Positions 1 through 64,000 of a stretch of 64,000 bases of DNA are shown here, in pieces. Position 1 is the first letter of the stretch. Every line of letters starts with the position of its first letter. The position numbers and the translations under genes are program-made. The notes beneath the pieces are model-generated. The model worked only from the letters and a program-made list of their open reading frames with translations. It searched no databases and was not told the DNA's origin. Source of the DNA: Citromicrobium bathyomarinum (GTDB lineage Bacteria; Pseudomonadota; Alphaproteobacteria; Sphingomonadales; Sphingomonadaceae); the NCBI GenBank assembly GCA_001306305.2, contig CP155577.1, positions 3,083,501-3,147,500 of the forward strand, in the 5' to 3' direction.

Positions 1-183
1 GGCGTTGTCGCCTTTGTAGCTGCCCTTCAGGAACGCCTGGAGGGTGCTCTCCGCGATCCCGACCGCTTTGGCATAGCGCGCCCAGGGAATCGGCGGATCG
101 GTCGCCTCGCGGTGGGCAATACCCCACAGCCGGATGTCTTCGATGTCGTCGTCATTGATCGGAAGTTGGCTTACGTTGATCAT
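1..183 (-). CDS. MuB-like transposition protein, N-terminal part
   Basis: The first 61 residues of a leftward gene cut by the window edge. The stretch STLQAFLKGSYKGDN closely resembles the N-terminal helix-turn-helix of phage Mu MuB, where GTISSFINDKYNGDN stands at the same place. MuB is a DNA-binding AAA+ ATPase that selects target DNA and activates the transposase. The ATPase domain lies outside the window. The ATG at 183 follows a purine-rich AGAAGGCAGGG and begins 16 bases after the transposase stop, matching the Mu A-B order. Confidence 0.85.
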   Translation of the reverse strand, partial: MINVSQLPINDDDIEDIRLWGIAHREATDPPIPWARYAKAVGIAESTLQAFLKGSYKGDNA

Positions 184-199
184 GATCCCTGCCTTCTGA

Positions 200-2179
200 T
201 TATTGGCTGTTCGCTGCGCGCTTCAGCAGTCCCGCGCGCATTCGATCGAGTGTCGCGGCGTTGTTCGCCGCCTTGGGGCGCGGCGATCGCTGCGCCTCGG
301 CATCCGGGTGTCTGACGGGGGCGACCACGCCCGCCTCGGGCTTGGCCGACTGCGCTTTCGATCCGGCCTGAAGCTCGATCAGCGCGTCGGCGGAGATCAG
401 CTCTTCCGCCTCGGCCAATGCCTTGGCCCGTTTGCGGTATTCGCCGGTTCGCTTGGCCGCTTCCTTCGCCCCGGCGACATCGGCAAAGCCGCTGTCCACC
501 AGCTCCGGCGCTGCGGTGATGTAGCGCCCCTCCAGATCGTAGACGTGGACCTCGGAATGCAGATTGTCCGGGTCGAACCGCACCGTCACCAGCTCGCCAC
601 GCAAAGCGGAAAGCTCCCGATGCCAGTAGCGATTGCCGTGCAGCTCGATCTCGCCGTTCAGGCTGTTGAGCTTCTTCTGGTCCGCCGCCAGAAGCGCCCA
701 GCGCAGGTGCTCCGGGCTCGCTTTCGAAATGCGTGAAGTGGCGTAGCTTTCGGCAAACACCTCGTCGAAGCTGCGGCCCTTGGCCGCTTCGGTGCGGCGT
801 CCGGTGCGCGCGTTGTGGCGGGTGATCCACTCGTCCACCAGCGCGGAGAAGGTATCCCACTCCACCACCTTGGTGCCGTAGTTCGAAGGCTTCGCCATCG
901 GGCTGGGGCCGGTGTACGCACCCTCACACTCCGGGGCCTTGCCGATGTAATTTTCCAGATCGCGAAACGCCCGCTCGATCGGCTTCGATTGGCCGTGATA
1001 GGGCAGCGCCGCGTGAACCTGCACGCCGACGCCAGTTAGCAACCCGACAGGCTCCTCCTGCTTGACCTTGAACCGGAAACGCTTGCCCCGGTGTCCGCCA
1101 GTGATCCACTTGCTCCAGAAGGCCCGGCTGTTGTCGAGCAGAGCGTGATGCGGGATGCCCCACTCGCGGAAGAGATCGGCAAAGGCGAGGCGAGTCTGGA
1201 TCGCGCTCTCCTCGCAGCCGAGCCGCCACGCCACGATCTTGCGGCTGTAAACGTCTTGGATCGCGACCAGCATAGGGCGGATCGGCTCCTTCGAGCGATG
1301 CATCGGCGGAGGTGCGACCCGCACGTCGAACTTGTGTCCGTCGATATTCACCCATTCGAGCGCGTGCATGCCGGCCACCGTTCGGCGGTTCGCGGGAACC
1401 GAGCGCACCAGCGCCTCTTCGCCTTGCCGTTTGAGCGTCCAGACCTCTGGCGGAACCTCCGCCTTCAAACGCCTCCTGAAGGTGCGCTCAACCGGGATCG
1501 AGACGCCCCTTTCCTCGGCCGCCGCCGCGACCCGCTCGTAACAGCTTGTCAAAGTGGGCGCAGACGGACGCAGCGCGAGCGACTTGAACAAAAGCCACAG
1601 ATCGTCCGGGATCGCTGCCTTGGCGCCGCCGCCCTTCCGCCGCGAGGCGAGCGCGGGCAGCCGGTCGGCCCGGTCGAGCCCGCGGACCTTTTTTATCCAG
1701 CCGAAAATGGTCGAGGAACCGATGTCCCTCTCTTGGGCGATCGCGGCCACAGCGGCGATACGCGAAGCGCCAGCGCCTTCCAGTGCCTCGACCTCGGCAA
1801 TGATGCTCAGCCGCTCTTCGGCCTCCCGCTTCACCTTGGCGGGCTGCCGCTCGAACCAGTTCCAAGCGTCTGCGCGCTGGGTCGCTGCGTCGGTTTTCGG
1901 GGCTTCCTCCGCGACCACGCCGCGACGGATCAGCTCAAGCCGCGCTTCGCCGGGCAGCAGAGCGAGGTGATACTCGGTCCCGCCGCCCCGGCCCGTGCGC
2001 TTGCGCACCAGCACTTCGCCATCATTGCCGACGCGGGACGCCCAGCGCTCTTCGCTCGCCCGCAGATTGATCCCGCGCTTGTTCGTCGGCAGGCCCGGCA
2101 GCGCCAGCTCCGCAAGCTCCGCTGCCGAGAACCATGCGTCCTCCTGCGTCATCGCAGCGATTGCCAGTTCTGCGCTCAT
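200..2179 (-). CDS. MuA-type DDE transposase
   Basis: A 659-residue protein close in length to Mu transposase A (663). Residues 10-75 form the Mu-type winged HTH that binds the phage ends. Residues 120-240 hold further HTH-like DNA-binding segments. The RNase H-fold integrase core covers about 270-420, with candidate catalytic D280 (in NIDGH), D349 (LLDNSR) and E402 (KPIERAF); the spacings of 69 and 53 are near those of MuA (67 and 56). The C-terminal beta-barrel and an Ala/Lys-rich tail, which in MuA contacts MuB, follow. It cuts phage ends and strand-transfers them during lysogenisation and replicative transposition. Start ATG at 2179 overlaps the preceding stop as ATGA, so it is translationally coupled. 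Confidence 0.96.
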   Translation of the reverse strand: MSAELAIAAMTQEDAWFSAAELAELALPGLPTNKRGINLRASEERWASRVGNDGEVLVRKRTGRGGGTEYHLALLPGEARLELIRRGVVAEEAPKTDAATQRADAWNWFERQPAKVKREAEERLSIIAEVEALEGAGASRIAAVAAIAQERDIGSSTIFGWIKKVRGLDRADRLPALASRRKGGGAKAAIPDDLWLLFKSLALRPSAPTLTSCYERVAAAAEERGVSIPVERTFRRRLKAEVPPEVWTLKRQGEEALVRSVPANRRTVAGMHALEWVNIDGHKFDVRVAPPPMHRSKEPIRPMLVAIQDVYSRKIVAWRLGCEESAIQTRLAFADLFREWGIPHHALLDNSRAFWSKWITGGHRGKRFRFKVKQEEPVGLLTGVGVQVHAALPYHGQSKPIERAFRDLENYIGKAPECEGAYTGPSPMAKPSNYGTKVVEWDTFSALVDEWITRHNARTGRRTEAAKGRSFDEVFAESYATSRISKASPEHLRWALLAADQKKLNSLNGEIELHGNRYWHRELSALRGELVTVRFDPDNLHSEVHVYDLEGRYITAAPELVDSGFADVAGAKEAAKRTGEYRKRAKALAEAEELISADALIELQAGSKAQSAKPEAGVVAPVRHPDAEAQRSPRPKAANNAATLDRMRAGLLKRAANSQ

Positions 2180-2637
2180 TCGCTTGCCCCTCCACGGCGG
2201 ATGGGCTGAGCGGTTCGGCGCAGATCTCGCGCCTTCGCCTGGAGCGCCCTGATCTCCTGTTCGATGCTGCCGAGTTCCACCGTCTCCAGCTCGCGTCCGG
2301 TGATCACGCCGCAGCCGGTTTCGCGCAGGTGCGCGTCGAGCAGATCGTAACGCCGCGTGACGACAACGATCGCCATCAGGCGGGAGAAGGGGATTTTGTG
2401 ATCCTCGCGTGAGGGGCTCGCATAGGCGTCGAGCATCGTCTTGGAGACTTCATCCGCCAGCAGCTTGCTGACCTCGGCTGCGATCCGGTAGCGATCGCGA
2501 CCGTCGCTATTGAGCATCTCGCCCACAAACACGTTGGTGCGCTTCTCGAACCCCGCGAGCGCGGCCTCGCCCGACGGCACCGCAGGTGCGTCGAAACAGA
2601 AGCCGATCTGATCGGGGTGCGATTTCGCCTTAGCCAT
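2176..2637 (-). CDS. Prophage early protein of unknown function, 153 aa
   Basis: I do not recognise a named family. The product is a soluble, charged, largely helical protein; a helical C-terminal segment (about residues 110-140) could dimerise. The chosen ATG at 2637 is preceded by GGAG nine bases upstream and overlaps the previous stop as ATGGCTAA; a longer ATG at 2652 lacks a ribosome site. Its stop overlaps the transposase ATG by four bases, so both are made from one message. Its place immediately before MuA suggests a role in early transposition or its control, which is inference only. Confidence 0.8.
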   Translation of the reverse strand: MAKAKSHPDQIGFCFDAPAVPSGEAALAGFEKRTNVFVGEMLNSDGRDRYRIAAEVSKLLADEVSKTMLDAYASPSREDHKIPFSRLMAIVVVTRRYDLLDAHLRETGCGVITGRELETVELGSIEQEIRALQAKARDLRRTAQPIRRGGASE

Positions 2638-2899
2638 CGCCGCCCGCTCCATCGTGCAGGGCGTCCCGTGAGGGCGCGAGGGAACCGGGCGCGTGACCGG
2701 ACGGCAGAACCGTAATGACCCGCCCTTCAAGGATCACGACGCGCTGGAGACCCGCCAGCTTCACATAGCGCGCGCCGAACTCCGAAGCCCGCTGGAACAC
2801 TGGCGCGTTGAGACGAGCGCAAACCTCCCGCGCAGGGACGTTCTCGACCCGCTCCTGGTAGCGCATGATCGCGTGCGAAGTGACGAGCAGCCTAGCCAT
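2630..2899 (-). CDS. Small prophage early protein, 89 aa
   Basis: No family recognised with certainty. The N-terminal pattern SHAIMRYQERV followed by a basic, strand-rich middle and a short GRVITVLPSG strand looks like the fold of small DUF4258-type or RelE-like RNA-binding proteins, in which an SxHA.xR motif near the N terminus is typical. This resemblance is by eye. The ATG at 2899 overlaps the upstream stop (ATGGCTAG), the same kind of overlap used elsewhere in this operon; an in-frame ATG at 2914 is the alternative. Its stop overlaps the next start. Confidence 0.7.
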   Translation of the reverse strand: MARLLVTSHAIMRYQERVENVPAREVCARLNAPVFQRASEFGARYVKLAGLQRVVILEGRVITVLPSGHAPGSLAPSRDALHDGAGGDG

Positions 2900-3839
2900 G
2901 AGGAAACCCGTCATGCGTGCACCCGTCGAGCAGGCGACCGGCGCGCTTCTTGCCCACCCTGACGAGGGCGGTGCTCATCGGGTTTTCGTGAACGCAGGCG
3001 AAGCCATCGGGCATCAGGTCAGCGCCGGGGAGACCATCGCCGAGCAGCGCCTCGTCCACGTCGTCCAGCGGGGCCCACTCGCCCCATTGCTTGAAGAGAA
3101 AGGGTACGCCTGCCGCTGCGCACTGGTCGCGCAAGGACCGCGCCCAATCGGGGTGCATGGGCCGTGCTTTGAGGCCGCTCTCTCCGCCGACGATCACCCA
3201 GTCGAGACTACGATGGCTGTCCCAAGTTGCCCCATACGGGCGATAGATTCCGCCGCTGAGTGACTTGATCACCCAGCCATCGCTAGGAATGCGCTCAAGA
3301 TCGACCGGCTCCAGCAGTGGTTCGCAGGAAAGAAAGCGTCGAGCGGCGGGAATGGCGAGCTGGACTGGCACGCGCCGGTTTGCCTCGGTCTGGTTCTCTG
3401 CCGTCGTCCCGATCCACACGTTCGGATAGCCCGCGCCCCAATCCGTAGGCAGATAGGTGGGCAGGTTCTGCGGGCGCTTCGTCAGGATCAGGAGGATGAC
3501 ATCGGGGCACTCGCGCGCCAGCTGCCAGACCTTCGCGCGCCATTCCGGCAGGATCGACCGATGATTGTCGGCGAAGTCGGACAGCGAATTGACGAAGATG
3601 CGCGGCTTGCGCCCATGCTCGGCGATGAACGCTGCTGCATTGCGCTGCATCTTGCGCACGACCTGCTCGCCAGCCTTCACGAAGCTGCGGTCCCCATGCG
3701 GGCCCCACAGGACCCGATGCTTCCGATGATCCCAGTCGGCTTCGGCGTAGCAGTGGTCGCACGCCGGGCTCAGCTTCGTGCAGCCGATCCAGAAGTTCGC
3801 CGTCGCGTCTGCCCATTCGATCTTGGTGTTATCAGCCAT
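2892..3839 (-). CDS. DUF5131 (phage Gp37/Gp68-type) three-cysteine protein
   Basis: A 315-residue member of the DUF5131 family (PF07505), recognisable from the opening NTKIEWADAT followed by C20, C27 and C30 in a C-x6-C-x2-C cluster, then IFVNSLSDFAD, LILTKRPQNL, WIGTTAENQ, FLSCEPLLEP, WVIVGGESG and a C-terminal FKQWGEW. The family has a TIM-barrel pattern like radical-SAM enzymes and its cysteines probably hold an Fe-S cluster, but no reaction is established to my knowledge. It occurs often in phages. ATG at 3839 follows GGAGG at good distance, two bases after the preceding TGA. A radical-SAM-like protein inside a transposition operon is notable. Confidence 0.88.
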   Translation of the reverse strand: MADNTKIEWADATANFWIGCTKLSPACDHCYAEADWDHRKHRVLWGPHGDRSFVKAGEQVVRKMQRNAAAFIAEHGRKPRIFVNSLSDFADNHRSILPEWRAKVWQLARECPDVILLILTKRPQNLPTYLPTDWGAGYPNVWIGTTAENQTEANRRVPVQLAIPAARRFLSCEPLLEPVDLERIPSDGWVIKSLSGGIYRPYGATWDSHRSLDWVIVGGESGLKARPMHPDWARSLRDQCAAAGVPFLFKQWGEWAPLDDVDEALLGDGLPGADLMPDGFACVHENPMSTALVRVGKKRAGRLLDGCTHDGFPHG

Positions 3840-3841
3840 CC

Positions 3842-4036
3842 TCAACGCCTCCGCTGTCCGAAATTATGCTTCCAGCGGACGCGCGGAGCTGCCGGATCGC
3901 TCGGCGCTTCGACCGTGCGCAGATCTTCGATCAGCTGCGCCGCATGGGCGTGGCCCGCTGCGGTCAGGCGGTTGTCGCTGCCCAGCAGGCCGCGCTCGCG
4001 CAGGTCCTGCCGCAGGGGTTCGATCCGCCCGCTCAC
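3842..4036 (-). CDS. Small prophage protein, 64 aa
   Basis: A 64-residue basic protein of unrecognised family. The first part, RIEPLRQDLRERGLLGSD, is helical, and the segment RLTAAGHAHAAQLIEDL resembles the winged-helix end of small phage regulators in which 'LTAAGHAHA' follows the recognition helix. It begins with GTG overlapping the previous TGA (GTGA) and ends two bases before the DUF5131 start, so it belongs to the same transcript. Function unknown. Confidence 0.65.
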   Translation of the reverse strand: MSGRIEPLRQDLRERGLLGSDNRLTAAGHAHAAQLIEDLRTVEAPSDPAAPRVRWKHNFGQRRR

Positions 4037-4266
4037 AGGATCACCTCGAACCCGCTTGTCCGGGCGAGATCGATCACGTCTTCGGCAAGCATCAGGTCGC
4101 GCTTGCCGGTCACCCGGTACTCACGGACCAGCGCGTCGCGGTTATGCACGTCGACCAGAACGCCGCGCCTGCGCAGATGCTTGGTCGCCGCGTCGATATT
4201 CGCCTTGCGCAGATCGAAAGGGATTTCGCGCGCGTTGGGGCTTGGGAGAACAGCCGTCTTAAGCAT
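4033..4266 (-). CDS. Small prophage protein, 77 aa
   Basis: A 77-residue protein of unrecognised family. It contains PFDLRKANIDAATKHLRRRGVLVDVHNRDALVREYRVTG in segments of helix-strand-helix, ending DVIDLARTSGFEVIL. ATG at 4266 overlaps the stop of the zinc-ribbon gene as ATGCTTAA; a longer reading frame to 4341 has no ribosome site and would overlap that gene by 80 bases. It may be a small DNA-binding protein, but nothing decisive is visible. Confidence 0.65.
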   Translation of the reverse strand: MLKTAVLPSPNAREIPFDLRKANIDAATKHLRRRGVLVDVHNRDALVREYRVTGKRDLMLAEDVIDLARTSGFEVIL

Positions 4267-4462
4267 CGCTGGTCTCCCCGCTCGCGATCGGGCAGGCCGA
4301 ATAGTTGCACGGCACCGTGCGCAGCTGCCCGCACGCGTCACATTTGGTGTAGGGCGCGATAGGCACCTGCATCACGCCCTTGCCGTAGGCAGGCCGGTCG
4401 CCGACCGTTTTGGCGACCACGCTTTCGGTCAGCCCGAACGGGGCGGGTTTGACGTTCGACAT
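4259..4462 (-). CDS. Small putative zinc-ribbon protein, 67 aa
   Basis: A 67-residue protein with four cysteines arranged CDACGQ...CNYSACP, the pattern of a small zinc ribbon or zinc knuckle. The N-terminal half lacks features. It follows the previous gene by four bases and overlaps the next one, so is part of the early operon. Small zinc-ribbon proteins are common in phage early regions; partner and role are not visible. Confidence 0.65.
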   Translation of the reverse strand: MSNVKPAPFGLTESVVAKTVGDRPAYGKGVMQVPIAPYTKCDACGQLRTVPCNYSACPIASGETSDA

Positions 4463-4466
4463 CGGC

Positions 4467-4673
4467 TTAGTCCCTCATCATCCAGGGTTCGTCGGGAAGA
4501 TCGCGCAGCCTCTGCGGTGCAGCCGTCTCGACCTTGCGCGTGCCGGTGGCACCCTTGTCGCGGCGGCGAAGCGCGAAGCGCGCCTCGATCGGCGTGCAGC
4601 CAGTCTCCAGCACCAGCGCCATCTCGTGCCTGTGCTGACGGTGTTTGTCGGCGAGCGATTGCCGGGCCATCAT
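4467..4673 (-). CDS. Small prophage protein, 68 aa
   Basis: A 68-residue very basic protein of unknown function. It starts MMARQSLADKHRQHRHEM, then has LETGCTPIEARFALRRRDKG, a short helix-turn-helix-like stretch. The ATG at 4673 overlaps the TGA of the preceding gene (ATGATG context), which fixes the start and argues for real translation. No family recognised. Confidence 0.6.
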   Translation of the reverse strand: MMARQSLADKHRQHRHEMALVLETGCTPIEARFALRRRDKGATGTRKVETAAPQRLRDLPDEPWMMRD

Positions 4674-4873
4674 GCGTCTCCCCGCTCCAGCTTGCGCGCG
4701 ATGCGCGCCTCGGTTTCGGCCTGCTCGCGCGCCCACAGCCTGCCCGCCAGACGACGCTCCAGCAGCGCCTCTTCGGCGCGCTCCTCGGGCGTCAGGGGTC
4801 GAGTGCAGCGCAGGCGCGAGAGTTGCTCACGGCGCGCTTTCTGCGCAGCTTCCTTGGCAGCATGCCGTCCCAT
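4670..4873 (-). CDS. Small charged coiled-coil prophage protein, 67 aa
   Basis: A 67-residue protein almost wholly made of charged helix rich in Arg, Glu and Ala (for example PEERAEEALLERRLAGR), predicted to form one long helix or coiled coil. The ATG at 4873 overlaps the stop of the preceding gene by ATGA. It lies in the early operon. Unknown function; small helical proteins of this type may act as adaptors or nucleic-acid binders, which is speculation here. Confidence 0.6.
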   Translation of the reverse strand: MGRHAAKEAAQKARREQLSRLRCTRPLTPEERAEEALLERRLAGRLWAREQAETEARIARKLERGDA

Positions 4874-5223
4874 CACGGGGCCACCCGGACAGGGCGGCGC
4901 ACGTGCTTCCTGCGGATCAGGTCGGTGAAGGCGCTCTCCGCCGCGATCAGTTCGTCCGCGCAGGGACGCACCTTGCGGAAGAAGCTCGCGTCGAAGATCT
5001 TGCCGGGGTAGCGATCGAAGCCGAGCCAAACGATCATCTCGCCCCTCACGGGGCATCGTTTGATGCGAACCTTGGTGACAGTGCGCGTCTCGCTCAGACG
5101 CGGCCCACCGGTATCCTCACGGGAGACTGCGCAGATCCACTCGCCCTGGACGATGCACTCGGCCATATCGCCCGCCTGCCACTGCTCGGGATCGATCGCC
5201 TTCTGCTTGCGGAAGAGGCCCAT
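4873..5223 (-). CDS. Prophage early protein, 116 aa
   Basis: A 116-residue protein of unrecognised family with an SH3-like or small beta-barrel look: GDMAECIVQGEW, then TVTKVRIKRCPV and MIVWLGFDRYPG strands, followed by a helical C terminus ending in a basic HVRRPVR tail. The GDMAEC...V pattern at about residues 18-26 is common in phage proteins read as small barrels. Both ends overlap neighbours by four bases (ATGA), so it is translationally coupled to the ParB-like gene upstream. Confidence 0.72.
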   Translation of the reverse strand: MGLFRKQKAIDPEQWQAGDMAECIVQGEWICAVSREDTGGPRLSETRTVTKVRIKRCPVRGEMIVWLGFDRYPGKIFDASFFRKVRPCADELIAAESAFTDLIRRKHVRRPVRVAP

Positions 5224-6197
5224 CAGCCTTGCTCCTCATCCAGCAGCTCGCGCAGCTGCGCTTTCATGTCCGGGGTCAGCTGTTCGACGAAGCTGGGCAA
5301 GAACCTGCGCTTCTGGCCGATGCTGAGACGGCTCCAGCCGCCGAGGATCTGATTGACGAACTTCTGCTGCGGCGCAGGCGTGGCATCCGGTCCGCGCTGC
5401 GCGACCTCGGCAGCGACCAGCGCGTCCTCGACCTTGCTCTCAGGATTTTCGAGCAGCGCCTCGATCACCCGCCGCCGTGCGGCTTCGTCTTTGACCTCGG
5501 CGATCTTCTTCAGCTGGCTCGCATTCTCGCCCACCACCGGATGCTGCGAGAGCGGCTCGGCCAGCCGGGGAAACGGCTCAACCACCAGCCGATAAAGCGC
5601 CAGATCACGCCGGATGGTGCGCTTATCGAAGCCCAGCGCGTCAGCCACAGCATCCTGCCAGCCATATACGGCGGACATCTTGTCCGCCGTATCATCGACC
5701 TCGGCATTGAGCGCCTTCTCAAGGTCCTCTTCGCCGTGCTTGACCCGCGCCCAGCGGGCCTTGATCGCCAGCTCCTGCTGCGAAAGATCGCCATGCTCGC
5801 GCGCGATGCGCTCCTGCGCGGCGCGCACCAGCGCGGCGGTGAACTTGGCCCGCTCGATCGGCGGCGGCGTCCTGCGGTGCAGGTTCTCGCTCGCCTCCAG
5901 CTGCTCCAGCTCGGCAGGTGTGCCGTCGACCACCAGCGCATGGATGCCGATCCCTTCGATCCGCGCGCCCATCGTGCGGTGCAGACCAACATGCAGCCGC
6001 CAGGGAAACTCGCTTCCCTCGGGCTGTGCCGAGACCTTGATCGGGTCGCGCTGGCCGTCGATCGCCATCAGCCTGCCGAACGCGGCTGCCTTGTCAGGAA
6101 AATAGAAGCCGATCCGGTCGAACACGTCGATCGTGTTCGGATCGAGGACCACGGCCTTGGCGCTCTCCAGCACCGACTTGGGCGCAGGAGCGTTCAT
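5223..6197 (-). CDS. ParB/Spo0J-like DNA-binding protein
   Basis: A 324-residue protein with the ParB/RepB layout. Residues about 25-115 form the ParB N-terminal domain with GLHRTMGAR and the ENLHR motif, equivalent to the ENLQR box of CTP-binding ParB proteins. Residues about 165-205 hold an HTH (VADALGFDKRTIRRDLALYRL). The C-terminal third is helical. ParB-like proteins bind DNA at specific sites and may spread as CTP-dependent clamps; in alphaproteobacterial Mu-like phages they sit in the early region before the transposase. No parA is near, so plasmid-style partition is unlikely. ATG 6197 overlaps the previous stop by ATGA; GTG/ATG choices farther upstream would overlap more. Confidence 0.88.
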   Translation of the reverse strand: MNAPAPKSVLESAKAVVLDPNTIDVFDRIGFYFPDKAAAFGRLMAIDGQRDPIKVSAQPEGSEFPWRLHVGLHRTMGARIEGIGIHALVVDGTPAELEQLEASENLHRRTPPPIERAKFTAALVRAAQERIAREHGDLSQQELAIKARWARVKHGEEDLEKALNAEVDDTADKMSAVYGWQDAVADALGFDKRTIRRDLALYRLVVEPFPRLAEPLSQHPVVGENASQLKKIAEVKDEAARRRVIEALLENPESKVEDALVAAEVAQRGPDATPAPQQKFVNQILGGWSRLSIGQKRRFLPSFVEQLTPDMKAQLRELLDEEQG

Positions 6198-6607
6198 TTG
6201 GCCGCTCCACATAGACGATGACCGGCATCGGTGGCGGACTTAGGCTCGTTGGCATGCTTCAGGGAGAACAGCCCATGCTCAAGTCCGACGCCGACCTTGT
6301 CGAGGAGCTGCAAGACAAGGTCTATGCCCTCCAACAGCTCCTTCTCGCGCTCATCGCGACCGAGCAGGCCATCGATCCGCGAATCGGCGATGGCGTTCGC
6401 GAGATCGCGATCAGCCAGATCGAGGCGCTCGCTCTCGACGGTCGGCACCGCGCCAGCATCCATCTGACGGGCCTCGTCGAGGCGCTTCTTCAGTGTCGAG
6501 ACTGACGCTTGAACGCACCGCAGCCTTTCGCGCAGCTCAACGCGACGAACGATCCGACGCGCACCGGCGGGATCAGCGAACCCACTTCCGTTCTGCAACG
6601 CGCTCAT
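6194..6607 (-). CDS. Prophage early helical protein, 137 aa
   Basis: A 137-residue mostly helical protein. Residues about 15-45 (RRIVRRVELRERLRCVQASVSTLKKRLDEA) and 60-120 form amphipathic helices with heptad-like leucines, so a coiled coil or helical bundle is likely. No family recognised. The ATG at 6607 overlaps the stop of the HTH gene as ATGA; longer frames run back into that gene. It is the second gene of the early operon, directly after the HTH regulator. Confidence 0.7.
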   Translation of the reverse strand: MSALQNGSGFADPAGARRIVRRVELRERLRCVQASVSTLKKRLDEARQMDAGAVPTVESERLDLADRDLANAIADSRIDGLLGRDEREKELLEGIDLVLQLLDKVGVGLEHGLFSLKHANEPKSATDAGHRLCGAAK

Positions 6608-6843
6608 GCCCAAGCCGCCTTCGGCTCGCCCGCATCGCGCTCTTCTTTCATCGTCTTCAGCGTGGAACGCAGTCCGACGATCGCATTGTAGCTCGCGCTG
6701 GTTGGCTCTGGGTTCCCCGGCGTCTGCTTCCAGCGCCAGAAGCTGCTGGGGTGGACACCCGCGCGCTTGCACAGCTGCGCAATCGAAAAACCGGCCCGAC
6801 GCGCCTCGCGCTCGATTTCGGCAATGGCTTCCTGCTGATCCAT
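6604..6843 (-). CDS. Small HTH protein (Ner/Cro-like), first gene of early operon
   Basis: A 79-residue protein with an N-terminal HTH: EIEREARRAGFSIAQLCKRAGVHPSSFWRWK, ending in a tryptophan-lysine recognition helix of the Cro/XRE type. It is the promoter-proximal gene of the leftward operon and diverges from the S24 repressor, the position of ner in Mu, whose product shuts down early and repressor transcription. ATG at 6843 is chosen because the codons upstream run into the perfect inverted repeat of the operator; an ATG at 6885 inside that repeat is the alternative. Function by position and fold. Confidence 0.78.
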   Translation of the reverse strand: MDQQEAIAEIEREARRAGFSIAQLCKRAGVHPSSFWRWKQTPGNPEPTSASYNAIVGLRSTLKTMKEERDAGEPKAAWA

Positions 6844-6846
6844 GCC

Positions 6847-6896
6847 AACTGCAATAACTGCATTTATGCAATCACACAACCGCATAAATGCAGTTA
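6847..6896. promoter_or_regulatory. Prophage operator: perfect 15-bp inverted repeat plus extra half-site
   Basis: TAACTGCATTTATGC at 6855-6869 and its exact reverse complement at 6882-6896 are separated by 12 bases. A further 9-bp half-site AACTGCAAT at 6847-6855 directly abuts AACTGCATT at 6856-6864, making a short tandem. The block is AT-rich against a GC-rich background and lies between the divergent HTH gene and repressor gene. This is the expected binding region for the S24 repressor and/or the Ner-like protein. Confidence 0.8.
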
Positions 6897-6929
6897 CGGT
6901 TGCGGTCGGCCATTTGGTAGCGATGGCCT

Positions 6930-7598
6930 GTGGACGGGCTAGAACAGGATACGGCGCTGGTGCGCGCGTTGGTTTCCCACGTCGGCGACCATGTGGCTGG
7001 CGTTGCGAAGAAGGCGGGCCTCGCTCCCTCGACTCTCCAGCGTCCCTACAAGGGCACCGCAGAGACCAGGATCAGCCAGCGCACCCTTGAAAAGCTGCGC
7101 GCCGCCTATCCTAATTTTCCAGGCTGGGCGCGGACACTGGAAAGTCCTCGCTCGACGTTCCATCACCAGCTCGTCGAAGAGGCTCGCGCAACCGATCTGG
7201 TCGAGATCGACGAAGTCGACCTGCGCTACGGCATGGGTGCCAGCGACGTGAGCGGGCATGTCGAGCCTGCAAAGCGCGTCTTCTCGCGCGAGTGGCTACG
7301 CAATTTCACCGATGCTCGCCCCGGCCAGCTCTACTGGGCGATCGGGCAGGGGGATTCGATGGAGCCAACGATCAGCAGCGGCGACCTCATCCTGATCGAC
7401 CGCAGTCAGGACACTATGTTTGACCGCGACCTGATCTGGGCCTGCACCGTGGGCGACTTCGGCATGATCAAACGCTTGCGCCCGACACGCGACGGCGTCA
7501 CCATTATGTCAGACAATCCCAGCGTGACGGATGACTTCGCCACCGATGGCGAACTGACCATAATCGGTCGCGTGATCGCCAAGGTGGGGAAGCTATGA
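6930..7598 (+). CDS. S24-family (LexA/CI-like) prophage repressor
   Basis: A 222-residue repressor. Residues 10-65 form a DNA-binding domain with HTH (GVAKKAGLAPSTLQRPYKG). Residues 130-222 form the LexA/CI S24 peptidase domain, with catalytic Ser143 in GQGDSMEP and Lys181 in MIKRLRP. Such proteins keep the prophage silent and are inactivated by RecA-stimulated self-cleavage, so SOS induction is expected; no clear Ala-Gly or Cys-Gly cleavage pair stands out in the linker (Gly-Met-Gly at 101-103 and Ser-Gly at 108-109 are present). It begins with GTG at 6930 and overlaps the next gene by ATGA. Confidence 0.92.
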   Translation: MDGLEQDTALVRALVSHVGDHVAGVAKKAGLAPSTLQRPYKGTAETRISQRTLEKLRAAYPNFPGWARTLESPRSTFHHQLVEEARATDLVEIDEVDLRYGMGASDVSGHVEPAKRVFSREWLRNFTDARPGQLYWAIGQGDSMEPTISSGDLILIDRSQDTMFDRDLIWACTVGDFGMIKRLRPTRDGVTIMSDNPSVTDDFATDGELTIIGRVIAKVGKL

Positions 7599-8050
7599 CC
7601 CGACTGCTTTCACTATTCGCAGCATCCCTCTTGCTGGCGGCTCCCTGTGCCGCCCAGGTGAAGGTCGATCCCGATGCCGACCTGAACTATCTGACGCCGC
7701 ACTGGATTGTGCTCTCTGATGGCAGCCAGATGACCTTGCTGACTGCTCCCGATCTGAACACGGCGACATTGGTCAGATGCTGGCCCGAGGAAGGCAGCTT
7801 CGAATGCCTGCGCGCCTACGAGAACTGGGCGACCGGTTTCGAAGCGCGTGGGGTTGAGTGGTTTTCTCGGGAAGACCTGGCCGGGCTCATGCTCGCCACC
7901 CCAAGCAACAATGGCTGTTCGGTGATCTTGGACCGAATTAGTGATGACGGAACGGTCGAGGGTTGCGAGAGCCTTATCATAGAGATGCATCGCGGCGGGC
8001 TTCTGGCGCTAGCTCGCACTCCACGTGCCTCGCTCGCCGACGCTAGCTAA
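7595..8050 (+). CDS. Exported protein coupled to the prophage repressor
   Basis: A 151-residue protein with a clear Sec signal peptide (basic MTRLL, hydrophobic core, cleavage likely after ...PCAAQ near residue 21). The mature part has four cysteines, which fits a disulfide-bonded periplasmic domain, and no recognised family. Its ATG overlaps the repressor stop (ATGA), so it is expressed with the repressor in the lysogen. That pattern is typical of lysogenic-conversion or superinfection-exclusion genes; the function is inferred from context only. Confidence 0.78.
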   Translation: MTRLLSLFAASLLLAAPCAAQVKVDPDADLNYLTPHWIVLSDGSQMTLLTAPDLNTATLVRCWPEEGSFECLRAYENWATGFEARGVEWFSREDLAGLMLATPSNNGCSVILDRISDDGTVEGCESLIIEMHRGGLLALARTPRASLADAS

Positions 8051-8230
8051 AACCCGCCCACTTCCCACCCGCCTCGTCTCATGGCCGGCGAGCCGCGACC
8101 GCCAAATTCAGCAATAATATCAGCAACAACCCAGTTCCATCCCTGAAAGGCCTAACTGGGCGACCTTCAGCCCGGTTCGCCAGATCGATTTCACCGGCTC
8201 AAAGGGTCGGCCACGGCCCACAAGGCCCAT

Positions 8231-8268
8231 CTTAAGTGGCGCTAACCCGCGCTTAAGGCGCTCTTAAG
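8231..8268. repeat. Three CTTAAG palindromes near the prophage end
   Basis: CTTAAG occurs at 8231-8236, 8252-8257 and 8263-8268, each followed by a G-rich base run (TGGCG, GCG, GCG), within otherwise non-coding DNA. The spacing is 21 and 11 bases, about two and one helical turns. They could be internal transposase-binding sites or regulatory sites of the phage end. The 545-bp interval 8051-8595 holds no long gene; besides these repeats, the short reading frame, the tandem units and the phoH leader I see nothing else in it. Confidence 0.45.
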
Positions 8269-8386
8269 GCGAATGTCAGGAAGCACCGTCTAAGAACCGC
8301 CCAAGGGCCTCTCGACGGCCATTTGATCGTATATTTGGGCTGCCACTCTAGACAGTCCCGCCGATCGCCAAATTTTGGGAGGACCC

Positions 8387-8485
8387 ATGACGAAGCCCAC
8401 AATTGAGCCGTTTACCGGCCCTCACGATCCCAGACGATCCCGGTTAATCCCGGCAACGCCCCTTCTAGAACCTTGTGTCCACTAA
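8387..8485 (+). CDS. Possible 32-aa small ORF at prophage end
   Basis: A 32-codon frame starting at ATG 8387, preceded by a strong ribosome site (TGGGAGG, six bases away), and ending with TAA at 8483. The product would be proline- and arginine-rich with no hydrophobic segment. Its body contains the three tandem 10-bp units, so the coding appearance may be accidental. Listed because the ribosome site is better than that of most genes here; real expression is doubtful. Confidence 0.25.
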   Translation: MTKPTIEPFTGPHDPRRSRLIPATPLLEPCVH

Positions 8486-8489
8486 CACA
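8424..8489. repeat. Tandem 10-bp units and candidate prophage terminus
   Basis: ACGATCCCAG (8424-8433), ACGATCCCGG (8434-8443) and TTAATCCCGG (8444-8453) are three consecutive 10-bp units, one helical turn each. Beyond them, TGTGTCCACTAACACA (8474-8489) is an imperfect inverted repeat ending in CA; read inward from the right this gives a phage end starting TGTG, as Mu-family ends start with TG. The phoH leader begins right after. The boundary is a candidate only. Confidence 0.5.
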
Positions 8490-8595
8490 CGTGACACTCG
8501 GGTGACTTTCCACCGGCGCGAGATGCTGCCGCTTGCCTCGCCCGCCGCGCAGCTTACATTCGGGACTCGCAATGCCTCGAGCCTGAAAGGAGCGC

Positions 8596-9639
8596 ATGGG
8601 CCGCAGACCAACTCGCGCCGGAGAGCCCCGGCTCTCCCCGCCACCGCACCCCCAGCGCGAGGTACGCCGCGCACGGGCCGAAATGAATTTCGAGAACCAG
8701 TCGCTGCTGGTCCCGCTGTTCGGCCAGTTCGATGCCAACCTCGTGCAGGTGGAAAACCGCCTGTCGGTGTTCATCTCCGCCCGCGGCGACAAGGTGATGA
8801 TCGAAGGGCCGGAGGATTCGGTCGCCCGCGCGCGGGATGTGTTGCAGGCGATGTACGACAAGCTGGCTCTGGGGCAGGATCTGGACGAAGGCGCGATCGA
8901 GGCGATCATCGCGATGACCAACGAACCCACGCTCGACGGGATCATCAAGGGGCGGAAGGCCGGCGAGGACGGCGCACCGCCGATCATGATCCGCACCCGC
9001 CGCAAGACCATCGTCCCGCGCAGCGCGGTGCAGGCGCATTACATGCGCTCGCTCAGCCGCGACGACATCATCTTCGCGCTCGGCCCCGCAGGAACGGGCA
9101 AGACCTACCTCGCGGTCGCGCAGGCGGTCGCGCAGCTGACCAGCGGCAGCGTGCAGCGCCTGATCCTCAGCCGCCCGGCGGTGGAAGCGGGCGAGAAGAT
9201 CGGCTTCCTGCCCGGCGACATGAAGGAGAAGGTCGATCCCTTCCTGCGCCCGCTCTACGACGCGCTGTACGACTGCATGCCGCCCGAACAGGTGGAGCGG
9301 CACATCGCCAGCGGGGTGATCGAGATCGCGCCCATCGCCTTCATGCGCGGACGCACGCTGGCCGATGCCTTCGTGATCCTCGACGAAGCGCAGAACACCA
9401 CGCGCGAGCAGATGAAGATGTTCCTCACCCGCTTCGGCCAGAACAGCCGGATGGTGATCGCGGGCGACCCCCGCCAGGTCGACATCCCCGGCGGCGACCG
9501 CATGAGCGGCCTCGCCGACGCGGTCGACAAGCTGGAAGGGATCGAAGGCTTCGGCACGATCCGCTTCACCAGCGCCGACGTGGTGCGCCACCCTATCGTG
9601 GGGCGGATCGTCGATGCGTACGAGGGGACGGGGGAGTGA
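8596..9639 (+). CDS. phoH: PhoH-like phosphate-starvation ATPase
   Basis: A 347-residue PhoH-family protein. Residues about 35-85 carry the N-terminal KH-like part, followed by the P-loop ATPase with Walker A GPAGTGKT (163-170), SRPAVEAGE, and Walker B ILDEAQN (261-267), then a sensor-like GDPRQVD. Such proteins are predicted RNA-associated ATPases; in alphaproteobacteria phoH sits with ybeY and corC in a conserved rRNA-maturation/envelope cluster. ATG 8596 follows AAAGGAG. An internal ATG at residue 30 is the alternative start. The prophage ends about 105 bases upstream, so the original promoter context may have been changed. Here ybeY is 8.5 kb downstream. Confidence 0.95.
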   Translation: MGRRPTRAGEPRLSPPPHPQREVRRARAEMNFENQSLLVPLFGQFDANLVQVENRLSVFISARGDKVMIEGPEDSVARARDVLQAMYDKLALGQDLDEGAIEAIIAMTNEPTLDGIIKGRKAGEDGAPPIMIRTRRKTIVPRSAVQAHYMRSLSRDDIIFALGPAGTGKTYLAVAQAVAQLTSGSVQRLILSRPAVEAGEKIGFLPGDMKEKVDPFLRPLYDALYDCMPPEQVERHIASGVIEIAPIAFMRGRTLADAFVILDEAQNTTREQMKMFLTRFGQNSRMVIAGDPRQVDIPGGDRMSGLADAVDKLEGIEGFGTIRFTSADVVRHPIVGRIVDAYEGTGE

Positions 9640-10670
9640 AGTTTGGGATGGCGGGGCTGGTCGGTGCGCTCACATTCGCGCTGTCCGCATGCGCCACGCC
9701 AACGGACACGGGCATAGCTGAACCGGGGCAGGCATCCGTCACCCAATCGACGGTCATCTACGAGGATATAGCGCGTTTCTGGGAAGCCTATGACGCAATC
9801 CGGGCAGAGCCAGACCGGGCCGAGCAGCAGCGACTGATCAATCGGTTGTATATTGATCGTGGCACCCCCGGCCTTCATGCGATGATCCGGGCGCGTAGTT
9901 ATCGCAGCCAGGAATTCGTCAACGCGATCAATACTGCACCCCAATATTTCGACGCCGTTCGGCCGCACACCTTGCAGATCGCGAAATACGCTCCCTTGAT
10001 AGAACGGCGTCTCGCGAACATCCGCCGCATCTATCCAGAAGCGCAGCCGGTGCCGGTCTATTTCGTGATCGGCGCGCTTCGGGCAGGTGGAACCGCGATT
10101 GATGGCAAGCTGCTGATCGGCGCGGAACTCGCGATGACCGATTCATCGATTCCATCGGACGAACTGATGGCCGACTTCCCCCATCTTGCGGACTATTTCG
10201 AATCCAGCCCTATCGATAACCTGGTCGCACTGAACCTCCACGAGTGGGTCCACACGCAACAACGGTCCGAGGGCGGGGTCGATCTGCTGTCGCAGGCGCT
10301 GTTCGAAGGGGTTGCGGAATTCGTCTCGACGGAGGGTATTGGCGAACCCTCGCAGCAGCCAGCTATCACCTTCGGCATGGGCCATCACGATGCGGTCATC
10401 GAAGCCTTTGCAAGTGACATCGGGCAAAAGGATTTCTCGAACTGGATCTGGGATAGCGGCGAGAATGCCTTCGGCCAGCGCGATCTGGGCTATTATGTCG
10501 GCTACGCAATCGCGAAGGGGTACGTCGCATCGGGGCGCGATGCCGATCCCATCGCGACACTAATCGAACTCGATTACAGCGATCTCGACGCGGTGGACGC
10601 GGTCGTGGATGTCTCTGGCGTGTTCCCGCGCGAGATGGCCGCCTATCGCGCCAATATGTCGGCGAACTAG
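9636..10670 (+). CDS. Putative Zn-metalloprotease lipoprotein (DUF2268-like)
   Basis: A protein of 344 residues (GTG start at 9636 overlapping the phoH stop as GTGA; ATG at 9648 is the alternative). The N terminus is a lipoprotein signal with lipobox LSAC around Cys19. A zinc-binding HEWVH motif at 202-206 is followed by EGVAEF at about 224-229, which would give the third ligand, the gluzincin arrangement. The pattern resembles DUF2268-type predicted Zn proteases. It is probably anchored in the inner or outer membrane facing the periplasm. Substrate unknown. Codon choice is less GC-biased than phoH, a hint of different origin. Confidence 0.78.
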   Translation: MKFGMAGLVGALTFALSACATPTDTGIAEPGQASVTQSTVIYEDIARFWEAYDAIRAEPDRAEQQRLINRLYIDRGTPGLHAMIRARSYRSQEFVNAINTAPQYFDAVRPHTLQIAKYAPLIERRLANIRRIYPEAQPVPVYFVIGALRAGGTAIDGKLLIGAELAMTDSSIPSDELMADFPHLADYFESSPIDNLVALNLHEWVHTQQRSEGGVDLLSQALFEGVAEFVSTEGIGEPSQQPAITFGMGHHDAVIEAFASDIGQKDFSNWIWDSGENAFGQRDLGYYVGYAIAKGYVASGRDADPIATLIELDYSDLDAVDAVVDVSGVFPREMAAYRANMSAN

Positions 10671-10702
10671 CGAACCTTCCACCAATGCTTATCGAAGTGG
10701 TT

Positions 10703-10730
10703 GGGGCGGACCTTTCAGCCCGCCCCCTTT
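10703..10730. terminator. Bidirectional terminator between convergent genes
   Basis: GGGGCGG (10703-10709) pairs with CCGCCCC (10720-10726) around a 10-base loop, followed by CCTTT on the plus strand. It sits between the convergent metalloprotease and OmpA genes and can serve both. Confidence 0.7.
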
Positions 10731-10741
10731 GATCATCGGTC

Positions 10742-11659
10742 TCAGCCACCCATTCCGTCGACAGCCTTGCTGACGAGGATGTTCACCGCCACGCGGCGGT
10801 TCTGCTGCTTGCCGTAATCGGTGGAGTTGTCCGCCACCGGATCGGCCTGCGCCATGCCGGTCGGGGTGAGCATGCGGTACGGCTTCCAGCCGCACTGCTG
10901 CTGCAGGTAGTTCACCACCCGCTCGGCGCGCTTCTCGCTCAGCTCCTGGTTGATCTCGTAGCTACCGGTCGAATCGGTGTAGCCGACCACCAGCAACAGC
11001 GCGTTGTCCATCTGGTCCGCCTGCGCGGCGGCGCTGCACAGCTCGGCCTGCGCCTGACCCGACAGCTTGTATTCGCCGGTGTCGAAATAGACGTTGGTCG
11101 TGCCCTTGACGTTGTAATTGTCGATATCGGCCACGCGCCCGCGCAGCGCTTCGGTCGCGGCGGTCTGTTCGGCAAAGCCCTGCTCGGTCCCGCGCTGGAT
11201 CATCGCGGCGGTCTTCAGATCGCTGTCCTTCATGCTGATCCGCTGGGCGATCAGGCCGTCTTCCCACTGCACGGTCCGCACGGTGACGGGCACACCGTTA
11301 TACAGCTGCTCGTCCTCGAGCGAGGTCCGCGCCAGGCCGAGGAAGCCGCCGCGTGCCTTGATCTCGGTCTCCGGGGAGACGAACACGACGGTCTTCGCAC
11401 CGTCTTCGGTCGTCACCTGAATGCGGTTGTCGCTGCGCGCGGAGATGAACCCGTCGATCTCGGGCCCCTCGGGCAGGTTGGAGATCTCGTCGGGAAGCAT
11501 GCCGGTGACGGTCAGCGTGGTATCGGCGGTGGTCTCCGCAGAGGTATCCGCCCACTGCTGCTGTGCCGAAACGCTCGCCGGCATGGCCAGAACGGCGATC
11601 CCGCAGACCAGCGCGGCCCTGGTGGAGGTGAAGGTGGAGGTAGAATTGCTCTTCATCAT
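10742..11659 (-). CDS. OmpA-family outer-membrane/peptidoglycan-binding protein
   Basis: A 305-residue exported protein. A signal peptide covers about residues 1-32 (cleavage after ...SVSA). Residues 40-120 form a small beta domain with DNRIQVTTEDGAKT and ETEIKARGGF, resembling a BON/OB-like fold. Residues about 185-300 are the OmpA C-terminal domain: NVYFDTGEYKLS, VVGYTDSTG, LSEKRAERVVNYL and QNRRVAVNI, which bind meso-diaminopimelate in peptidoglycan. There is no N-terminal 8-stranded barrel, so it is likely periplasmic and wall-bound. ATG 11659 follows GGAG at proper spacing. It ends at the shared terminator. Confidence 0.9.
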   Translation of the reverse strand: MMKSNSTSTFTSTRAALVCGIAVLAMPASVSAQQQWADTSAETTADTTLTVTGMLPDEISNLPEGPEIDGFISARSDNRIQVTTEDGAKTVVFVSPETEIKARGGFLGLARTSLEDEQLYNGVPVTVRTVQWEDGLIAQRISMKDSDLKTAAMIQRGTEQGFAEQTAATEALRGRVADIDNYNVKGTTNVYFDTGEYKLSGQAQAELCSAAAQADQMDNALLLVVGYTDSTGSYEINQELSEKRAERVVNYLQQQCGWKPYRMLTPTGMAQADPVADNSTDYGKQQNRRVAVNILVSKAVDGMGG

Positions 11660-11902
11660 TGCGACTCCATCGAATCGGTCGCGCGAGCCTGTGCTGGCCC
11701 GCGAGAATGGAACCGGTCGCCCGTTGCTGGCAGACCGGCGTGTGAAGCCCCCGTCAGAGATGTGACGAACGTCGTCTGACGAGGAACCCCAATGCCGACC
11801 CGTTGGGCCGGTTCCAGAGCGATCCGGGGCCACAGACCGATTCACGATGGCTTGAGGCAGAAGAGGGACGGCCCGTGCGCTTTCGCAAACGCGGTACGGG
11901 CC

Positions 11903-12970
11903 CTATTCCCGCGCGCTCGAACGACGCAAAAGCTCGGGCAGGATATAGTCCTGGTACAGCCGCTCGCTCTTCGCGTGCGCATCGCGCTGGCCGTAATTTG
12001 TTGCGGTGATGACCGTGACCGAGCCAGTCTCGGGCTGGATGATGACCTTGTTGCCGCCATTCCCGTTCATCAGCCGGGCGCGCACGCCCGTGTCGCCGAC
12101 GCTGAAGGGCTGGATCCACAACAGGTAGCCATATTCGAACCCGCGCCCGTCATCGATCGCGACCTGCGACGTCATCGAGGATTCGATCCAGTCTCGCGGC
12201 ATGATCTGCCGCTCGCCCACGCGCCCCTGATCGAGGAACAACTGGCCCAGCTTGCCCAGCGTGCGGCTGGTCAGCTCCAGCCCGCCGCCGCCCATCGCCA
12301 GGCCCAGCGGGCTGAACTGCCATCCGACGCTCTCGACACCCAGCGGGCCGAACAGGCGTTGCTGCGCGAAATCCTCCAGCTGCTGCCCGGTCGCATTCTC
12401 GACCACAGCGCCCAGCGCAACGGTGCCGGCGGTGCAGTAGGAGAAGGCGCGGCCATAGGGGCTGTCTTCGGGCCGGGTTTCCCACGCGGCAAAGCCCTTC
12501 ACCGGTAGGTCGAGATAGAAGCCGACCCAATCCTCAATCAGATACATCCGCTCCTCATTGCCGCGCGAATACGGGTTCGAATCGTTGCATTCGGCGATCG
12601 AGCTCATGGTCAGCAGGTCTTCCACGGTGACCTGTTCCTTGCGCGGATCGGGATTGGCGGGCGCGTAGTCTGGCAAAAGGCTGCGGATGCGCGTGTCGCG
12701 GGCCAGCCTGCCGTCACCCGCCGCGATCCCTGCGAGCATGCCGGTGACCGTCTTGGTGGCAGAGCGCGTGTTGCGCAGCGCGTCGGCGCCGCCATCGTCG
12801 AAATAGCGTTCGGCGACGATCTCTCCGTCCTGCATCACCACCACGCTGGTGATCCCGGCGACGTCTTCAGTGTGCGCGGCATCGAGGGCTGCGGAGAAAT
12901 CGGGCGCCGGCTGGGCGAGCACCGCGCCGGGGGTGAGAAAACACAGCAATGCGGCAATCGGGAATTTCAC
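11903..12970 (-). CDS. Exported serine hydrolase (class C beta-lactamase/esterase fold)
   Basis: A 355-residue protein starting at GTG 12970 (ribosome site GAGGAG). A signal peptide ends near AQP (residue 20). Catalytic motif 1 is S70-A-T-K73; motif 2 is the Tyr in FSYCTAG (YCT instead of YxN), with GNGGN near the C terminus at the place of the KTG box. The family (Beta-lactamase, PF00144) includes esterases, D-aminopeptidases and penicillin-binding-like enzymes; true antibiotic hydrolysis is not implied. It lies 84 bases downstream of the AraC gene, on the same strand, which may control it. Confidence 0.88.
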   Translation of the reverse strand: MKFPIAALLCFLTPGAVLAQPAPDFSAALDAAHTEDVAGITSVVVMQDGEIVAERYFDDGGADALRNTRSATKTVTGMLAGIAAGDGRLARDTRIRSLLPDYAPANPDPRKEQVTVEDLLTMSSIAECNDSNPYSRGNEERMYLIEDWVGFYLDLPVKGFAAWETRPEDSPYGRAFSYCTAGTVALGAVVENATGQQLEDFAQQRLFGPLGVESVGWQFSPLGLAMGGGGLELTSRTLGKLGQLFLDQGRVGERQIMPRDWIESSMTSQVAIDDGRGFEYGYLLWIQPFSVGDTGVRARLMNGNGGNKVIIQPETGSVTVITATNYGQRDAHAKSERLYQDYILPELLRRSSARE

Positions 12971-13054
12971 AGGACAGGCTCCTCTTTCGGGTATCCCGAC
13001 GGCCCTGCCCGCATGGCGCGCGCATTTCTTGTATGTTTCAAACATGGTGCGGGC

Positions 13055-13837
13055 TTACGCCACCCCGCTCGCACGGCGGAACTTGAGCGGGGGCAGGCCC
13101 GCCCGGCGGCGAAAGAAGCGGGTGAAATGCGCTTGGTCGCAAAAGCCCAGCTCCAGCGCGATCTGCGCGATCGGCTGCTCGCTGCGGGCGAGCAGCTCGC
13201 ACGCGCGCTCGAACTGGCGGTCGCGGATCAGCTCGCCCGCGGTGCGCCCCCAGGCGGCACGGAAAGAGCGGGCGATGTGAACCGGGTGCATGTCCGCCTC
13301 GCGCGCGAGTGCATCCAGCGTGACGCCTCGCGCATCCTCTTCCATCACCATCTCGTAGGCGCGGCCAAGCCAGCCGGGGCCAGGTGCATCGTCCGCTGGC
13401 CGCGTCTTCGACCGCGCCGTCTCGGCGACTTCTTCGAGCAGCAGCGTGGGCGCATCGAACTCCAGTTCGCCGACCACGCTGAGCATCCGGGCAATGTCGC
13501 GCGGGTTGCGCGAGGCGCGCGCGGGGCCTTCGTGAGAGGCTTCGGGCGCGAGGTTCAGGGTGAGAAACCGCCCCTCGGGCCGCAGGAAACGGTCGCGATG
13601 CGCGGTACCCGCCGGATTGTCGACCAAGATCGGCGCGCTGGTGACCGGCGGTGCCCCTTGCGCCGAAGTGATGTAATTGCCGCCGAACACGAACACGAGG
13701 TGGCGGTCTTCGTGGACATGCGGCTCGATCTCGATGTCGAGCGGTTGGTACACGCCGAAGCGGACATCGCGCACCGTGCGATGGCGGGCCATGTCGCCCC
13801 AGATCTGGCCTGGCCCGCGCTGGAGGGACTGCTGCAT
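13055..13837 (-). CDS. AraC-family transcriptional regulator
   Basis: A 260-residue regulator. The first 120 residues form an AraC-type cupin sensor (HVHEDRHLVFVFGGNY carries the typical metal/ligand-facing histidines). The C-terminal 100 residues hold two HTHs: LDALAREADMHPVHIARSFRA and IAQIALELGFCDQAHFTRFFRRRAG, the AraC signature. It activates or represses genes in response to an unknown small molecule. It precedes the serine hydrolase on the same strand, a likely target. Confidence 0.92.
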   Translation of the reverse strand: MQQSLQRGPGQIWGDMARHRTVRDVRFGVYQPLDIEIEPHVHEDRHLVFVFGGNYITSAQGAPPVTSAPILVDNPAGTAHRDRFLRPEGRFLTLNLAPEASHEGPARASRNPRDIARMLSVVGELEFDAPTLLLEEVAETARSKTRPADDAPGPGWLGRAYEMVMEEDARGVTLDALAREADMHPVHIARSFRAAWGRTAGELIRDRQFERACELLARSEQPIAQIALELGFCDQAHFTRFFRRRAGLPPLKFRRASGVA

Positions 13838-13935
13838 GCGATCATCCTTTCGACGGGATCGACACTGGCAGACTTGCCCGAGGTGGCTCCCCCGTCAATC
13901 GACCACGGACATTGATTGTCCGCCCGGTGGCGCGA

Positions 13936-15138
13936 TCAGGTCTTCGCCACAAGCTTGAGGTCCGGCGTGCCGGAAAGCGGCTGGGACGGCGTCTGGCCAT
14001 CGACGGGCGGTGCGACCTCGCAGCGGTTTCGGCCCAGCCCCTTCGCGCGGTAGAGCGCTTGGTCGGCGCGCCGCAGCGGCCCGCCCATCGCCTCGCCGGG
14101 CAGCGCGCTGGCCAGCCCGATGCTTACGGTCACCGGGTCGGTCTCCGCGAAGGTGAGGCGCGAGATCGCCAGCCGCATGCTCTCGCAGGTCAGCAGCGCC
14201 TCCGCCTCGTCCTTCAGCAGCAGCAGGACGAATTCCTCCCCGCCGAGCCGCGCCAGCCGGGCAGCGGAGGGGCGATGCCGGTCGAGGCAGGTGGCGACCG
14301 CGCGCAGCACCTTGTCGCCGACATCGTGGCCGAAGCGGTCGTTGAAGGTCTTGAAATGGTCGATGTCGATCACCGCGACCACCGCCGGCTCGTCCGCCTC
14401 GGCGGCAGCCAATTCGTCGAACCAGCGGTCCATCGCGCGTCGGTTGGGCAGCCCGGTCAGCGGATCGGACAGCGCCTGCGCCTGCGTGTTCTGCACCACC
14501 GACTGGAGGAAGTTGATGATGATCAGCAGCCCCGCCGCGACCATCAGCACGCCGCTGGTGGTCTGCGAGATCACCGCATACAGCGTGTTCGCATACTCCC
14601 CCTCGGTCCGGCCACTGCCCAGATAGCTCGCGAAGATCGCCTTGATCGGGAAGTGGACTGTGAGGACCAGAAACAGCACGTAGAGCATGGTGTTGATCGG
14701 CGACGGGCGCGCGTGGCGCCTGACCGCGTAGGCGCACAGCGCAGCGGCCATCGCATACCAGCTCTGGAATAGCAGCAGGTTCCATAGCGCGTCGCGCGGC
14801 GCATCGAGCGTGAAGAGCCGGTACAGGAACCCGCCCGCCAGAATGGCGATCGCGACCTTCCAGAAGGGTTTGCGGTCGTGGAAATGGGACAGCGCCAGCG
14901 CGAGGCCCAGCATCGCGGCCAGGAACAGGGTGAACCCCAGCAACCGCATCGCGTCCGGGTTGACGCCGAACCACACGGCCAGATTCGCCAGCGGGTCCGC
15001 CAGGCCGAGCAGGAAGCACAGCGCGAACCAGCGCGCCTTGCTGACCACCGGATGGGCATGGGCCACGGCCATGAAACCTGCGACGAACATGATCGCGATC
15101 GACAGGTTCATCAGCAGTGGCAGGATGGCCTGGGGCAT
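13936..15138 (-). CDS. Membrane-bound diguanylate cyclase (GGDEF)
   Basis: A 400-residue protein. Six or seven membrane segments fill residues about 5-212 with short loops, followed by a coiled linker and a GGDEF domain (about 222-380). The catalytic signature is GGEEF at 299-303, which is active in known cyclases, with substrate-binding DIDHFKTFND at 258-267. The RxxD inhibitory I-site eight residues before GGEEF is absent (P-S-A-A at that place), so feedback inhibition by c-di-GMP through this site is not expected. It makes cyclic di-GMP. The HWE kinase gene lies just upstream on the same strand with 177 bases between. Confidence 0.93.
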   Translation of the reverse strand: MPQAILPLLMNLSIAIMFVAGFMAVAHAHPVVSKARWFALCFLLGLADPLANLAVWFGVNPDAMRLLGFTLFLAAMLGLALALSHFHDRKPFWKVAIAILAGGFLYRLFTLDAPRDALWNLLLFQSWYAMAAALCAYAVRRHARPSPINTMLYVLFLVLTVHFPIKAIFASYLGSGRTEGEYANTLYAVISQTTSGVLMVAAGLLIIINFLQSVVQNTQAQALSDPLTGLPNRRAMDRWFDELAAAEADEPAVVAVIDIDHFKTFNDRFGHDVGDKVLRAVATCLDRHRPSAARLARLGGEEFVLLLLKDEAEALLTCESMRLAISRLTFAETDPVTVSIGLASALPGEAMGGPLRRADQALYRAKGLGRNRCEVAPPVDGQTPSQPLSGTPDLKLVAKT

Positions 15139-15315
15139 TGGTCTGGCAGTTACCTCTTGCGATCGGAGCGCCCCCGCTGGGCTATGGCTTGCGCGGCGAC
15201 TACCCCTGCCAAGCTTGAAATTGGGTAAAAGTCATGTGCCGCGGCGAGCGTGTTATCCGGTCGTCGCCGCAAGCCGGGCGGGCACAACGGCCACCAGCCA
15301 CCCCAGCGGGTCGGA

Positions 15316-16797
15316 TCAGCCCGGCATTGAGGGTGAGCTGATCGGGCCCTCTGCGCTCGGCTCGTGATGGGCCCCGCATTCCAGCATCACCTCCAGCGCG
15401 CAGACGACGCCTTCCGGCTCGAACCGCAAGTCGACCGCGGTTCCGCGCTTGGACGTTATTCCAGTGCGAATAAGCCGGGTACCGAATCCTTCGCTGGACG
15501 GGGCCGCAACCGGCGGTCCGCCCCGCTCACGCCAGGTCAGCGACAGCACGTCGCAATCCTCCCGGGCGTTCACCGACCAGTCGATATGCACCCTGCCCGC
15601 GTCATCAGAGAGTGCGCCGTACTTGATGGCGTTGGTGGTCAGCTCGTGGACGATCATGGTCAGCGCCAGCGCGACCTCGGGGTTAAGCAGGAAATCGGGC
15701 CCGTCGAGTGGCACGCGATCGTCGAGCGGACCGAAGGTAGCGCCCACCGTGAGCTCGACGATCTCGCGCACGCTCGCCGGGCTCCAGCTCGATTCGGTGA
15801 GCAAGCCATGCGCCGCCGCCAGCGCGTGCAGGCGCGCCTTGAAGGTCGCCATCGCAGGCGCAGAATCGGGCACGGCGCGAAAGGTCTGCTGGGCGATGCT
15901 CTGAACCACCGCCAGCGTGTTCTTGACCCGGTGGTTGAGCTCCTGAATCAGCAGTTCCTGCCGTTCCTCGTATTCGACCTCCTCGGTCACGTCGGCACCC
16001 TGGACGATGATGCCTGTATTCGTACCGTCCCCATCGGAAATTGGCTGGAAGATGAAGTTGAGCACACGCCTGGCGTGGGCAGGTTCGTGGTCCCCGTCGA
16101 GCAGCACCGGCTCGCGGCGCCCGATATAGGCCTTGCCCGTCCGGTACACCTCGTCGAGCGTCTCGATAAAGCCCTGCGCGGCGACTTCGGGCAAGGCCTC
16201 CGCCACCGTCCTGCCGACAATGTCATCGCGCCCAACCAACCGCAGATAGGCGGCATTGGCCATCTGGAACACATGGGTCGGGCCGCCCAGCACTGCAACG
16301 AAGCCGGGTGCCTGCTGGAAGAATTCGAGCAGCCGCTGGCTTTCACGCTCGAGGCTGCGATTGCGCTCCTGCACCGCGTCCGCACGGCGCAACACGTTCA
16401 CTTCGTCGCGCAGCTTGTGCATCTCGGTAACGTCGACGGTGTGCTGCAAAATATAGCAGGTCTCACCGGTCGGCGAGTGAAGCGGGGTGTGCGTCGCGCT
16501 CCAGTACCGTGTGTCCATCCCGCCATCGGGGCGCGCAATGTCGTAGCGGATCAGCGCGATCTCGTCCGGCTCGCCCGTCTCGAGCACGTGGTCGAGCGAC
16601 TCCCGTAGCTGGCGATAGCTTTCCGAATCCGGATCGGCGGGGAAAGCATCGAACATCTTGCGATCGATGATGTCCTCACGCGCGCGCATGGTGACCGCGC
16701 AATACGCCAGGTTCATCCACACCAGCCGCAAGTCCCGATCCATCAGGACGTACGGGTTGGGTGAGGCTTCGGCCAGTTCGAGAAAATCGATATTCAA
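15316..16797 (-). CDS. PAS-PAS HWE-type sensor histidine kinase
   Basis: A 493-residue soluble kinase. Two PAS domains lie at about 5-125 and 150-275, joined by a coiled segment. The H-box is ELNHRVKNTLAVVQ with phospho-acceptor His289; the ATPase part has VHELTTNAIKYGALS (N-box with the H of HWE) and WRERGG (W-x-E), then EGFGTRLI. These are the marks of the HWE family, common in alphaproteobacteria for light and general-stress signalling. The second PAS lacks the LOV GRNCRFLQ motif, so it is not an obvious blue-light sensor. TTG at 16797 follows GAAGGG and leaves a proper gap after the DUF2239 stop; upstream ATGs would overlap that gene. No response regulator is adjacent. Confidence 0.88.
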   Translation of the reverse strand: MNIDFLELAEASPNPYVLMDRDLRLVWMNLAYCAVTMRAREDIIDRKMFDAFPADPDSESYRQLRESLDHVLETGEPDEIALIRYDIARPDGGMDTRYWSATHTPLHSPTGETCYILQHTVDVTEMHKLRDEVNVLRRADAVQERNRSLERESQRLLEFFQQAPGFVAVLGGPTHVFQMANAAYLRLVGRDDIVGRTVAEALPEVAAQGFIETLDEVYRTGKAYIGRREPVLLDGDHEPAHARRVLNFIFQPISDGDGTNTGIIVQGADVTEEVEYEERQELLIQELNHRVKNTLAVVQSIAQQTFRAVPDSAPAMATFKARLHALAAAHGLLTESSWSPASVREIVELTVGATFGPLDDRVPLDGPDFLLNPEVALALTMIVHELTTNAIKYGALSDDAGRVHIDWSVNAREDCDVLSLTWRERGGPPVAAPSSEGFGTRLIRTGITSKRGTAVDLRFEPEGVVCALEVMLECGAHHEPSAEGPISSPSMPG

Positions 16798-16873
16798 GGC
16801 GGCCCTTCGCGTTGCGCGGTGTTTCCTAACTCGCCGTAAACGCAATTGTTCCCCTCGGGGTCTCCCGCTGCCG

Positions 16874-17530
16874 CTATCCGTCTGCCTCATCCAGTCCCGC
16901 AAGCCGATGCACATAGGCGGCCACATCGCCAGGCCAGTCGGCGATGTTTGCGGCGAGGGCGGCGTCATCGCCAACGAACAGCGCGCGCAGCGCCTCCTCG
17001 TAGCCGGGCTGGTCGCCCGCCAGGTCCGTCATCACCCGATATGTGCGTTCGGCACGGACCCTGCGCGGCACGGGTCGCGTGGGGTGAACAGGGTGAACAG
17101 AGTCAGCGGGGGGAGCGGCGACAGCAGCACCGCCCTCCTCCCGCCGCGCGGCGTCGATCAACCGGCGGATCACCTGGGACGCACTGGCGGGCTGCTGCTC
17201 CAGCCAGTCCCAGTGGCGCGGCAGCAAGGTCACCTCGCGCCCGACCACGCCGAGCTTGGGCCGCCCGCGCCCGCGCGGTTTTTCCTGGGCTTGCGCCGGG
17301 CCGGGCTTCGCCGCTCCGCGATCCGCAAGCCGGGCCAGCATGTCCGCCTCGCTGCCCCGCAGATCCAGATCGATCACCCTGCCGCTGGCATCGTCGAACA
17401 CCAGCAGCGGGCCGTCGGCCCCCTCCCGTTCCGCCTTGCGCACCGCAAGCGCCACCAGGTCGAGCGGGCCGGAGGCGAGCAGGCTGTGGCCCGCAAAGGC
17501 AGTCGCGGCGATGTCGGCAAAATCGGTCAT
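16874..17530 (-). CDS. DUF2239 family protein
   Basis: A 218-residue protein of the DUF2239 family. Recognisable features are an N-terminal beta-rich half (PLLVFDDASGRVIDLDLRG), a basic linker RGRGRPKLGVVGREVTLLPRHWDWL in its middle (the family's hallmark), and a C-terminal helical part with QVIRRLIDAARR. The GRGRPKLG box and the RHW-W-L segment resemble an AT-hook followed by a ribbon-helix DNA-binding element. The codons for VHPVHP form a 9-bp DNA tandem at about 17090-17107. The gene diverges from a GIY-YIG gene across a 77-bp region with two palindromes. Biological role unknown. Confidence 0.88.
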   Translation of the reverse strand: MTDFADIAATAFAGHSLLASGPLDLVALAVRKAEREGADGPLLVFDDASGRVIDLDLRGSEADMLARLADRGAAKPGPAQAQEKPRGRGRPKLGVVGREVTLLPRHWDWLEQQPASASQVIRRLIDAARREEGGAAVAAPPADSVHPVHPTRPVPRRVRAERTYRVMTDLAGDQPGYEEALRALFVGDDAALAANIADWPGDVAAYVHRLAGLDEADG

Positions 17531-17536
17531 GCACGA

Positions 17537-17584
17537 TTATTGCCCGGATAAAATCCTTGCGTCAATATAACCCGGGTAATAATA
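17537..17584. promoter_or_regulatory. Double palindromic operator between DUF2239 and GIY-YIG genes
   Basis: TTATTGCCCGGATAAA (17537-17552) and ATAACCCGGGTAATAA (17567-17582) are two imperfect palindromes with the shared core TTaCCCGGgTAA; the CCCGG cores are 28 bases apart. They lie in the only shared promoter region of the two divergent genes, one near each start. This suggests joint control by a dimeric repressor not encoded next to them. Confidence 0.65.
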
Positions 17585-17607
17585 GGCCGCGCCGAAAGGA
17601 ACGAGTC

Positions 17608-17949
17608 ATGAAGGGCGATGCCCGCAAGGCCGCGATCGCGGCATACAAGGACCGCACGATCGCAACCGGAGTCTACGCGCTGCGCTTTGCAGGGGAGGAC
17701 CGCGTCTGGGTCGGCGGCGCGAAGGATCTTTCGGGGATCGAAAACCGCCAGCGCTTCACCATGCGCACCGGCGGCCACCCGCGCCGCGAGCTTCAGACTG
17801 CATGGAAGGAGCACGGCGAGGCGGCTTTCAGCTTCGAGATCCTCGAAACGCTCGACCTGCCCGATGACGTGACCGATTTCATCCGCGCCTCCCGCCTCGA
17901 CGATCGCGTCACGCACTGGCGCGAAGCACTGTCGGCCACTCCGGTCTAA
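17608..17949 (+). CDS. GIY-YIG-fold nuclease-like protein
   Basis: A 113-residue protein. The stretch GVYALRF...VWVGGAKDL corresponds to the GIY-YIG signature in degenerate form (GVY and VWVG), followed by a basic IENRQRFTMRTGGHPRREL and AFSFEILETLD, which are typical of short GIY-YIG proteins. A conserved Glu (EILE) could be the metal ligand. Alphaproteobacterial homologues beside DUF2239 genes are small stand-alone proteins of unknown role. ATG 17608 follows AAAGGAAC. It diverges from the DUF2239 gene and shares its operators. Confidence 0.8.
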   Translation: MKGDARKAAIAAYKDRTIATGVYALRFAGEDRVWVGGAKDLSGIENRQRFTMRTGGHPRRELQTAWKEHGEAAFSFEILETLDLPDDVTDFIRASRLDDRVTHWREALSATPV

Positions 17950-18071
17950 GCGCGCCATCAGCGCACTTTCCTACCCCCGCCCGGATTCGCTAGGGGAGCC
18001 CTCATGATCGTGCCCGCGCCCTTCCTTGAGCCCTCCCCACCCGCACCTCGGAGCAGGGCCGTTTTTTCGGT

Positions 18072-18099
18072 CCCTGGACTGTGTGTCAGGTGTGTCAGG
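18072..18099. repeat. 28-bp dispersed repeat, copy 1
   Basis: A 28-base sequence starting CCCTGGACTG and ending in two tandem copies of TGTGTCAGG is identical to the sequence at 46751-46778. Both copies follow a short T-run. This one lies 22 bases before the ybeY start. Confidence 0.85.
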
Positions 18100-18121
18100 C
18101 GCTCGCCTTGCGGAGGGCGTC

Positions 18122-18604
18122 ATGGAGCTTGAGATCGACGTCGAGCACTGGCCGGATGGCGAATGGGATGCGCTGGCGAGCCGCTCGGCGGATGCTGCCG
18201 CTCAGGTCGAGCCCGCGCTGGCCAATGCGCGGCTGGAGGCGAGCATCCTGTTCACCTCGGATGCGCAGGTTCACGAATTGAACCGCGACTGGCGCGAGAA
18301 GGACAAGCCGACCAACGTGCTCAGCTTCCCGATGCTGGAGCGCGACGAACTGATCGATCTCGCACCCGGCGGCCCGCCCGCACTGCTCGGCGACATCGCG
18401 CTCGCGTACGAGACCTGCGCACGTGAAGCGGCCGAGAAAGGCATCCCGCTGGAGGCCCATGCGAGCCATCTGGTGGTCCACGGCCTGCTCCATCTGGCCG
18501 GACTCGATCACGAAATCTCGCCAGCGGACGCACAGGAAATGGAGGCGCTGGAGGTGAAGGCGCTTGCACTGCTGGGCCTGCCCGACCCATATGGTGACGC
18601 TTGA
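18122..18604 (+). CDS. ybeY: Endoribonuclease YbeY, rRNA maturation
   Basis: A 160-residue YbeY. The zinc-binding motif H-G-L-L-H-L-x-G-x-D-H (in HLVVHGLLHLAGLDH) near residue 120 is intact, as is the NVLSFP strand. YbeY acts in 16S rRNA 3'-end processing and ribosome quality control. ATG 18122 opens right after GGAGGGCGTC; a longer frame to 18026 would read through the 28-bp repeat and is unlikely. corC follows after 24 bases. The usual upstream neighbour phoH is displaced to 8.6 kb. Confidence 0.95.
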   Translation: MELEIDVEHWPDGEWDALASRSADAAAQVEPALANARLEASILFTSDAQVHELNRDWREKDKPTNVLSFPMLERDELIDLAPGGPPALLGDIALAYETCAREAAEKGIPLEAHASHLVVHGLLHLAGLDHEISPADAQEMEALEVKALALLGLPDPYGDA

Positions 18605-18628
18605 GAAACAGGAGAGCATTTCAGGGCC

Positions 18629-19567
18629 ATGCCCGAAAACGATAGCGACAAGTCTGCTGGCGCGGGAGACGCGGACAGTAGAGGCGGGCTCTGGCTCGCC
18701 ATGCGCAAGTTCTTGAACGGCCAAGGCAGCGAACGCAGCCTGCGGCGCGAGATCGAGGACGCAATCAACGAACGCGATCGCGAGGAGGGCGAGGACGAAG
18801 CCCACGGAGGCGATTCGCACGACGACGGCGATCTGTCGCGCGAAGAGCGCGAGATGCTGCGCAATCTCCTCCATTTCAGCGAACACGATGCGGACGACGT
18901 GGCGATCCCGCGCGGCGAGATCGTGGCGGTGGAAGCCGGCGCCTCGTGGGAGGAGCTGCTGGAAGTGTTTACCGAACACGGCCATTCGCGCCTGCCGGTC
19001 TATCGCGAGCAGCTCGACGAGGTGATCGGGATGATCCACATCAAGGACGTCTTCCCATACCTCACCGGCGGCAAGCCGGCCCCATCCGAGTGGACGACGC
19101 TGATGCGCCAACCGCTCTACGTGCCGCAGAGCCGCGGTGCGCTCGACGTGCTGGCCGACATGCGCGCGAAACGCATGCACCTCGCGATCGTGGTCGACGA
19201 GTTTTCCGGCACCGACGGGATCATCACGATCGAGGATCTGGTCGAGGAGATCGTCGGCGAGATCGAGGACGAGCACGACGACGAGCGGGAGGACTGGATC
19301 ACCCCGATCGGCGACGGCGTGTGGGAAATCGACGCCCGCGCCGAGCTGGAGGATATCGCCAAGCGGATCGACCCGGCGCTGGCCGAGGTCGAGGAATCGG
19401 TCGATACGATGGGCGGCCTGACCTTCATCCTCGCCGAACAGGTGCCGCAGGTCGGCACCAGCGTGGAGCATCCCAATGGCTGGACGATCGAGGTGATCGA
19501 GGGCGACGAAACCCACGTGAAGAAGGTCCGCCTGCACGCGCGCGAGGATGCCAGCGAGGAGGAGTAG
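18629..19567 (+). CDS. corC: CorC/HlyC-type CBS-domain protein
   Basis: A 312-residue soluble protein. An acidic N-terminal part (res 1-75) precedes two CBS domains (about 80-215), with the first ending GMIHIKDVF and the second VDEFSGTDGIITIEDLVEEIVGEI, the CorC hallmark. The C-terminal CorC_HlyC domain (about 235-305, MGGLTFILAEQVPQVG) follows. The family is linked to magnesium/cobalt resistance and envelope integrity. It is organised with ybeY. The gene that usually follows, lnt, is absent; a LysR gene stands there instead. Confidence 0.93.
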   Translation: MPENDSDKSAGAGDADSRGGLWLAMRKFLNGQGSERSLRREIEDAINERDREEGEDEAHGGDSHDDGDLSREEREMLRNLLHFSEHDADDVAIPRGEIVAVEAGASWEELLEVFTEHGHSRLPVYREQLDEVIGMIHIKDVFPYLTGGKPAPSEWTTLMRQPLYVPQSRGALDVLADMRAKRMHLAIVVDEFSGTDGIITIEDLVEEIVGEIEDEHDDEREDWITPIGDGVWEIDARAELEDIAKRIDPALAEVEESVDTMGGLTFILAEQVPQVGTSVEHPNGWTIEVIEGDETHVKKVRLHAREDASEEE

Positions 19568-19646
19568 CGGTGTCGCCTGCCTCGCTACGCCTATCCGCGC
19601 AAAATAGGGCTTTTGCGCGCCCCAGCATCCTGCCAAGGTCGCCCTG

Positions 19647-20531
19647 ATGGTCAACCGCCGCCTCCCTCCGTTGCGCTCGCTCGAAGCGTTCATGCACACC
19701 GTCCGTCTGGGCTCCGCCCGTGCGGCGGCGAACCAGCTCGGGCTCAGCCCCTCGGCGCTCAGTCGACGGATCGCCACGCTGGAAGAGTTCATCGGCAAGA
19801 AACTGTTCACCCGCGCCCGCCAGGCGATGCAGCTGACCGACGAGGGCGCGGCGTTTCACGAGGCGGTGCTGCCGCATTTCGAAGCGCTCGCCCGCGCGGT
19901 GGAAGGCCAGTCGGAAAGCACCAGCCTGCTCCGCCTGCACCTGGGCGTCTTGCCTCTGTTCGGCACCCAGCGGCTGTTCCCTCGCCTTGCCGAACTGCGA
20001 CGGCTGCACCCGATCCTGCATATCGACATCGACACCGGCCCCCATCTGGAAGACCGGGTGGGCGATACGCTGGACGCGGCGATCATCCTCTCGAACCGGC
20101 CCAGCGCCGGCTTGCACGCGGTGCGATTGGACGAGAACAAGGTTCATGCGATCACCAATGCCGAACTGGCGGCGACGCTGGGCGACACGCCCGATGCGGG
20201 TCTGCTGGCGCGGCAGACCTTCCTGATCCACAACGGGCTGCCCGAAAGCTTCACCGCGTGGAAGGCAGCGCTCGATCTCACCGATCTGGAGCCCGCCGCG
20301 ATCGATCACTATGATTCGGGCCAGCTGATGCTCGCCGCCGCGGCGCAGGGTCTGGGCATCGCGATCATGCACGACGATCACCGCCGCCGCGCGGCCGACA
20401 ACCGGCTGGTCAACCTCTACGACGCGGAGGTCGAGAGCCCCTATTCCTACTGGTTCGTGTGTAAGCCCGGCGCGCTGGAAGAGCGCCCCGTGCGCATGTT
20501 CCACGACTGGCTGGTCAAGGCTGGGCTCTAG
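19647..20531 (+). CDS. LysR-family regulator (GcvA-like)
   Basis: A 294-residue LysR protein. The N-terminal HTH (res 8-65, LPPLRSLEAFMHTVRLGSAR, AANQLGLSPSALSRRI) has the RSLEAF start of the GcvA subgroup, and the substrate domain (about 95-294) follows. Ligand and targets are not visible; the nearest genes (corC upstream, cyclophilin downstream on the other strand) are housekeeping. A strong terminator follows. Confidence 0.9.
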   Translation: MVNRRLPPLRSLEAFMHTVRLGSARAAANQLGLSPSALSRRIATLEEFIGKKLFTRARQAMQLTDEGAAFHEAVLPHFEALARAVEGQSESTSLLRLHLGVLPLFGTQRLFPRLAELRRLHPILHIDIDTGPHLEDRVGDTLDAAIILSNRPSAGLHAVRLDENKVHAITNAELAATLGDTPDAGLLARQTFLIHNGLPESFTAWKAALDLTDLEPAAIDHYDSGQLMLAAAAQGLGIAIMHDDHRRRAADNRLVNLYDAEVESPYSYWFVCKPGALEERPVRMFHDWLVKAGL

Positions 20532-20539
20532 GCATGAAA

Positions 20540-20573
20540 AAGGGCCCGCCTCGCACGGAGGGGGCCCTTCTTC
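20540..20573 (+). terminator. Rho-independent terminator after LysR gene
   Basis: AAGGGCCC (20540-20547) pairs with GGGCCCTT (20562-20569), followed by CTTCTTC. An A-run precedes the left arm, so it may also serve the convergent cyclophilin gene. Confidence 0.8.
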
Positions 20574-20607
20574 TCATTGCGCTGCTCTAGCGCTGGTCAA
20601 GGCGGAG

Positions 20608-21069
20608 TTACGAAACGCTCGCCTTCACGATCTTGCCCGGCTGTGCGGGCGGCTCGCCCTTGGGCAGCGCGTCGACGTGGTCCATGCCGCTCTCGACCTG
20701 GCCCCATACGGTGTACTGGCCGTCGAGGAATTCGGCGTCGTCGAAGCAGATGAAGAACTGGCTGTTCGCGCTATCGGGCACTTGGGTGCGCGCCATCGAG
20801 CAGGTGCCGCGGGTGTGCGGTTCGGAATTGAACTCGGCCTTCAGGTCGGGCTTGTCGCTGCCGCCCATGCCGGTGCCGGTCGGGTCGCCGCCCTGCGCCA
20901 TGAAGCCGGGGATCACGCGGTGGAACACCACGCCATCATAGAACCCGTCCTTGGCCAGTTCGGTAATCCGCTCGACATGGCCGGGCGCCAGATCGGGGCG
21001 CAGCTTGATGACGACGTCCTTGTTTTCGCCGTCGCCGGTGTCGAGCGTGAGGGTCAATTTCTCGGCCAT
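20608..21069 (-). CDS. Cyclophilin-type peptidyl-prolyl isomerase
   Basis: A 153-residue cyclophilin without a signal peptide, so cytoplasmic (PpiB-like). The core FHRVIPGFMAQGGDPTGTG carries the catalytic Arg and the FMxQGG box; the MARTQVPDSANSQFFI stretch and the W-G-Q-V end complete the fold. It catalyses cis-trans isomerisation of prolyl bonds during protein folding. It is monocistronic, convergent with the LysR gene. Confidence 0.95.
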   Translation of the reverse strand: MAEKLTLTLDTGDGENKDVVIKLRPDLAPGHVERITELAKDGFYDGVVFHRVIPGFMAQGGDPTGTGMGGSDKPDLKAEFNSEPHTRGTCSMARTQVPDSANSQFFICFDDAEFLDGQYTVWGQVESGMDHVDALPKGEPPAQPGKIVKASVS

Positions 21070-21186
21070 GGGGAATCTCCTTGCAAATTTGCCTTGGCTG
21101 CGGGCTAGCGGCAGCGCGCGCGCCTGTCACCCTGCGCGGCGTCTCCGACTTGCTTTTGCCCCGCATCCGCTTAGGGGCGCAAAGCC

Positions 21187-22647
21187 ATGAGCGCCGATCC
21201 TCTCCTCGACGAAACGATCGACCCTGCCGGTCTGGCAGTCGAGGACGATACCCACGAAGGCGGCCGCCCCGACGACCGCGTCGATGACGAGCGGCACGAC
21301 GAGGAAAACCGCCTCAAGCCCGAATATCTCCGCGCGGTGCGCACCGCACTGGAGGAAGACCGGCGCGGCGAACTCTACGAACTGGTCGAGCCGCTGCACC
21401 CCGCCGACGTCGCCGACCTGCTCGAACTGCTCGACAATGACCAGCGCGCCGAGCTGACCATCGCGATCAGCGACCTGATGACCAGCGAGGTCGTCGCCGA
21501 GCTGAACGACTGGGTCCGCGAAGAAATGATGGAGGGCATGCCCGCCGAGGCGGTGGCCCTGATCGCGGAGCAGCTGGAAACCGACGACGCGGTCCAGATG
21601 ATCGAGGACATGGGCGCGGACGAACGCGAAGCCGTCCTCGCCGAGATGGACGCGGAGGACCGCGCCGCGATCGAAAGCGCGCTGTCTTACCCGGAAGAGA
21701 CCGCCGGCCGCCTGATGAGCCGCGAATTCGTCGCGGTGCCCGAGCATTTCACCGTCGGCGACCTGATCGACTACCTGCGCGTCCACGGCACGCTGCTGGG
21801 CGATTTCTTCGAAGTCTTCGTGGTCGACGAGGCGCATCACCCGGTCGGCACCTGTGCGCTCAGCTGGATTCTGACCACCCCGCGCCAAGTCGCGCTGACC
21901 GATGTGATGAAGCGCGACCAGACCGTGATCCCGGTCCTGATGGATCAGGAAGAGGTCGCGCTGATGTTCCAGAAATACGCGCTGATCTCCGCCGCGGTGA
22001 TCGATTCGACCGGGCGGCTGGTCGGCCAGATGACGGTCGACGACGTGGTCCACATCATCTCCGAAGAAGCGGGCGAGGACGCCCTGCTGCTCTCGGGTGC
22101 GGGCGACGGCGACATCAACGAGCCGATCCGCGAGGCCTTCTCCAGCCGCGTGCGCTGGCTGGTCGCGAATCTGGGCACCGCGCTGGTCGCCTCGCTGATC
22201 ATCGCGGCCTTCGGCGCGGCGATCGAGCAGCTGGTGGCGCTCGCGATCCTGATGCCGATCGTCGCCAGCATCGGCGGCAATGCCGGCACGCAGACCATGG
22301 CGGTGACCGTCCGCGCGATCGCGACCAATCAGCTGACCCGCGCTAACACGGGCAAGATACTGTGGCGCGAGATGCGCGTCGCGATCCTCAACGGCGTGAC
22401 CATCGCCGTGCTGGTCGGCATCGCGACCGCGCTGGTGTTCGACTGGAAACTGGGCGGCGTGATCGCGCTGGCGATGGTCATCAACGTGGTCACCGCGGGG
22501 CTGGCGGGCGTGCTGGTCCCCGTGCTGTTCGAACGCGCCAAGCAGGACCCGGCAGTCGCGTCCTCGGTGTTCGTGACGATGGTGACCGACTCGATGGGCT
22601 TCTTCGCGTTCCTCGGGCTGGCCGTGGCGAGTGGGTTGGTGGGGTAG
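21187..22647 (+). CDS. mgtE: Magnesium transporter MgtE
   Basis: A 486-residue MgtE. The acidic N domain (about 40-160) is made of superhelical repeats, followed by two CBS domains (about 165-290, with LMSREFVAVPEHFTVGD and DVMKRDQTVIPV). The C-terminal five-helix channel (about 310-486) contains PIVASIGGNAGTQT, the pore signature, and a final MVTDSMGFFAFLGLA with a Mg-binding Asp. It imports Mg2+ and is gated by cytosolic Mg2+ through the N-CBS part. No riboswitch-like leader was recognised upstream. Confidence 0.96.
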   Translation: MSADPLLDETIDPAGLAVEDDTHEGGRPDDRVDDERHDEENRLKPEYLRAVRTALEEDRRGELYELVEPLHPADVADLLELLDNDQRAELTIAISDLMTSEVVAELNDWVREEMMEGMPAEAVALIAEQLETDDAVQMIEDMGADEREAVLAEMDAEDRAAIESALSYPEETAGRLMSREFVAVPEHFTVGDLIDYLRVHGTLLGDFFEVFVVDEAHHPVGTCALSWILTTPRQVALTDVMKRDQTVIPVLMDQEEVALMFQKYALISAAVIDSTGRLVGQMTVDDVVHIISEEAGEDALLLSGAGDGDINEPIREAFSSRVRWLVANLGTALVASLIIAAFGAAIEQLVALAILMPIVASIGGNAGTQTMAVTVRAIATNQLTRANTGKILWREMRVAILNGVTIAVLVGIATALVFDWKLGGVIALAMVINVVTAGLAGVLVPVLFERAKQDPAVASSVFVTMVTDSMGFFAFLGLAVASGLVG

Positions 22648-22709
22648 TCCACCACAAACACCTTTAGTTTCGAGTGGGAATAGGAAGTGCGAGAAACTAT
22701 GCTCAAAAA

Positions 22710-22997
22710 ATGCACCCGGCTGCACTCATTGCCATAGCCATTGTGGCGGTCTGCTGGCTGCTCCAATGGCCGCTCCAGTCCAATATACGAGCAACTCTCA
22801 AGGAGCATCATCCCGAGACTTACGAGAGTGTCATAAGCGGTGAGTCCCTGTCAGGGTGGGGCGTCACGATGTTCATATTGAACAACGACTATAAGCGGCT
22901 CGACGATCCGGCGATTTCTCGCGATGTTTTGCGCTTAAAGTTGTTGGGAGTGGTTGCAGCCGTTGCTGTAGTCATCGCCGTTTTTGCCACCGCTTGA
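22710..22997 (+). CDS. Small two-helix membrane protein (UspB-like layout)
   Basis: A 95-residue protein. One TM helix (about 3-19) and a second at the C terminus (about 76-94) flank a polar loop with LKEHHPETYESVISGESL and FILNNDYKRLDDPAISRDVLRLK. The layout of TM, loop with 'P-x-x-Y', then TM recalls the universal stress protein B group, but identity is low and by eye only. The gene is AT-richer than its neighbours, suggesting recent gain. ATG 22710 lacks a good ribosome site; GTG 22674 in frame is the alternative start. Confidence 0.6.
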   Translation: MHPAALIAIAIVAVCWLLQWPLQSNIRATLKEHHPETYESVISGESLSGWGVTMFILNNDYKRLDDPAISRDVLRLKLLGVVAAVAVVIAVFATA

Positions 22998-23072
22998 CTG
23001 ATCAGCTGACCGACCTCTTCCCCTCAGGCGTAAGAGGAGCAGTGAGGTCGAGGCTCTTATTTGTAACCTTAT

Positions 23073-23158
23073 CGTCACCCCGGATTTGATCCGGGGTCAA
23101 GCTTCCTTCCAGCGGAGCACCCGAAGCAGCCTTGCCCCGGATCAAGTCCGGGGCGACG
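23073..23158. repeat. REP-like inverted repeat pair, copy 1
   Basis: Two arms, CGTCaCCCCGGAtttgaTCCGGGG at 23073-23097 and CCCCGGAtcaagTCCGGGG at 23135-23153 followed by CGACG, face each other about 37 bases apart. Each arm is itself a palindrome and the two together form a larger hairpin. The same element recurs at 50955-51045. It lies between two convergent genes, which fits an extragenic palindromic repeat and possible terminator. Confidence 0.8.
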
Positions 23159-23202
23159 GGTCGCTGGCGCTCAGCCTGACCAGCATCCCATTGCCGGACA
23201 CA

Positions 23203-23760
23203 TCACGGGACAGCGCCGCCTCCCACCAAGGCCAGCGCCGCAATCTCGTCCTCGCCGAGACAGTCCCGCCCCTCTGCGAACGCACGCGCGATCATCCCGT
23301 AGAAGCGCGCGTTGAACAGGTTCGCCGCGCTGTTGTCGCGGGTCGCCACCAGCTTTGCAGGCACCCCGGCGATCACGCTGTTCTCCGGAAACACCTTGCC
23401 TTCGTTCACTATGCTGTGCCCGGCGACGATGGAATTAGCGCCAATTTCCGCCCCATCCATGATGGTCGCGTTGATGCCGATCAGGCTGCGGTCGCCGATC
23501 GTGCAGCCGTGCAGCGTCGCGTGATGGGTGATCGAGCAATCCTCGCCCACGATCGTGCCGCTCCCCGCGCCGACATGGATCATCACGAAGTCCTGGATAT
23601 TGCTCCGCGCGCCGATCCGCACCTCGTGCATTTCGGCGCGGATGACCGCGTTAGTCCAGACCGACGCGCCGGGGCCGACATGAGTCCGGCCATAGAGATG
23701 CGCGCTGTCATGGATGAAGGCCGGTGCGTCGAGGCGAACCGAAGGGCCGATATGTCCCAT
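23203..23760 (-). CDS. Gamma-class carbonic anhydrase-family hexapeptide protein
   Basis: A 185-residue left-handed beta-helix protein with successive hexapeptide repeats (RIGARSNIQ, TIVGEDCSI, TIGDRSLIG, EIGANSIVAGHSIV). The zinc ligands of the gamma-carbonic-anhydrase family are visible as H in VMIHVGAG and HH in SITHHATLHGC. It may be a carbonic anhydrase or a related acyltransferase-like protein (PaaY/CaiE type). The two genes upstream on the same strand are thioesterases, and PaaY-like proteins can also act as thioesterases, so a joint acyl-CoA salvage role is possible. ATG 23760 has GGAG upstream. Confidence 0.88.
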   Translation of the reverse strand: MGHIGPSVRLDAPAFIHDSAHLYGRTHVGPGASVWTNAVIRAEMHEVRIGARSNIQDFVMIHVGAGSGTIVGEDCSITHHATLHGCTIGDRSLIGINATIMDGAEIGANSIVAGHSIVNEGKVFPENSVIAGVPAKLVATRDNSAANLFNARFYGMIARAFAEGRDCLGEDEIAALALVGGGAVP

Positions 23761-23798
23761 CGCAAATGCACTCCGTCGAAGAGATTGGCGGCAGGCGG

Positions 23799-24188
23799 CT
23801 AAAGCACGAGCTGTGTCTGGGTGACCACGGCGACGGGTTTTCCATCGGGCCGCGTCATCGTGGTCTGCCACACCGAAATCCGCCTGCCGATGGAAAGCGG
23901 CTTGGCGACCGCCGTGACCCTCTCCCCGATCTTCGCCGCGCCGAGGAAGTTGGTCTTGCTCTCGATCGTGGTGGTCCCCTTCGCCCCCTCGGGCAAAGAC
24001 ACGAACGCGCCGACCGCACCCATCGCGTCGGCAAAGGCCATCACCGCGCCGCCGTGGATGATGCCACCGGTGGTGCAAAGCTCGTCGCGGACATCGAGAT
24101 AGCCCTCGATTGCCTCTGCGGTGGCGCTGGTGATCTCGACCCCGACAAGCTTGGCGAAGGGCATGGAATGGGCAGGATTGGCCGACAT
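23799..24188 (-). CDS. PaaI-type hotdog thioesterase
   Basis: A 129-residue single hotdog domain. The central helix GIIHGGAVMAFADAMGA with the HGG motif is the PaaI/4HBT-II active-site helix; the strand TIESKTNFLGAAKIG follows. Enzymes of this group hydrolyse acyl- or aroyl-CoA esters. It is the middle gene between another hotdog protein and the carbonic-anhydrase-like protein. Confidence 0.9.
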   Translation of the reverse strand: MSANPAHSMPFAKLVGVEITSATAEAIEGYLDVRDELCTTGGIIHGGAVMAFADAMGAVGAFVSLPEGAKGTTTIESKTNFLGAAKIGERVTAVAKPLSIGRRISVWQTTMTRPDGKPVAVVTQTQLVL

Positions 24189-24191
24189 TGT

Positions 24192-24641
24192 TCAGCGCCC
24201 CTTCGACACGTGCCACTCGACACGCATTGCAGCGACCTCTTCGCCGTTCTCGTCCGACAGCGAGACTTCGACGGGGAAACGGACCTTCCCCTGCGCCTCA
24301 AGCTCTTGAAGCAGTGCCGACGCCTGCTGCCCGATCTTCGCGCGAGCCGTGATCGGCCCCTTGGCGATCTTCGAGTACCGGATGGTCGACTCCGCGGCGA
24401 CCGGACGGACCTGCATCAGCACGGGCATGAACGCGCCCGCCATCGCTCCGCCCGATGCCGCCTCCGCCAGCGTGAACAGCGCCCCGGCATGCTGCGAGCC
24501 GATGTGGTTCTTGGTGTGCGGCTGCTCGTCCAGACGCGCGGTGGCGGTGCCCTCGCCGACCTCGACGATCTCGACACCGACATGATTGGCGAAGGGAACG
24601 GTCTTGCCCAGCTGCTCGCGCAAGAGATCGAAAACCTGCAT
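24192..24641 (-). CDS. Hotdog-fold thioesterase-like protein (DUF4442-like)
   Basis: A 149-residue hotdog protein. The active helix region reads KNHIGSQHAGALFTLAEAASG, lacking the HGG of the next gene but with SQHAG-LF-LAE typical of the DUF4442/YiiD group. RPVAAESTIRYSKIAKGPI forms the strand after. It may hydrolyse other acyl thioesters or act as a non-catalytic partner. ATG 24641 follows GGAG; upstream lies the palindrome 24655-24667, so this gene leads the operon controlled by the divergent TetR gene. Confidence 0.85.
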   Translation of the reverse strand: MQVFDLLREQLGKTVPFANHVGVEIVEVGEGTATARLDEQPHTKNHIGSQHAGALFTLAEAASGGAMAGAFMPVLMQVRPVAAESTIRYSKIAKGPITARAKIGQQASALLQELEAQGKVRFPVEVSLSDENGEEVAAMRVEWHVSKGR

Positions 24642-24654
24642 GGTCACTCCTATA

Positions 24655-24667
24655 TATCCAGTGGATA
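24655..24667. promoter_or_regulatory. TetR operator candidate
   Basis: TATCCAGTGGATA is a perfect 13-bp palindrome (6-bp arms around a central G), 14 bases upstream of the hotdog ATG and about 110 bases before the divergent TetR coding start. Position and symmetry fit a TetR dimer site. Confidence 0.6.
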
Positions 24668-24777
24668 CATTGAGAGCCCATGCGAGCGATTCTGTCAACT
24701 GCGCGTCGTGCGGGACGCGGTTTGTCATCCCGCAGCCCCTCGCTTATCGGGGACCGGAAGAGTTACGGAGAGGCAGG

Positions 24778-25323
24778 ATTACGGCGCGCGCGACATATCA
24801 CCACGGCGATCTGAAGGCCGAGGCGCTGCGGGCGGCGCTGCGGGCAATCGAAGCCGGTGACGGAAACGTGCCGAGCATGCGCGCGCTCGCCGAAACGCTC
24901 GGCGTGGGGCACCGCGCCTTGTACAACCACTTCGCCGACCGCGAGGCATTGCTTGCCGCCATTGCCGCCGAAGGCTTTGCGAGGCTGGCGGAAAGTCTCG
25001 GCACCGCACAGGACGAGCGATCGCATCTGCGGGCCTACATCGATTTCGCGCTGAAGCACCCCGGCCTCTATGCGGTGATGATGGAGCGCCCCTATGCCAG
25101 CTTCAACGACGACGCCGCGCTGTCCGCTGCGGTGGACGAGGTCATCGCCGCATCGCTCCATGCGATTGCGCGGGACGGCGACGATCCGGATACGCAGCGG
25201 CGCGACGTGATGCGCGTGTGGATGCTCGCCCATGGCGGCCTCGCGCTTCACCGGGCGGGCGCGCTGAAGATGCGGTCGGATGCCTCGTTTGCCGAGGAGC
25301 TGATGCGCATCGCGTTCCGCTAG
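24778..25323 (+). CDS. TetR-family regulator, probably ATT-initiated
   Basis: A TetR protein of about 181 residues. The N-terminal HTH reads ATYHHGDLKAEALRAALRAI, then LAETLGVGHRALYNHFADREALL, the WHG-type TetR signature; the C-terminal half (about 80-180) is the TetR_C_33 sensor domain. No ATG or GTG stands near the family's usual start. ATT at 24778 is preceded by GGAGAGGCAGG and puts the protein start six residues before YHHGD, as in relatives; TTG at 24670 is possible but adds 36 unusual residues and overlaps the operator region. It diverges from the thioesterase operon. Confidence 0.82.
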   Translation: MTARATYHHGDLKAEALRAALRAIEAGDGNVPSMRALAETLGVGHRALYNHFADREALLAAIAAEGFARLAESLGTAQDERSHLRAYIDFALKHPGLYAVMMERPYASFNDDAALSAAVDEVIAASLHAIARDGDDPDTQRRDVMRVWMLAHGGLALHRAGALKMRSDASFAEELMRIAFR

Positions 25324-25363
25324 GCAACTTGCCCCGCCTCGACCGCGCACCTACCTCACCCCC

Positions 25364-25753
25364 ATGCCGCTCAACCTGACCAAGATCGCGTTCGGCGCGC
25401 AGTCTTTCTCCGACCTCGAAAGCTGGTACGCGAACCGGCGCAGCCCCAATCTCACCACCCGCTATCGCCCGACCCGGTGGGAGGAATGCATCGGCGGGTC
25501 GCTGTTCTGGATCCACCAGCACAATCTGGTAGCGCGCAGCAAAATCCTCGGCTTCAGCGAGACCGAGAACGGCCGCTGGTCGATCGACCTCGAGCCGCGG
25601 CTGATCCCGGTCTACCCGCAGCCCAAGCGCGCGCACCAGGGCTGGCGCTACCTCAAGGGCGAGCCCCCCCGCGATCTGGCGGAAGGCGAGGAGGTCGGCG
25701 ACGTGCTGCCGGGCGCGCTGGCGACCAAGCTGCAACGGCTCGGGCTGATTTAG
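25364..25753 (+). CDS. DUF1489 family protein
   Basis: A 129-residue protein matching the DUF1489 family of alphaproteobacteria. It begins PLNLTKIAFGAQSFSDLESW, contains TRYRPTRWEECIGGSLFWI and the RSKILGF segment, and ends with a leucine-rich LPGALATKLQRLGLI helix. Role unknown. It follows the TetR gene by 40 bases on the same strand but need not share its transcript. Confidence 0.85.
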   Translation: MPLNLTKIAFGAQSFSDLESWYANRRSPNLTTRYRPTRWEECIGGSLFWIHQHNLVARSKILGFSETENGRWSIDLEPRLIPVYPQPKRAHQGWRYLKGEPPRDLAEGEEVGDVLPGALATKLQRLGLI

Positions 25754-25819
25754 TCGCGAGTTTCGGAAAATCGGAACGCTCCCCTGCCCCTAACCATTGA
25801 AGGGGAAAGGAGAATTTTT

Positions 25820-26065
25820 ATGCCCGAACGTCAGAGCCGCCATCCCGACAACGAACTGATCGACCGGATGACCGAAGACGAAACGCCCGACCAGCAGGGA
25901 TCTGCCGGTGGCGACGTCAACACCCGCGTCGGTGCCCGCGCCGATGTCAACCGCGCGACCGATCCTGACAATCGCGAACCTACCGTTGGCTCGGACAATC
26001 CCGAGCAGGACGCTCGCAAGGGCGAGAAGACCATGCGGGCGATCAAGAACGGCAATCAAGCCTGA
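25820..26065 (+). CDS. Small acidic hydrophilic protein, 81 aa
   Basis: An 81-residue charged protein without hydrophobic core, rich in Asp, Glu, Asn and Arg (for example TEDETPDQQGSAGGDVNTR and RATDPDNREPTVGSDNPEQ). It is probably intrinsically disordered. Preceded by AAAGGAG. Such small proteins are widely seen in sphingomonads near stress genes; function unknown. Confidence 0.7.
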   Translation: MPERQSRHPDNELIDRMTEDETPDQQGSAGGDVNTRVGARADVNRATDPDNREPTVGSDNPEQDARKGEKTMRAIKNGNQA

Positions 26066-26213
26066 TCGCTTTTTCGGGTGGGGCGGCGCTTTTCCCTCTG
26101 GCGCGCCCCACTCGTCCAAACTCATTCACGGCCCGGCGCGCTATGGTTGAGCTGCGGGCCGGTCGTCACGAGGTGCGCGCCCGTATCGATTTTCACGAAC
26201 GGGAGACATTCTC

Positions 26214-26558
26214 ATGAAGCTTCTACTCAGCACGATCGCCACCGCATCCCTCGCCATCGCCGCGCAGCCCGCGCTGGCCCAGCAGGCAGAGGCACCCGCC
26301 TCCACGGAAATGGCGCCGGTTTCGGACTCCGAACTGGAGAACTTCATCATCGCCGCGTCGATGATCGGCAATCTTCAGCAGAATGCCGAGATGGAGAAGG
26401 CGGAGAAGGATCAGAAGGCGATTCAGATCCTCTCGCAGGCCCAGCTGACGCCGACACGCTTCAACAGCATCGGCGCTGCGCTCCAGACCGACAAGAACCT
26501 GCAGGCCCGCGCCGAGCAGGCCGTGACCAAGCTGCGCGCACAGCAAGCCGAAGGCTGA
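26214..26558 (+). CDS. Exported helical protein (DUF4168-like)
   Basis: A 114-residue protein with a Sec signal (cleavage after ...PALAQ, near residue 23) and a helical mature part of about 90 residues: VSDSELENFIIAASMIGNLQ, QILSQAQLTPTRFNSIGAALQTD. The pattern resembles DUF4168 periplasmic proteins. ATG 26214 has GGGAG upstream, and a strong terminator follows. Confidence 0.78.
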   Translation: MKLLLSTIATASLAIAAQPALAQQAEAPASTEMAPVSDSELENFIIAASMIGNLQQNAEMEKAEKDQKAIQILSQAQLTPTRFNSIGAALQTDKNLQARAEQAVTKLRAQQAEG

Positions 26559-27563
26559 TTACCCGCCTACAGAAAGCCCCGCCCGCGTTGGCGGGGTTTT
26601 TTGTGTCCGGTCGCCAGCCAGCCACGGCGCTTCGACGCTCCAGAAAATCACGTCCACGCCCAGATAGTCCCGCGCGAAGGCGACGAATTCGGCGCGGGTG
26701 AATTTTTCGCCCGTCTCGGGATTGGTATAGGTCAGCGTAGGCTCCTGAATCGCCATTGCGATCAGCGGCAGATCGTCCTTATGGCGATTGAAGAACGGAT
26801 AGCTGTTCTTCATCTGCGCGCGCTTATGCGGGACGATGTCCGGCCCGCCCGTGCCGATCCCCTGCTCCACCGCCAACGCAAAGGCACGCTCCATATAGCG
26901 ATGGTCGTTGTTCCACTCGCAGGGCCAGAAATTGATGTACTGGACGACCTGCGTGTCTTCAAACGCAGCGCGGGCGGCGCGCATATTGTCGAGCGTGCCG
27001 GCGAAATAGGCATCGCAGGTAAAGCCGTCCCCTCCGCCCTCTTTCGACAGCGGGTCGAAAGAGGTTTCGGGCAGGTTCACCCCGTAGAGGCGCCCGTCGA
27101 ACCGCTCGGCCAGCGCGCGCAACAGCGCCTGAAAGCGCGCGCGGACGGCGGGGTTCCACTGCATCGCGGTCCAGCCCTGCCCCTCGGGCTCGCCCTCGCC
27201 CGGATTGTCGTACTGGCGCGCGAGCCCGCCGCCATATTCGGGATCGTCGAGCAGATATTGCGGCACGTTGCGCGCGGTCGGCAGAAAGAAGCGGTCCTGA
27301 ATCTGCGCGAACAGCTGCTTGCCCCGCGCATCGGTGAGCGCAAGATCCGCCTCGATCGCGCTGAAATCGTACACGCCCTTCTCGGGCTCCAGCATCCGCC
27401 ACGGATAGACGACCTGCGCGCCCTCGATATCGGGGCGGTCGAGCAGGTCGAGGTGCTCCGCCAGTTCGCCGGTGTAGATGAAATTGCGCGGTTCGTCGGC
27501 AGCAGCGGGGCTGGCCGCAAGAATGCCGAGCCAGCACAGCAGCGCGATCGCGATCCTACGCAT
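26559..27563 (-). CDS. Exported glycoside-hydrolase-like TIM-barrel protein
   Basis: A 334-residue protein with a signal peptide (MRRIAIALLCWLG, cleavage after ...PAAA). The segment VVYPWRMLEPEKGVYDFSAIEADL is the classic first part of (beta/alpha)8 glycosidases of the GH-A clan. Candidate acid/base Glu lies in NLPETSFD and candidate nucleophile Glu in AIQEPTLTY, both at strand ends. No specific GH family can be assigned. ATG 27563 overlaps the preceding stop (ATGCGTAG). The C-terminal codons overlap the terminator of the convergent gene. Confidence 0.72.
   Translation of the reverse strand: MRRIAIALLCWLGILAASPAAADEPRNFIYTGELAEHLDLLDRPDIEGAQVVYPWRMLEPEKGVYDFSAIEADLALTDARGKQLFAQIQDRFFLPTARNVPQYLLDDPEYGGGLARQYDNPGEGEPEGQGWTAMQWNPAVRARFQALLRALAERFDGRLYGVNLPETSFDPLSKEGGGDGFTCDAYFAGTLDNMRAARAAFEDTQVVQYINFWPCEWNNDHRYMERAFALAVEQGIGTGGPDIVPHKRAQMKNSYPFFNRHKDDLPLIAMAIQEPTLTYTNPETGEKFTRAEFVAFARDYLGVDVIFWSVEAPWLAGDRTQKTPPTRAGLSVGG
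26577..26602 (+). terminator. Strong terminator lying inside a convergent gene's 3' end
   Basis: CCCCGCC (26577-26583) pairs with GGCGGGG (26590-26596), followed by six T. It ends the DUF4168-like gene; on the other strand the same bases encode the last residues of the glycosidase-like protein (KTPPTRAG). Confidence 0.85.
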
Positions 27564-27951
27564 TGCCCTTGCCCTCCCCCGATGCCGACAGTTCGATCCA
27601 GAGAAATACCGATGTCTTGGCCACACTCGGTGGCGCGGCACTAACTACCGCCTCAGGACATTGTGCCTTCAGGTCCACTTCGGCGCGCCCAGCAAGGATT
27701 GCGGCGAGGCGACGCTGAACTAGCTCAAGGCGTTGGCTTGCGTTGGGCTGGGTCGCATCGAGTGCGCACGTATGAATCATGACGTCCGGGACCGAGCCAG
27801 CAACGTCATCAACCACTTCGAATGCGTGGTCCGACATCGGCTCAAGCGCGCCGACCTCATAGGTAAGATAGAATGGGCCGGTAGCTATGCTGCGTGCATC
27901 AGCGCCGCTGGCACCAAGAGAAGCAACTGCCAGCAGACAGAGCGCCCTCAC
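27556..27951 (-). CDS. Small exported protein, 131 aa
   Basis: A 131-residue protein starting with GTG 27951 that overlaps the DsbA-like gene's TGA (GTGA). Signal peptide about 1-19 (MRALCLLAVASLGASGADA). The mature part has a strand-helix pattern with ASQRLELVQRRLAAILAGRA, resembling the start of an OmpA-like helix, and two cysteines. Function unknown. It is made in one operon with the glycosidase-like protein. Confidence 0.7.
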   Translation of the reverse strand: MRALCLLAVASLGASGADARSIATGPFYLTYEVGALEPMSDHAFEVVDDVAGSVPDVMIHTCALDATQPNASQRLELVQRRLAAILAGRAEVDLKAQCPEAVVSAAPPSVAKTSVFLWIELSASGEGKGNA

Positions 27952-28622
27952 CCGAGCTTCTCCGCCACCCGGCGAAGCGTATCGACATAGGCCTCGGCGG
28001 GCTGCGCGCCGGGGATCAGGAACTTGCCCGCGACCACCATCGCTGGGACGCCGGTGATGTTCATCTCGTACGCCGCGCGTTCCTCGGCACGGACTTTGGC
28101 GGTGTACTCCTCGCTTTCGAGCGCGGCTTGCGCCCCTGCGCGGTCGAGCCCGACTTCCTCGGCAATATCGAGCAACACAGCGTGCTCACCGATCCGGCGG
28201 CGCTGGTTGAAATGCGCTTGGAACAGCGCAAGCTTGAGCTGCGTCTGCTTCTCAGGTCCGTGCACCTCCAGCGCCCAGGTCAGCAGTTTGTGCGCGGCCA
28301 GAGTGTTCCACATCATCGCATCGGGAGCAGGTTCGCCGCCCTCATAATCGAGCGACACGCCCGCGCGCTGCGCCGCCTCGCGCATCTGGTCCTGCACGCC
28401 GCGCGACTGTTCCAGCGTGCGGCCATACTTGCGCGCGATATGTGCGGTGCGTTCTTCGCCCTCTTCGGGCATATCCGGGTTGAGCTCGAACGCGTGCCAG
28501 CGGACCTGCGCGTCGATCTCGCCGTCGAGCTGGTCCAGCGCCTGCCGCAAGCCACCCCAGCCGACGAGGCACCACGGGCACATGACATCGGACCAGATGT
28601 CGATCGTAAGCGTCTGCGTCAT
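27948..28622 (-). CDS. DsbA-family oxidoreductase, FrnE-like
   Basis: A 224-residue thioredoxin-fold protein without signal peptide. The redox motif is CPWC in SDVMCPWCLVGW; the cis-Pro loop is ITGVPAMVV. ARKYGRTLEQSR and the long helical insertion fit the FrnE/2-hydroxychromene-2-carboxylate-isomerase branch. FrnE-like proteins are cytosolic disulfide isomerases linked to oxidative stress. ATG 28622 overlaps the nudC stop by ATGA. Confidence 0.9.
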   Translation of the reverse strand: MTQTLTIDIWSDVMCPWCLVGWGGLRQALDQLDGEIDAQVRWHAFELNPDMPEEGEERTAHIARKYGRTLEQSRGVQDQMREAAQRAGVSLDYEGGEPAPDAMMWNTLAAHKLLTWALEVHGPEKQTQLKLALFQAHFNQRRRIGEHAVLLDIAEEVGLDRAGAQAALESEEYTAKVRAEERAAYEMNITGVPAMVVAGKFLIPGAQPAEAYVDTLRRVAEKLG

Positions 28623-29524
28623 TGGGCGATCCACCAGCGGAAGAGTTGGTGCGCGATAGTGTGCGGCGGGGGCGCGACGATGGGTGCGTCGTCGCGCCCT
28701 GCCAGTGCCGCCTCCACATCCTCGCGGGTGAACCAGCCGGCCTCGGCCAGCTCCGTCTCGTCCAGCGTGATCGCGTCGTCGTCCGCATAGGCCATGCAGC
28801 CGAGCATCAGCTGGCTGGGGAACGGCCACGGCTGGCTGAGGATGTAGGATACGTCGCGCACCACCACGCCGGTTTCCTCCAGCACTTCGCGCGCCACGCC
28901 TTCCTCGATCGTTTCGCCCGGCTCGACGAACCCGGCGAGCGCGGAATAGCGCCCCTCTGGCCAGCCCAGCCCGCGACCCAGCAGCAGCTTGCCGTCATAT
29001 TCGACCAGCATGATGGTCACCGGGTCGGTGCGCGGAAAGTGCTGCGCGCCGCAGCCTTCATCGGTGTCGCAATTGCGCTGCCAGCCGCCCTTGGCGACAT
29101 GCGTCGGGTGGCCGCATTGCGCGCAGAAGCGGTGCCGCGCGTGCCAGTCGATGATGCTGCGCGCGCCGCCGTACAGCGCCAGCTGGTCGGGCGCGAGGCT
29201 GGTCATCAGCGACCACAGCTGCGGGTTGGCCATGCGCGGGCGGGCATCGCCCTGCGGCGGGACGGCGGCGAAGCACGCCTTCTCGCCCCCATCCGCCCGG
29301 TCGATGCCGAGGAACACCAGCTCGGCATCCTGCGGCGCATCGGCCAGCGTGCCCCACGCCAGCCGTCCGCCGTCATCCATAGAAGGCATCAGCCCGTCGA
29401 GCAGCAGCAGCCGCGCCTTCCAGTTCATCATCCCGGACAGCGCATCGGGATCGGCGCGCATGTTGTCCGCCCGGTCGAGCGGAGAGCCGGAGAAAGCGAT
29501 CGGGTACGCGGTACGATCAGCCAT
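28619..29524 (-). CDS. nudC: NAD(+) diphosphatase NudC (RNA decapping)
   Basis: A 301-residue protein. The N-terminal domain (1-125) is followed by a zinc ribbon CAQCG...CDTDEGC at about 133-153 and a Nudix domain with GFVEPGETIEEGVAREVLEETG, the full Nudix box, plus the SQPWPFPSQLM motif specific to NudC. It hydrolyses NAD(H) and removes NAD caps from RNA. ATG 29524 overlaps the serine hydrolase stop (ATGGCTGA). Confidence 0.95.
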   Translation of the reverse strand: MADRTAYPIAFSGSPLDRADNMRADPDALSGMMNWKARLLLLDGLMPSMDDGGRLAWGTLADAPQDAELVFLGIDRADGGEKACFAAVPPQGDARPRMANPQLWSLMTSLAPDQLALYGGARSIIDWHARHRFCAQCGHPTHVAKGGWQRNCDTDEGCGAQHFPRTDPVTIMLVEYDGKLLLGRGLGWPEGRYSALAGFVEPGETIEEGVAREVLEETGVVVRDVSYILSQPWPFPSQLMLGCMAYADDDAITLDETELAEAGWFTREDVEAALAGRDDAPIVAPPPHTIAHQLFRWWIAQ

Positions 29525-30830
29525 TGGTTGCGGCGGCCAGATCCTTGCGCACCAGATCGGGGAATTCGCCCTGGATGGGGTAGGCCTCGCTCGGCATGTA
29601 CTGGGCGAAGAACCCGGCGCGCAGGCCCGATGCGAAATCGACGAAGGCCGCCGTGCCCGCAGCGCCGCCCCAGCCGAACGCCTTGTCGACCACGCGCCCG
29701 CCAGCGCCGAAGCCCTGCCCTTCGACCCACGATCCGGTGAGATCGACCGTGCCGGGCAGGATGTTCGAGGTGCCGATATTGACCGCAGCCTCGCTCAGCA
29801 CGCGGGTGCCGTCGATCATGCCCTTGCCCAGCAGCATGCGCAGGAAGCGGTCGTAATCGTGCGGACTGCTGACCAGCCCCGCGCCGCCGAAGGGGAAGGC
29901 AGGCTTGTCGAGGTAGATCGAGGTTGCCGCCGGGTCGATCGGGAAGATCTGCCCGTTGAGGATGCCGTAATTGGTGGTCAGCCGCCCGACTTCGCTTTCC
30001 GGCACGGTGAAGAAGGTGCTGGTCATCCCGGTCGGGCCTAGGATCACGTCCTGCATCACCTGATCGAACGGCTTGCCTTCGACCACTTCGATCACCCGGC
30101 CCATCAGGTCGAGCCCGACCGAGTAGGACCACTTGGTGCCCGGCTGATAGACCAGCGGCACGGTAGCAAGCCGGTCGGCGAAGAGCTCGAGGCTTTCGGC
30201 AGGTTCGATCGTCGGAATGCCGGGGATCGGCATCCGGCTGACCTGCCCCGGGGCGAGGCCCAGCCGGTAATATTCGTCCTTGAGCGCGCCCTGCTGGATG
30301 ATCTGGTAGCCAAGGCCGGAGGTGTGGGTCAGCAGCTGGCGGATCGTGATCGGGCTCTTCGCCGGTTCGAGATTATCCTCGCTGATCGCGCCGTCATATC
30401 CCTTCTGCACCTGCATCTGCGCGAAGGCGGGCAGGATGTCCGACAGCGGCTGGTCGAGCGCCATCTTGCCTTCGGAGATCAGCTGCATCGCAACCATCCC
30501 GGTGATCGGCTTGGTCATCGAATAGATGCGGTAGAGCGAATTGAGGTCGGCCTTCGTGCTGCCGCCCAGCGCCAGCGTGCCGCCGCCGACCGAGTGGGCG
30601 TGCGGATCCTGCTTCCAGCCCAGTGCGGCGATCGCATTGGCGAGCTTCTTTTCGGACAGATATTTCTCGATCTCGGCGGAGAGGTGCGGCCATGCCTCGC
30701 TGACATCGTGGGCGAACAGCGCGCTGGCGAAAGGCAGGCTCGCGAGCATCGATCCACCCGCAAGATAGGCCCCGCCACGCAGCAGCCCGCGACGCGACAG
30801 ACCGCTGTCCGTGAATTCCCGATAGGCCAT
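29517..30830 (-). CDS. Tat-exported serine hydrolase (beta-lactamase family)
   Basis: A 437-residue protein. Residues 11-40 form a twin-arginine signal (SRRGLLRGG plus hydrophobic core). Motif 1 is S104-M-T-K107 (YSMTKPITG); motif 2 YSV in WSYSVGLD stands for YxN; GWGGAAG near residue 395 takes the place of the third motif. This set matches class C/esterase EstB-like enzymes. It heads the operon nudC-frnE-like. Substrate unknown. Confidence 0.9.
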   Translation of the reverse strand: MAYREFTDSGLSRRGLLRGGAYLAGGSMLASLPFASALFAHDVSEAWPHLSAEIEKYLSEKKLANAIAALGWKQDPHAHSVGGGTLALGGSTKADLNSLYRIYSMTKPITGMVAMQLISEGKMALDQPLSDILPAFAQMQVQKGYDGAISEDNLEPAKSPITIRQLLTHTSGLGYQIIQQGALKDEYYRLGLAPGQVSRMPIPGIPTIEPAESLELFADRLATVPLVYQPGTKWSYSVGLDLMGRVIEVVEGKPFDQVMQDVILGPTGMTSTFFTVPESEVGRLTTNYGILNGQIFPIDPAATSIYLDKPAFPFGGAGLVSSPHDYDRFLRMLLGKGMIDGTRVLSEAAVNIGTSNILPGTVDLTGSWVEGQGFGAGGRVVDKAFGWGGAAGTAAFVDFASGLRAGFFAQYMPSEAYPIQGEFPDLVRKDLAAATNG

Positions 30831-30940
30831 CTCTTGTCTCCGCTAATCCGTTTCGCGGCGAAACTTAAAGCCCGCCCGTCTGCCGTCAATCGCGCATTTT
30901 CTGTCTTGCCAGCGCCAGGTGCGTTAACCATATAAGACAC

Positions 30941-31162
30941 ATGCTCAACATCCTTTCCTGGCTGTTCGGAATCGTCGGCCTCATCATCGTCATCCCCGCA
31001 ACCATCCCGTTTCTGGGCTGGGCGAACTATTTCGCCATGCCGTTCCTGATCCTCGGGATTATCCTCGGCTTTCTGTCGTCGAGCACCAGCGGGCGGACCT
31101 TTTGCATCATCGTGACCATCCTTGCGGTGATCCGGCTGTTCCTGGGCGGCGGCATCTTCTAG
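30941..31162 (+). CDS. Small membrane protein, 73 aa
   Basis: A 73-residue protein with two or three hydrophobic segments (about 5-20, 26-45, 54-70) and few charges. No family recognised. It diverges from the Tat-exported serine hydrolase, and its ATG is 110 bases away. Confidence 0.65.
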   Translation: MLNILSWLFGIVGLIIVIPATIPFLGWANYFAMPFLILGIILGFLSSSTSGRTFCIIVTILAVIRLFLGGGIF

Positions 31163-31169
31163 CCTCGCG

Positions 31170-32222
31170 CTAGATCAGGCGTTCGCGCGCCGCGATCGCC
31201 AGCCGGGCAGCCTTGGCGAACAAAGTCGGCAGGCCCGCCTCGTCGATCCGCTCGACCGGCCACCATTCGCCCTGCGTCAGCCCGGTTTTCTGAGCGTTCT
31301 CCAGCCGCAGCACGCTCAGTTCGATCACGAAATGCGTGAAGGTGTGGCGCACCACGCCCGCGTCTTCCCACGCGCCCGCCACTGGCGGATCGCCCGATCC
31401 ATCGTGTGCCGCCGACCAGCCATCGTCGGGCAGCGCGCGCATTCCGCCGAGCATTCCCTCCGGCGCTCGCTGGACCAGCCACACCGCCCCCTCACGCTCG
31501 ATCCAGTAGGCCCTGCCCTGCCGCACGGGCTTGGCCTTCTTCGCAGCCTTGACCGGCAACCGCTCGGGATCGTCTCCGCGCCCCGCGCAATCCGCCGCGA
31601 GCGGGCAGGCATCGCAGTTCGGAGCGCGCGGGGTGCAGATGCGGCTGCCCAGATCCATCATCGCCTGCGCGAAATCGCCGCTGCGCTCGTCCGGGGTGAT
31701 CAGATCCGCCCCCTCGCGGATCGCCGCCCTTGCTCCGGGCAACGGGGTGTCGATCGCGAATAACCGCGCGACCACCCGCTCGACATTGGCATCGACCACC
31801 ACCGCGCGCCGTCCGAAGGCGATCGCGGCGATTGCGGCTGCGGTATAGGCACCCACGCCGGGCAGCGCGCGCAGCCCGTCCTCGGTATCGGGAAAACCGC
31901 CCAGTTCGGCGACCACGCCCGCCGCCTTCACCAGATTGCGCGCACGCGAGTAATAACCCAGCCCCGCCCACGCGGCCATCACATCCTCCTGCGGCGCGGC
32001 AGCGAGTGCCTCGACACTCGGCCAGCGGGCCGTGAACGCGGCGAAGTATGGTTTCACCGCCGCCACGGTGGTCTGCTGCAGCATGATCTCGGACAGCCAC
32101 ACGCGATAGGGATCGGCGGGCGGCTCGCCCGGAGCGCTGCGCCACGGCAGCGCGCGGGCGTGCTCGTCGTACCAGGCCAGCAGCCGGGCCGGGATTTGCG
32201 CACAGGTCTCTCTGGTGGTCAC
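31170..32222 (-). CDS. mutY: A/G-specific adenine glycosylase MutY
   Basis: A 350-residue enzyme that removes adenine opposite 8-oxoguanine. The HhH-GPD core (about 30-200) holds LSEIMLQQTTVAAV, LPGVGAYTAAAI with catalytic Asp in VVDANVERV, and the Fe-S cluster cysteines C-x6-C-x2-C-x5-C in CTPRAPNCDACPLAADC. A NUDT1-like C-terminal domain (about 230-345) recognises 8-oxoG. GTG 32222 is the start; the gene diverges from dciA with 29 bases between. Confidence 0.95.
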   Translation of the reverse strand: MTTRETCAQIPARLLAWYDEHARALPWRSAPGEPPADPYRVWLSEIMLQQTTVAAVKPYFAAFTARWPSVEALAAAPQEDVMAAWAGLGYYSRARNLVKAAGVVAELGGFPDTEDGLRALPGVGAYTAAAIAAIAFGRRAVVVDANVERVVARLFAIDTPLPGARAAIREGADLITPDERSGDFAQAMMDLGSRICTPRAPNCDACPLAADCAGRGDDPERLPVKAAKKAKPVRQGRAYWIEREGAVWLVQRAPEGMLGGMRALPDDGWSAAHDGSGDPPVAGAWEDAGVVRHTFTHFVIELSVLRLENAQKTGLTQGEWWPVERIDEAGLPTLFAKAARLAIAARERLI

Positions 32223-32251
32223 GCGCCGCCTATGGCATCGGTGGCCGCGCG

Positions 32252-32842
32252 ATGGAACGCAAGCCTCCCCCCAAATCCGCGACCGGCAGGAAAAGTGCGA
32301 AGAAGACCGGCCCGAAAGGCGGCCCAAAAACCGGGAATGTGCGCCCGTTCGAGCGCTCGCGCGGCAGCGGGGTGAAGCCGGTCGGCGATCTGATGCCCCA
32401 AGTCGGGCGCACCGCGTTCCGCCGTTATGGCTTCGTGCAAAGCTCTGTCGTGACCCGCTGGCCGGAGATCGTCGGGACGGACCATGCCAAGGTCTGCGCG
32501 CCCGAATCGATCCGCTTTCCGCCGGGCGAGCGCGCCGATGGTATCCTCCAGCTGGTGGTCGCGCCCGCCCATGCTCCGTTGATCCAGCATGTGATCCCCG
32601 AAATCATCGAGCGGACAAATCGCTTCTTCGGCTATCGCGCGGTCGCGCGGGTGAAGCTGCGGCAAGGTACGGTTCAGCCGCGCGCGGTAGAGCCCCAGCG
32701 CAGCACGAGGCCGCCCGAACTCAAGCCGATTCCGATGGAACTGGGCGAGTCTTTGCGCGATATCGGGGACCCCGAACTGCGCGCCGTGCTCGAAGGGCTC
32801 GCGCGCACGCTGGGCGACGACACGAACGGAGAAACGCATTGA
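32252..32842 (+). CDS. dciA: DciA (DUF721) replicative-helicase loader
   Basis: A 196-residue protein. A basic, disordered N-terminal arm (1-45) precedes the KH-like DUF721 domain (about 47-130: DLMPQVGRTAFRRYGFVQSSVV, WPEIVG, LQLVVAPAHAPLIQHV). DciA is the ancestral DnaB helicase loader in bacteria lacking DnaC/DnaI. The mutY-dciA-dsbA-smc neighbourhood is conserved in alphaproteobacteria. Its TGA overlaps the next ATG (TGATG). Confidence 0.9.
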   Translation: MERKPPPKSATGRKSAKKTGPKGGPKTGNVRPFERSRGSGVKPVGDLMPQVGRTAFRRYGFVQSSVVTRWPEIVGTDHAKVCAPESIRFPPGERADGILQLVVAPAHAPLIQHVIPEIIERTNRFFGYRAVARVKLRQGTVQPRAVEPQRSTRPPELKPIPMELGESLRDIGDPELRAVLEGLARTLGDDTNGETH

Positions 32843-33552
32843 TGACGCGTATCATGGCCGCCCTGCTGGTGATGCTGGCCGGTCTGGCAAGCCCGGCGGC
32901 GGCGCAGAACTGGCTGCAAACGGTCGAACGCACGCCCGTTTCGCACATCGTCGGCAATCCCGATGCCCCGGTCACGCTGACCGAATATATCAGCTACACC
33001 TGCCCCCATTGCCGCGAATTCGCGATGCAGGGAGAGGAAATCCTCAAGCTCGGCTACGTCTCGAAGGGCGATCTGCGCTACGAATATCGCAATGTCGCGG
33101 CCAACCCGGTCGATCTGACCGCGACCATGATGGCCCGCTGCGGCGCGCCCGAAAAGTTTCCCGGCAACCATTCAGCACTGATGATGGCGCAGCCCCAGTT
33201 CAATGCGCTGCTGCGGCTCGCGACCAAGTCGCAGACCGACCGGTGGTTCAACGGCGACAAGGCCGCGAGCCGCCGCTCCGTTGCGAGCGACCTCAACCTC
33301 TACGCGATTTTCGAGCGGCGCGGATATACCCGGGTGGAACTGGACCGGTGCCTCGCCGACCAGGCGCTAGCCGACCGGATCGAGGGCGCGATCGAGGCCG
33401 ATGTCGTGACCTATGGTCCGATCTCGACTCCCAGCTTCGTCGTCAACGGCACCATGCTGGAAGGTGTGCACACCTGGGACCAACTGCAACAGGCGCTGGC
33501 CAGCGCGGGCGCGCCGGGGGCATCTGCCCAGTCCGGCGATCCCGCCGACTAG
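32842..33552 (+). CDS. DsbA-like periplasmic thioredoxin
   Basis: A 236-residue protein with a signal peptide (cleavage after ...AAAQ, near 21), CPHC active site in SYTCPHCREF and a cis-Pro in STPSFVV. Four helices are inserted, as in DsbA. It oxidises exported proteins. It is translationally coupled to dciA and followed by a second DsbA-like gene. Confidence 0.9.
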   Translation: MTRIMAALLVMLAGLASPAAAQNWLQTVERTPVSHIVGNPDAPVTLTEYISYTCPHCREFAMQGEEILKLGYVSKGDLRYEYRNVAANPVDLTATMMARCGAPEKFPGNHSALMMAQPQFNALLRLATKSQTDRWFNGDKAASRRSVASDLNLYAIFERRGYTRVELDRCLADQALADRIEGAIEADVVTYGPISTPSFVVNGTMLEGVHTWDQLQQALASAGAPGASAQSGDPAD

Positions 33553-33654
33553 CGTTGCCCGGCTGCGGTGCCGGTGGAGAACCTGCGCCCCGCACCTTCC
33601 GAATCGCCAGACCTTCCGCCTAAGCTTTCCAATCGGCACGAAAAGGACCGCCCG

Positions 33655-34428
33655 ATGAACGCCCCGATCAAATCCGTGATCCGCTCCAAAACCTTCGCCC
33701 TTACCGCGCTGGCCCTGCCGCTCGCGCTCGGCCTGGCCGCCTGCGGCTCGGGCGATGACGCCGAAGCCTCGATCAGTGGCGAGCCGGTGGCCGAAGTCTC
33801 CGCGCCCGACGGCCAGGTATGGTCCGAAATGGCGCAGAAGACCGATCGCGGCGGCTATCTCGTCGGCAACCCGGATGCGCCGATCAAGCTGGTCGAGTAC
33901 GGCTCGCTCACCTGCCCGGCATGTGCCGCCTTCTCGATGCAGGCAAGCGAGCCGCTGATGAACGACTATGTCGACAGTGGCCGGGTCAACTTCGAATTCC
34001 GCAGCTTCGTGATTCACGGCCCGCTCGACCTCGCGCTGACCCGGCTGGTCGATTGCGGCACGCCCGAGCAGGCGGTGCCGCTGGCCGATCAGGTTTGGGC
34101 CAACCTGCCCACGATCATGCAGCCGCTGCAGGAGCGCGGCCCGCAGCTCGAAGCCGCGCTGAACCTGCCCGAAGACCAGCGCTTCGTCGCCTTCGCCGAC
34201 ACTGCCGGCCTGCTCGATTTCTTCGCCGCGCGCGGGGTCAGCCGCGATCAGGCACGCACCTGCCTCGCCGATGCCGGCCGGCTGAGCGAGATCGCCGATG
34301 TGTCGGAAACCTACGGCACGCAGGACGATATCACCCAGACGCCGACCTTCGTGCTGAACGGCAAGAAGCTCGACGATTCGAGCTGGACCGCAATCGAAGC
34401 CGCCCTCCAGCGCGCGGGCGCGCGCTAG
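33655..34428 (+). CDS. DsbA-like lipoprotein thioredoxin
   Basis: A 257-residue protein with a lipoprotein signal (lipobox LAAC around residue 27), then a DsbA-like domain with CPAC in GSLTCPACAAF and cis-Pro in QTPTFVL. The PAC dipeptide differs from the CPHC of the upstream paralogue, suggesting a different redox potential. It is membrane-anchored. ATG 33655 follows GGACCGCCC. The two genes are an old tandem pair found before smc in this order. Confidence 0.9.
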   Translation: MNAPIKSVIRSKTFALTALALPLALGLAACGSGDDAEASISGEPVAEVSAPDGQVWSEMAQKTDRGGYLVGNPDAPIKLVEYGSLTCPACAAFSMQASEPLMNDYVDSGRVNFEFRSFVIHGPLDLALTRLVDCGTPEQAVPLADQVWANLPTIMQPLQERGPQLEAALNLPEDQRFVAFADTAGLLDFFAARGVSRDQARTCLADAGRLSEIADVSETYGTQDDITQTPTFVLNGKKLDDSSWTAIEAALQRAGAR

Positions 34429-34450
34429 GCGCGGGTAGCGGGCACGGCGG

Positions 34451-37400
34451 ATGGAGATCCGGCAGCTTCGCCTGTCTGGCTTCAAGAGCTTCGTCGAGCC
34501 CGCAACCCTGCGCATCGAACCCGGGCTGACCGGGGTCGTCGGCCCCAACGGCTGCGGCAAGTCCAACCTGCTCGAAGCGATCCGCTGGGTGATGGGGGAA
34601 ACCTCCGCCAAGTCGATGCGCTCGGGCGGGATGGAAGACGTGATCTTCGCCGGCACGGCCGAACGCCCGCCGCGCCAGTTCGCCGAAGTGGTGCTGACCG
34701 GCGCGGACGACTCCGGCGACGAGCTGGAAGTGGTCCGCCGGATCGAACGCGGCGCGGGCAGCGCCTACCGCGTCAACGGCAACGACGTGCGCGCAAAGGA
34801 CGTCGCGCTCGCCTTTGCCGACGCGGCGACCGGAGCCCACTCCCCCGCACTCGTCAGCCAGGGCAAGATCGCGCACATGATCGCGGCCAAGCCGGTCGAG
34901 CGGCGCGCGATGCTGGAAGAAGCGGCGGGGATCGCCGGGCTGCACGTGCGGCGCAAGGATGCCGAGAGCAAGCTGCGCCAGACAGAGAGCAACCTCGCCC
35001 GGCTGGAAGACCTGCTCGCCGGGCTCGACAGCCAGATTACCTCGCTCAGACGGCAGGCCAAGCAGGCGGAACGCTACGCCAAGCTGACCGACGAGATCGG
35101 CGTCGCCGAGGCACGGCTGGTGTTCGCCCGCTGGCGCGATGCGGCGGCCAGCGCGCAGGCCGCGCGCAAGGCGGCAGGCGAGGCGGAGGCCGCGGTCGAG
35201 GCGGCCAAGACGCGTGCGGGCGAGACCGAGACGGCGCAGCGCGATGCGGCGGAAAAACTCGCCGACGCGCGCGATGCGCTGGTCGCCGCGCGAACCGATG
35301 CGGGCGCGCAGGAGCAGCGGCTCGCCAGTCTGGAGAAAGAGCGTGACGCCGCGCTCGCTCGGCTCGCCGATCTCGACCGGCAGGCCGCGCGGCTGGAAGA
35401 GGATCGCGAGGATTACGGGCGCACCGGGCGCGATGCGGCGGATGCGCTCCAGCGGCTAGAAGCCGAACTGGCGGCGAGTGAGAAGGCGCGTGCGGAAGCC
35501 GATGCCGCGCTGCCGCAGGTTATCGCGGATGCCGAGCGGGCAGAACAGGCCGAACGTTCGGCAGAACTGGAACTCGCGCGCGCCAATGCGGATTACGCCG
35601 CGCTCGATGCCGAATGGCGGGTCGCGCGCGCCGCGCTCGACACGGCGGAACGGCGGATCGCCAAGCTCACGGGCGAGGCGGAACGGCTGGAGGAGAGCGC
35701 GCGCCAGCAGGCGGGCGCGCAGGACCCCGCGCAGGCACTGGCCGAGGCGCAGGCCGCTGCAAAGCAAGCGGGCGAAGCGCAGGAGGCGCTGGCAGGGCGC
35801 ATTGAAGGCCGTCGCGAGGCGCGCGATGCCGCGCGCACCGCGCTGGAGCAGGCGCAGGAAGCGCTCGCCGAAGCGCGCGCCGAACTCGCCGGGGTGGAGC
35901 GTGAACACGCCGCGCTGGAGAAGGACCAGCGCACCCGCGACAAGGCGCGCGCGGCCAAGGCGGGCAAGCCGGTCGCGCTCGATCGCGTGCGTGCCGCGCC
36001 CGGTTACGAGGCGGCACTCGCCGCAGTGCTGGGCCGCGACGGCCGCAGCCCGCTGGGCAACATGCCCGAGGCGGAGGATGGACGCTTCTGGACCGGCGCA
36101 CCGCAGCCCGAGCCGGTGGCCGATTCGCTGCTGCAACATCTCGGCGATTGCCCCGAGGAACTACGCGCGCGCCTTGCGCGGGTGCAGGTGGTCGAGACCG
36201 ATGATGGCCGTCCTCTGGAGCCGGGCACGTGGCTGGTCACGCTGACGGGCGCGCTACGCCGGTGGGACGGGCTGGTCGTGCGCGGCGAGGGCGGCGCGGA
36301 GGCGGCGCGGCTCGAAGCGGCCAACCGCCTCGCCGCTCTGGCCGAACGACTGCCCGAATTGCAGCACTCCGCCGCCGATGCCGAGGCCCGCGTGGGCGAG
36401 GCACGCGCCGCGCTCGACGCGGCACAGGCCGACTTCTCCCGCGCCGAAAGCGAGCGCGAAGCCGCCGCGCAGGCCGAACGCGAAGCACTGCGTGCGCTCG
36501 ACCGCGCGGAGGCGGCGCTCGCCAGCCATGCCGAACGCGCGCGCCAGCTCGAACAGGCGCGCACCGACCTCGCCGATCAACGCGCCACGGCCGAGCGCGA
36601 GCTGGAGGCAGCGCAGGCGACGCTGGCCGGGCTGACCGATCCCGAAGCGCTCGCCGCGCGGCGCGATGCAGCCCGCTCCGCCCATGAGGCCGCGCGCGCG
36701 CAGCTCTCCGCTGCAACCGCCGCGCGCGCCGCACAGGAACAGGCGCTCGCCGTCGCAAAGGAGCGCGTTTCCGCCCACCGCGCCGACCGCGCGCACTGGG
36801 ATCGCCGGGCGGACGAAGCTGCGCGCCGGCTGGCGGAGATGGACAGCCGCTTCGCGGAGATCGCCACCGCGCGCGAACAGGTCGGCAACCAGCCCGAGCG
36901 GCTGGCGCACGACATCGAAACTGCGCGGACCAGCCACCGCGAAACCGCCGCGCGGCTCGCCACCCTGCAGGACACGCTCGACACCGCGCAGTCGGCCGCC
37001 GACGCAGCGGACACCGCGCAGCGCGCTGCCAACGAAGCACTCTCCGAAGCGCGCGAACGGCGCGCCCAGCTGGCCAACCAGGCCGAGAACGAGGACGCGC
37101 GGCGGGCGGAAATGGCGCGCCTCTCGGGCGAACGCTTCCACAAGCCCCCGCCGCTGCTGCCCGCCGCATACGAGTTCGACGAAGCGGATGTCGCCGACCG
37201 GGAGACCGAGTCCGAAGCGCTCGACAAGCTGACCCAATCGCGCGAGCGGATCGGCCCGGTCAATCTGGTCGCCGCCGACGAGCTCGCCAAGATCGAGGAA
37301 GAGCACGGCTCGACCACTGCCGAACGCGAGGAACTGACCGAGGCGGTCCATCGCCTGCGCGGCTCGATCGGGCAGCTGAACCGCGAGGGGCGCGAGCGCC

Positions 37401-37873
37401 TCAAGGCCGCGTTCGAGCAGGTCGATGCGCATTTCCAGAAGCTGTTCGCGCGCCTGTTTGAAGGCGGTGTCGCGCATCTCGCGCTGATCGACAGCGACGA
37501 TCCGCTGGAGGCGGGGCTGGAGATCTACGCCCAGCCGCCGGGCAAGCGGTTGCAATCGCTCACGCTGCTATCGGGCGGGGAGCAGGCGCTGACCGCGATT
37601 GCGCTAACCTTCGCGCTGTTCCTGACCAATCCCGCACCGATCTGCGTGCTCGACGAGGTCGATGCCCCGCTCGACGACGCCAATATCGACCGCTTTTGCG
37701 ACCTACTCGAAGCAATGACGCAGGAGACCAGCACACGCTACCTGATCGTCACGCACAATGCGGTCACGATGAGCCGGATGCACCGCCTATTCGGGGTGAC
37801 GATGATCGAAAAGGGCGTCAGCCGCCTCGTCAGCGTGGACCTGCAAGCCGCCGAATTGCTAGCGGCGGAGTAG
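34451..37873 (+). CDS. smc: Chromosome segregation SMC protein
   Basis: A 1140-residue SMC. Walker A GPNGCGKS lies at 31-38; two long Ala/Glu/Arg-rich coiled coils surround a hinge at about 480-640; the signature LSGGEQ and Walker B CVLDEVDAP are at about 1040-1090. It compacts and segregates chromosomes with ScpAB. The coiled-coil codons are extremely GC-rich, which creates long open frames on the opposite strand that are not genes. Confidence 0.97.
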   Translation: MEIRQLRLSGFKSFVEPATLRIEPGLTGVVGPNGCGKSNLLEAIRWVMGETSAKSMRSGGMEDVIFAGTAERPPRQFAEVVLTGADDSGDELEVVRRIERGAGSAYRVNGNDVRAKDVALAFADAATGAHSPALVSQGKIAHMIAAKPVERRAMLEEAAGIAGLHVRRKDAESKLRQTESNLARLEDLLAGLDSQITSLRRQAKQAERYAKLTDEIGVAEARLVFARWRDAAASAQAARKAAGEAEAAVEAAKTRAGETETAQRDAAEKLADARDALVAARTDAGAQEQRLASLEKERDAALARLADLDRQAARLEEDREDYGRTGRDAADALQRLEAELAASEKARAEADAALPQVIADAERAEQAERSAELELARANADYAALDAEWRVARAALDTAERRIAKLTGEAERLEESARQQAGAQDPAQALAEAQAAAKQAGEAQEALAGRIEGRREARDAARTALEQAQEALAEARAELAGVEREHAALEKDQRTRDKARAAKAGKPVALDRVRAAPGYEAALAAVLGRDGRSPLGNMPEAEDGRFWTGAPQPEPVADSLLQHLGDCPEELRARLARVQVVETDDGRPLEPGTWLVTLTGALRRWDGLVVRGEGGAEAARLEAANRLAALAERLPELQHSAADAEARVGEARAALDAAQADFSRAESEREAAAQAEREALRALDRAEAALASHAERARQLEQARTDLADQRATAERELEAAQATLAGLTDPEALAARRDAARSAHEAARAQLSAATAARAAQEQALAVAKERVSAHRADRAHWDRRADEAARRLAEMDSRFAEIATAREQVGNQPERLAHDIETARTSHRETAARLATLQDTLDTAQSAADAADTAQRAANEALSEARERRAQLANQAENEDARRAEMARLSGERFHKPPPLLPAAYEFDEADVADRETESEALDKLTQSRERIGPVNLVAADELAKIEEEHGSTTAEREELTEAVHRLRGSIGQLNREGRERLKAAFEQVDAHFQKLFARLFEGGVAHLALIDSDDPLEAGLEIYAQPPGKRLQSLTLLSGGEQALTAIALTFALFLTNPAPICVLDEVDAPLDDANIDRFCDLLEAMTQETSTRYLIVTHNAVTMSRMHRLFGVTMIEKGVSRLVSVDLQAAELLAAE

Positions 37874-37892
37874 GCGATCGGGCAGCCTCCGA

Positions 37893-38498
37893 CTACCGGA
37901 CGAACTCCGCGACCAGGACCGGTGCAAGCGTGGCGAGCAAGCATGCGGCCATCGTATAGTTGAACGCCCTGAGCCGTGCCGGATTCGACAGCCACCGTGC
38001 GGCCTGCGTGCCCAGCCCCGCCCAAGCGGAGACGCAGGGCAGATTGACGATCCCGAACACCGCCGCGACGAGCATCAGCGCCCCCGTAGAATCGCCGGGC
38101 GCGTAGAGAGTGATCGCGCTCAGCGCCATCATCCACGCCTTGGGATTGACCCACTGGAACAGCGCGGCCTGCAGGAACGTGAAGGGGCGCCCCCGCCCAA
38201 TATTGCTGCCGACCGGGGCGGCATTGGCGATCTTCCACGCCAGCCACAGCAGATAGAGCGCGCTGACCACGGTGAGCACCAGGCGGATGACCGGAAACAT
38301 CTCGAACAGCCGCGCCAGTCCCAGACCGACCAGCAACAACATCACGACGAAGCCGCAACCGATACCGAGGATGTGCGGCACGGTGCAACGCATGCCGAAA
38401 TTCGCGCCCGACGCCATCACCATCACGTTGTTCGGCCCCGGGGTGATCGAGGAGACAAGCGCGAAGCCTGCAAGCGCTGGAAGAAGATCCAATGTCAT
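37893..38498 (-). CDS. LysE/RhtB-family amino-acid exporter
   Basis: A 201-residue membrane protein with six hydrophobic segments. The first has FALVSSITPGPNNVMVMASG, the LysE/RhtB hallmark. It exports amino acids such as basic or homoserine-type ones. ATG 38498 matches the family's usual start; TTG 38516 and ATG 38507 are alternatives. It diverges from the Lrp gene, whose product probably controls it. Confidence 0.92.
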   Translation of the reverse strand: MTLDLLPALAGFALVSSITPGPNNVMVMASGANFGMRCTVPHILGIGCGFVVMLLLVGLGLARLFEMFPVIRLVLTVVSALYLLWLAWKIANAAPVGSNIGRGRPFTFLQAALFQWVNPKAWMMALSAITLYAPGDSTGALMLVAAVFGIVNLPCVSAWAGLGTQAARWLSNPARLRAFNYTMAACLLATLAPVLVAEFVR

Positions 38499-38511
38499 GC
38501 ACGGCATGATA

Positions 38512-38538
38512 TGCAATTCATCGCCGAATGAAGTTGCA
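38512..38538. promoter_or_regulatory. Lrp-type operator candidate
   Basis: TGCAATTCAT (38512-38521) and ATGAAGTTGCA (38528-38538) form an imperfect inverted repeat between the divergent exporter and Lrp genes. Confidence 0.55.
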
Positions 38539-38571
38539 ATTATCGCTCAATCACGGCTACCAGCACAATCA

Positions 38572-39024
38572 ATGCGCGCGATCGACACGATAACTCGCAA
38601 GATATTGCATGAGCTCTCGCTGAACGGGCGAATCAGCAATCTCGAACTCGCGCAGCGGGTCGGCCTGTCGCCGTCGGCATGCCTGCGGCGGGTGCAGGAG
38701 CTGGAGCGCAGCGGCGTCATCGATGGTTATCGCGCGGTACTCAACCGCGCGGCGCTGGGCATCGGCTTCGTCGCCTATGTCGCGGTCGGGCTGAACAAGC
38801 ACACCAAGGCCGCGCAGGAAGCGTTCGAGGCAAAGATGGCCGATGCGCCCGAAGTGACCGAGTGCCACAACGTGACCGGCTCGGTCGAATACCTGCTGCG
38901 CGTCGAAGCCGCCGACCTGACCGATTACAAGCGCTTCCACACCCAGATCCTGGGCACGGTCGAGCAGGTGCAGTCGATCACATCCTACGTTGTCATGGGA
39001 TCGCCGAAAGACGAGCGCGCCTGA
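38572..39024 (+). CDS. Lrp/AsnC-family regulator
   Basis: A 150-residue Lrp protein: HTH at about 5-55 (ISNLELAQRVGLSPSACLRRV) and the RAM ligand-sensing domain at about 65-145 (VTECHNVTGSVEYLLRVEA). No Shine-Dalgarno is visible before ATG 38572. It senses an amino acid and likely controls the divergent exporter. Confidence 0.92.
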   Translation: MRAIDTITRKILHELSLNGRISNLELAQRVGLSPSACLRRVQELERSGVIDGYRAVLNRAALGIGFVAYVAVGLNKHTKAAQEAFEAKMADAPEVTECHNVTGSVEYLLRVEAADLTDYKRFHTQILGTVEQVQSITSYVVMGSPKDERA

Positions 39025-39046
39025 CGGTCAGCGCGCGATTGGCAAG

Positions 39047-39517
39047 CTACTCGCCAATCGCCGCCGCCAGCCCCTCGCGGATCGCCTTCAACTCGTCGAG
39101 CAAGACCCGGTCGGCGGCGCGGCGCAGGCGCGGGTGCGGCTGCTGTGCGGACGGCTCGTCGTGGTCGGGCAGGTCGCGCGCGGTCAGGTAACGGCGCACG
39201 CCTTCGCGCGGTGCTTCTGGTTCCTCGTCGTCCCCGTCTGCAGGATTCATGCCTGCCCGCCCCTTCTCGATCGCCGCGCGTGCGCCTTTGAGAGTGTAGC
39301 CTTCGCCGTTCACCAGCCGGTCGATCGTTTCGACCAGCGCGACATCGTCGGCCCGGTAATAGCGGCGCCCCCCGCTCCGTTTCAGAGGCTGCAGCATCGG
39401 GAACTGCTCTTCCCAATAGCGCAGCACGTGCGCCTTTATGCCAAGCGCCTTGCCAAGCTCGCCGATGGTCCGAAGCGCGTCTGCGTCCTTGCCATCGTCG
39501 AAGCTGCGGCGGGCCAT
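39047..39517 (-). CDS. MerR-family regulator
   Basis: A 156-residue MerR-type protein. The HTH is RTIGELGKALGIKAHVLRYWEEQFP with GGRRYYRADDV (the R-Y-Y box). The rest is a helical C terminus lacking metal-binding cysteines. It directly follows ihfA, an arrangement kept in alphaproteobacteria; target unknown. Confidence 0.9.
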   Translation of the reverse strand: MARRSFDDGKDADALRTIGELGKALGIKAHVLRYWEEQFPMLQPLKRSGGRRYYRADDVALVETIDRLVNGEGYTLKGARAAIEKGRAGMNPADGDDEEPEAPREGVRRYLTARDLPDHDEPSAQQPHPRLRRAADRVLLDELKAIREGLAAAIGE

Positions 39518-39518
39518 G

Positions 39519-39821
39519 TCAGCTTCCGTCTGCGATCCGGTCGCGCAGGGTCTGGCTGGCGCGGAAGGTCATCACCCGGCGCGGGGTGATCGGCACCTCG
39601 ACCCCGGTCTTGGGGTTGCGACCGACGCGTTCCTTCTTGTCGCGCAGCACGAAGCTGCCGAAGCCGGAAATCTTGACGTTCTCGCCGTCCTTCAGGGAAT
39701 CGCACATATGCGCGAGGATCGATTCGACCAGCGCCAGCGATTCCGCGCGGCTGAAGCCGAGTTTGCGATTGATGGTTTCGGCCAGATCGGCCCTGGTCAG
39801 CGTACCCGCCGAGCGCGACAT
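39519..39821 (-). CDS. ihfA: Integration host factor subunit alpha
   Basis: A 100-residue HU/IHF fold with the beta-arm tip [12 protein letters not shown] and the IHF-alpha end RVMTFRASQ. It bends DNA in recombination and transcription, and could also assist transposition of the prophage. ATG 39821 is chosen; a longer frame to 39923 lacks a ribosome site. Confidence 0.93.
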
Positions 39822-39974
39822 CGTGAGGAATCCCTTTTTCTGTTCTTGCCGGGTGTTCTCGAAAGAGCCTCGATAAACCGCCGAAAGCCTAGCAATGATT
39901 ACGTGGTGCCGCAAATGCGACACACCGTTTTTTGCACCATCGGCGATTCGCGTGCCCTACGGGGCCGCGCGGGC

Positions 39975-40955
39975 TCAGAGCCGGACCAGGCTTGCGCCCC
40001 ATGTGAACCCGCCGCCCATCGCTTCGAACAGCACCAGATCGCCCGGCTTGATCCGCCCGTCGGCGCGCGCGGCAGCGAAGGCGAGCGGCACGGATGCGGC
40101 AGACGTGTTGGCGTGCTGGTCGACCGTGACGATCACCTTTTCGGGTGGCAGGCCCAGCTTCTTCGCGGTCGCTTCGAGAATGCGGATATTCGCCTGGTGC
40201 GGCACCACCCAGTCGATCTGGTCGACGGTGATGCCTGCCTTGGCGACCACATCGCCCAGCACCTGCGCCAGATTGCCGACCGCGTGGCGGAACACCTCGC
40301 GCCCCTTCATCCGCAGGTGGCCCACGGTCTGCGTGGTCGAGGGCCCGCCATCGACATAGAGCAGGTCGTGCTGCGCGCCGTCGGCGTGGAGCTGCGAGGT
40401 CAGGATGCCCGGCCCCTCGCTCTTCGCGGTACCCTCGGCAACGTCCTGCGCTTCCAGCACGATCGCGCCCGCGCCGTCACCGAACAGCACGGCGGTGGTG
40501 CGGTCTTCCCAGTCGAGAATGCGGCTGAAGGTTTCCGCGCCGATCACCAGCGCGCAGGTCGCCTGCCCGCTGCGCAGCATCGCGTCGGCGGTGGTCATCG
40601 CATAGAGGAAGCCGGAGCATACCGCCTGCACGTCGAACGCGGGGCAGCCATTGCAGCCCAGCGCAGCCTGCACCTTGGTGGCGGTCGCGGGGAAGGTATT
40701 GTCGGGCGTTGCGGTGGCGAGAACGATCAGGTCGATCTTCTTCGCGTCGATCCCCGCATCGGCCAGCGCGGCGCGCGCGGCCGCGATCGCCAGCGTGCCG
40801 GTGGTTTCCCCCTCGCCCGCGATGTGGCGCTGGCGGATGCCGGTGCGCTCCACGATCCACTCGTCGCTGGTGTCGAGCCGGCCTGCCAGCTCTTCATTGG
40901 TCACGACGCGTTGGGGCATGGCAGAGCCAGCCCCGCGGATGAGGGAGCGGATCAC
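39975..40955 (-). CDS. fabH: 3-oxoacyl-ACP synthase III (FabH)
   Basis: A 326-residue enzyme that starts fatty-acid elongation by joining acetyl-CoA and malonyl-ACP. The catalytic triad is visible: Cys113 in AVCSGFLYA, His in PHQANIRIL and Asn in HANTSAAS. It begins at GTG 40955, overlapping the plsX stop as GTGA; the first residues [14 protein letters not shown] match the family start. Confidence 0.95.
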
Positions 40956-42034
40956 TTGGCGCTGCTCTCGATCTTGCTTGTGTCGGTGCGGGAGCGGTGG
41001 CCGCCCGCCATCAGGCTGTCGCCCAGTTCGGCGAGGTCTTCGCCGATCCGTGCGGTGAGGTCTTCTTCCAGCAGCCGCGCTGCCACTGCGACCGCGTTGG
41101 CAACGCCATTTGCCGTTGCGCTGCCGTGGCTTTTCACAACCACGCCGTTGAGGCCGAGGAAGACCGCGCCATTGTGGTTGTTGGGGTCCAGATGGTGACG
41201 CAGCAGCTCGGTCGCGGGGCGCGAGACGAGGAAGCCGATCTTGGAGCGCAGCGAGGAGCGGAACGCGGTCTTGAGCAGGTCGGTCACGAATCGGGCCGAA
41301 CCTTCGATCGCCTTCAAGGCGATATTGCCGGAGAAACCGTCGGTCACCACCACGTCGACATCGCCGCGGTTGATCTTGTCCGCCTCGACGAAGCCGTCGA
41401 AGTCGATCGCCAGCGTCTTGGCCGCGCGCAGGTGCTTTGCCGCTTCCTGCACTTCGCCGGTGCCCTTGATGTCTTCGGTGCCGATATTGAGCAGTCGCAC
41501 GCGCGGGCGCGGACGCCCGGTGACGATGCGGGAATAGGCCGCACCCATGATCGCGAACTGGACGAGATTGCGCGCATCGCACTCGGTATTGGCACCGAGG
41601 TCGAGCATGATGACGTCCTGCTCTTCGAGCGTGGGAAGCAATGCGGCGAGTGCGGGCCGGTCGATCCCGGGCAGGGTGCGCAGCGCGACCTTGCTGATCG
41701 CCATCAGCGCACCGGTATTGCCCGCGCTGACCGCAGCGCCGGCTTCGCCGCGTTTCACCGCAGCGACGGCTTCGCCCATCGACGTGCCCTTGGCACGGCG
41801 GAGCGCCTGCGAAGGCTTGTCCTCGCCCTCGACCACCGATTCGCAATGGCGGATCTCGGCCGCACCGGCGAGCCCGGGATGGCTCTCCAGCGCGCGCTCG
41901 ATCTGCGCACGGTCGCCCATCAGTAAGAAGTTGAACTTCTCATGCCGACGGCGGGCGAGGGCTGCACCCTCGACCATCACGCGCACGCCTTCGTCGCCGC
42001 CCATCGCGTCGACGGCGATACGCGGAAGACTCAT
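40952..42034 (-). CDS. plsX: Phosphate acyltransferase PlsX
   Basis: A 360-residue enzyme that makes acyl-phosphate from acyl-ACP for phospholipid synthesis. It begins [11 protein letters not shown] and carries [18 protein letters not shown] and VVTDGFSGN. rpmF lies 26 bases upstream and fabH overlaps downstream: the conserved rpmF-plsX-fabH cluster. Confidence 0.97.
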
Positions 42035-42060
42035 GCGATTACGTCCTTACCGTGATGGGC

Positions 42061-42243
42061 TCAGAGGCCCTTGGGCTCGAGCACCAGGCGGCCATTATAA
42101 TGACCGCAGTGGCCGCACATGTTGTGCGGGCGCTTCAATTCGCCGCAATTGTCGCATTCATGGAAGGCTTCGACCTTCAGCGAATCATGCGCGCGCCGAT
42201 TGCCCCGGCGATGCGGCGATACTTTTCTCTTGGGGACGGCCAT
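42061..42243 (-). CDS. rpmF: 50S ribosomal protein L32
   Basis: A 60-residue L32: [19 protein letters not shown] start and four zinc-ribbon cysteines (CDNCG, CGHCG). First gene of the rpmF-plsX-fabH-ihfA-merR run. Confidence 0.97.
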
Positions 42244-42473
42244 GGCGGCACCTGTTCTAAACGGTTAAAAATCAATACTTGAGAGCCGCCCTTAAGCGAG
42301 GGGAAGCACCTGCACAACGGCTATGTCGTGCGGCGCTCACGCTCCGTCAATGGCGGCAAGAGGCGCGCGCTATACCGATTCTGCCGCGCGATGCAAGCGC
42401 AGCTTGGCGCTTGGCCATCGCGAACACCGCGCTAAAGCCTGTCCCCTGTACGATCTGCACGGGAGAGAATGCG

Positions 42474-42872
42474 ATGGATATCATGCTGCCGGTGTCGCTG
42501 ACCAGCGCCGCCATGTTCGGGCTGCTGGCGCTGTGGCTGGCGGTGCGCTGCGGCCGCGCGCGGCTGAAGGCCAAGATCGGCCACGGCGATGGCGGCAATC
42601 CCCTGCTCGCCCGGCGGATGCGCGCGCAGCTCAATTTCGTCGAAACCGCGCCCTTCGTGCTCGCGCTGATCGTGCTGATCGAACTGGCCGGGCGCGGCGG
42701 GATGTGGCTGCACCTCCTCTCGATCCTGTTCGTGTTCGCGCGAATCCTGCACGGCGTCGGGATGGACGCCGAGAAAGGCGGGCTGCCGCGGCAGATCGGT
42801 GTGATCGTGACGATGCTCACGCTGCTGGGGCTGAGCGTGTTCGCCGCGCTGATCGGGTTCGGGGTGGTCTGA
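42474..42872 (+). CDS. MAPEG-family membrane protein
   Basis: A 132-residue protein with four TM helices. The R-M-R-A-Q-L-N-F-V-E-T-A-P stretch (about 47-60) is the MAPEG motif. Related proteins are glutathione S-transferases/peroxidases or of unknown activity in bacteria. ATG 42474 follows GGGAGAG. Confidence 0.85.
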   Translation: MDIMLPVSLTSAAMFGLLALWLAVRCGRARLKAKIGHGDGGNPLLARRMRAQLNFVETAPFVLALIVLIELAGRGGMWLHLLSILFVFARILHGVGMDAEKGGLPRQIGVIVTMLTLLGLSVFAALIGFGVV

Positions 42873-42905
42873 GCCCCCTCCCTCAAGAAAGGGAAGCTGC
42901 TGCGC

Positions 42906-43583
42906 TCACGCCAGCGCCGCGTCGCCCACGAAGGGGTTGGTGCGGCGTTCCTGGCCGAAGGTGCTGGTCGGACCGTGGCCAGGGATGAAGGTGACATCGT
43001 CGCCCAGCGGCCACAGCTTCCTGGTGATCGCGTCGATCAGGCTCTGATGATCGCTCATCGGGAAATCGGTGCGGCCAATGCTCCCCTGGAACAGCACGTC
43101 ACCCACGATCGCGAACTTGCGGTCGCGGTTGAAGAAGATCACGTGGCCCGGCGTGTGGCCGGGGCAGTGGATCACCTCCAGCGTCAGGTTGCCGACGGTG
43201 ACGGTGTCGCCATCCTCCAGCCAGCGGTCGGGCTCGAAACTCGCGGCCTCCATCTGGAAGCGCGCGCCGTCTTCATCGAGCCGCGCAATCCAGAACCGGT
43301 CCGCCTCGTGCGGGCCTTCGATCGGCAGGCCCAGCTCCTGCGCCAGCATCCCGGCCTGCCCGCAATGGTCGAGATGACCATGCGTGATGAGGATCTTCTC
43401 CAGCTCCACCCCCGCCTTGGCGACGCCCGCCTTCAGCTTGTCGAGATCGCCGCCCGGATCGATCAGCGCGGCCTTGTTGGTCTGCGTACACCAGATCAGC
43501 GAGCAGTTCTGCTGCAGCGGCGTCACCGGCAGGATCGCGGCTTTCATGGGGGAGGCTTGGGAAGAGGCGTTGGTCTGGGTCAT
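42906..43583 (-). CDS. MBL-fold hydrolase (GloB-like)
   Basis: A 225-residue metallo-beta-lactamase-fold enzyme. The metal site is THGHLDH, followed by CPGHTPG, VGDVLFQGSIGRTDFP and PGHGPTS. This matches glyoxalase II-like/YcbL hydrolases acting on S-lactoylglutathione-type thioesters. ATG 43583 is taken as start; ATG 43547 (MKAAILPVTP) is the alternative. A decayed copy of the MKAAILP region lies at 44447-44548. Confidence 0.92.
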   Translation of the reverse strand: MTQTNASSQASPMKAAILPVTPLQQNCSLIWCTQTNKAALIDPGGDLDKLKAGVAKAGVELEKILITHGHLDHCGQAGMLAQELGLPIEGPHEADRFWIARLDEDGARFQMEAASFEPDRWLEDGDTVTVGNLTLEVIHCPGHTPGHVIFFNRDRKFAIVGDVLFQGSIGRTDFPMSDHQSLIDAITRKLWPLGDDVTFIPGHGPTSTFGQERRTNPFVGDAALA

Positions 43584-43665
43584 GGCCCCCGAGATGGAAC
43601 ACCGATTGATCGGTGGCAAGGGCGGCGGTACCCTTCCCCAAGGCCTGAAAAAGGGATCGCCGACC

Positions 43666-44067
43666 ATGAAGCCGCAATTCGTCCTGCTCGCAGCCGTGGG
43701 CACCCTCGCACTGGCAGCCTGCCAGCCGGATACGCCCGTGCAGTCCGCCACCGCTGCCGAATCGCAGCCGAGCCGCGCGGAGCTTGCCCAGACCGATGCT
43801 GACGGCGTGCCGATGCTGGTGGGCGCGGTGTGCGGCAGCTGCCACGCGGTGACGCCGGGCACGCTCTCGCCCCTGCCGCAGGCGCCGACCTTCCCCGAAA
43901 TCGCCAATCGCGACGGGCTGACCCGCGAAACGCTGACCGCCTATCTGCGCGATGCGCACAACTACCCGGACATCATGGATGTGGGGCTGACCGACGCGGA
44001 TGTCGCGCTGGTCACCGATTACATGCTGTCTCTGAAAGATCCCGACTACCGCCGTCCCCCGTCCTGA
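43666..44067 (+). CDS. Small cytochrome c lipoprotein
   Basis: A 133-residue protein with a lipoprotein signal (lipobox LAAC at about residue 19) and one heme-binding CGSCH at about 56-60. The axial Met candidate is in YMLSLKD near the C terminus. It is a single-heme c-type cytochrome anchored on the periplasmic side; electron partners unknown. Confidence 0.88.
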   Translation: MKPQFVLLAAVGTLALAACQPDTPVQSATAAESQPSRAELAQTDADGVPMLVGAVCGSCHAVTPGTLSPLPQAPTFPEIANRDGLTRETLTAYLRDAHNYPDIMDVGLTDADVALVTDYMLSLKDPDYRRPPS

Positions 44068-44096
44068 AAAACAAGCCTGAAGACGCGCAGATCGCC

Positions 44097-44345
44097 TTAG
44101 CGTGGGACGCGATTGCCACCGCCCGGTCGACCGGGGACGCGCGGGGGCGTTGCCGTGGGCGCAGGCGCGGGTTCGTCCGCAGCAGGCTCCAGCGCGACCG
44201 CCGCATTGGAATAGCTGTTCGCCGTCTCCGTCCCGAGCGCGTTGAGCGCCCCGACCAGTCCAACCCCGATCAGCGCCATGATGACCGCATATTCGATCGC
44301 CGATGTGCCCGTCTCGTCGCGCAGCAGATGTCTGGTAATCATCAT
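44097..44345 (-). CDS. Flp-type (type IVb) pilin
   Basis: An 82-residue Flp pilin. The leader LLRDETGTSAIEYAVIMALIG holds the G|T-SAIEY cleavage site with Glu5 of the mature form, and the hydrophobic helix follows; the tail is proline-rich. No tad/cpa assembly genes are in the window, so the gene is an orphan here. Two adjacent ATGs (44345, 44342) are possible starts. Confidence 0.88.
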   Translation of the reverse strand: MMITRHLLRDETGTSAIEYAVIMALIGVGLVGALNALGTETANSYSNAAVALEPAADEPAPAPTATPPRVPGRPGGGNRVPR

Positions 44346-44446
44346 GTCCCCCGGATTTCGCAGGGATCATGACGCTCGAAGGTGAAGAATCCTCTAAACG
44401 GCGCAGAAACGTTAGGGATACGTACTGCGGCACCGAGCCAAACTCC

Positions 44447-44548
44447 GTCACCGCCGAGACTGGTCAGCGCGGCCTCCCCCGCCTGCGCATCCCAGATCGG
44501 CGAGCTGTACTGTCGCAACGGGATCGCCGGCAGGATGGCGGCTTTCAT
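44447..44548 (-). pseudogene. Degenerate copy of the MBL hydrolase 5' end
   Basis: From ATG 44548 the 34 codons starting MKAAILPAIPLRQ align without gaps to MKAAILPVTPLQQ of the hydrolase at 43547: I count 20 of 34 residues and about 76 of 102 bases identical. After LGGD similarity ends. The metal site is missing. It is a relic of a partial duplication lying between the pilin and Sel1 genes. The interval 44346-44668 holds no other gene that I can support. Confidence 0.72.
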
Positions 44549-44668
44549 GGAGATGTTTGGTGAGGGTCGGCTGTACCGGCCATCGAGCCGAGGTGGCGAA
44601 GTGCGCGCTGGTGGAAGCTTCGACAGCATCCTGGCCGCAAGCTACCCTGCTTCGCCAAGCAAAGATTC

Positions 44669-45352
44669 CTAAGTCTCGTTGGAAGGCAATTCGCGATTAA
44701 CGAATTGCTGCATGACCAGTCCGCCTTCGCGAGCCCCCTGTGGGATTTCACGGAGGCCGAACTTGCCGTTTAGCTTCCATGCCGCAAGCATATACCGCGC
44801 CCTGGGGTGACCGGCTTCTGCGGCCTTCTCGAGCAAGGGTCGTACCCGCCGCGCGTTCGAGAGCGTCGGTGATTGGCCGGATGAATACCACGCGAGCCAG
44901 AAGGTGGAGGGGATAAAACCTGCCTTGTCTCCGTTCTCGAGTAAGACTTTCCAATTTTCGTTGATCGAGTATCTGAAAAGCAGTCTTGCCATGTCCAGCG
45001 AGCCCATCCACGAGCCGACCTCGTGCGCCTTATAAAAGTAGGCTTCAGCTAACCTCAGGTCCTGTTCGACCACGTCGCCGTCCCGGTAAAAATGCCCTAG
45101 CACGCGCGCTGGCCAAGCCGCACCCAATTCAGCCAGATCAGAAAGCTCTTCGATCGCTGCCTTGGGATCCTTTTTCAGAAGCGTGGCGACCACCGCCGCC
45201 CGTTCTCTAACGCTTTCATCTTCGTGTCGGGGTTCCCAGTCCCTGCCAAAGTCTGCCTCCCAGTCGTAGACATACATCCAAAAGGCGTGTCGCCTTTCCT
45301 CGGAGGGAGAGGGCAGGAAAGTGCGGATGAAACGGCAGAGCAGACAGGCCAT
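44669..45352 (-). CDS. Sel1-like repeat protein
   Basis: A 227-residue helical protein with Sel1/TPR-like repeats: AAWPARVLGHFYRDGDVVEQDLRLAEAYFYKAHEVG, then RVRPLLEKAAEAGHPRARYMLAAWKL. No signal peptide is clear; the first 15 residues are mildly hydrophobic. Sel1 proteins act as adaptors. AT-richer and codon use unlike neighbours, so it may be acquired. Confidence 0.75.
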   Translation of the reverse strand: MACLLCRFIRTFLPSPSEERRHAFWMYVYDWEADFGRDWEPRHEDESVRERAAVVATLLKKDPKAAIEELSDLAELGAAWPARVLGHFYRDGDVVEQDLRLAEAYFYKAHEVGSWMGSLDMARLLFRYSINENWKVLLENGDKAGFIPSTFWLAWYSSGQSPTLSNARRVRPLLEKAAEAGHPRARYMLAAWKLNGKFGLREIPQGAREGGLVMQQFVNRELPSNET

Positions 45353-45364
45353 CGGCTTAACTTA

Positions 45365-46060
45365 TCACAACCGCCCGCTCTTCCACACCACGCGGCCCAG
45401 CACCTCGATTTCGTCCAGCCCGACTTCCACCGGTGGGTAGGCGAGATTCTGGCTAAGCAGGGCGATCCGCCCCGCCCCGGCGCTCGCCAGTCGCTTGACC
45501 ATCAGCGTGTCACCCATGCGCACGACGTGGACCCCGTCCCGCTCGAACCGCGAACCGCGATCGATCAGGATCTCGTCGCCGTGGCGCAGCAGCGGCTCCA
45601 TCGAATCGCCCTCCACCGTCAGCGCAGAGAGCATTTTCGGATCGAACCCGTTTTCGCGCAGCCAGCGGCCCGAAAAGCCGAAATTGTCGAACGGCGCCTC
45701 GCCATTGGCGAATTGCCCGGGCCCCGCCGCTGCGGCGAGCGAGAGGCGCGGGATCGCGTGGAAATCCTCGTCGCCCGCAGAGAAGCGAGACGCACCATAG
45801 GATTTTTCCTCCGCGCCACTCATCTCGGGGACCAACTCACTCTCGTCGACACCGAAGAACTGGGCCAGCGTGCGCCTGTCCTGCTCCTCCAGCTTGCGCG
45901 GGCTCCCCTTGCGGATGAACTGCTGCAAATAGCTGGAATTACGGTCGATAAGCTTGGAAAGCGCGGCAAGGCTGGAGCCCCGCGCCTGCGCGAGTTCGAG
46001 CAGGCGTGCACGCGCCGGATCGCCTGGCAGGCTGCCCGCAGAGGGTCGATCATCGCTCAT
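45365..46060 (-). CDS. S24-family transcriptional regulator (LexA-like)
   Basis: A 231-residue repressor. An XRE-like HTH occupies about 20-80 (LAALSKLIDRNSSYLQQFIRKG) and the S24 domain about 115-231, with catalytic Ser in VEGDSMEP and Lys in MVKRLAS. It has no phage genes around it. ATG 46060 is preceded by AGGAAA; the upstream region contains TCCTA/TAGGA inverted repeats. It diverges from two small genes and probably controls them and itself. Confidence 0.9.
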   Translation of the reverse strand: MSDDRPSAGSLPGDPARARLLELAQARGSSLAALSKLIDRNSSYLQQFIRKGSPRKLEEQDRRTLAQFFGVDESELVPEMSGAEEKSYGASRFSAGDEDFHAIPRLSLAAAAGPGQFANGEAPFDNFGFSGRWLRENGFDPKMLSALTVEGDSMEPLLRHGDEILIDRGSRFERDGVHVVRMGDTLMVKRLASAGAGRIALLSQNLAYPPVEVGLDEIEVLGRVVWKSGRL

Positions 46061-46066
46061 ACGCAA

Positions 46067-46106
46067 TTTCCTATAGCAAAAGATTTTTCCTAGACAAGTA
46101 GGATTT
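46067..46106. promoter_or_regulatory. Operator candidate of the S24 regulator
   Basis: TTTCCTATAGC at 46067-46077 and TCCTA (46088-46092) with TAGGA (46099-46103) make a cluster of three TCCTA half-sites, AT-rich in a GC-rich context, between the divergent S24 gene and the 66-aa gene. Confidence 0.6.
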
Positions 46107-46172
46107 CACAGGCGAGCAATCCTTCACCGCGGCGCCGAAGCGACCTGTCAAAGCCATCTGTGAGGGAAATTT

Positions 46173-46373
46173 ATGCTGATTCGAAGGATAGAGAGGTTTT
46201 TGCGCGAATTCGATATGCCTGCGACCAAATTCGGGCGTCTCGCGACGCATGATCCACGCTTCGTGCTCGACCTGCGCAACGGGCGCATGCCGCGCTCCGG
46301 CACGGAGCGGCGCGTGGACGGCTTCATGGCCGAATGGCGCGCCCGGATGGAGGAGCCGCGCCATGCAGGCTGA
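46173..46373 (+). CDS. Small probable DNA-binding protein, 66 aa
   Basis: A 66-residue basic helical protein. RRIERFLREFDMPATKFGRLATHDPRFVLDLRNGR resembles a compact helix-turn-helix in which KFGRLATHDP is the turn and FVLDLRNGR the recognition helix, and the tail TERRVDGFM is a third helix. I believe similar small proteins are common in sphingomonads, but this is memory. ATG 46173 follows GAGGGAAATTT. It overlaps the next gene and diverges from the S24 regulator. Confidence 0.7.
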   Translation: MLIRRIERFLREFDMPATKFGRLATHDPRFVLDLRNGRMPRSGTERRVDGFMAEWRARMEEPRHAG

Positions 46374-46719
46374 GGCCCTTCCCCGGGCCGCCGCGCCCGC
46401 CCATCGTCGCGGCACCGCCGGACGGCTGGAACGGGCGCTGATCGCGCTCGCCGGGGGCGAGGGCCGCGTGCTCGACCACCGCGAGCGTGGCTGGGCGAGC
46501 ATCACCTTCGCCGGCACCCGCCACACGGTGCGGCTGGCGTTCGAGACATCCGAGGCGATCGCGGGCGGCGAAGTGCTGATCGCCGAGCTGCCCGATCACG
46601 AATTCGCCCTGCCCGGCCAGCTGGTCGCCGATGCGACGGTAAGCGCGGTGGACCATGTCCTTGCCCCATCACCCCGGCTCACCGTCGCCTGCGAACTGCT
46701 GTTGCTGGAGGATGGGTGA
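46363..46719 (+). CDS. Hypothetical protein, 118 aa
   Basis: A 118-residue protein. Residues 20-60 (GRLERALIALAGGEGRVLDHRERGWASITFAGTRHTVRL) start a beta-rich domain, followed by strands to the end. No family recognised. ATG 46363 overlaps the preceding stop (ATGCAGGCTGA), so it forms a two-gene operon with the small HTH-like protein. Confidence 0.75.
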   Translation: MQAEALPRAAAPAHRRGTAGRLERALIALAGGEGRVLDHRERGWASITFAGTRHTVRLAFETSEAIAGGEVLIAELPDHEFALPGQLVADATVSAVDHVLAPSPRLTVACELLLLEDG

Positions 46720-46750
46720 GCGGGGGCCGTGGCAGGGGTGATTTTTAACC

Positions 46751-46778
46751 CCCTGGACTGTGTGTCAGGTGTGTCAGG
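46751..46778. repeat. 28-bp dispersed repeat, copy 2
   Basis: Identical over 28 bases to 18072-18099, including the two tandem TGTGTCAGG units, and also preceded by a T-run. It lies between the convergent hypothetical and aldehyde dehydrogenase genes. Confidence 0.85.
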
Positions 46779-46809
46779 GGCCGCGTCAAACCGGCCCCGA
46801 ACACGCCGG

Positions 46810-48240
46810 TCACCGCCGGATCACGAGGTTCCGGATCTCGGTCATGTCCTCCATCGCGAAACGCACGCCTTCGCGGCCCAAGCCGGAGTTCTTGACCCCG
46901 CCATAGGGCATGTTGTCGACCCGGTAGCTGGGGATCTCGTTGATGCAGATGCCGCCGTAATCCAGCCGGTCCCACGCATCGAACATCTTGAACAGGTCGC
47001 GCGTGAAAATGCCCGCCTGCAGCCCGAATTCGGAGCGGTTGGTTTCCTCGATCGCCTCGTCGAAGGTGGAGAACTTCATCAGAACGGCGAGCGGACCGAA
47101 CACTTCCTCGTTCACCACCTTGGCGTCGCGGTCTACGTTTTCGAGCAGGGTCGCAGGGATCATCCGCCCGTCACGCGTACCGCCGCACAGCAGCTTTGCA
47201 CCATGGTCGAGCGCTTCTTTCGTCCATGCCTCGACCCGTTCGGCCTCGCCGTCGTCGATCATCGGACCGATGAAGGTGTCCTTGTCCTTGGGATCGCCCG
47301 CGACGAGGGCTTTCGCTTCCTCGACCAGCATGTCGCGAAACTCGTCGTACACATCCTCGTGGATGAGGATGCGCTGGACCGAGATACATGACTGGCCGGA
47401 CTGGTAGAAGGCACCCTTGATGACGCGCGGCAGAGCATCCTTGAGATCGGCATCGCGATCGATGATGACCGCGGCGTTGCCGCCCAGTTCCATCACGACC
47501 TTCTTCTTGCCTGCCCGGGCTTTCAGCGCCCAGCCGACCTCGTCCGACCCGGTGAAGCTGAGCAGCTTGAGCCGTTCGTCGGTGGTGAACAGGTCCGCCC
47601 CGTCGCGGCTGGCGGGCAGGATCGAGAAGGCGCCCTTGGGCAGGTCGGTCTCGGCCAGCACCTCGCCGATGATGATCGCGCCTAGCGGCGTCTTGCTCGC
47701 GGGCTTGAGCACGAAGGGGCAGCCGACCGCGAGTGCGGGCGCGATCTTGTGCGCCGCGAGGTTCAGCGGGAAGTTGAAGGGCGAGATGAAGCTGCACGGG
47801 CCGATGGGCACACGCTTCCAGATCGACTGGTAGCCCTTGGCGCGTTCGGAAATGTCGAGCGGCATGACCTCGCCGCCCAGCCGCACGCTTTCCTCGGCGG
47901 CGATGCGGAAGGTGTCGATCAGGCGGGTGACTTCGCCCTCGCTGTCGCCGATCGGCTTTCCGGCTTCGACGCACAGCGCGTAGGCGAGCTCGTCGAAGCG
48001 TTCCTCGAACCGTTTCACGCAGTGCATCAGCACATCCTGCCGCTGGTAGCTGGCGAGCCGTGCCATCGGCTCCGTCGCCTCGACCGTACCGACGATCGCG
48101 TCGTCGATGATCTCCGGCGTCGCGAGCGCGGTGCGGAAGGCGACCTCGCCGGTGTACTTGTCCGTCACCTCGAGATCGGTGTTGGGCTGCGCGGCCTCGT
48201 TGCGAAGGTAGAGGGGGTAAGTGTCCTTGAGCTGTGGCAC
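46810..48240 (-). CDS. NAD(P)-dependent aldehyde dehydrogenase
   Basis: A 476-residue ALDH. The catalytic Cys is in SGQSCISVQ and the general base Glu in VVMELGGN; the coenzyme loop is FTGSDEVG and the C-terminal motif EEVFGPLAVL. Closest in style to lactaldehyde/succinate-semialdehyde dehydrogenases; substrate not certain. GTG 48240 has AAAGGAG upstream. It follows the ThDP enzyme by 28 bases. Confidence 0.93.
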   Translation of the reverse strand: MPQLKDTYPLYLRNEAAQPNTDLEVTDKYTGEVAFRTALATPEIIDDAIVGTVEATEPMARLASYQRQDVLMHCVKRFEERFDELAYALCVEAGKPIGDSEGEVTRLIDTFRIAAEESVRLGGEVMPLDISERAKGYQSIWKRVPIGPCSFISPFNFPLNLAAHKIAPALAVGCPFVLKPASKTPLGAIIIGEVLAETDLPKGAFSILPASRDGADLFTTDERLKLLSFTGSDEVGWALKARAGKKKVVMELGGNAAVIIDRDADLKDALPRVIKGAFYQSGQSCISVQRILIHEDVYDEFRDMLVEEAKALVAGDPKDKDTFIGPMIDDGEAERVEAWTKEALDHGAKLLCGGTRDGRMIPATLLENVDRDAKVVNEEVFGPLAVLMKFSTFDEAIEETNRSEFGLQAGIFTRDLFKMFDAWDRLDYGGICINEIPSYRVDNMPYGGVKNSGLGREGVRFAMEDMTEIRNLVIRR

Positions 48241-48268
48241 GGGGGCAATCTCCTTTACCAAGGCAACC

Positions 48269-49929
48269 TCAAAGCTGCGCGCTGCGTTCCTTGATCTCAT
48301 GGTTGAGCAGCGAATCGTTTTCCGAATAGTCGACCGGGCAGTCGATCAGATGCACCCCGCCCGCATCGCGGCACTGCGCCAGCAGCTGTTCGAGATGCTC
48401 CGCGCTCTCGACCCGGTGGCCATGCGCACCGAAGCTGGTCGCGTAGTCGACGAAATCGGGATTGCCGAAGGTCAGGCCATAGTCGGCCAGCCCCATGTTC
48501 TTCTGCTTCCAGCGGATCATGCCATAGGCATCGTCGCGCAGGATCAGCACGGTCAGATCGACGCCCAGCCGCACGGCCGTTTCCAGTTCCTGCCCGCTCA
48601 TCATGAAGCCGCCATCGCCGCACACCGCCAGCACCTTGCGCTGCGGATGGACCAGCGCGGTGGCGATCGCGCTGGGCAGGCCCGCGCCCATGCTGGCGAG
48701 CGCGTTGTCGAGCAGGATCGTGTTCGGCAGATGCGCCATGTAGTTCCTTGCGAACCACAGCTTGTAGACCCCGTTGTCGAGGCAGATCACCCCGTCCTTC
48801 GGCATCGCCCGGCGGATCGCGCCGACGAGGAAGGGCGGGAAGATCGGGAAGCGCGGTCTTCCATCAATGCGTCCGAATGCTCCAGCTCCGCCTCGCGGTA
48901 GCGCAGCATGCATTGCGCATCCCAGTCTTCGCGCGGGGTGATCGCCTCCTTCATCTGCCAGATCGCATTGGCGATATCGCCGATCACCTCGATCTGCGGG
49001 AAGTACACCGGGTCCACCTCCGCCGTGTTGTACGACACGTGGATGACGACCCGCTTGTCGTCGCGGTGCATGAAGAAGGGCGGCTTCTCGATCACGTCGT
49101 GCCCGATCGAGAGGATGCAGTCCGCTTCCTCGATCGCGCGGTGGACGAAATCGCCCGAAGACAGCGCCGCGCAGCCGAGGAACAGCGGCCGTTCCTCGTC
49201 CAGCACGCCCTTGCCCATCTGGGTGGTGACGAAGGGAATGCCCGTCTTGTCGACGAATTCGCCGAGCATCTTGCTCGCCATGTTGCGGTTCGCGCCCGCG
49301 CCGATCACCAGCAGCGGCTTCTTCGCGGCTTCCACCGCCTCGACCGCGATCCGCACCGCCTTGGGCTCGGCAGAGGGACGGCGCGCGACCGAGGCTTTGA
49401 GAGGGGCGGCGACGGCCTCCTCCGCGGCAATGTCTTCGGGCAGTTCGAGATGGGTCGCGCCCGGCCGCTCTTCCTCCGCCAGCCGCACCGCCTCGCGCAC
49501 CCTTGCGGGCAGCGTCTCCCCGCTCGCCAGCTGGTGCGCGAACTTGGTCACCGGGTTCATCATCGCGACCACATCGAGGATCTGGAAGCGGCCCTGCTTG
49601 GAATGCTTGATCGGCTTCTGCCCGGTCACGGTCAGCATCGGCATCCCGCCAAGCTGGGCATAGGCGACCGCGGTCAGCGCATTGGTCGCGCCGGGCCCCA
49701 GCGTGGTCAGGCATACCGCCGCCTTGCCGGTCAGCCGGCCATAGGTCGCAGCCATGAAGCCCGCGCCCTGCTCGTGCCGGGTGAGCACCAGACGGATGTC
49801 GGAGCGCGAGAGCGAATCGAGCAGGTCGAGGTTCTCCTCGCCCGGAACGCCGAAGACATATTCGGCGCCCTCCGCCTCAAGGCATTGGACGAACAGATCG
49901 CTCGTCTTGATCGCTTGTCCCTCGGCCAT
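48269..49929 (-). pseudogene. Acetolactate synthase-like ThDP enzyme, frameshifted
   Basis: A ThDP-dependent enzyme interrupted by one frameshift. The first frame (49929 to about 48856) carries the N-terminal PYR domain with GVPGEENLDLL and Glu53 in RHEQGAGF, plus the middle domain; the second (from about 48853 down to 48269) carries the PP domain with CGDGGFMMSG and RWKQKNMGLADYG. Adding one base in CCGCG at 48852-48856 joins them as ...MEDRRFPIFPP, giving about 553 residues, the full family length. It resembles catabolic acetolactate synthase but could be another decarboxylase. Whether the shift is real, an assembly error or read by slippage is open. Confidence 0.85.
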
Positions 49930-49995
49930 CGCTCTCTCCCCTCCTGGTGTGCCCGACCTATACGGGCGGCGGCACGGATTGGTTTCGCGAAGCGT

Positions 49996-50934
49996 TCAGT
50001 AACCCAGCGCAGGGTCGAAACGCGGCTCGACCGGTTCGCCCGCGTGCCAGCGGGCAAGATTCTCGATGAAGCGGTCGGCGCTGCGCTGAAACATCTTGCT
50101 CTGCGCGCGGCCCGACAGGTGCATGGTGACCTGCGCGTTGTGCAGGCTCCACAGCGGATGGTCTTCAGGCAGTGGCTCGGGATCGGTGACATCGAGCAGC
50201 GCGGCCTCGATCCGCTTGCCCTCCAGCGCATCGACCAGCGCATCCTGGTCGACCACATCGCCGCGCGCGATATTCACCAGCACGGCGTTGGCCTTCATCG
50301 CCGCGAGTTCGTCCGCACCGATCATGTGGTGCGTTTCGGGGGTCGAGGGCACCGCCAGCACGACCCAGTCGAACTCGCCCAGCTTGCCGCGCCATTCGTC
50401 CGGCTTCAGCGCGCCATCCGCGCCCGAGCGGCGCACTGGCACCACCTCCATGTCGAAGGCTTCGAGCCGGGTCTTCACCAGCTGCCCGATCGCGCCGAGG
50501 CCCAGCAGCAGCACCCGCTCGCCCGCCAGCTCGCGCTTGCCGGGGCTGTCCTGCAACCACTCGTGCCGATCCTGCGCGCGGACCACCTCGCGGTAGCCCT
50601 TGGCATGGGTCAGCATCAGCATGACGACATATTCGGCGATGGTGATCGCGTTGATGCCAGCGCCGTTGGTGACGATCGTGCCGCGCTGCTCCAGCAGGTC
50701 GAGCGGCAGGAAATCGAGCCCGGCGTAGATCGAGTTGAGCCATTTGAGGTTGGTCGCGGCGGTCACCACCTCGCACATCGGGCCGGGCTGGTTGAAATCG
50801 AACCAGCCGATCTCCGCACGCGGCGCGAGTTCGATCGCCTCCTCCTTGCTCATGAACCACAGCGGCTCGACCCAGTCGGGCAGGCGCGGCTCCACCAGCG
50901 GGCGGATCAGTGCGGACAGGACTGCGGTGGTCAA
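49996..50934 (-). CDS. D-2-hydroxyacid dehydrogenase
   Basis: A 312-residue NAD-dependent enzyme. The Rossmann motif is LLLGLGAIGQL; catalytic Arg is in NIARGDVVD, Glu in DVTDPEPLP, and His in TMHLSGR. It interconverts 2-hydroxy and 2-oxo acids. The start is TTG 50934 with GAGAGG upstream. The ThDP enzyme begins 66 bases downstream on the same strand. Confidence 0.92.
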   Translation of the reverse strand: MTTAVLSALIRPLVEPRLPDWVEPLWFMSKEEAIELAPRAEIGWFDFNQPGPMCEVVTAATNLKWLNSIYAGLDFLPLDLLEQRGTIVTNGAGINAITIAEYVVMLMLTHAKGYREVVRAQDRHEWLQDSPGKRELAGERVLLLGLGAIGQLVKTRLEAFDMEVVPVRRSGADGALKPDEWRGKLGEFDWVVLAVPSTPETHHMIGADELAAMKANAVLVNIARGDVVDQDALVDALEGKRIEAALLDVTDPEPLPEDHPLWSLHNAQVTMHLSGRAQSKMFQRSADRFIENLARWHAGEPVEPRFDPALGY

Positions 50935-50954
50935 AGGCTCAACCTCTCTTGTCT

Positions 50955-51045
50955 CGTCGGCCCGGACTTGATCCGGGCCAAGGCTTCTCTTTCACGCGCA
51001 CGGACCAGAAGTGAAGCACCACCCCGGATCAAGTCCGGGGTGACG
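50955..51045. repeat. REP-like inverted repeat pair, copy 2
   Basis: GCCCGGACTTGATCCGGGC near 50959-50978 and CCCCGGATCAAGTCCGGGG at 51022-51040 face each other, each an internal palindrome, as in 23073-23158. The element sits between the 2-hydroxyacid dehydrogenase and cysS. Confidence 0.8.
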
Positions 51046-51053
51046 GTTTGGCC

Positions 51054-52505
51054 TCACGCCAGCTTCCATTCCCAGCCGAGCGGGTCGCCATCCATCACCT
51101 CGACGCCCTTCGCGGCGAGTTCGTCACGGATCGCGTCGGAGGTGGCAAAGTCCTTCTCCGCCCGCGCAGCCTTACGGCGCTCCAGCGCGTCCTCGATCTC
51201 GGCTTCGGTGATGATCGCGTCTTTCGGGCGGAGCCGCAGATCGGTCCGCGCGAGGTCGAGCAGGCCGAGGCCGAGGACGGCGTCCATCCGTTCGACCACG
51301 GCGCGCTTGATCCCGGCATCGACCTTCTTGGTCGCCAGCGCATCTTCGAGCGCGGTCAGCGCGATTGCGGTGTTGAGATCGTCGGCCATCGCGTCCTGGA
51401 ACTTGGCAAGCGCAGGGGCAAACTTCGGATGATCGGTCGCAGCGCTTTCCACCTCGCGCAACGGCTGCACCGCCATCACCATCCGCTTGAGCCGCGTCAA
51501 CGCCGCGCCGAGGCCCTCCCACGAGAACTCCAGCTCGCTGCGGTAGTGCGCCTGGAGGCACATCATCCGGTAGGCGAGCGGGTGGTATCCCTTGTCGATC
51601 AGAAGCTGCAGGCGGAGGAACTCGCCCGAGGACTTGCTCATCTTGCCCGACCGCTCGACCAGGAAGTTGTTGTGCATCCAGATCTTCGCGCCCGAATGCG
51701 CCGCGTCGTCGAGCCCGCCGCAGCCGCAGTAGGCCTGGTTCTGCGCGATCTCGTTGGGGTGGTGGATCTCGCGGTGGTCGATCCCGCCGGTGTGGATGTC
51801 GAACGGGAAGCCGAGCAGCTTGCCGCCCATCACGCTGCATTCGAGGTGCCAGCCGGGAGCTCCGCGACCCCACGGCGAATCCCACTCCATCTGCCGCGTC
51901 TCGCCCTCGGGCGTGGTCCGCCAGATCGCGAAATCGGCGGCGTTGCGCTTGCCCTCGACCGTGTCAATCCGGCCCTCGCCCTCTTCGGTGACCGCGCGCG
52001 CCAGCCGCCCGTAATCCTCCACCGTCGAGACATCGAAATAGAGCCCGCTCTCCAGCTGGTAGCAGTGCTTCGCCTCGATCTGCTTCGCGAAGTCGATCAT
52101 CTGCTCGATGTAATCGGTCGCCACAGACCATTCGGCGGGCTCACGGATGTTGAGCGCCGCCACATCCGCCTTGAACGCCTGCGTATAGTGCTCGGCAATA
52201 TCCCAGATCGACTGCTTCTGCTTCGCAGCCATCTTCTCCAGCTTGTCTTCGCCCGCATCCGCGTCGTCGGTCAGGTGGCCAACATCGGTGATGTTGATGA
52301 TGTGGGTGAGCTTGTAACCGCGCCAACTGAGCGTGCGCCCCAGCACATCGGCGAACACATAGGCGCGCATATTGCCGATATGCGGGTAGTTATAGACGGT
52401 CGGCCCGCAGGTGTAGACGCGCGCCTCCCCCTCGTGGACCGGAACGAAGGGTTCCAGCTGACGGTTGAGAGAATTGAATAGCTTGAGTTGCGGCGCGTCG
52501 GTCAT
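51054..52505 (-). CDS. cysS: Cysteine-tRNA ligase
   Basis: A 483-residue class I synthetase. The HIGH-like motif is PHIGN (PTVYNYPHIGN), the zinc site includes CGPTVYN and CSVMGG with HHPNE, and KMSKS is in SGKMSKSSG. ATG 52505 starts the family sequence MTDAPQLKLFNSL; longer frames run into the neighbouring gene's region. Confidence 0.97.
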   Translation of the reverse strand: MTDAPQLKLFNSLNRQLEPFVPVHEGEARVYTCGPTVYNYPHIGNMRAYVFADVLGRTLSWRGYKLTHIINITDVGHLTDDADAGEDKLEKMAAKQKQSIWDIAEHYTQAFKADVAALNIREPAEWSVATDYIEQMIDFAKQIEAKHCYQLESGLYFDVSTVEDYGRLARAVTEEGEGRIDTVEGKRNAADFAIWRTTPEGETRQMEWDSPWGRGAPGWHLECSVMGGKLLGFPFDIHTGGIDHREIHHPNEIAQNQAYCGCGGLDDAAHSGAKIWMHNNFLVERSGKMSKSSGEFLRLQLLIDKGYHPLAYRMMCLQAHYRSELEFSWEGLGAALTRLKRMVMAVQPLREVESAATDHPKFAPALAKFQDAMADDLNTAIALTALEDALATKKVDAGIKRAVVERMDAVLGLGLLDLARTDLRLRPKDAIITEAEIEDALERRKAARAEKDFATSDAIRDELAAKGVEVMDGDPLGWEWKLA

Positions 52506-52557
52506 AGCCCGCGCAAATGCGCCAAGCGGCACGGCTGCGCAACACCGGAGCGATACT

Positions 52558-53193
52558 ATCAGCAAGGATTCAGGCACGGACACGCTTTCACACACGCTGG
52601 GCGGCGTGGCCATCGTGGGCTGCGCGATCTCGGTCGTGTGCGACCTGCTGGGGGCAGCTCTGTCAGACCGGATCGGGCTGGCCAGCGACACGATCAGCAA
52701 CCTTGCAGCAGGCAAGTGGGACATTCTTTCCGACCTCGGCATCTATGCCTTCGTCGTCGGCGTGCTCGCCGTGACCATCGGCCTAGTCCGCTGGCGCGTA
52801 TCGCGCTGGGACTGGCGTCTGGGCACCGTGCTGCTGGTGGTGCTAGCGCTCGATTACACGCTGATCGCGGCGTACGAGGCCTATTCGACCGGCGAGGGCA
52901 TGCAGATCCACTACAAGCTGGTCTACCTGATGGGCGTCGCCTTCCCGCTCACCGTGCTGCTGACCGCGGGCCAGTTCTACGAGATCGACCGGCGGCTGGG
53001 CATTGCGCTGTATGTCGGCGGAGTCGTGTGGGCGCTGGCCGCGCCGTTCCTGTTCGTCGTGCCAACCGGGTGGGACGGTCTCTATGAGCGCGCGCTCGCC
53101 TTCGGCAAGCTGGGCTGGTTCGTCACCATGGGCATAATGATCTGGCGCGACCCGGACATCGTCCGGCGTGTGCCCGAGGACGAGCGGAGCTAG
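52558..53193 (+). CDS. DUF998 membrane protein
   Basis: A protein of about 195-211 residues with six TM helices and the DUF998 pattern TISNLAAG, DLGIYAF and YKLVYLMG. No ATG stands near the expected start. ATC 52558 preceded by GGAG at good spacing, or GTG 52606, are the best candidates; TTG starts further left would overlap the cysS start on the other strand. Function unknown. Confidence 0.78.
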   Translation: MSKDSGTDTLSHTLGGVAIVGCAISVVCDLLGAALSDRIGLASDTISNLAAGKWDILSDLGIYAFVVGVLAVTIGLVRWRVSRWDWRLGTVLLVVLALDYTLIAAYEAYSTGEGMQIHYKLVYLMGVAFPLTVLLTAGQFYEIDRRLGIALYVGGVVWALAAPFLFVVPTGWDGLYERALAFGKLGWFVTMGIMIWRDPDIVRRVPEDERS

Positions 53194-53606
53194 AGCCGGT
53201 CGCAGTAGTCCGGATTGTCAGAAGTGTCGCCGAAGTTGCAGCCGCGCTTCAGCTCGGCGCGGATCGTGTCGCAGGAGTTCTGGATATTGCACGCCGGCCG
53301 CGTGGCGGGCGACATGTTGTAGCACTGCTCCGACAGGGTTTCGGCCTTCTCGCGCCCCAGTTCGGCAAGGCAGGAGCCTTCGACCGGCTCGGCAGCGCTG
53401 TTGTCGAGCGCGGGGCGGCTGTTCGCATATTCGTCGCTTGGCGGAGTGGGTTCGGCCTCGCTCGGGCCGACCGGGTCGATCACCGGCGCAGGGTCGGAGG
53501 CCTGCGTAGCGCTCGGCTCCGCATCGGGCTTGGCCGTGTCGGGTGCGTCGCATGCCGCAAGCGCGCAGACCGCCGCCATGGTCAGAATCCAGCCGATGAT
53601 ACGCAT
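53190..53606 (-). CDS. Cysteine-rich lipoprotein
   Basis: A 138-residue lipoprotein (lipobox LAAC near residue 19), a Pro/Glu/Asp-rich spacer to about 80, then a C-terminal domain with five cysteines (GSCLAEL, SEQCYN, PACNIQNSCD, GCNF, YCDRL). Disulfide-bonded. Unknown role. It overlaps the DUF998 stop by four bases in convergent orientation. Confidence 0.75.
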   Translation of the reverse strand: MRIIGWILTMAAVCALAACDAPDTAKPDAEPSATQASDPAPVIDPVGPSEAEPTPPSDEYANSRPALDNSAAEPVEGSCLAELGREKAETLSEQCYNMSPATRPACNIQNSCDTIRAELKRGCNFGDTSDNPDYCDRL

Positions 53607-53665
53607 GTCCGCTCCTTCAAATCCGTGCCATGTTCAATCGCCCGGCCGACTGGCGGTTCCGCGTC

Positions 53666-54151
53666 TCAGCCGCCCATCGCGGCGATCGTCGCGAAGATCA
53701 CGATGCCGATACCTGCGATTCCCATCACGATGGTCAGGCCGCGCGGGATCGCCGCGCCCTGCCTGCCGCCCGCATCGCGGGTGCCAGCGGTCAGCACCGC
53801 CGTGGCGAGCAGGATGGCCAGCGCAGTGCCCAGCCATTCGAGCGTTTCTAGCAGCGAGGACATCGGCACCGGCGTCACCGGGAAGATCTTGAACAGGTCG
53901 AGCAGATAGGTCGCTGCAAAGCCGATCGCGGCCGCCATGCTCCACCCCCGCCGCACGCCGCCGCGCCATGTCAGCCATGCCAGCACCAGCGAGCCGAGGC
54001 CGAGTACGGTGAGGAAGATGTTGAATGCGGCCAGCACGCTCGCCGGATAGGCGCTGAAATCGCGCGTCTCGACGAAGCCGCCGGGGATCATCAGCGCGAG
54101 GTTGATCGCCGACAGTGCGAGCAGCAGGGCAACGAGATGGCGCGGGTTCAT
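53666..54151 (-). CDS. Four-helix membrane protein
   Basis: A 161-residue protein with four hydrophobic segments (about 5-22, 42-62, 75-95, 103-122, and a last one 138-158). No named family. ATG 54151 follows GAGCATG context. It lies between the lipoprotein and nitroreductase on the same strand. Confidence 0.7.
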   Translation of the reverse strand: MNPRHLVALLLALSAINLALMIPGGFVETRDFSAYPASVLAAFNIFLTVLGLGSLVLAWLTWRGGVRRGWSMAAAIGFAATYLLDLFKIFPVTPVPMSSLLETLEWLGTALAILLATAVLTAGTRDAGGRQGAAIPRGLTIVMGIAGIGIVIFATIAAMGG

Positions 54152-54163
54152 GCTCGGGTATCC

Positions 54164-54841
54164 TTATTCGAAGCCTTCAAACCGGACATGCTCGTCCAGC
54201 GGCACGCGATTGCGCTCGAAGCTGTTCACCGGCGCATCCGGGTCGCGATAGCCGATGCCCATACCGCAGAAGAAGCGGTGCGTTTGCGTGCTCACGCCAA
54301 TATGCTCCATGATCGGATCGGCGTAGTAGGCCATGAATTCCTGCGGGCAAGAATCGAGCCCCTGCTCGCGCAGCAGCAGCATGATGGTCTGCAGCCACAT
54401 GCCCGTGTCGGACCATTGCGGCTCCTTCATCAGGCGCGGGAAATAGCACAGCAGGAGGACAGGCGCGCCGAAGCTGACCACGTTGCGGCCCATCGCCGCG
54501 GCGCGGCCTGCCTTGTCCTCGCGCGCAATGCCCAGCGATTCGAACATGCTGGCCGAAAGTTCATAGAGGCGGTTCTTGTAGCGATCCTCCTGCTTGGGCG
54601 CGTCCCAGTCGTAGTCGGGCTGCTTCATTTCGGAGCTGCGCAGTGTTTCGCGCAGCTGCGCGAGCGGCTCGCCGGTCAGGATCGTCGCCTCCCACGGTTG
54701 GTAGTTGCAGCCCGAAGGTGCCCAGCGCGCGGTGTCCATAACCTGCCTGATCGTATCGAGAGGAACCGGCGCATCGAGGAAATCGCGCACCGAACGGCGC
54801 GAGGTGACGGCTTGGGTGACGGACATCTGGGTTTCGCTCAT
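54164..54841 (-). CDS. Nitroreductase-family FMN oxidoreductase
   Basis: A 225-residue nitroreductase. SRRSVRDFLDAPVP at the N terminus and ARWAPSGCNYQPWE form the FMN site; GMGIGYRDPDAPVNS is near the C terminus. It may reduce nitro- or quinone compounds; the true substrate is unknown. ATG 54841 or ATG 54826. Confidence 0.92.
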   Translation of the reverse strand: MSETQMSVTQAVTSRRSVRDFLDAPVPLDTIRQVMDTARWAPSGCNYQPWEATILTGEPLAQLRETLRSSEMKQPDYDWDAPKQEDRYKNRLYELSASMFESLGIAREDKAGRAAAMGRNVVSFGAPVLLLCYFPRLMKEPQWSDTGMWLQTIMLLLREQGLDSCPQEFMAYYADPIMEHIGVSTQTHRFFCGMGIGYRDPDAPVNSFERNRVPLDEHVRFEGFE

Positions 54842-54960
54842 GCGCGGCTGGCTAGCGGCTGACCGCCGTCGCGCCAACCCGACGAGACGCATTTCGTGCT
54901 GTCCTACTCGCAAAACGCTCTCTAGCTGGATTCGCCCTGCGACCCTTTCGGGAGGACCAC

Positions 54961-55632
54961 ATGGGCGACCCCGCCACCTATCATTTCGATCTCGACCCCG
55001 CGCTGCGACCGGCGCACGCTCCGCTGGAGGAACGCTGGTGGCCGGGCATCCGCGACGCGGCGCTCAAGGCATCGAGCGCGCGGATTTACGATCCGATAAA
55101 AGGCGTGCGCGCGGTGGTAATCCACGCGACGGCGGGCGGCAGCTCGGCGGGTGCGGCGAGCGTGATTCTCGACCGCAAAGCGAGCTTCCACTGGCTGGTG
55201 CCCGACGAGGACGAACCGCAGCATGAGCAATTCGTGTGGGCCACCTGTCACGAAGCACGCGCGGCATGGCACGTGCGCAATGCCTGCTCTCACCCGGCGA
55301 TCTGGGACGGGCGCGGACGGATCAACCACTGGTCGCTCGGAATCGAAGTGGTGAACCGGCAGGTGCGAACGGACGCATTCTCCGACTGGCAGGTCGAGGC
55401 GACCGCGCAGATCGTCCGCTATGCCTGGGCCAAATACCCCAACCTGCGCCATGTGGTGAGCCATGCGATGCTCGATCCTGCGCGGAGGAGCGATCCGGGG
55501 AGCCTGTTTCCGTGGGACCGTTTTCGGGGGGCGGTTCTGGATGCGCGGGGAGATGTGGTGCCGAAGCTGGTTGCAGGGGCGGCGAAGATGGAAGCGGTCA
55601 TGCCGTCGGCCCCGTTCTGCATGACGGTGTGA
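54961..55632 (+). CDS. N-acetylmuramoyl-L-alanine amidase (Amidase_2)
   Basis: A 223-residue amidase without signal peptide. Zinc ligands are His in VVIHATAG and in VVSHAMLDP, with catalytic Glu in GIEVVN. It cleaves amide bonds of muropeptides, probably in recycling. ATG 54961 follows GGGAGG. Confidence 0.88.
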   Translation: MGDPATYHFDLDPALRPAHAPLEERWWPGIRDAALKASSARIYDPIKGVRAVVIHATAGGSSAGAASVILDRKASFHWLVPDEDEPQHEQFVWATCHEARAAWHVRNACSHPAIWDGRGRINHWSLGIEVVNRQVRTDAFSDWQVEATAQIVRYAWAKYPNLRHVVSHAMLDPARRSDPGSLFPWDRFRGAVLDARGDVVPKLVAGAAKMEAVMPSAPFCMTV

Positions 55633-55650
55633 AGCAGCGGCCGCGTTCGG

Positions 55651-55947
55651 CTACTGGTCGCGCAGGATGGCAGGAATGTCGCGCGCCGAATGCAGGACGC
55701 GGGCGATTTCAACCCGCTGCTCATGTTCGCGGAAGACGATCAGATAGCGGCGGTGGACAGCGGCACGCACCGGCACTGGCCAGTCGGTTCTGACGGGATA
55801 GGCCTGGGGATGCTCGGCGACAGCCGTGATGCGAGCGAGCAGTTCGTCGAGAAATGTCTCTGCCCGCTCAGGATTGTCGCGCGCAATATAATCGACGATC
55901 TCGCGAAGGTCTGCGCGAGCAGCCTCGGAGATGACGAGGTCGCTCAT
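55651..55947 (-). CDS. parE: ParE-family toxin
   Basis: A 98-residue RelE/ParE fold: SEAARADLREIVDYIARDNPE and YLIVFREHEQRVEIARVLHSARD, the ParE gyrase-toxin pattern. It overlaps the antitoxin gene by four bases (ATGA) and is the second gene of the pair. Confidence 0.9.
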   Translation of the reverse strand: MSDLVISEAARADLREIVDYIARDNPERAETFLDELLARITAVAEHPQAYPVRTDWPVPVRAAVHRRYLIVFREHEQRVEIARVLHSARDIPAILRDQ

Positions 55948-56228
55948 TCATCCTTGCCGGAATAGTCGCCCACCTGTTCTCGCACCCGATCGCGCAATTC
56001 GGCGAAGACCTGATCGGCGGGGTAAAACGGCCCCGCCAGCCCCTTTTCGATCTCGGATCGCAACCACTGGCGCCGAGCCTCGCCTTTATCGCGTTCATGG
56101 CCCCAGTCGCGCAACGCCTCGCGGACCACCTCGCTGGTGGTAGCGTATTCGCCGCGCTCGACCGCAGCCCGGAGCCGTGCAGCCATTTCGGTGGGCATGG
56201 TGACGGTGATGCGTTCGAGCTTGCTCAT
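55944..56228 (-). CDS. parD: ParD-family antitoxin
   Basis: A 94-residue ribbon-helix-helix antitoxin: RITVTMPTEMAARLRAAVERG and SEVVREALRDWG, followed by a charged tail that wraps the toxin. It represses the pair from the palindrome at 56241-56257. ATG 56228. Confidence 0.9.
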   Translation of the reverse strand: MSKLERITVTMPTEMAARLRAAVERGEYATTSEVVREALRDWGHERDKGEARRQWLRSEIEKGLAGPFYPADQVFAELRDRVREQVGDYSGKDE

Positions 56229-56240
56229 GCGTATGCATAT

Positions 56241-56257
56241 ATCACACGATGTGTGAT
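56241..56257. promoter_or_regulatory. ParD operator, perfect palindrome
   Basis: ATCACAC-GAT-GTGTGAT, 7-bp perfect arms, 13 bases before the parD start, overlapping the likely -10 region. Confidence 0.75.
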
Positions 56258-56295
56258 CAAGCGAGTACCGAACCGGCAGCCAGGCGTACCAGTCG

Positions 56296-56772
56296 CTATT
56301 CATCATCCTCGTAATATCGACGATACCGCTCTTCACCCTCTCGCCGTTCGTCGGCGTAAGTCCGATCCGGGCCAAGTCGCAGGTAAGGCGTGGCCAGCAG
56401 GGCGTTCGACGGACAGCGCTCAAGTTCATCAGCGTCGTGGCGCAGGATATTGTAGGTACCCGCCGAATTGCGGCGCAGGTAGAACGTCATGGTCTTGCGG
56501 ACGTAGCCTGTGTGGAGCACCGCCAAGGCCTCTAGCCGACCTTTCTCGACGTCACCCTCCACCACGCGGCGCACATCGAGATCGACGAACCACGGCCAGC
56601 TGATGATTATGACGTTCATATCTTCGGATCGCGGAAAGACTGTCGGCACTTGCGCGACAGGCTTAGCGCGCACCTTGGCATCATAGCATTCGATGCCGGA
56701 GGCAGATGCAATGGCCGGAAGGCAGGCTGTGTAACCCAAGGCCAATAAGGCCAAGGGAGCAAGCTGCCTCAC
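56296..56772 (-). CDS. Exported protein coupled to cobT
   Basis: A 158-residue protein starting at GTG 56772 that overlaps the cobT stop (GTGA). Signal peptide about 1-24 (...ASASG). The mature part has strand-rich segments with [16 protein letters not shown] and a charged tail. Two cysteines. No family recognised. Confidence 0.7.
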
Positions 56773-58592
56773 CCCTCAACCTCGAACAGGTCCGCCATCT
56801 GCCCGATCATCGTGCCGCCAAGCTGCTCGACATCCATGATCGTCACCGCGCGCTTGTAATACCGCGTGACATCGTGGCCGATGCCGATCGCGACCAGCTG
56901 GACGGGCGAGGCTTTCTCGATCCACTCGATGACCTTGCGCAGGTGCGCTTCGAGGTAGCCTGCACGGTTTACCGATAGCGTGGAATCATCGACCGGCGCG
57001 CCGTCGGAGATCACCATCAGGATGCGGCGATCCTCGGGCCGGGCGAGTAGGCGCTGGTGCGCCCACATCAGCGCCTCGCCGTCGATATTCTCCTTCAGCA
57101 GCCCTTCGCGCATCATCAGGCCGAGGTTGCGGCGCGCGCGGCGCCAGGGCTCGTCGGCCTGCTTGTAGACGATGTGACGCAGGTCGTTGAGGCGGCCGGG
57201 TTGCTGCGGCTTGCCGTCGGCGAGCCATTTCTCGCGCGTGTGCCCGCCCTTCCACGCGCGGGTGGTGAAGCCGAGGATCTCGGTCTTCACCCCGCACCGC
57301 TCGAGCGTGCGCGCGATGATGTCCGCGCTGATCGCGGCGATGGAGATCGGGCGGCCGCGCATCGAGCCCGAATTGTCGATCAGCAGGGTGACGACCGTGT
57401 CCTTGAACTCGGTCTCCCGCTCGACCTTGTAAGAAAGCGAATGGCCGGGGCTGATGACCACGCGGGCCAGCCGCGCGGCATCCAGCATGCCCTCTTCCTG
57501 GTCGAAATCCCAGCTGCGGCTCTGCTGCGCCATGAGCCGGCGCTGGAGCCGGTTGGCGAGCCGGGTGACGACATGCTGCAAGCCGGTCAGCTGGCTGTCG
57601 AGATAGGCACGCAGCCGGTCGAGCTCGTCGGCATCGCACAGCTCGGTCGCGGCGATTTCCTCGTCGAACTTGCGCGTATAGACCTGATACTCGAAATCGT
57701 CGGGGATGTCGGTCCAGTGGCGGTTCGGGCGCACGGGCATCATGCCCTCTTCGCCGTCGTCGCCTGCGTCGTCGCTGTCGCCTTCCTCTTCGGACAGCTC
57801 GCCCTCGCCATCCTCGTCGGCGTCGCCTTCGGCCATTTCGGAGGCGGCTTCGGGGCTCTGCTGCGGCGACTGGTCACCCGCGTCTTCCTCGTCGGTATCG
57901 TCCTCGGGCGATTCGCCCTCATCCTCGTCGCCGTCCTCGTCCGCATCGTCGGGCGCGCTGTCCGCGCCTTCGATCAGGTCGAGCTGGCGGAGCATCTCGA
58001 TCGAGAGGTCCTGAAAAGCCTTCTGGTCGTCAAGCTTGTCCGCCAGTGCGGAGAAATCGCCGCCGGTGCGCTCCTCCACGAACTTGCGGACCAGGTCGAC
58101 GCCCTTCTGCGCGCGGCTCGGGATCGGCCTGCCGGTCAGCGCCTCGCGCATCATCAGCGATACGGCGGTGGAGAGCGGCACGTCACGCGCTTCGGTAGCC
58201 CGGGCGATGGGGTCGCTTGCGGCGCGCAGCTCGGTCGCGGCGGCGAGGTTATCACCCACGCCCGCGAAGCCTTGCGCACCCAGCGCTTCGTACCGGACCT
58301 GCTCGACAGCGTCGTACACCGCCCGCGCGACCGGATCGCCCGGCGCGCCCGAATCGTGCAGCGCGTTATCGTGCAGGCGGATCTTGAGCGCGAAGCTATC
58401 GGCAAAGCCGCGCGCCTCGGCGGCCTGTTCGGGCGGCAGCTGGCGTCCGGGCAGCGGCACGCGGAAGTTCTTGCCCGCTGCGCCGGGACGGTCCGCGCTC
58501 CACGCGACTTCCACCTCGGGCTCGCGCGCGATGGCCCGCGCGCCGCCGGTGAGCGCGCGTTTGAACCGGTCGAGAGGAGTTTCTTCGCTCAA
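56769..58592 (-). CDS. cobT: CobT-family VWA-domain protein
   Basis: A 607-residue CobT. The N-terminal third (1-210) is helical, a long Asp/Glu-rich segment (about 213-290) follows, and a VWA domain (about 395-605) holds the [13 protein letters not shown] and [11 protein letters not shown]. With CobS and CobN it forms aerobic cobaltochelatase of B12 synthesis. No cobS or cobN is in the window; in sphingomonads lacking B12 synthesis CobS/CobT may have another AAA+/VWA function. This is inference. Confidence 0.93.
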
Positions 58593-58602
58593 GCCCGAAA
58601 CC

Positions 58603-59256
58603 TCAGAGAATGCTCTGACCGGTCGACTGCCAGTCTTTCAGGAAGCCCTCAATCCCCTTGTCGGTCAGCACGTGGTTGACGAGGCCACGGATCACCTTGG
58701 GCGGCGCGGTCATCACGTCCGCACCGATCTTGGCCGCCTGCAGCACATGCGTCGCATGGCGCACGCTGGCGACGAGAATTTCGGTCTCGAACGCGTAGTT
58801 GTCGTAGATCAGCCGGATATCCTCGATCAGCTGCATCCCGTCGAAGCCGTTGTCGTCGTGGCGGCCGACGAAGGGCGAAATGAAGGTTGCGCCCGCCTTC
58901 GCGGCCAGCAGCGCCTGGTTGGCGGAGAAGCACAAAGTCACGTTCACCATCGTGCCATCGTCCGTCAGCGCGCGGCAGGTCTTGAGCCCATCGAGCGTCA
59001 GCGGCACCTTGATGCAGACGTTGTCTGCAATCTTGCGCAGCTTGTCGGCCTCTTTCATCATCGTCTCGTGATCGAGCGCGACGACTTCGGCGCTGACCGG
59101 GCCATCGACGATCCCACAGATTTCCTTGGTCACCTCGATAAAATCGCGGCCCGACTTGTGGATCAGCGAGGGGTTCGTGGTCACCCCGTCGATCAGGCCG
59201 GTTTCGGCCAGGTCGCGGATGTCGGCGATGTCGGCGGTGTCTGCGAAGAATTTCAT
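58603..59256 (-). CDS. fsa: Transaldolase-like (fructose-6-phosphate aldolase family)
   Basis: A 217-residue short transaldolase. The catalytic Lys lies in [21 protein letters not shown] and GVTTNPSLI at the N terminus fix the family. Transaldolase/F6P aldolase cannot be separated by sequence reading alone. Start ATG 59256. Confidence 0.92.
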
Positions 59257-59313
59257 TTTGGTCACATACCTGTCATGGAAGCGTCACACCCGAACCCTGT
59301 TCAAGGATTCCCG

Positions 59314-59955
59314 ATGCGATCAGTCAATCTTGCGGCGCGCGCCCTCCCACTTGCCGCCGCGACCGTGCTTTTGCAACCGAGCGCAGCTCTGGCAGATGAA
59401 AGCGAATTCTGGATCGAGCTGGCGGCCAAAGGCGATATCGCCGAGGGCACCAGCCTGAAGGTGGAAGTGGAGCAACGGCGCAAGACCGGGCCCGACGAAT
59501 ATATCGTCGGCGCGGTGGTCGATCACGAGATCGGCAATGGCTTTTCGCTGGGTGGCGGGATCGAGATCCACGACATCGACGGCTTTACCGAGGTTCGCCC
59601 CTACCAGCAGGTCGGTTTTTCGACCGGGATCCTGTCGCTGCGCACCCGGATCGAGGAACGCTTCTACGACAATTCCGACCGAATGGCGCTGCGCCTGCGC
59701 CAGCGCGTGCAGCTGAGCGACACGATCGCCCCAAAGCTCAAGGCGAGCGCATCGGCGGAGCTGCTGTACCAGCTGCGCTCGCGCGATAATGGCGGGCCGG
59801 AGCGGGTCGACCAGCTGCGCTTCGCCGCCGGGCTGACCTATCGCGTGGCGGAGCGCTTCGAGGTGAGCGGCGGCTACCTGCTGCAGCTGCGCCCGCGTCC
59901 GGGCGGCGACACCTACACCCACGTGCCCCAGCTGAGCGCGGCCTACCGCTTCTAA
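59314..59955 (+). CDS. DUF2490 outer-membrane protein
   Basis: A 213-residue exported protein with signal peptide (cleavage after ...AALAD, near 27). The mature part is made of alternating amphipathic strands (RPYQQVGFSTGILSLRTRIEERF, RLRQRVQLS) and ends with SAAYRF, an aromatic C-terminal residue typical of outer-membrane beta barrels. DUF2490 family. Confidence 0.85.
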   Translation: MRSVNLAARALPLAAATVLLQPSAALADESEFWIELAAKGDIAEGTSLKVEVEQRRKTGPDEYIVGAVVDHEIGNGFSLGGGIEIHDIDGFTEVRPYQQVGFSTGILSLRTRIEERFYDNSDRMALRLRQRVQLSDTIAPKLKASASAELLYQLRSRDNGGPERVDQLRFAAGLTYRVAERFEVSGGYLLQLRPRPGGDTYTHVPQLSAAYRF

Positions 59956-59969
59956 CCGCTCCCCGCGCT

Positions 59970-60662
59970 TCAGCGCCGCCCGGCGAGGCCCAGCGCACCG
60001 ATCAGCACGGGATCGTTGGTGCTGCGCGGATCGGCACGGATCGCCGCTTCCTCGCGCCCGATCTCGGCCCACACGGTATCGTCGATCTCGTTCGCGAGCC
60101 GCGCGGCCACCCCGCCGACATCGACCCCGGCCAGCGCCGAGACCAGCTGGCCGATCACCGGATCGCGCGCCAGCCGCATCGCATCGCCGAGTTCGGGCAC
60201 CATCGCATCGACCAGCCGCGGGCCAAGGTCCGCGCGCAGATAACTCGTCGCGGCGGTCGGCCCGCCGGTGATCAGCCCGATCGTGTTCTCGACCCCGATC
60301 AGCTGGATGGAATCATAAATGATCGGCGCGGCGCGCTCGCTCGCCTCGACCGCAAAGCCAGCGAACTCCCGCTCCAGCCGCGACTTGACCAGGCCCGAGG
60401 TGAGAATCCCGGCGAGCACATTGCCCCGCGCGCCGAGAAAATTGTCGAGCCCGGCCTGCGCGATCTGCTGGTCCCAGAAGCCGCCGGGCGCAGTCAGCCG
60501 GGCGAAGGCGCGCTGGCTGGAGAGCAACAGCAACCGCTCGATCACGTTGGTCACGCGGCCCTCGTAGGTGGCGCAGCCGGCCAGCAGCATCGCGCCCGCC
60601 CCGGCACCGATGGCGCCCAGCAGGCTGCGCCGGTTCAGGCCATTTTCCAGAATTCCGGTCAT
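59970..60662 (-). CDS. DUF4197 lipoprotein
   Basis: A 230-residue protein with a Tat-like RRSLLGAIG signal and lipobox LAGC near residue 30. The helical mature part matches DUF4197 (SSQRAFARLTAPGGF, VWAEIGREE). Unknown function. ATG 60662. Confidence 0.8.
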   Translation of the reverse strand: MTGILENGLNRRSLLGAIGAGAGAMLLAGCATYEGRVTNVIERLLLLSSQRAFARLTAPGGFWDQQIAQAGLDNFLGARGNVLAGILTSGLVKSRLEREFAGFAVEASERAAPIIYDSIQLIGVENTIGLITGGPTAATSYLRADLGPRLVDAMVPELGDAMRLARDPVIGQLVSALAGVDVGGVAARLANEIDDTVWAEIGREEAAIRADPRSTNDPVLIGALGLAGRR

Positions 60663-60721
60663 CGTCTCACCTTCCATGCTTGTGGCGCGGGAGCCCCTGC
60701 ACCCATATTGGCGGACGACCC

Positions 60722-62899
60722 ATGCGCCGTATCCGCCTCCTCGTCCTCAACGCCGCGCTCGGCGTACTCGATTACCGCGTGCCCGATGGCATGACGGTCG
60801 AGCATGGCAGCGTCGTGGTCGCCCCGCTAGGCCCCCGCCAGGTCACCGGCATCGTGTGGGAGGAAGAACGCCTTCCCGGCGAGTCGGTGCCCGAGGCAAA
60901 GCTGCGCCCGATCCTCTCGGTGCTGCCGGTGCGCCCGCTGCACGCACAACTGCGCCGCCTGATCGAATGGACCGCGGACTATTACTGCGCCTCGATGTCT
61001 TCGGTCGCACGGATGGTGCTGGCGAGCGGAGGCGCGCTGAAGGGCGGCGTCACCGTCACCGAATACCGCCTGACCGACACGCAGCCCGACCGGATGACTC
61101 CGCAGCGCAAGCAGGCGCTGGAAAAGCTGGTCGACCGGCAGGGCACGATCCGCGAGCTCGCCGCGATTGCAGGCGTCTCCGACGGCGTATTGCGCGGTCT
61201 GGTGAGCCAGGGCGTGCTCGAAGCCGAAGAGGTCGACGCGGACCGCCCCTACCCCCGCGCGCAGCCCGATCATGCCGAGCCGGTGCTGTCGCCGCAGCAG
61301 GCCGAAGTCGCGGACGAGCTGGTCAGGGCGGTCGAAGCGCAGGACTTCGCGCCGATCCTGCTCGACGGGGTGACCGGATCGGGCAAGACCGAAACCTATT
61401 TCGAGCCCGTCGCCGCCGCGATCCGTGCTGGCAGGCAGGTGCTCGTCCTGCTCCCCGAAATCGCGCTGACCGAGAACTTCCTGCGCCGGTTCGAGGACCG
61501 CTTCGGCGTGAGCCCGGTGCTGTGGCACTCCTCGCTCAAATCCTCGGAGCGCCGCCGCGCCTGGCGCGCGATCGCCCGCGCGCCGGAAGAGGGCGGCGCG
61601 CAGGTGGTGGTCGGCGCACGCTCCGCACTGTTCCTGCCTTATGCCAATCTCGGCCTGATCGTGGTCGACGAGGCGCACGAGATCAGCTTCAAGCAGGATG
61701 ACGGTGTGCGCTACAACGCCCGCGATGTCGCGGTGATGCGCGGGCATTTCGAGCGGATACCAGTCGTTCTCGCCAGCGCCACGCCGGCGCTCGAAAGCCT
61801 GCACATGGCGGAGACGGGCACCTACCGGAAGCTCGACCTGCCGAGCCGCTTCGGCGGGGCCTCTCTACCCACGATCCGCCTGCTCGACCTGACAGAGGAA
61901 CCGCCCGAGCGCGGCCGCTGGCTCGCCCCGACGCTTGCTCGCGAGCTGTTCGCGCGGATGGAGCGCGGCGAGCAGACGCTGCTGTTCCTCAATCGCCGAG
62001 GCTATGCGCCGCTGACGCTGTGTCGCAATTGCGGATACCGCTTCCAGTGCAAGCAGTGCAGCGCCTGGCTGGTCGAACATCGCTTTTCCCACCGGCTCGC
62101 CTGCCACCATTGCGGGCACGAGGAGCCGACGCCCGAAGCCTGCCCCGAATGCGGCGAGAAAGACAGCCTCGTCCCCTGCGGTCCGGGGGTCGAGCGCGTC
62201 GCCGACGAAGTGCGCGAGATTGCACCCGAGGCGCGAATCGCGGTCGCCACGTCCGACACCCTCAACACCCCCGCCCGCGCCGCCGAGTTCGTTGCGATGG
62301 CGGAAAGCGGTGCGATCGACGTCATCGTGGGCACGCAGCTGGTGACCAAGGGCTTCCACTTCCCCGACCTGACTCTGGTCGGCGTGGTCGATGCGGATCT
62401 GGGGCTGGAGGGCGGCGACCTGCGCGCGGCGGAGCGCGTCTACCAGCAGATCGCACAGGTCGCGGGCCGCGCGGGCCGCGCCTCCAAGCCCGGAGAAGTG
62501 CTGATCCAGACGCGCCACCCGGAGGCGCCAGTCATCGCCGCGCTGGCGGAGGGCGACCGCGATGCCTTCTACGCGGCCGAGCTGGAGGCGCGTCGCCACG
62601 CCAATGCCCCGCCCTTCGGACGCTGGGCGGCGATCATCGTGTCGAGTGAGGACGAAAAAGAAGCGCGCCTGACCGCTGCACGGATCGGCGATGCGCGCCC
62701 GCGGCTGGACGACATCATGATCCTCGGCCCTGCGCCCGCCCCGCTTGCCCAGCTGCGCGGACGCTATCGCTATCGCCTGCTGATCAACGCCAAACGCACC
62801 GCCGCGCTGCAGGACGCGATCCGCGACTGGCTCGGCCCGCTGGAATTGCCGCGCGGCGTGCGCGTGGGGATCGACATCGATCCGTATAGTTTCGTCTAG
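60722..62899 (+). CDS. priA: Primosomal replication protein N' (PriA)
   Basis: A 725-residue helicase. N-terminal DNA-binding part (1-200), Walker A GVTGSGKTE, DEAH box VDEAHE, and eight zinc cysteines (CRNCGYRFQCKQC...CHHCG...CPECG) before motif V. It restarts stalled replication forks. ATG 60722. Confidence 0.97.
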   Translation: MRRIRLLVLNAALGVLDYRVPDGMTVEHGSVVVAPLGPRQVTGIVWEEERLPGESVPEAKLRPILSVLPVRPLHAQLRRLIEWTADYYCASMSSVARMVLASGGALKGGVTVTEYRLTDTQPDRMTPQRKQALEKLVDRQGTIRELAAIAGVSDGVLRGLVSQGVLEAEEVDADRPYPRAQPDHAEPVLSPQQAEVADELVRAVEAQDFAPILLDGVTGSGKTETYFEPVAAAIRAGRQVLVLLPEIALTENFLRRFEDRFGVSPVLWHSSLKSSERRRAWRAIARAPEEGGAQVVVGARSALFLPYANLGLIVVDEAHEISFKQDDGVRYNARDVAVMRGHFERIPVVLASATPALESLHMAETGTYRKLDLPSRFGGASLPTIRLLDLTEEPPERGRWLAPTLARELFARMERGEQTLLFLNRRGYAPLTLCRNCGYRFQCKQCSAWLVEHRFSHRLACHHCGHEEPTPEACPECGEKDSLVPCGPGVERVADEVREIAPEARIAVATSDTLNTPARAAEFVAMAESGAIDVIVGTQLVTKGFHFPDLTLVGVVDADLGLEGGDLRAAERVYQQIAQVAGRAGRASKPGEVLIQTRHPEAPVIAALAEGDRDAFYAAELEARRHANAPPFGRWAAIIVSSEDEKEARLTAARIGDARPRLDDIMILGPAPAPLAQLRGRYRYRLLINAKRTAALQDAIRDWLGPLELPRGVRVGIDIDPYSFV

Positions 62900-62968
62900 C
62901 CCACGCTGATCTTGCCCCTCGCTTTCAAGCCGTTAGGGTAGCGCCAAAGGACATTTCGGGGGGTCGAT

Positions 62969-64000
62969 ATGAAGAACTGGGTCGCGGGACTGTGCGCGCT
63001 GCTGATGGCGCTGGCAATGGCGGTGCCTGCCAGCGCGGCGGATTGGAAGAAGGCGGAAACGCGCCACTTCGTCATCTATTCGGACGGCAGCACCAGCCAG
63101 CTGGAGGACTATGCAATCCAGCTGGAAAAGTTCGACGCTCTCCTTCGACTGGTGTTCGGTCGACCGGCAAGCGAACAACCGACCCGACTGCGCATCTACC
63201 TGCTGCGCTCCATGGGCCAGGTCGAGGATCTGCGCGGTCGCAACATCGCAGGCTTCTATTCCCCGCGGGTCGAGGGCAGCTACGCAGTCAGCAACCGGGA
63301 AGCGAACGACCGCGGCCTTCGCACGCTGTTTCACGAATATGCGCATCACTTCATGTTCAACAATTTCGGCATTCCCGCTCCTGCCTGGTTCGTGGAAGGC
63401 TTCGCCGAATATGTCTCGACGGCCGAATTCAAATCGAACGGAGAATGGATCTTCGGCTACCCCCAGAAGGACCGGGCCTATTCGGTCAACAACGGGCAGA
63501 AGATTCCGATCGAGGCGTTGCTGACTTCCGACGTCTCCGAGATTCGGGATGGTGGCGCTTTCTACGGCTGGTCGTGGGCATTGACCCACATGCTCTATTC
63601 GGACCCGAAGAAGCGCGGGGACCAGATTCAGGCCTACCTGCGCGAGATCAATAGCGGGACCGAGAACCTTGAGGCGGCGCGCAAGCACTTCGGCGATCTG
63701 GACGAGCTGGAGAGCAACTTGCGCCGCTACGTGCGGGGATCGATGGGCTATTCGAAGTCCGACCTTCCTCTCGCCTACGCCCAGGACATTCGGATCACCG
63801 ATCTGTCGTCATACGAGGGCGAACTTGTCGAGCTGACCCTGGAAAGGATCGCCCGATACGAGCCCGAAGCAACGCGCGATAAGCTGCGCAGCCTCGCGGA
63901 ACGCGGCGAAGGCACAGCCGAGAGCTGGTACCAGCTCGCGGAGCTCGAATTCGCACTCAACCACAAGGAGGAGGCCGGTTACGACTTCAGCGCGGCCGAG
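62969..64000 (+). CDS. Secreted metallopeptidase-like protein (partial)
   Basis: Open at the right edge: 344 residues visible. Signal peptide about 1-23 (cleavage after ...PASAA). The zinc motif HEYAH at 122-126 (FHEYAHHFM) is followed by WFVEGFAEY at 140-148, giving the third ligand, as in DUF1570-type gluzincins. The C-terminal part begins TPR-like helices (ESWYQLAELEFALNH), so a peptidase-TPR protein is likely. ATG 62969 has GGGGGGTCG upstream. The end of the gene is not seen. Confidence 0.82.
   Translation, partial: MKNWVAGLCALLMALAMAVPASAADWKKAETRHFVIYSDGSTSQLEDYAIQLEKFDALLRLVFGRPASEQPTRLRIYLLRSMGQVEDLRGRNIAGFYSPRVEGSYAVSNREANDRGLRTLFHEYAHHFMFNNFGIPAPAWFVEGFAEYVSTAEFKSNGEWIFGYPQKDRAYSVNNGQKIPIEALLTSDVSEIRDGGAFYGWSWALTHMLYSDPKKRGDQIQAYLREINSGTENLEAARKHFGDLDELESNLRRYVRGSMGYSKSDLPLAYAQDIRITDLSSYEGELVELTLERIARYEPEATRDKLRSLAERGEGTAESWYQLAELEFALNHKEEAGYDFSAAE

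Follow-up and report, generated by a model that had tools for sequence, protein, structure and literature searches.

A predicted exported four-cysteine protein encoded in an exchangeable slot behind the repressor of a Mu-like Citromicrobium prophage: a candidate envelope exclusion factor

Results

A cargo gene overlapping the repressor gene

The DNA analysed here, called the window, is a 64,000-nucleotide stretch of Citromicrobium bathyomarinum contig CP155577.1 (positions 3,083,501 to 3,147,500); coordinates are those of the window unless the contig is named. It carries a prophage repressor gene, P0002 (6930-7598, plus strand), followed on the same strand by a cargo gene, P0001 (7595-8050), which starts with ATG and codes for a 151-aa protein, predicted to be exported, with a CX8C motif and two more cysteines. 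The ATG of P0001 and the TGA of the repressor gene (7596-7598) share the tetranucleotide ATGA, which bears out the overlap, here of 4 nt, described in the initial annotation. The purine-rich sequence GGTGGGGAAG lies immediately 5' of the ATG, and the stretch 7582-7594 (plus strand), within the last repressor codons, was read by eye as a ribosome-binding stretch. P0001 is probably translated from the repressor message. Inside the 3' end of the repressor gene, upstream of the cargo, a promoter-like site (7537-7564, plus strand; 9 of 12) could drive P0001 separately; one such site was found where 0.3 (sd 0.6) was expected, so it is possibly a chance occurrence, and an own promoter at this place would still allow P0001 to be a lysogeny gene. 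The scan of positions 6600-8600 yielded one terminator-like site (1.4 expected), which is inside the repressor gene.

The N-terminus of P0001 is MTRLLSLFAASLLLAAPCAAQ, and its first 21 residues read as a Sec-type signal peptide, a call made with our own hydrophobicity rule and by reading rather than with signal-peptide software. No hydrophobic segment was found in the mature part (best 19-residue mean 0.88), and export, as originally suggested, appears likely. Of the five cysteines of P0001, four (C62, C71, C108 and C124) belong to the mature part and one, C18, to the signal peptide, thus the earlier description as a four-cysteine protein is correct for the mature form. The context of C18, AAPC, is not a lipobox. 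The frame is intact and contains a DGS motif. The G+C content of the gene is 60.1%, compared with 52.6% for the cargo of the related prophage P2 and 66.2% for the resident prophage, P1, overall.

The repressor has an S24/LexA-type C-terminal domain (Pfam Peptidase_S24, 7e-17; PHROG transcriptional repressor, 4e-26) and a variable N-terminal DNA-binding domain. Repressors of this kind are mosaics: those of contigs L007 and L008 combine a P0002-like C-terminal domain with a different DNA-binding half. A divergent small HTH gene (6604-6885, minus strand; true start perhaps 6843) occupies the place of ner. Between it and the repressor gene there is a perfect 15-bp inverted repeat with a 12-nt spacer (6855-6896), likely the operator. 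P2, P3 and L003 yielded no comparable repeat at the settings used, which would fit different immunity.

The resident Mu-like prophage and its relatives

The window begins inside prophage P1, which occupies positions 1-8487 and has its left terminus at 8487. The whole element (contig 3054980-3091987, 37,008 bp) has the ends TGTTAG...CTACA (TG..CA) and is flanked by a 5-bp target-site duplication, CACGT, with one copy at 8488-8492 and the other at contig 3054975-3054979. It encodes a MuA-type transposase (200-2179, minus strand; Pfam Mu domains, DDE_2 5e-41) and, in the early region between transposase and repressor, a DUF5131 protein (2892-3845, minus strand; Pfam 5e-77). Two related prophages reside in the same chromosome, P2 (contig 3017019-3054843, TTCCG flanking both ends) and P3 (contig 1747309-1786176, GCCAA flanking both ends), and the exact prophage ends were derived by comparing these relatives. 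The ends and the Mu transposase show the prophage to be Mu-like, with P0001 between its repressor gene and its left end. In another contig a SRAP (YedK/HMCES-type) gene lies between cargo and left end (L005:5819-6493, Pfam 4.5e-25), and a SRAP protein is also readable at the left end of P3.

The transposases of P1 and P2 are 98.9% identical. The two prophages are arranged tail-to-tail, with matching ends and separate 5-bp duplications, and only 136 bp (contig 3054844-3054979) lie between them. Mu target immunity would be expected to hinder a second insertion so close to the first. In a genome of the same genus (G297) the left flank, the 136-bp centre and the right flank are contiguous with 5-bp overlaps, and the site is therefore empty there. 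In a genome of the same species (G387, L049) about 1.2 kb of other DNA is present between centre and right flank at the P1 site, so this spot may have received an insert there too.

Exchange of the cargo between close relatives

The corresponding slot of P2 holds a gene for a 183-aa homologue of P0001 (E 7e-6, and 1e-8 in another search). The two proteins share 31% identity in pairwise alignment and 26-29% in larger alignments. At the DNA level the similarity between P1 and P2 stops 4 bp before the end of the repressor gene, is absent over the cargo, and is back at 8100, 50 bp past the cargo stop, from where the left-end DNA (8100-8487) is 91.5% identical over 388 bp, reaching the prophage end. 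The exchange is cleaner still in IMG/VR contigs L005 and L007, which are 95% identical until 3 bp beyond the repressor stop, then carry genes for unrelated membrane-type proteins of 106 and 110 aa, and are again 93.4% identical over the last 757 bp to the contig end. L005 and L006 have the same cargo and are alike across the whole compared part. Judged from these alignments, P0001 is a swapped cargo (moron) cassette: close relatives differ in the slot, whereas its flanks are conserved.

Contents of the slot across repressor loci

Repressor homologues were sought in 249 genomes of the family (32 matching at 1e-15) and 396 genomes of the order (22 at 1e-25); contigs were searched too, with 1 locus found among those of genomes and 7 and 36 among the viral ones. 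One of the searches gave 41 matches, from which slots were taken at 30 loci and at two in the own genome, nine being left out. In total there were 85 loci, copies included, with a repressor scoring at least 99 bits. At 72 of these a closed ORF of at least 60 aa starts between -40 and +60 nt from the repressor stop; at the other 13 the repressor is at or over the contig end, or the first ORF lies further away or is open-ended. Removal of duplicates left 56 loci.

Slot proteins were called N-hydrophobic by a rule of our own (12-residue mean of at least 1.9 in the first 40 residues), applied to a set in which some ORFs may be spurious. By this rule 27 of the 56 non-redundant loci have an N-hydrophobic slot protein, or 35 if internal membrane segments are counted. 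Among the nine closest non-redundant repressors, whose slots represent seven families, the number is eight, while the middle and the lowest similarity bands gave 5/16 and 14/31. For comparison, among genes coding for no more than 300 aa the rule was satisfied by 11 of 106 in P1-P3 (the P1 cargo included) and by 6 of 36 in the host. For the nine closest slots the difference has P values of 1e-6 against phage genes and 1e-4 against host genes, and for all 56 slots 1.5e-7 and 0.0017; these values are too good, because related loci, and also genes of P1 and P2, were treated as independent. No difference from host genes was seen in the middle band (P 0.20; 0.04 against phage genes), and for the lowest band P is 0.011 against host genes. 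Counted by slot family, 23 of 42 are N-hydrophobic, and such a protein is present at 10 of the 16 loci where the overlap is exactly 4 nt.

Other slot proteins are of HSDR_N restriction type (L013) or carry TerB/WYL (L016), HIRAN (L100) or DUF2939 (L076) domains. These counts and contents describe an accessory slot whose bias towards exported or anchored products is strong near P1's kind and weak or absent further out. The slot product of two contigs (L063:4196-4390 and L064) is secreted, rich in cysteines (CCKxCxxGKxCGD...) and 64 to 66 aa long, and that of L063 had no match in Pfam or PHROGs. Of five isolated phages, only Microcystis phage Mae-JY29 has a slot protein satisfying the N-hydrophobic rule. 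The one following the S24 gene of Rhodovulum phage vB_RhkS_P1 is just under it (1.81) and reads as having a signal peptide, that of Sinorhizobium phage Aussie is hydrophilic, and MP22 and Pelagibaca phage vB_PeaS-P1 (a partial record) have no annotated gene in the slot.

A family defined by CX8C and two further cysteines

With the P0001 sequence alone, one of 296 genomes of the order was matched, its own. A search of viral contigs with P0001, the P2 paralogue and a two-row profile made from both detected no relative, and tblastn of P0001 against a phage collection matched a single record (E = 3), a minor tail protein from a mycobacteriophage, and this was taken as chance. In the absence of sequence homologues in these two collections, P1 and P2 are the sole clear phages with the family here. 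The two-row profile matched 8 of 397 genomes of the taxonomic family, the own genome and seven others, and with a profile of seven rows there were hits in 7 of 346 genomes of the order, the own included; all genomes matched by either profile belong to the window's own taxonomic family. Among the seven other genomes matched by the two-row profile, the hit in G241 (E 0.005, within a 3,096-aa frame) was dropped as chance. Two plasmids were found by tblastn with one family member. With L120 and the copy on the Sphingobium plasmid left out, both being duplicates of L119, the family has 14 members, 13 aligned sequences and a Sphingopyxis plasmid protein (L133).

The first two cysteines are spaced by exactly nine (CX8C) in all 14 members. 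All four cysteines are invariant in the 13 aligned members, and L133 also has four. A strict lipobox is present in seven of the 14, and a near-lipobox cysteine in four more: L002, L129 and L131 under a less strict pattern that the AAPC of P0001 also satisfies, and L122 by eye. P0001, L117 and L133 were counted as having neither. Since only a part of the members has it, the lipobox is not a defining feature. All members, whether by lipid, by membrane anchor or free, would put the domain in the periplasm. P0001 is the shortest of the 14, with a Cys3-Cys4 interval about 35 residues shorter than in the P2 paralogue. In the plasmid-type pair L119/L125, dN is 0.046 and dS 1.13, and dN being far below dS indicates that purifying selection acts strongly on this branch.

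That no known family could be recognised, as stated at the outset, held for the members scanned: seven of the 14 matched no family in Pfam, NCBIfam or PADLOC (best E 0.06), and five of the 14 matched none in PHROGs (best E 0.1). A literature search, which was not motif-based, found no publication on the family.

Genomic company of the family members

By our reading, ten of the 14 members are on prophages, plasmids, or conjugative or integrase-bearing islands, and four are chromosomal without such a sign. The members of P1 and P2 are in Mu-like prophages. L117 has an XRE-type regulator upstream and a partial phage integrase about 5 kb off, and L122 and L128 each have a tyrosine integrase nearby. 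L119 has an identical counterpart on Sphingobium plasmid pBSY17_4 and adjoins a Tn3 transposase and ParD/ParE genes. L133, on Sphingopyxis plasmid pSfKp5.2, is the last gene of a run containing a PLD-like protein. L125 is about 5 kb from TraL and about 1 kb from an SNase-type lipoprotein; L127 lies between a DNA methylase/ParB-type gene and a secretion-type ATPase about 6 kb on; L118 adjoins a primase-polymerase, with a GmrSD-type gene a few kb off. The chromosomal members are next to a uracil phosphoribosyltransferase gene (L121), next to a polysaccharide biosynthesis flippase-type gene (L129 and L130; Pfam was run for that of L129 only) and about 1 kb from an S24 gene (L131). Comparison of ten wider member contexts with the proteins of P1-P3 gave no match except cargo and repressor.

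The initial annotation had proposed a search for homologues behind the repressors of other Mu-like prophages. Such a homologue is present in P2, in the same slot; P1 and P2 are the only clear phages with the family in these searches. With ten of the 14 members read as lying on mobile elements, homologues were not found mainly in chromosomal operons unrelated to phages.

Two of these neighbourhoods deserve description in their own right. On pSfKp5.2 (L133:2001-6459) a 504-aa gene, a 791-aa PLD-like gene with a borderline Pfam score and the CX8C gene form a run that resembles a defence operon; the PLD-like gene overlaps the 504-aa gene, and its end overlaps the CX8C gene. In a TraL-bearing region an SNase-type nuclease gene with a lipoprotein-like start (L137:7370-7903, Pfam 2.5e-9) is separated from the CX8C gene by about 1 kb; a periplasmic nuclease of this type could act on incoming DNA.

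Predicted structure

An AlphaFold2 model of the P2 paralogue, built from 13 sequences (pLDDT 85.5, pTM 0.76), has seven strands followed by helices. The structure model of P0001 was built from seven sequences and has a pLDDT of 73. In both models the first two cysteines (59 and 68 in the P2 paralogue, C62 and C71 in P0001) oppose each other across a predicted hairpin, a pairing register that we read from the strand limits rather than from a measured distance. This geometry is compatible with a C62-C71 disulfide, as expected in the periplasm. Searches with the two models against PDB and viral structures gave no hit with E below 0.08 (best 0.24, 0.69 and 0.084). Foldseek combined with VIA-align, applied to the model of the P2 paralogue against the PDB, gave VIA-align Z values of at most 4.6, and the best E of a sequence profile against PDB chains was 0.55. 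These comparisons exclude no family, and we do not claim a new fold.

Discussion

Proposed role and competing explanations

In the scheme that we favour, a cargo cassette sits between the repressor gene and the left end. The repressor message probably also serves for its translation, and the product would accordingly be made during phage dormancy. After export, the product would adopt a beta-rich, disulfide-braced fold in the periplasm, as a member of a family that competing mobile elements carry. Its likeliest action there would be to hinder other phages or conjugative elements, either the entry of their DNA or their entry machinery, and such envelope-level exclusion would have its specificity altered by cassette swapping. 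Taken as a whole, a lysogeny-expressed moron cassette that encodes a periplasmic envelope exclusion factor is in our view the best explanation, and one offered tentatively, at somewhat less than an even chance. The central step, obstruction of the periplasmic entry of competing phage or conjugative DNA, is a guess to which we give about the same guarded credence; it was made because of the genomic company of the family and the precedents of Ltp, the mEpimmI Lpp proteins and Fc02.

Several observations count against exclusion. P1 and P2 co-reside in one chromosome though they are alike outside the switch, which speaks against a strong barrier: one of them got in while the other was present, or they arrived together. 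Four of the 14 family members are chromosomal, and the phage collection and viral contigs gave no sequence homologue. The slot also holds genes for non-exported products, some of defence type (HSDR_N, L013), and its middle similarity band is no richer in N-hydrophobic products than host genes. P0001 itself is the shortest member, has no usable lipobox and gave the weaker model (pLDDT 73 vs 85.5). Coupling to the repressor may not be the sole source of its expression, given the promoter-like site.

One alternative is lysogenic conversion without exclusion. Here the host would profit from an altered envelope trait, produced for instance through binding of the protein to a surface polymer or to an enzyme of the periplasm, and this benefit would be why mobile elements spread the protein. 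The members outside prophages, two of them beside a chromosomal flippase-type gene, the purifying selection in the plasmid-type pair and the diverse content of the slot all suit this explanation. It accounts less well for the ten of 14 members that we read as sitting on elements competing for entry, and swapping next to the repressor is the behaviour expected of immunity-linked genes. We consider conversion of this kind a somewhat unlikely alternative that nevertheless deserves attention.

The features that set P0001 apart from its relatives, its short length, the Cys3-Cys4 interval reduced by about 35 residues and the missing lipobox, could mean that it is a decaying copy, shortened and deprived of its lipobox, translated and inactive, in a slot tolerating any insert. 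The evidence of selection comes from the L119/L125 pair. An intact frame that has kept the four conserved cysteines, the signal peptide, the DGS motif and the 4-nt overlap speaks, however, against decay, and we regard this hitchhiker explanation as improbable.

Small disulfide-bearing periplasmic lipoproteins are a common form of immunity proteins, and one plasmid copy adjoins ParD/ParE genes. Both facts would agree with a self-protection role in which P0001 neutralises a periplasmic toxin or muralytic activity of the element's own kind, so that its loss would be harmful. No cognate toxin gene was recognised next to the cargo in P1 or P2, however, and the neighbours vary between loci, which leaves this role only a small chance of being correct.

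That P0001 is a chance open frame, of which G+C-rich DNA has many (119 listed in 20 kb), is already contradicted by conservation, namely the homologue in the same slot, the members on unrelated elements, the invariant cysteines and dS far above dN in a related pair, and is exceedingly improbable.

Returning to envelope exclusion, a wider proposal can be made for transposable phages of Erythrobacter-like and related bacteria. Their immunity locus might consist of two modules, an exchangeable DNA-binding half of the repressor providing transcriptional immunity and an equally exchangeable cassette, translated along with it from one message, providing an envelope barrier. The CX8C family, perhaps with a new periplasmic fold, would then be one such barrier, used by prophages, plasmids and islands against rivals. 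As a complete scheme we hold this to be unlikely, with perhaps a quarter of our confidence behind it. If it is true, the cassettes could help to explain the resistance of Citromicrobium polylysogens to non-carried phage, and if the CX8C protein blocks entry, the barrier would be common to phages and plasmids. A testable protein family can now be named, and a fixed site in Mu-like prophages gives candidate exclusion genes by position, not by homology.

Comparison with known systems

Among known exclusion proteins, the P22 SieA type is an integral inner-membrane protein, whereas mature P0001 is without a hydrophobic segment (19-residue mean 0.88). The mature part of Ltp is helical. Compared by description with this helical lipoprotein, P0001 has no lipobox and its P2 paralogue has seven predicted strands. 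Ltp of Streptococcus phage TP-J34 is a superinfection-exclusion lipoprotein which prevents DNA injection (PMC3952083). Like P0001 it is extracytoplasmic and encoded in the lysogeny module on the repressor strand, and it is expressed from the prophage; it differs by its Gram-positive host and by a metalloproteinase-motif gene between the repressor gene and ltp (PMC3952083). The Lpp proteins of mEpimmI coliphages are exclusion lipoproteins whose exclusion was tested by expression (PMC11893012). By description they resemble P0001 in being small, phage-borne and of several sequence types, but their genes are in the structural cluster while P0001 is beside the repressor (PMC11893012). Exclusion has been reviewed (PMC11436027).

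The nearest model system is Citromicrobium. A Mu-like prophage was described in its strain JL354 (PMC3338782). Another study, in which C. bathyomarinum JL1366 served as a permissive host, states that Mu-like phages dominate in Citromicrobium and that a double lysogen resists a non-carried phage for a cause left unexplained there (PMC12486242); slot genes, if present in those phages, would be early candidates for the resistance.

Variable accessory genes are familiar from other transposable phages. Mu-like phages of Pseudomonas aeruginosa have short variable accessory genes at fixed sites (PMC4378225), and gene 12 of Burkholderia phage KS10, a hypothetical gene with no significant match, adjoins the repressor gene on the same strand and on the downstream side (PMC2628397); the available parts of these two papers describe no exported family like CX8C for the accessory regions or for gene 12 (PMC4378225, PMC2628397). 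Phage MP22 differs from P1 in that a gene-free stretch of 169 bp separates the left end from its annotated repressor gene. The tblastn search of the phage collection with P0001 matched no Pseudomonas phage record of that collection, which may lack Fc02. A close counterpart by position is e4 of Fc02, a Mu-like Pseudomonas phage. To e4 the accessible text assigns no function and for it states no export (PMC9936078), and our comparison is one of position. Like P0001, e4 is an accessory gene directly 3' of a transposable-phage repressor and is present in some relatives only (PMC9936078). A variable gene 3' of such a repressor is thus already known, with KS10 gene 12 in the same place, and for the distant Mu-like phage Fc02 the study reports, by RNA-Seq, a lysogen transcript spanning the repressor gene and the downstream e4 (PMC9936078).
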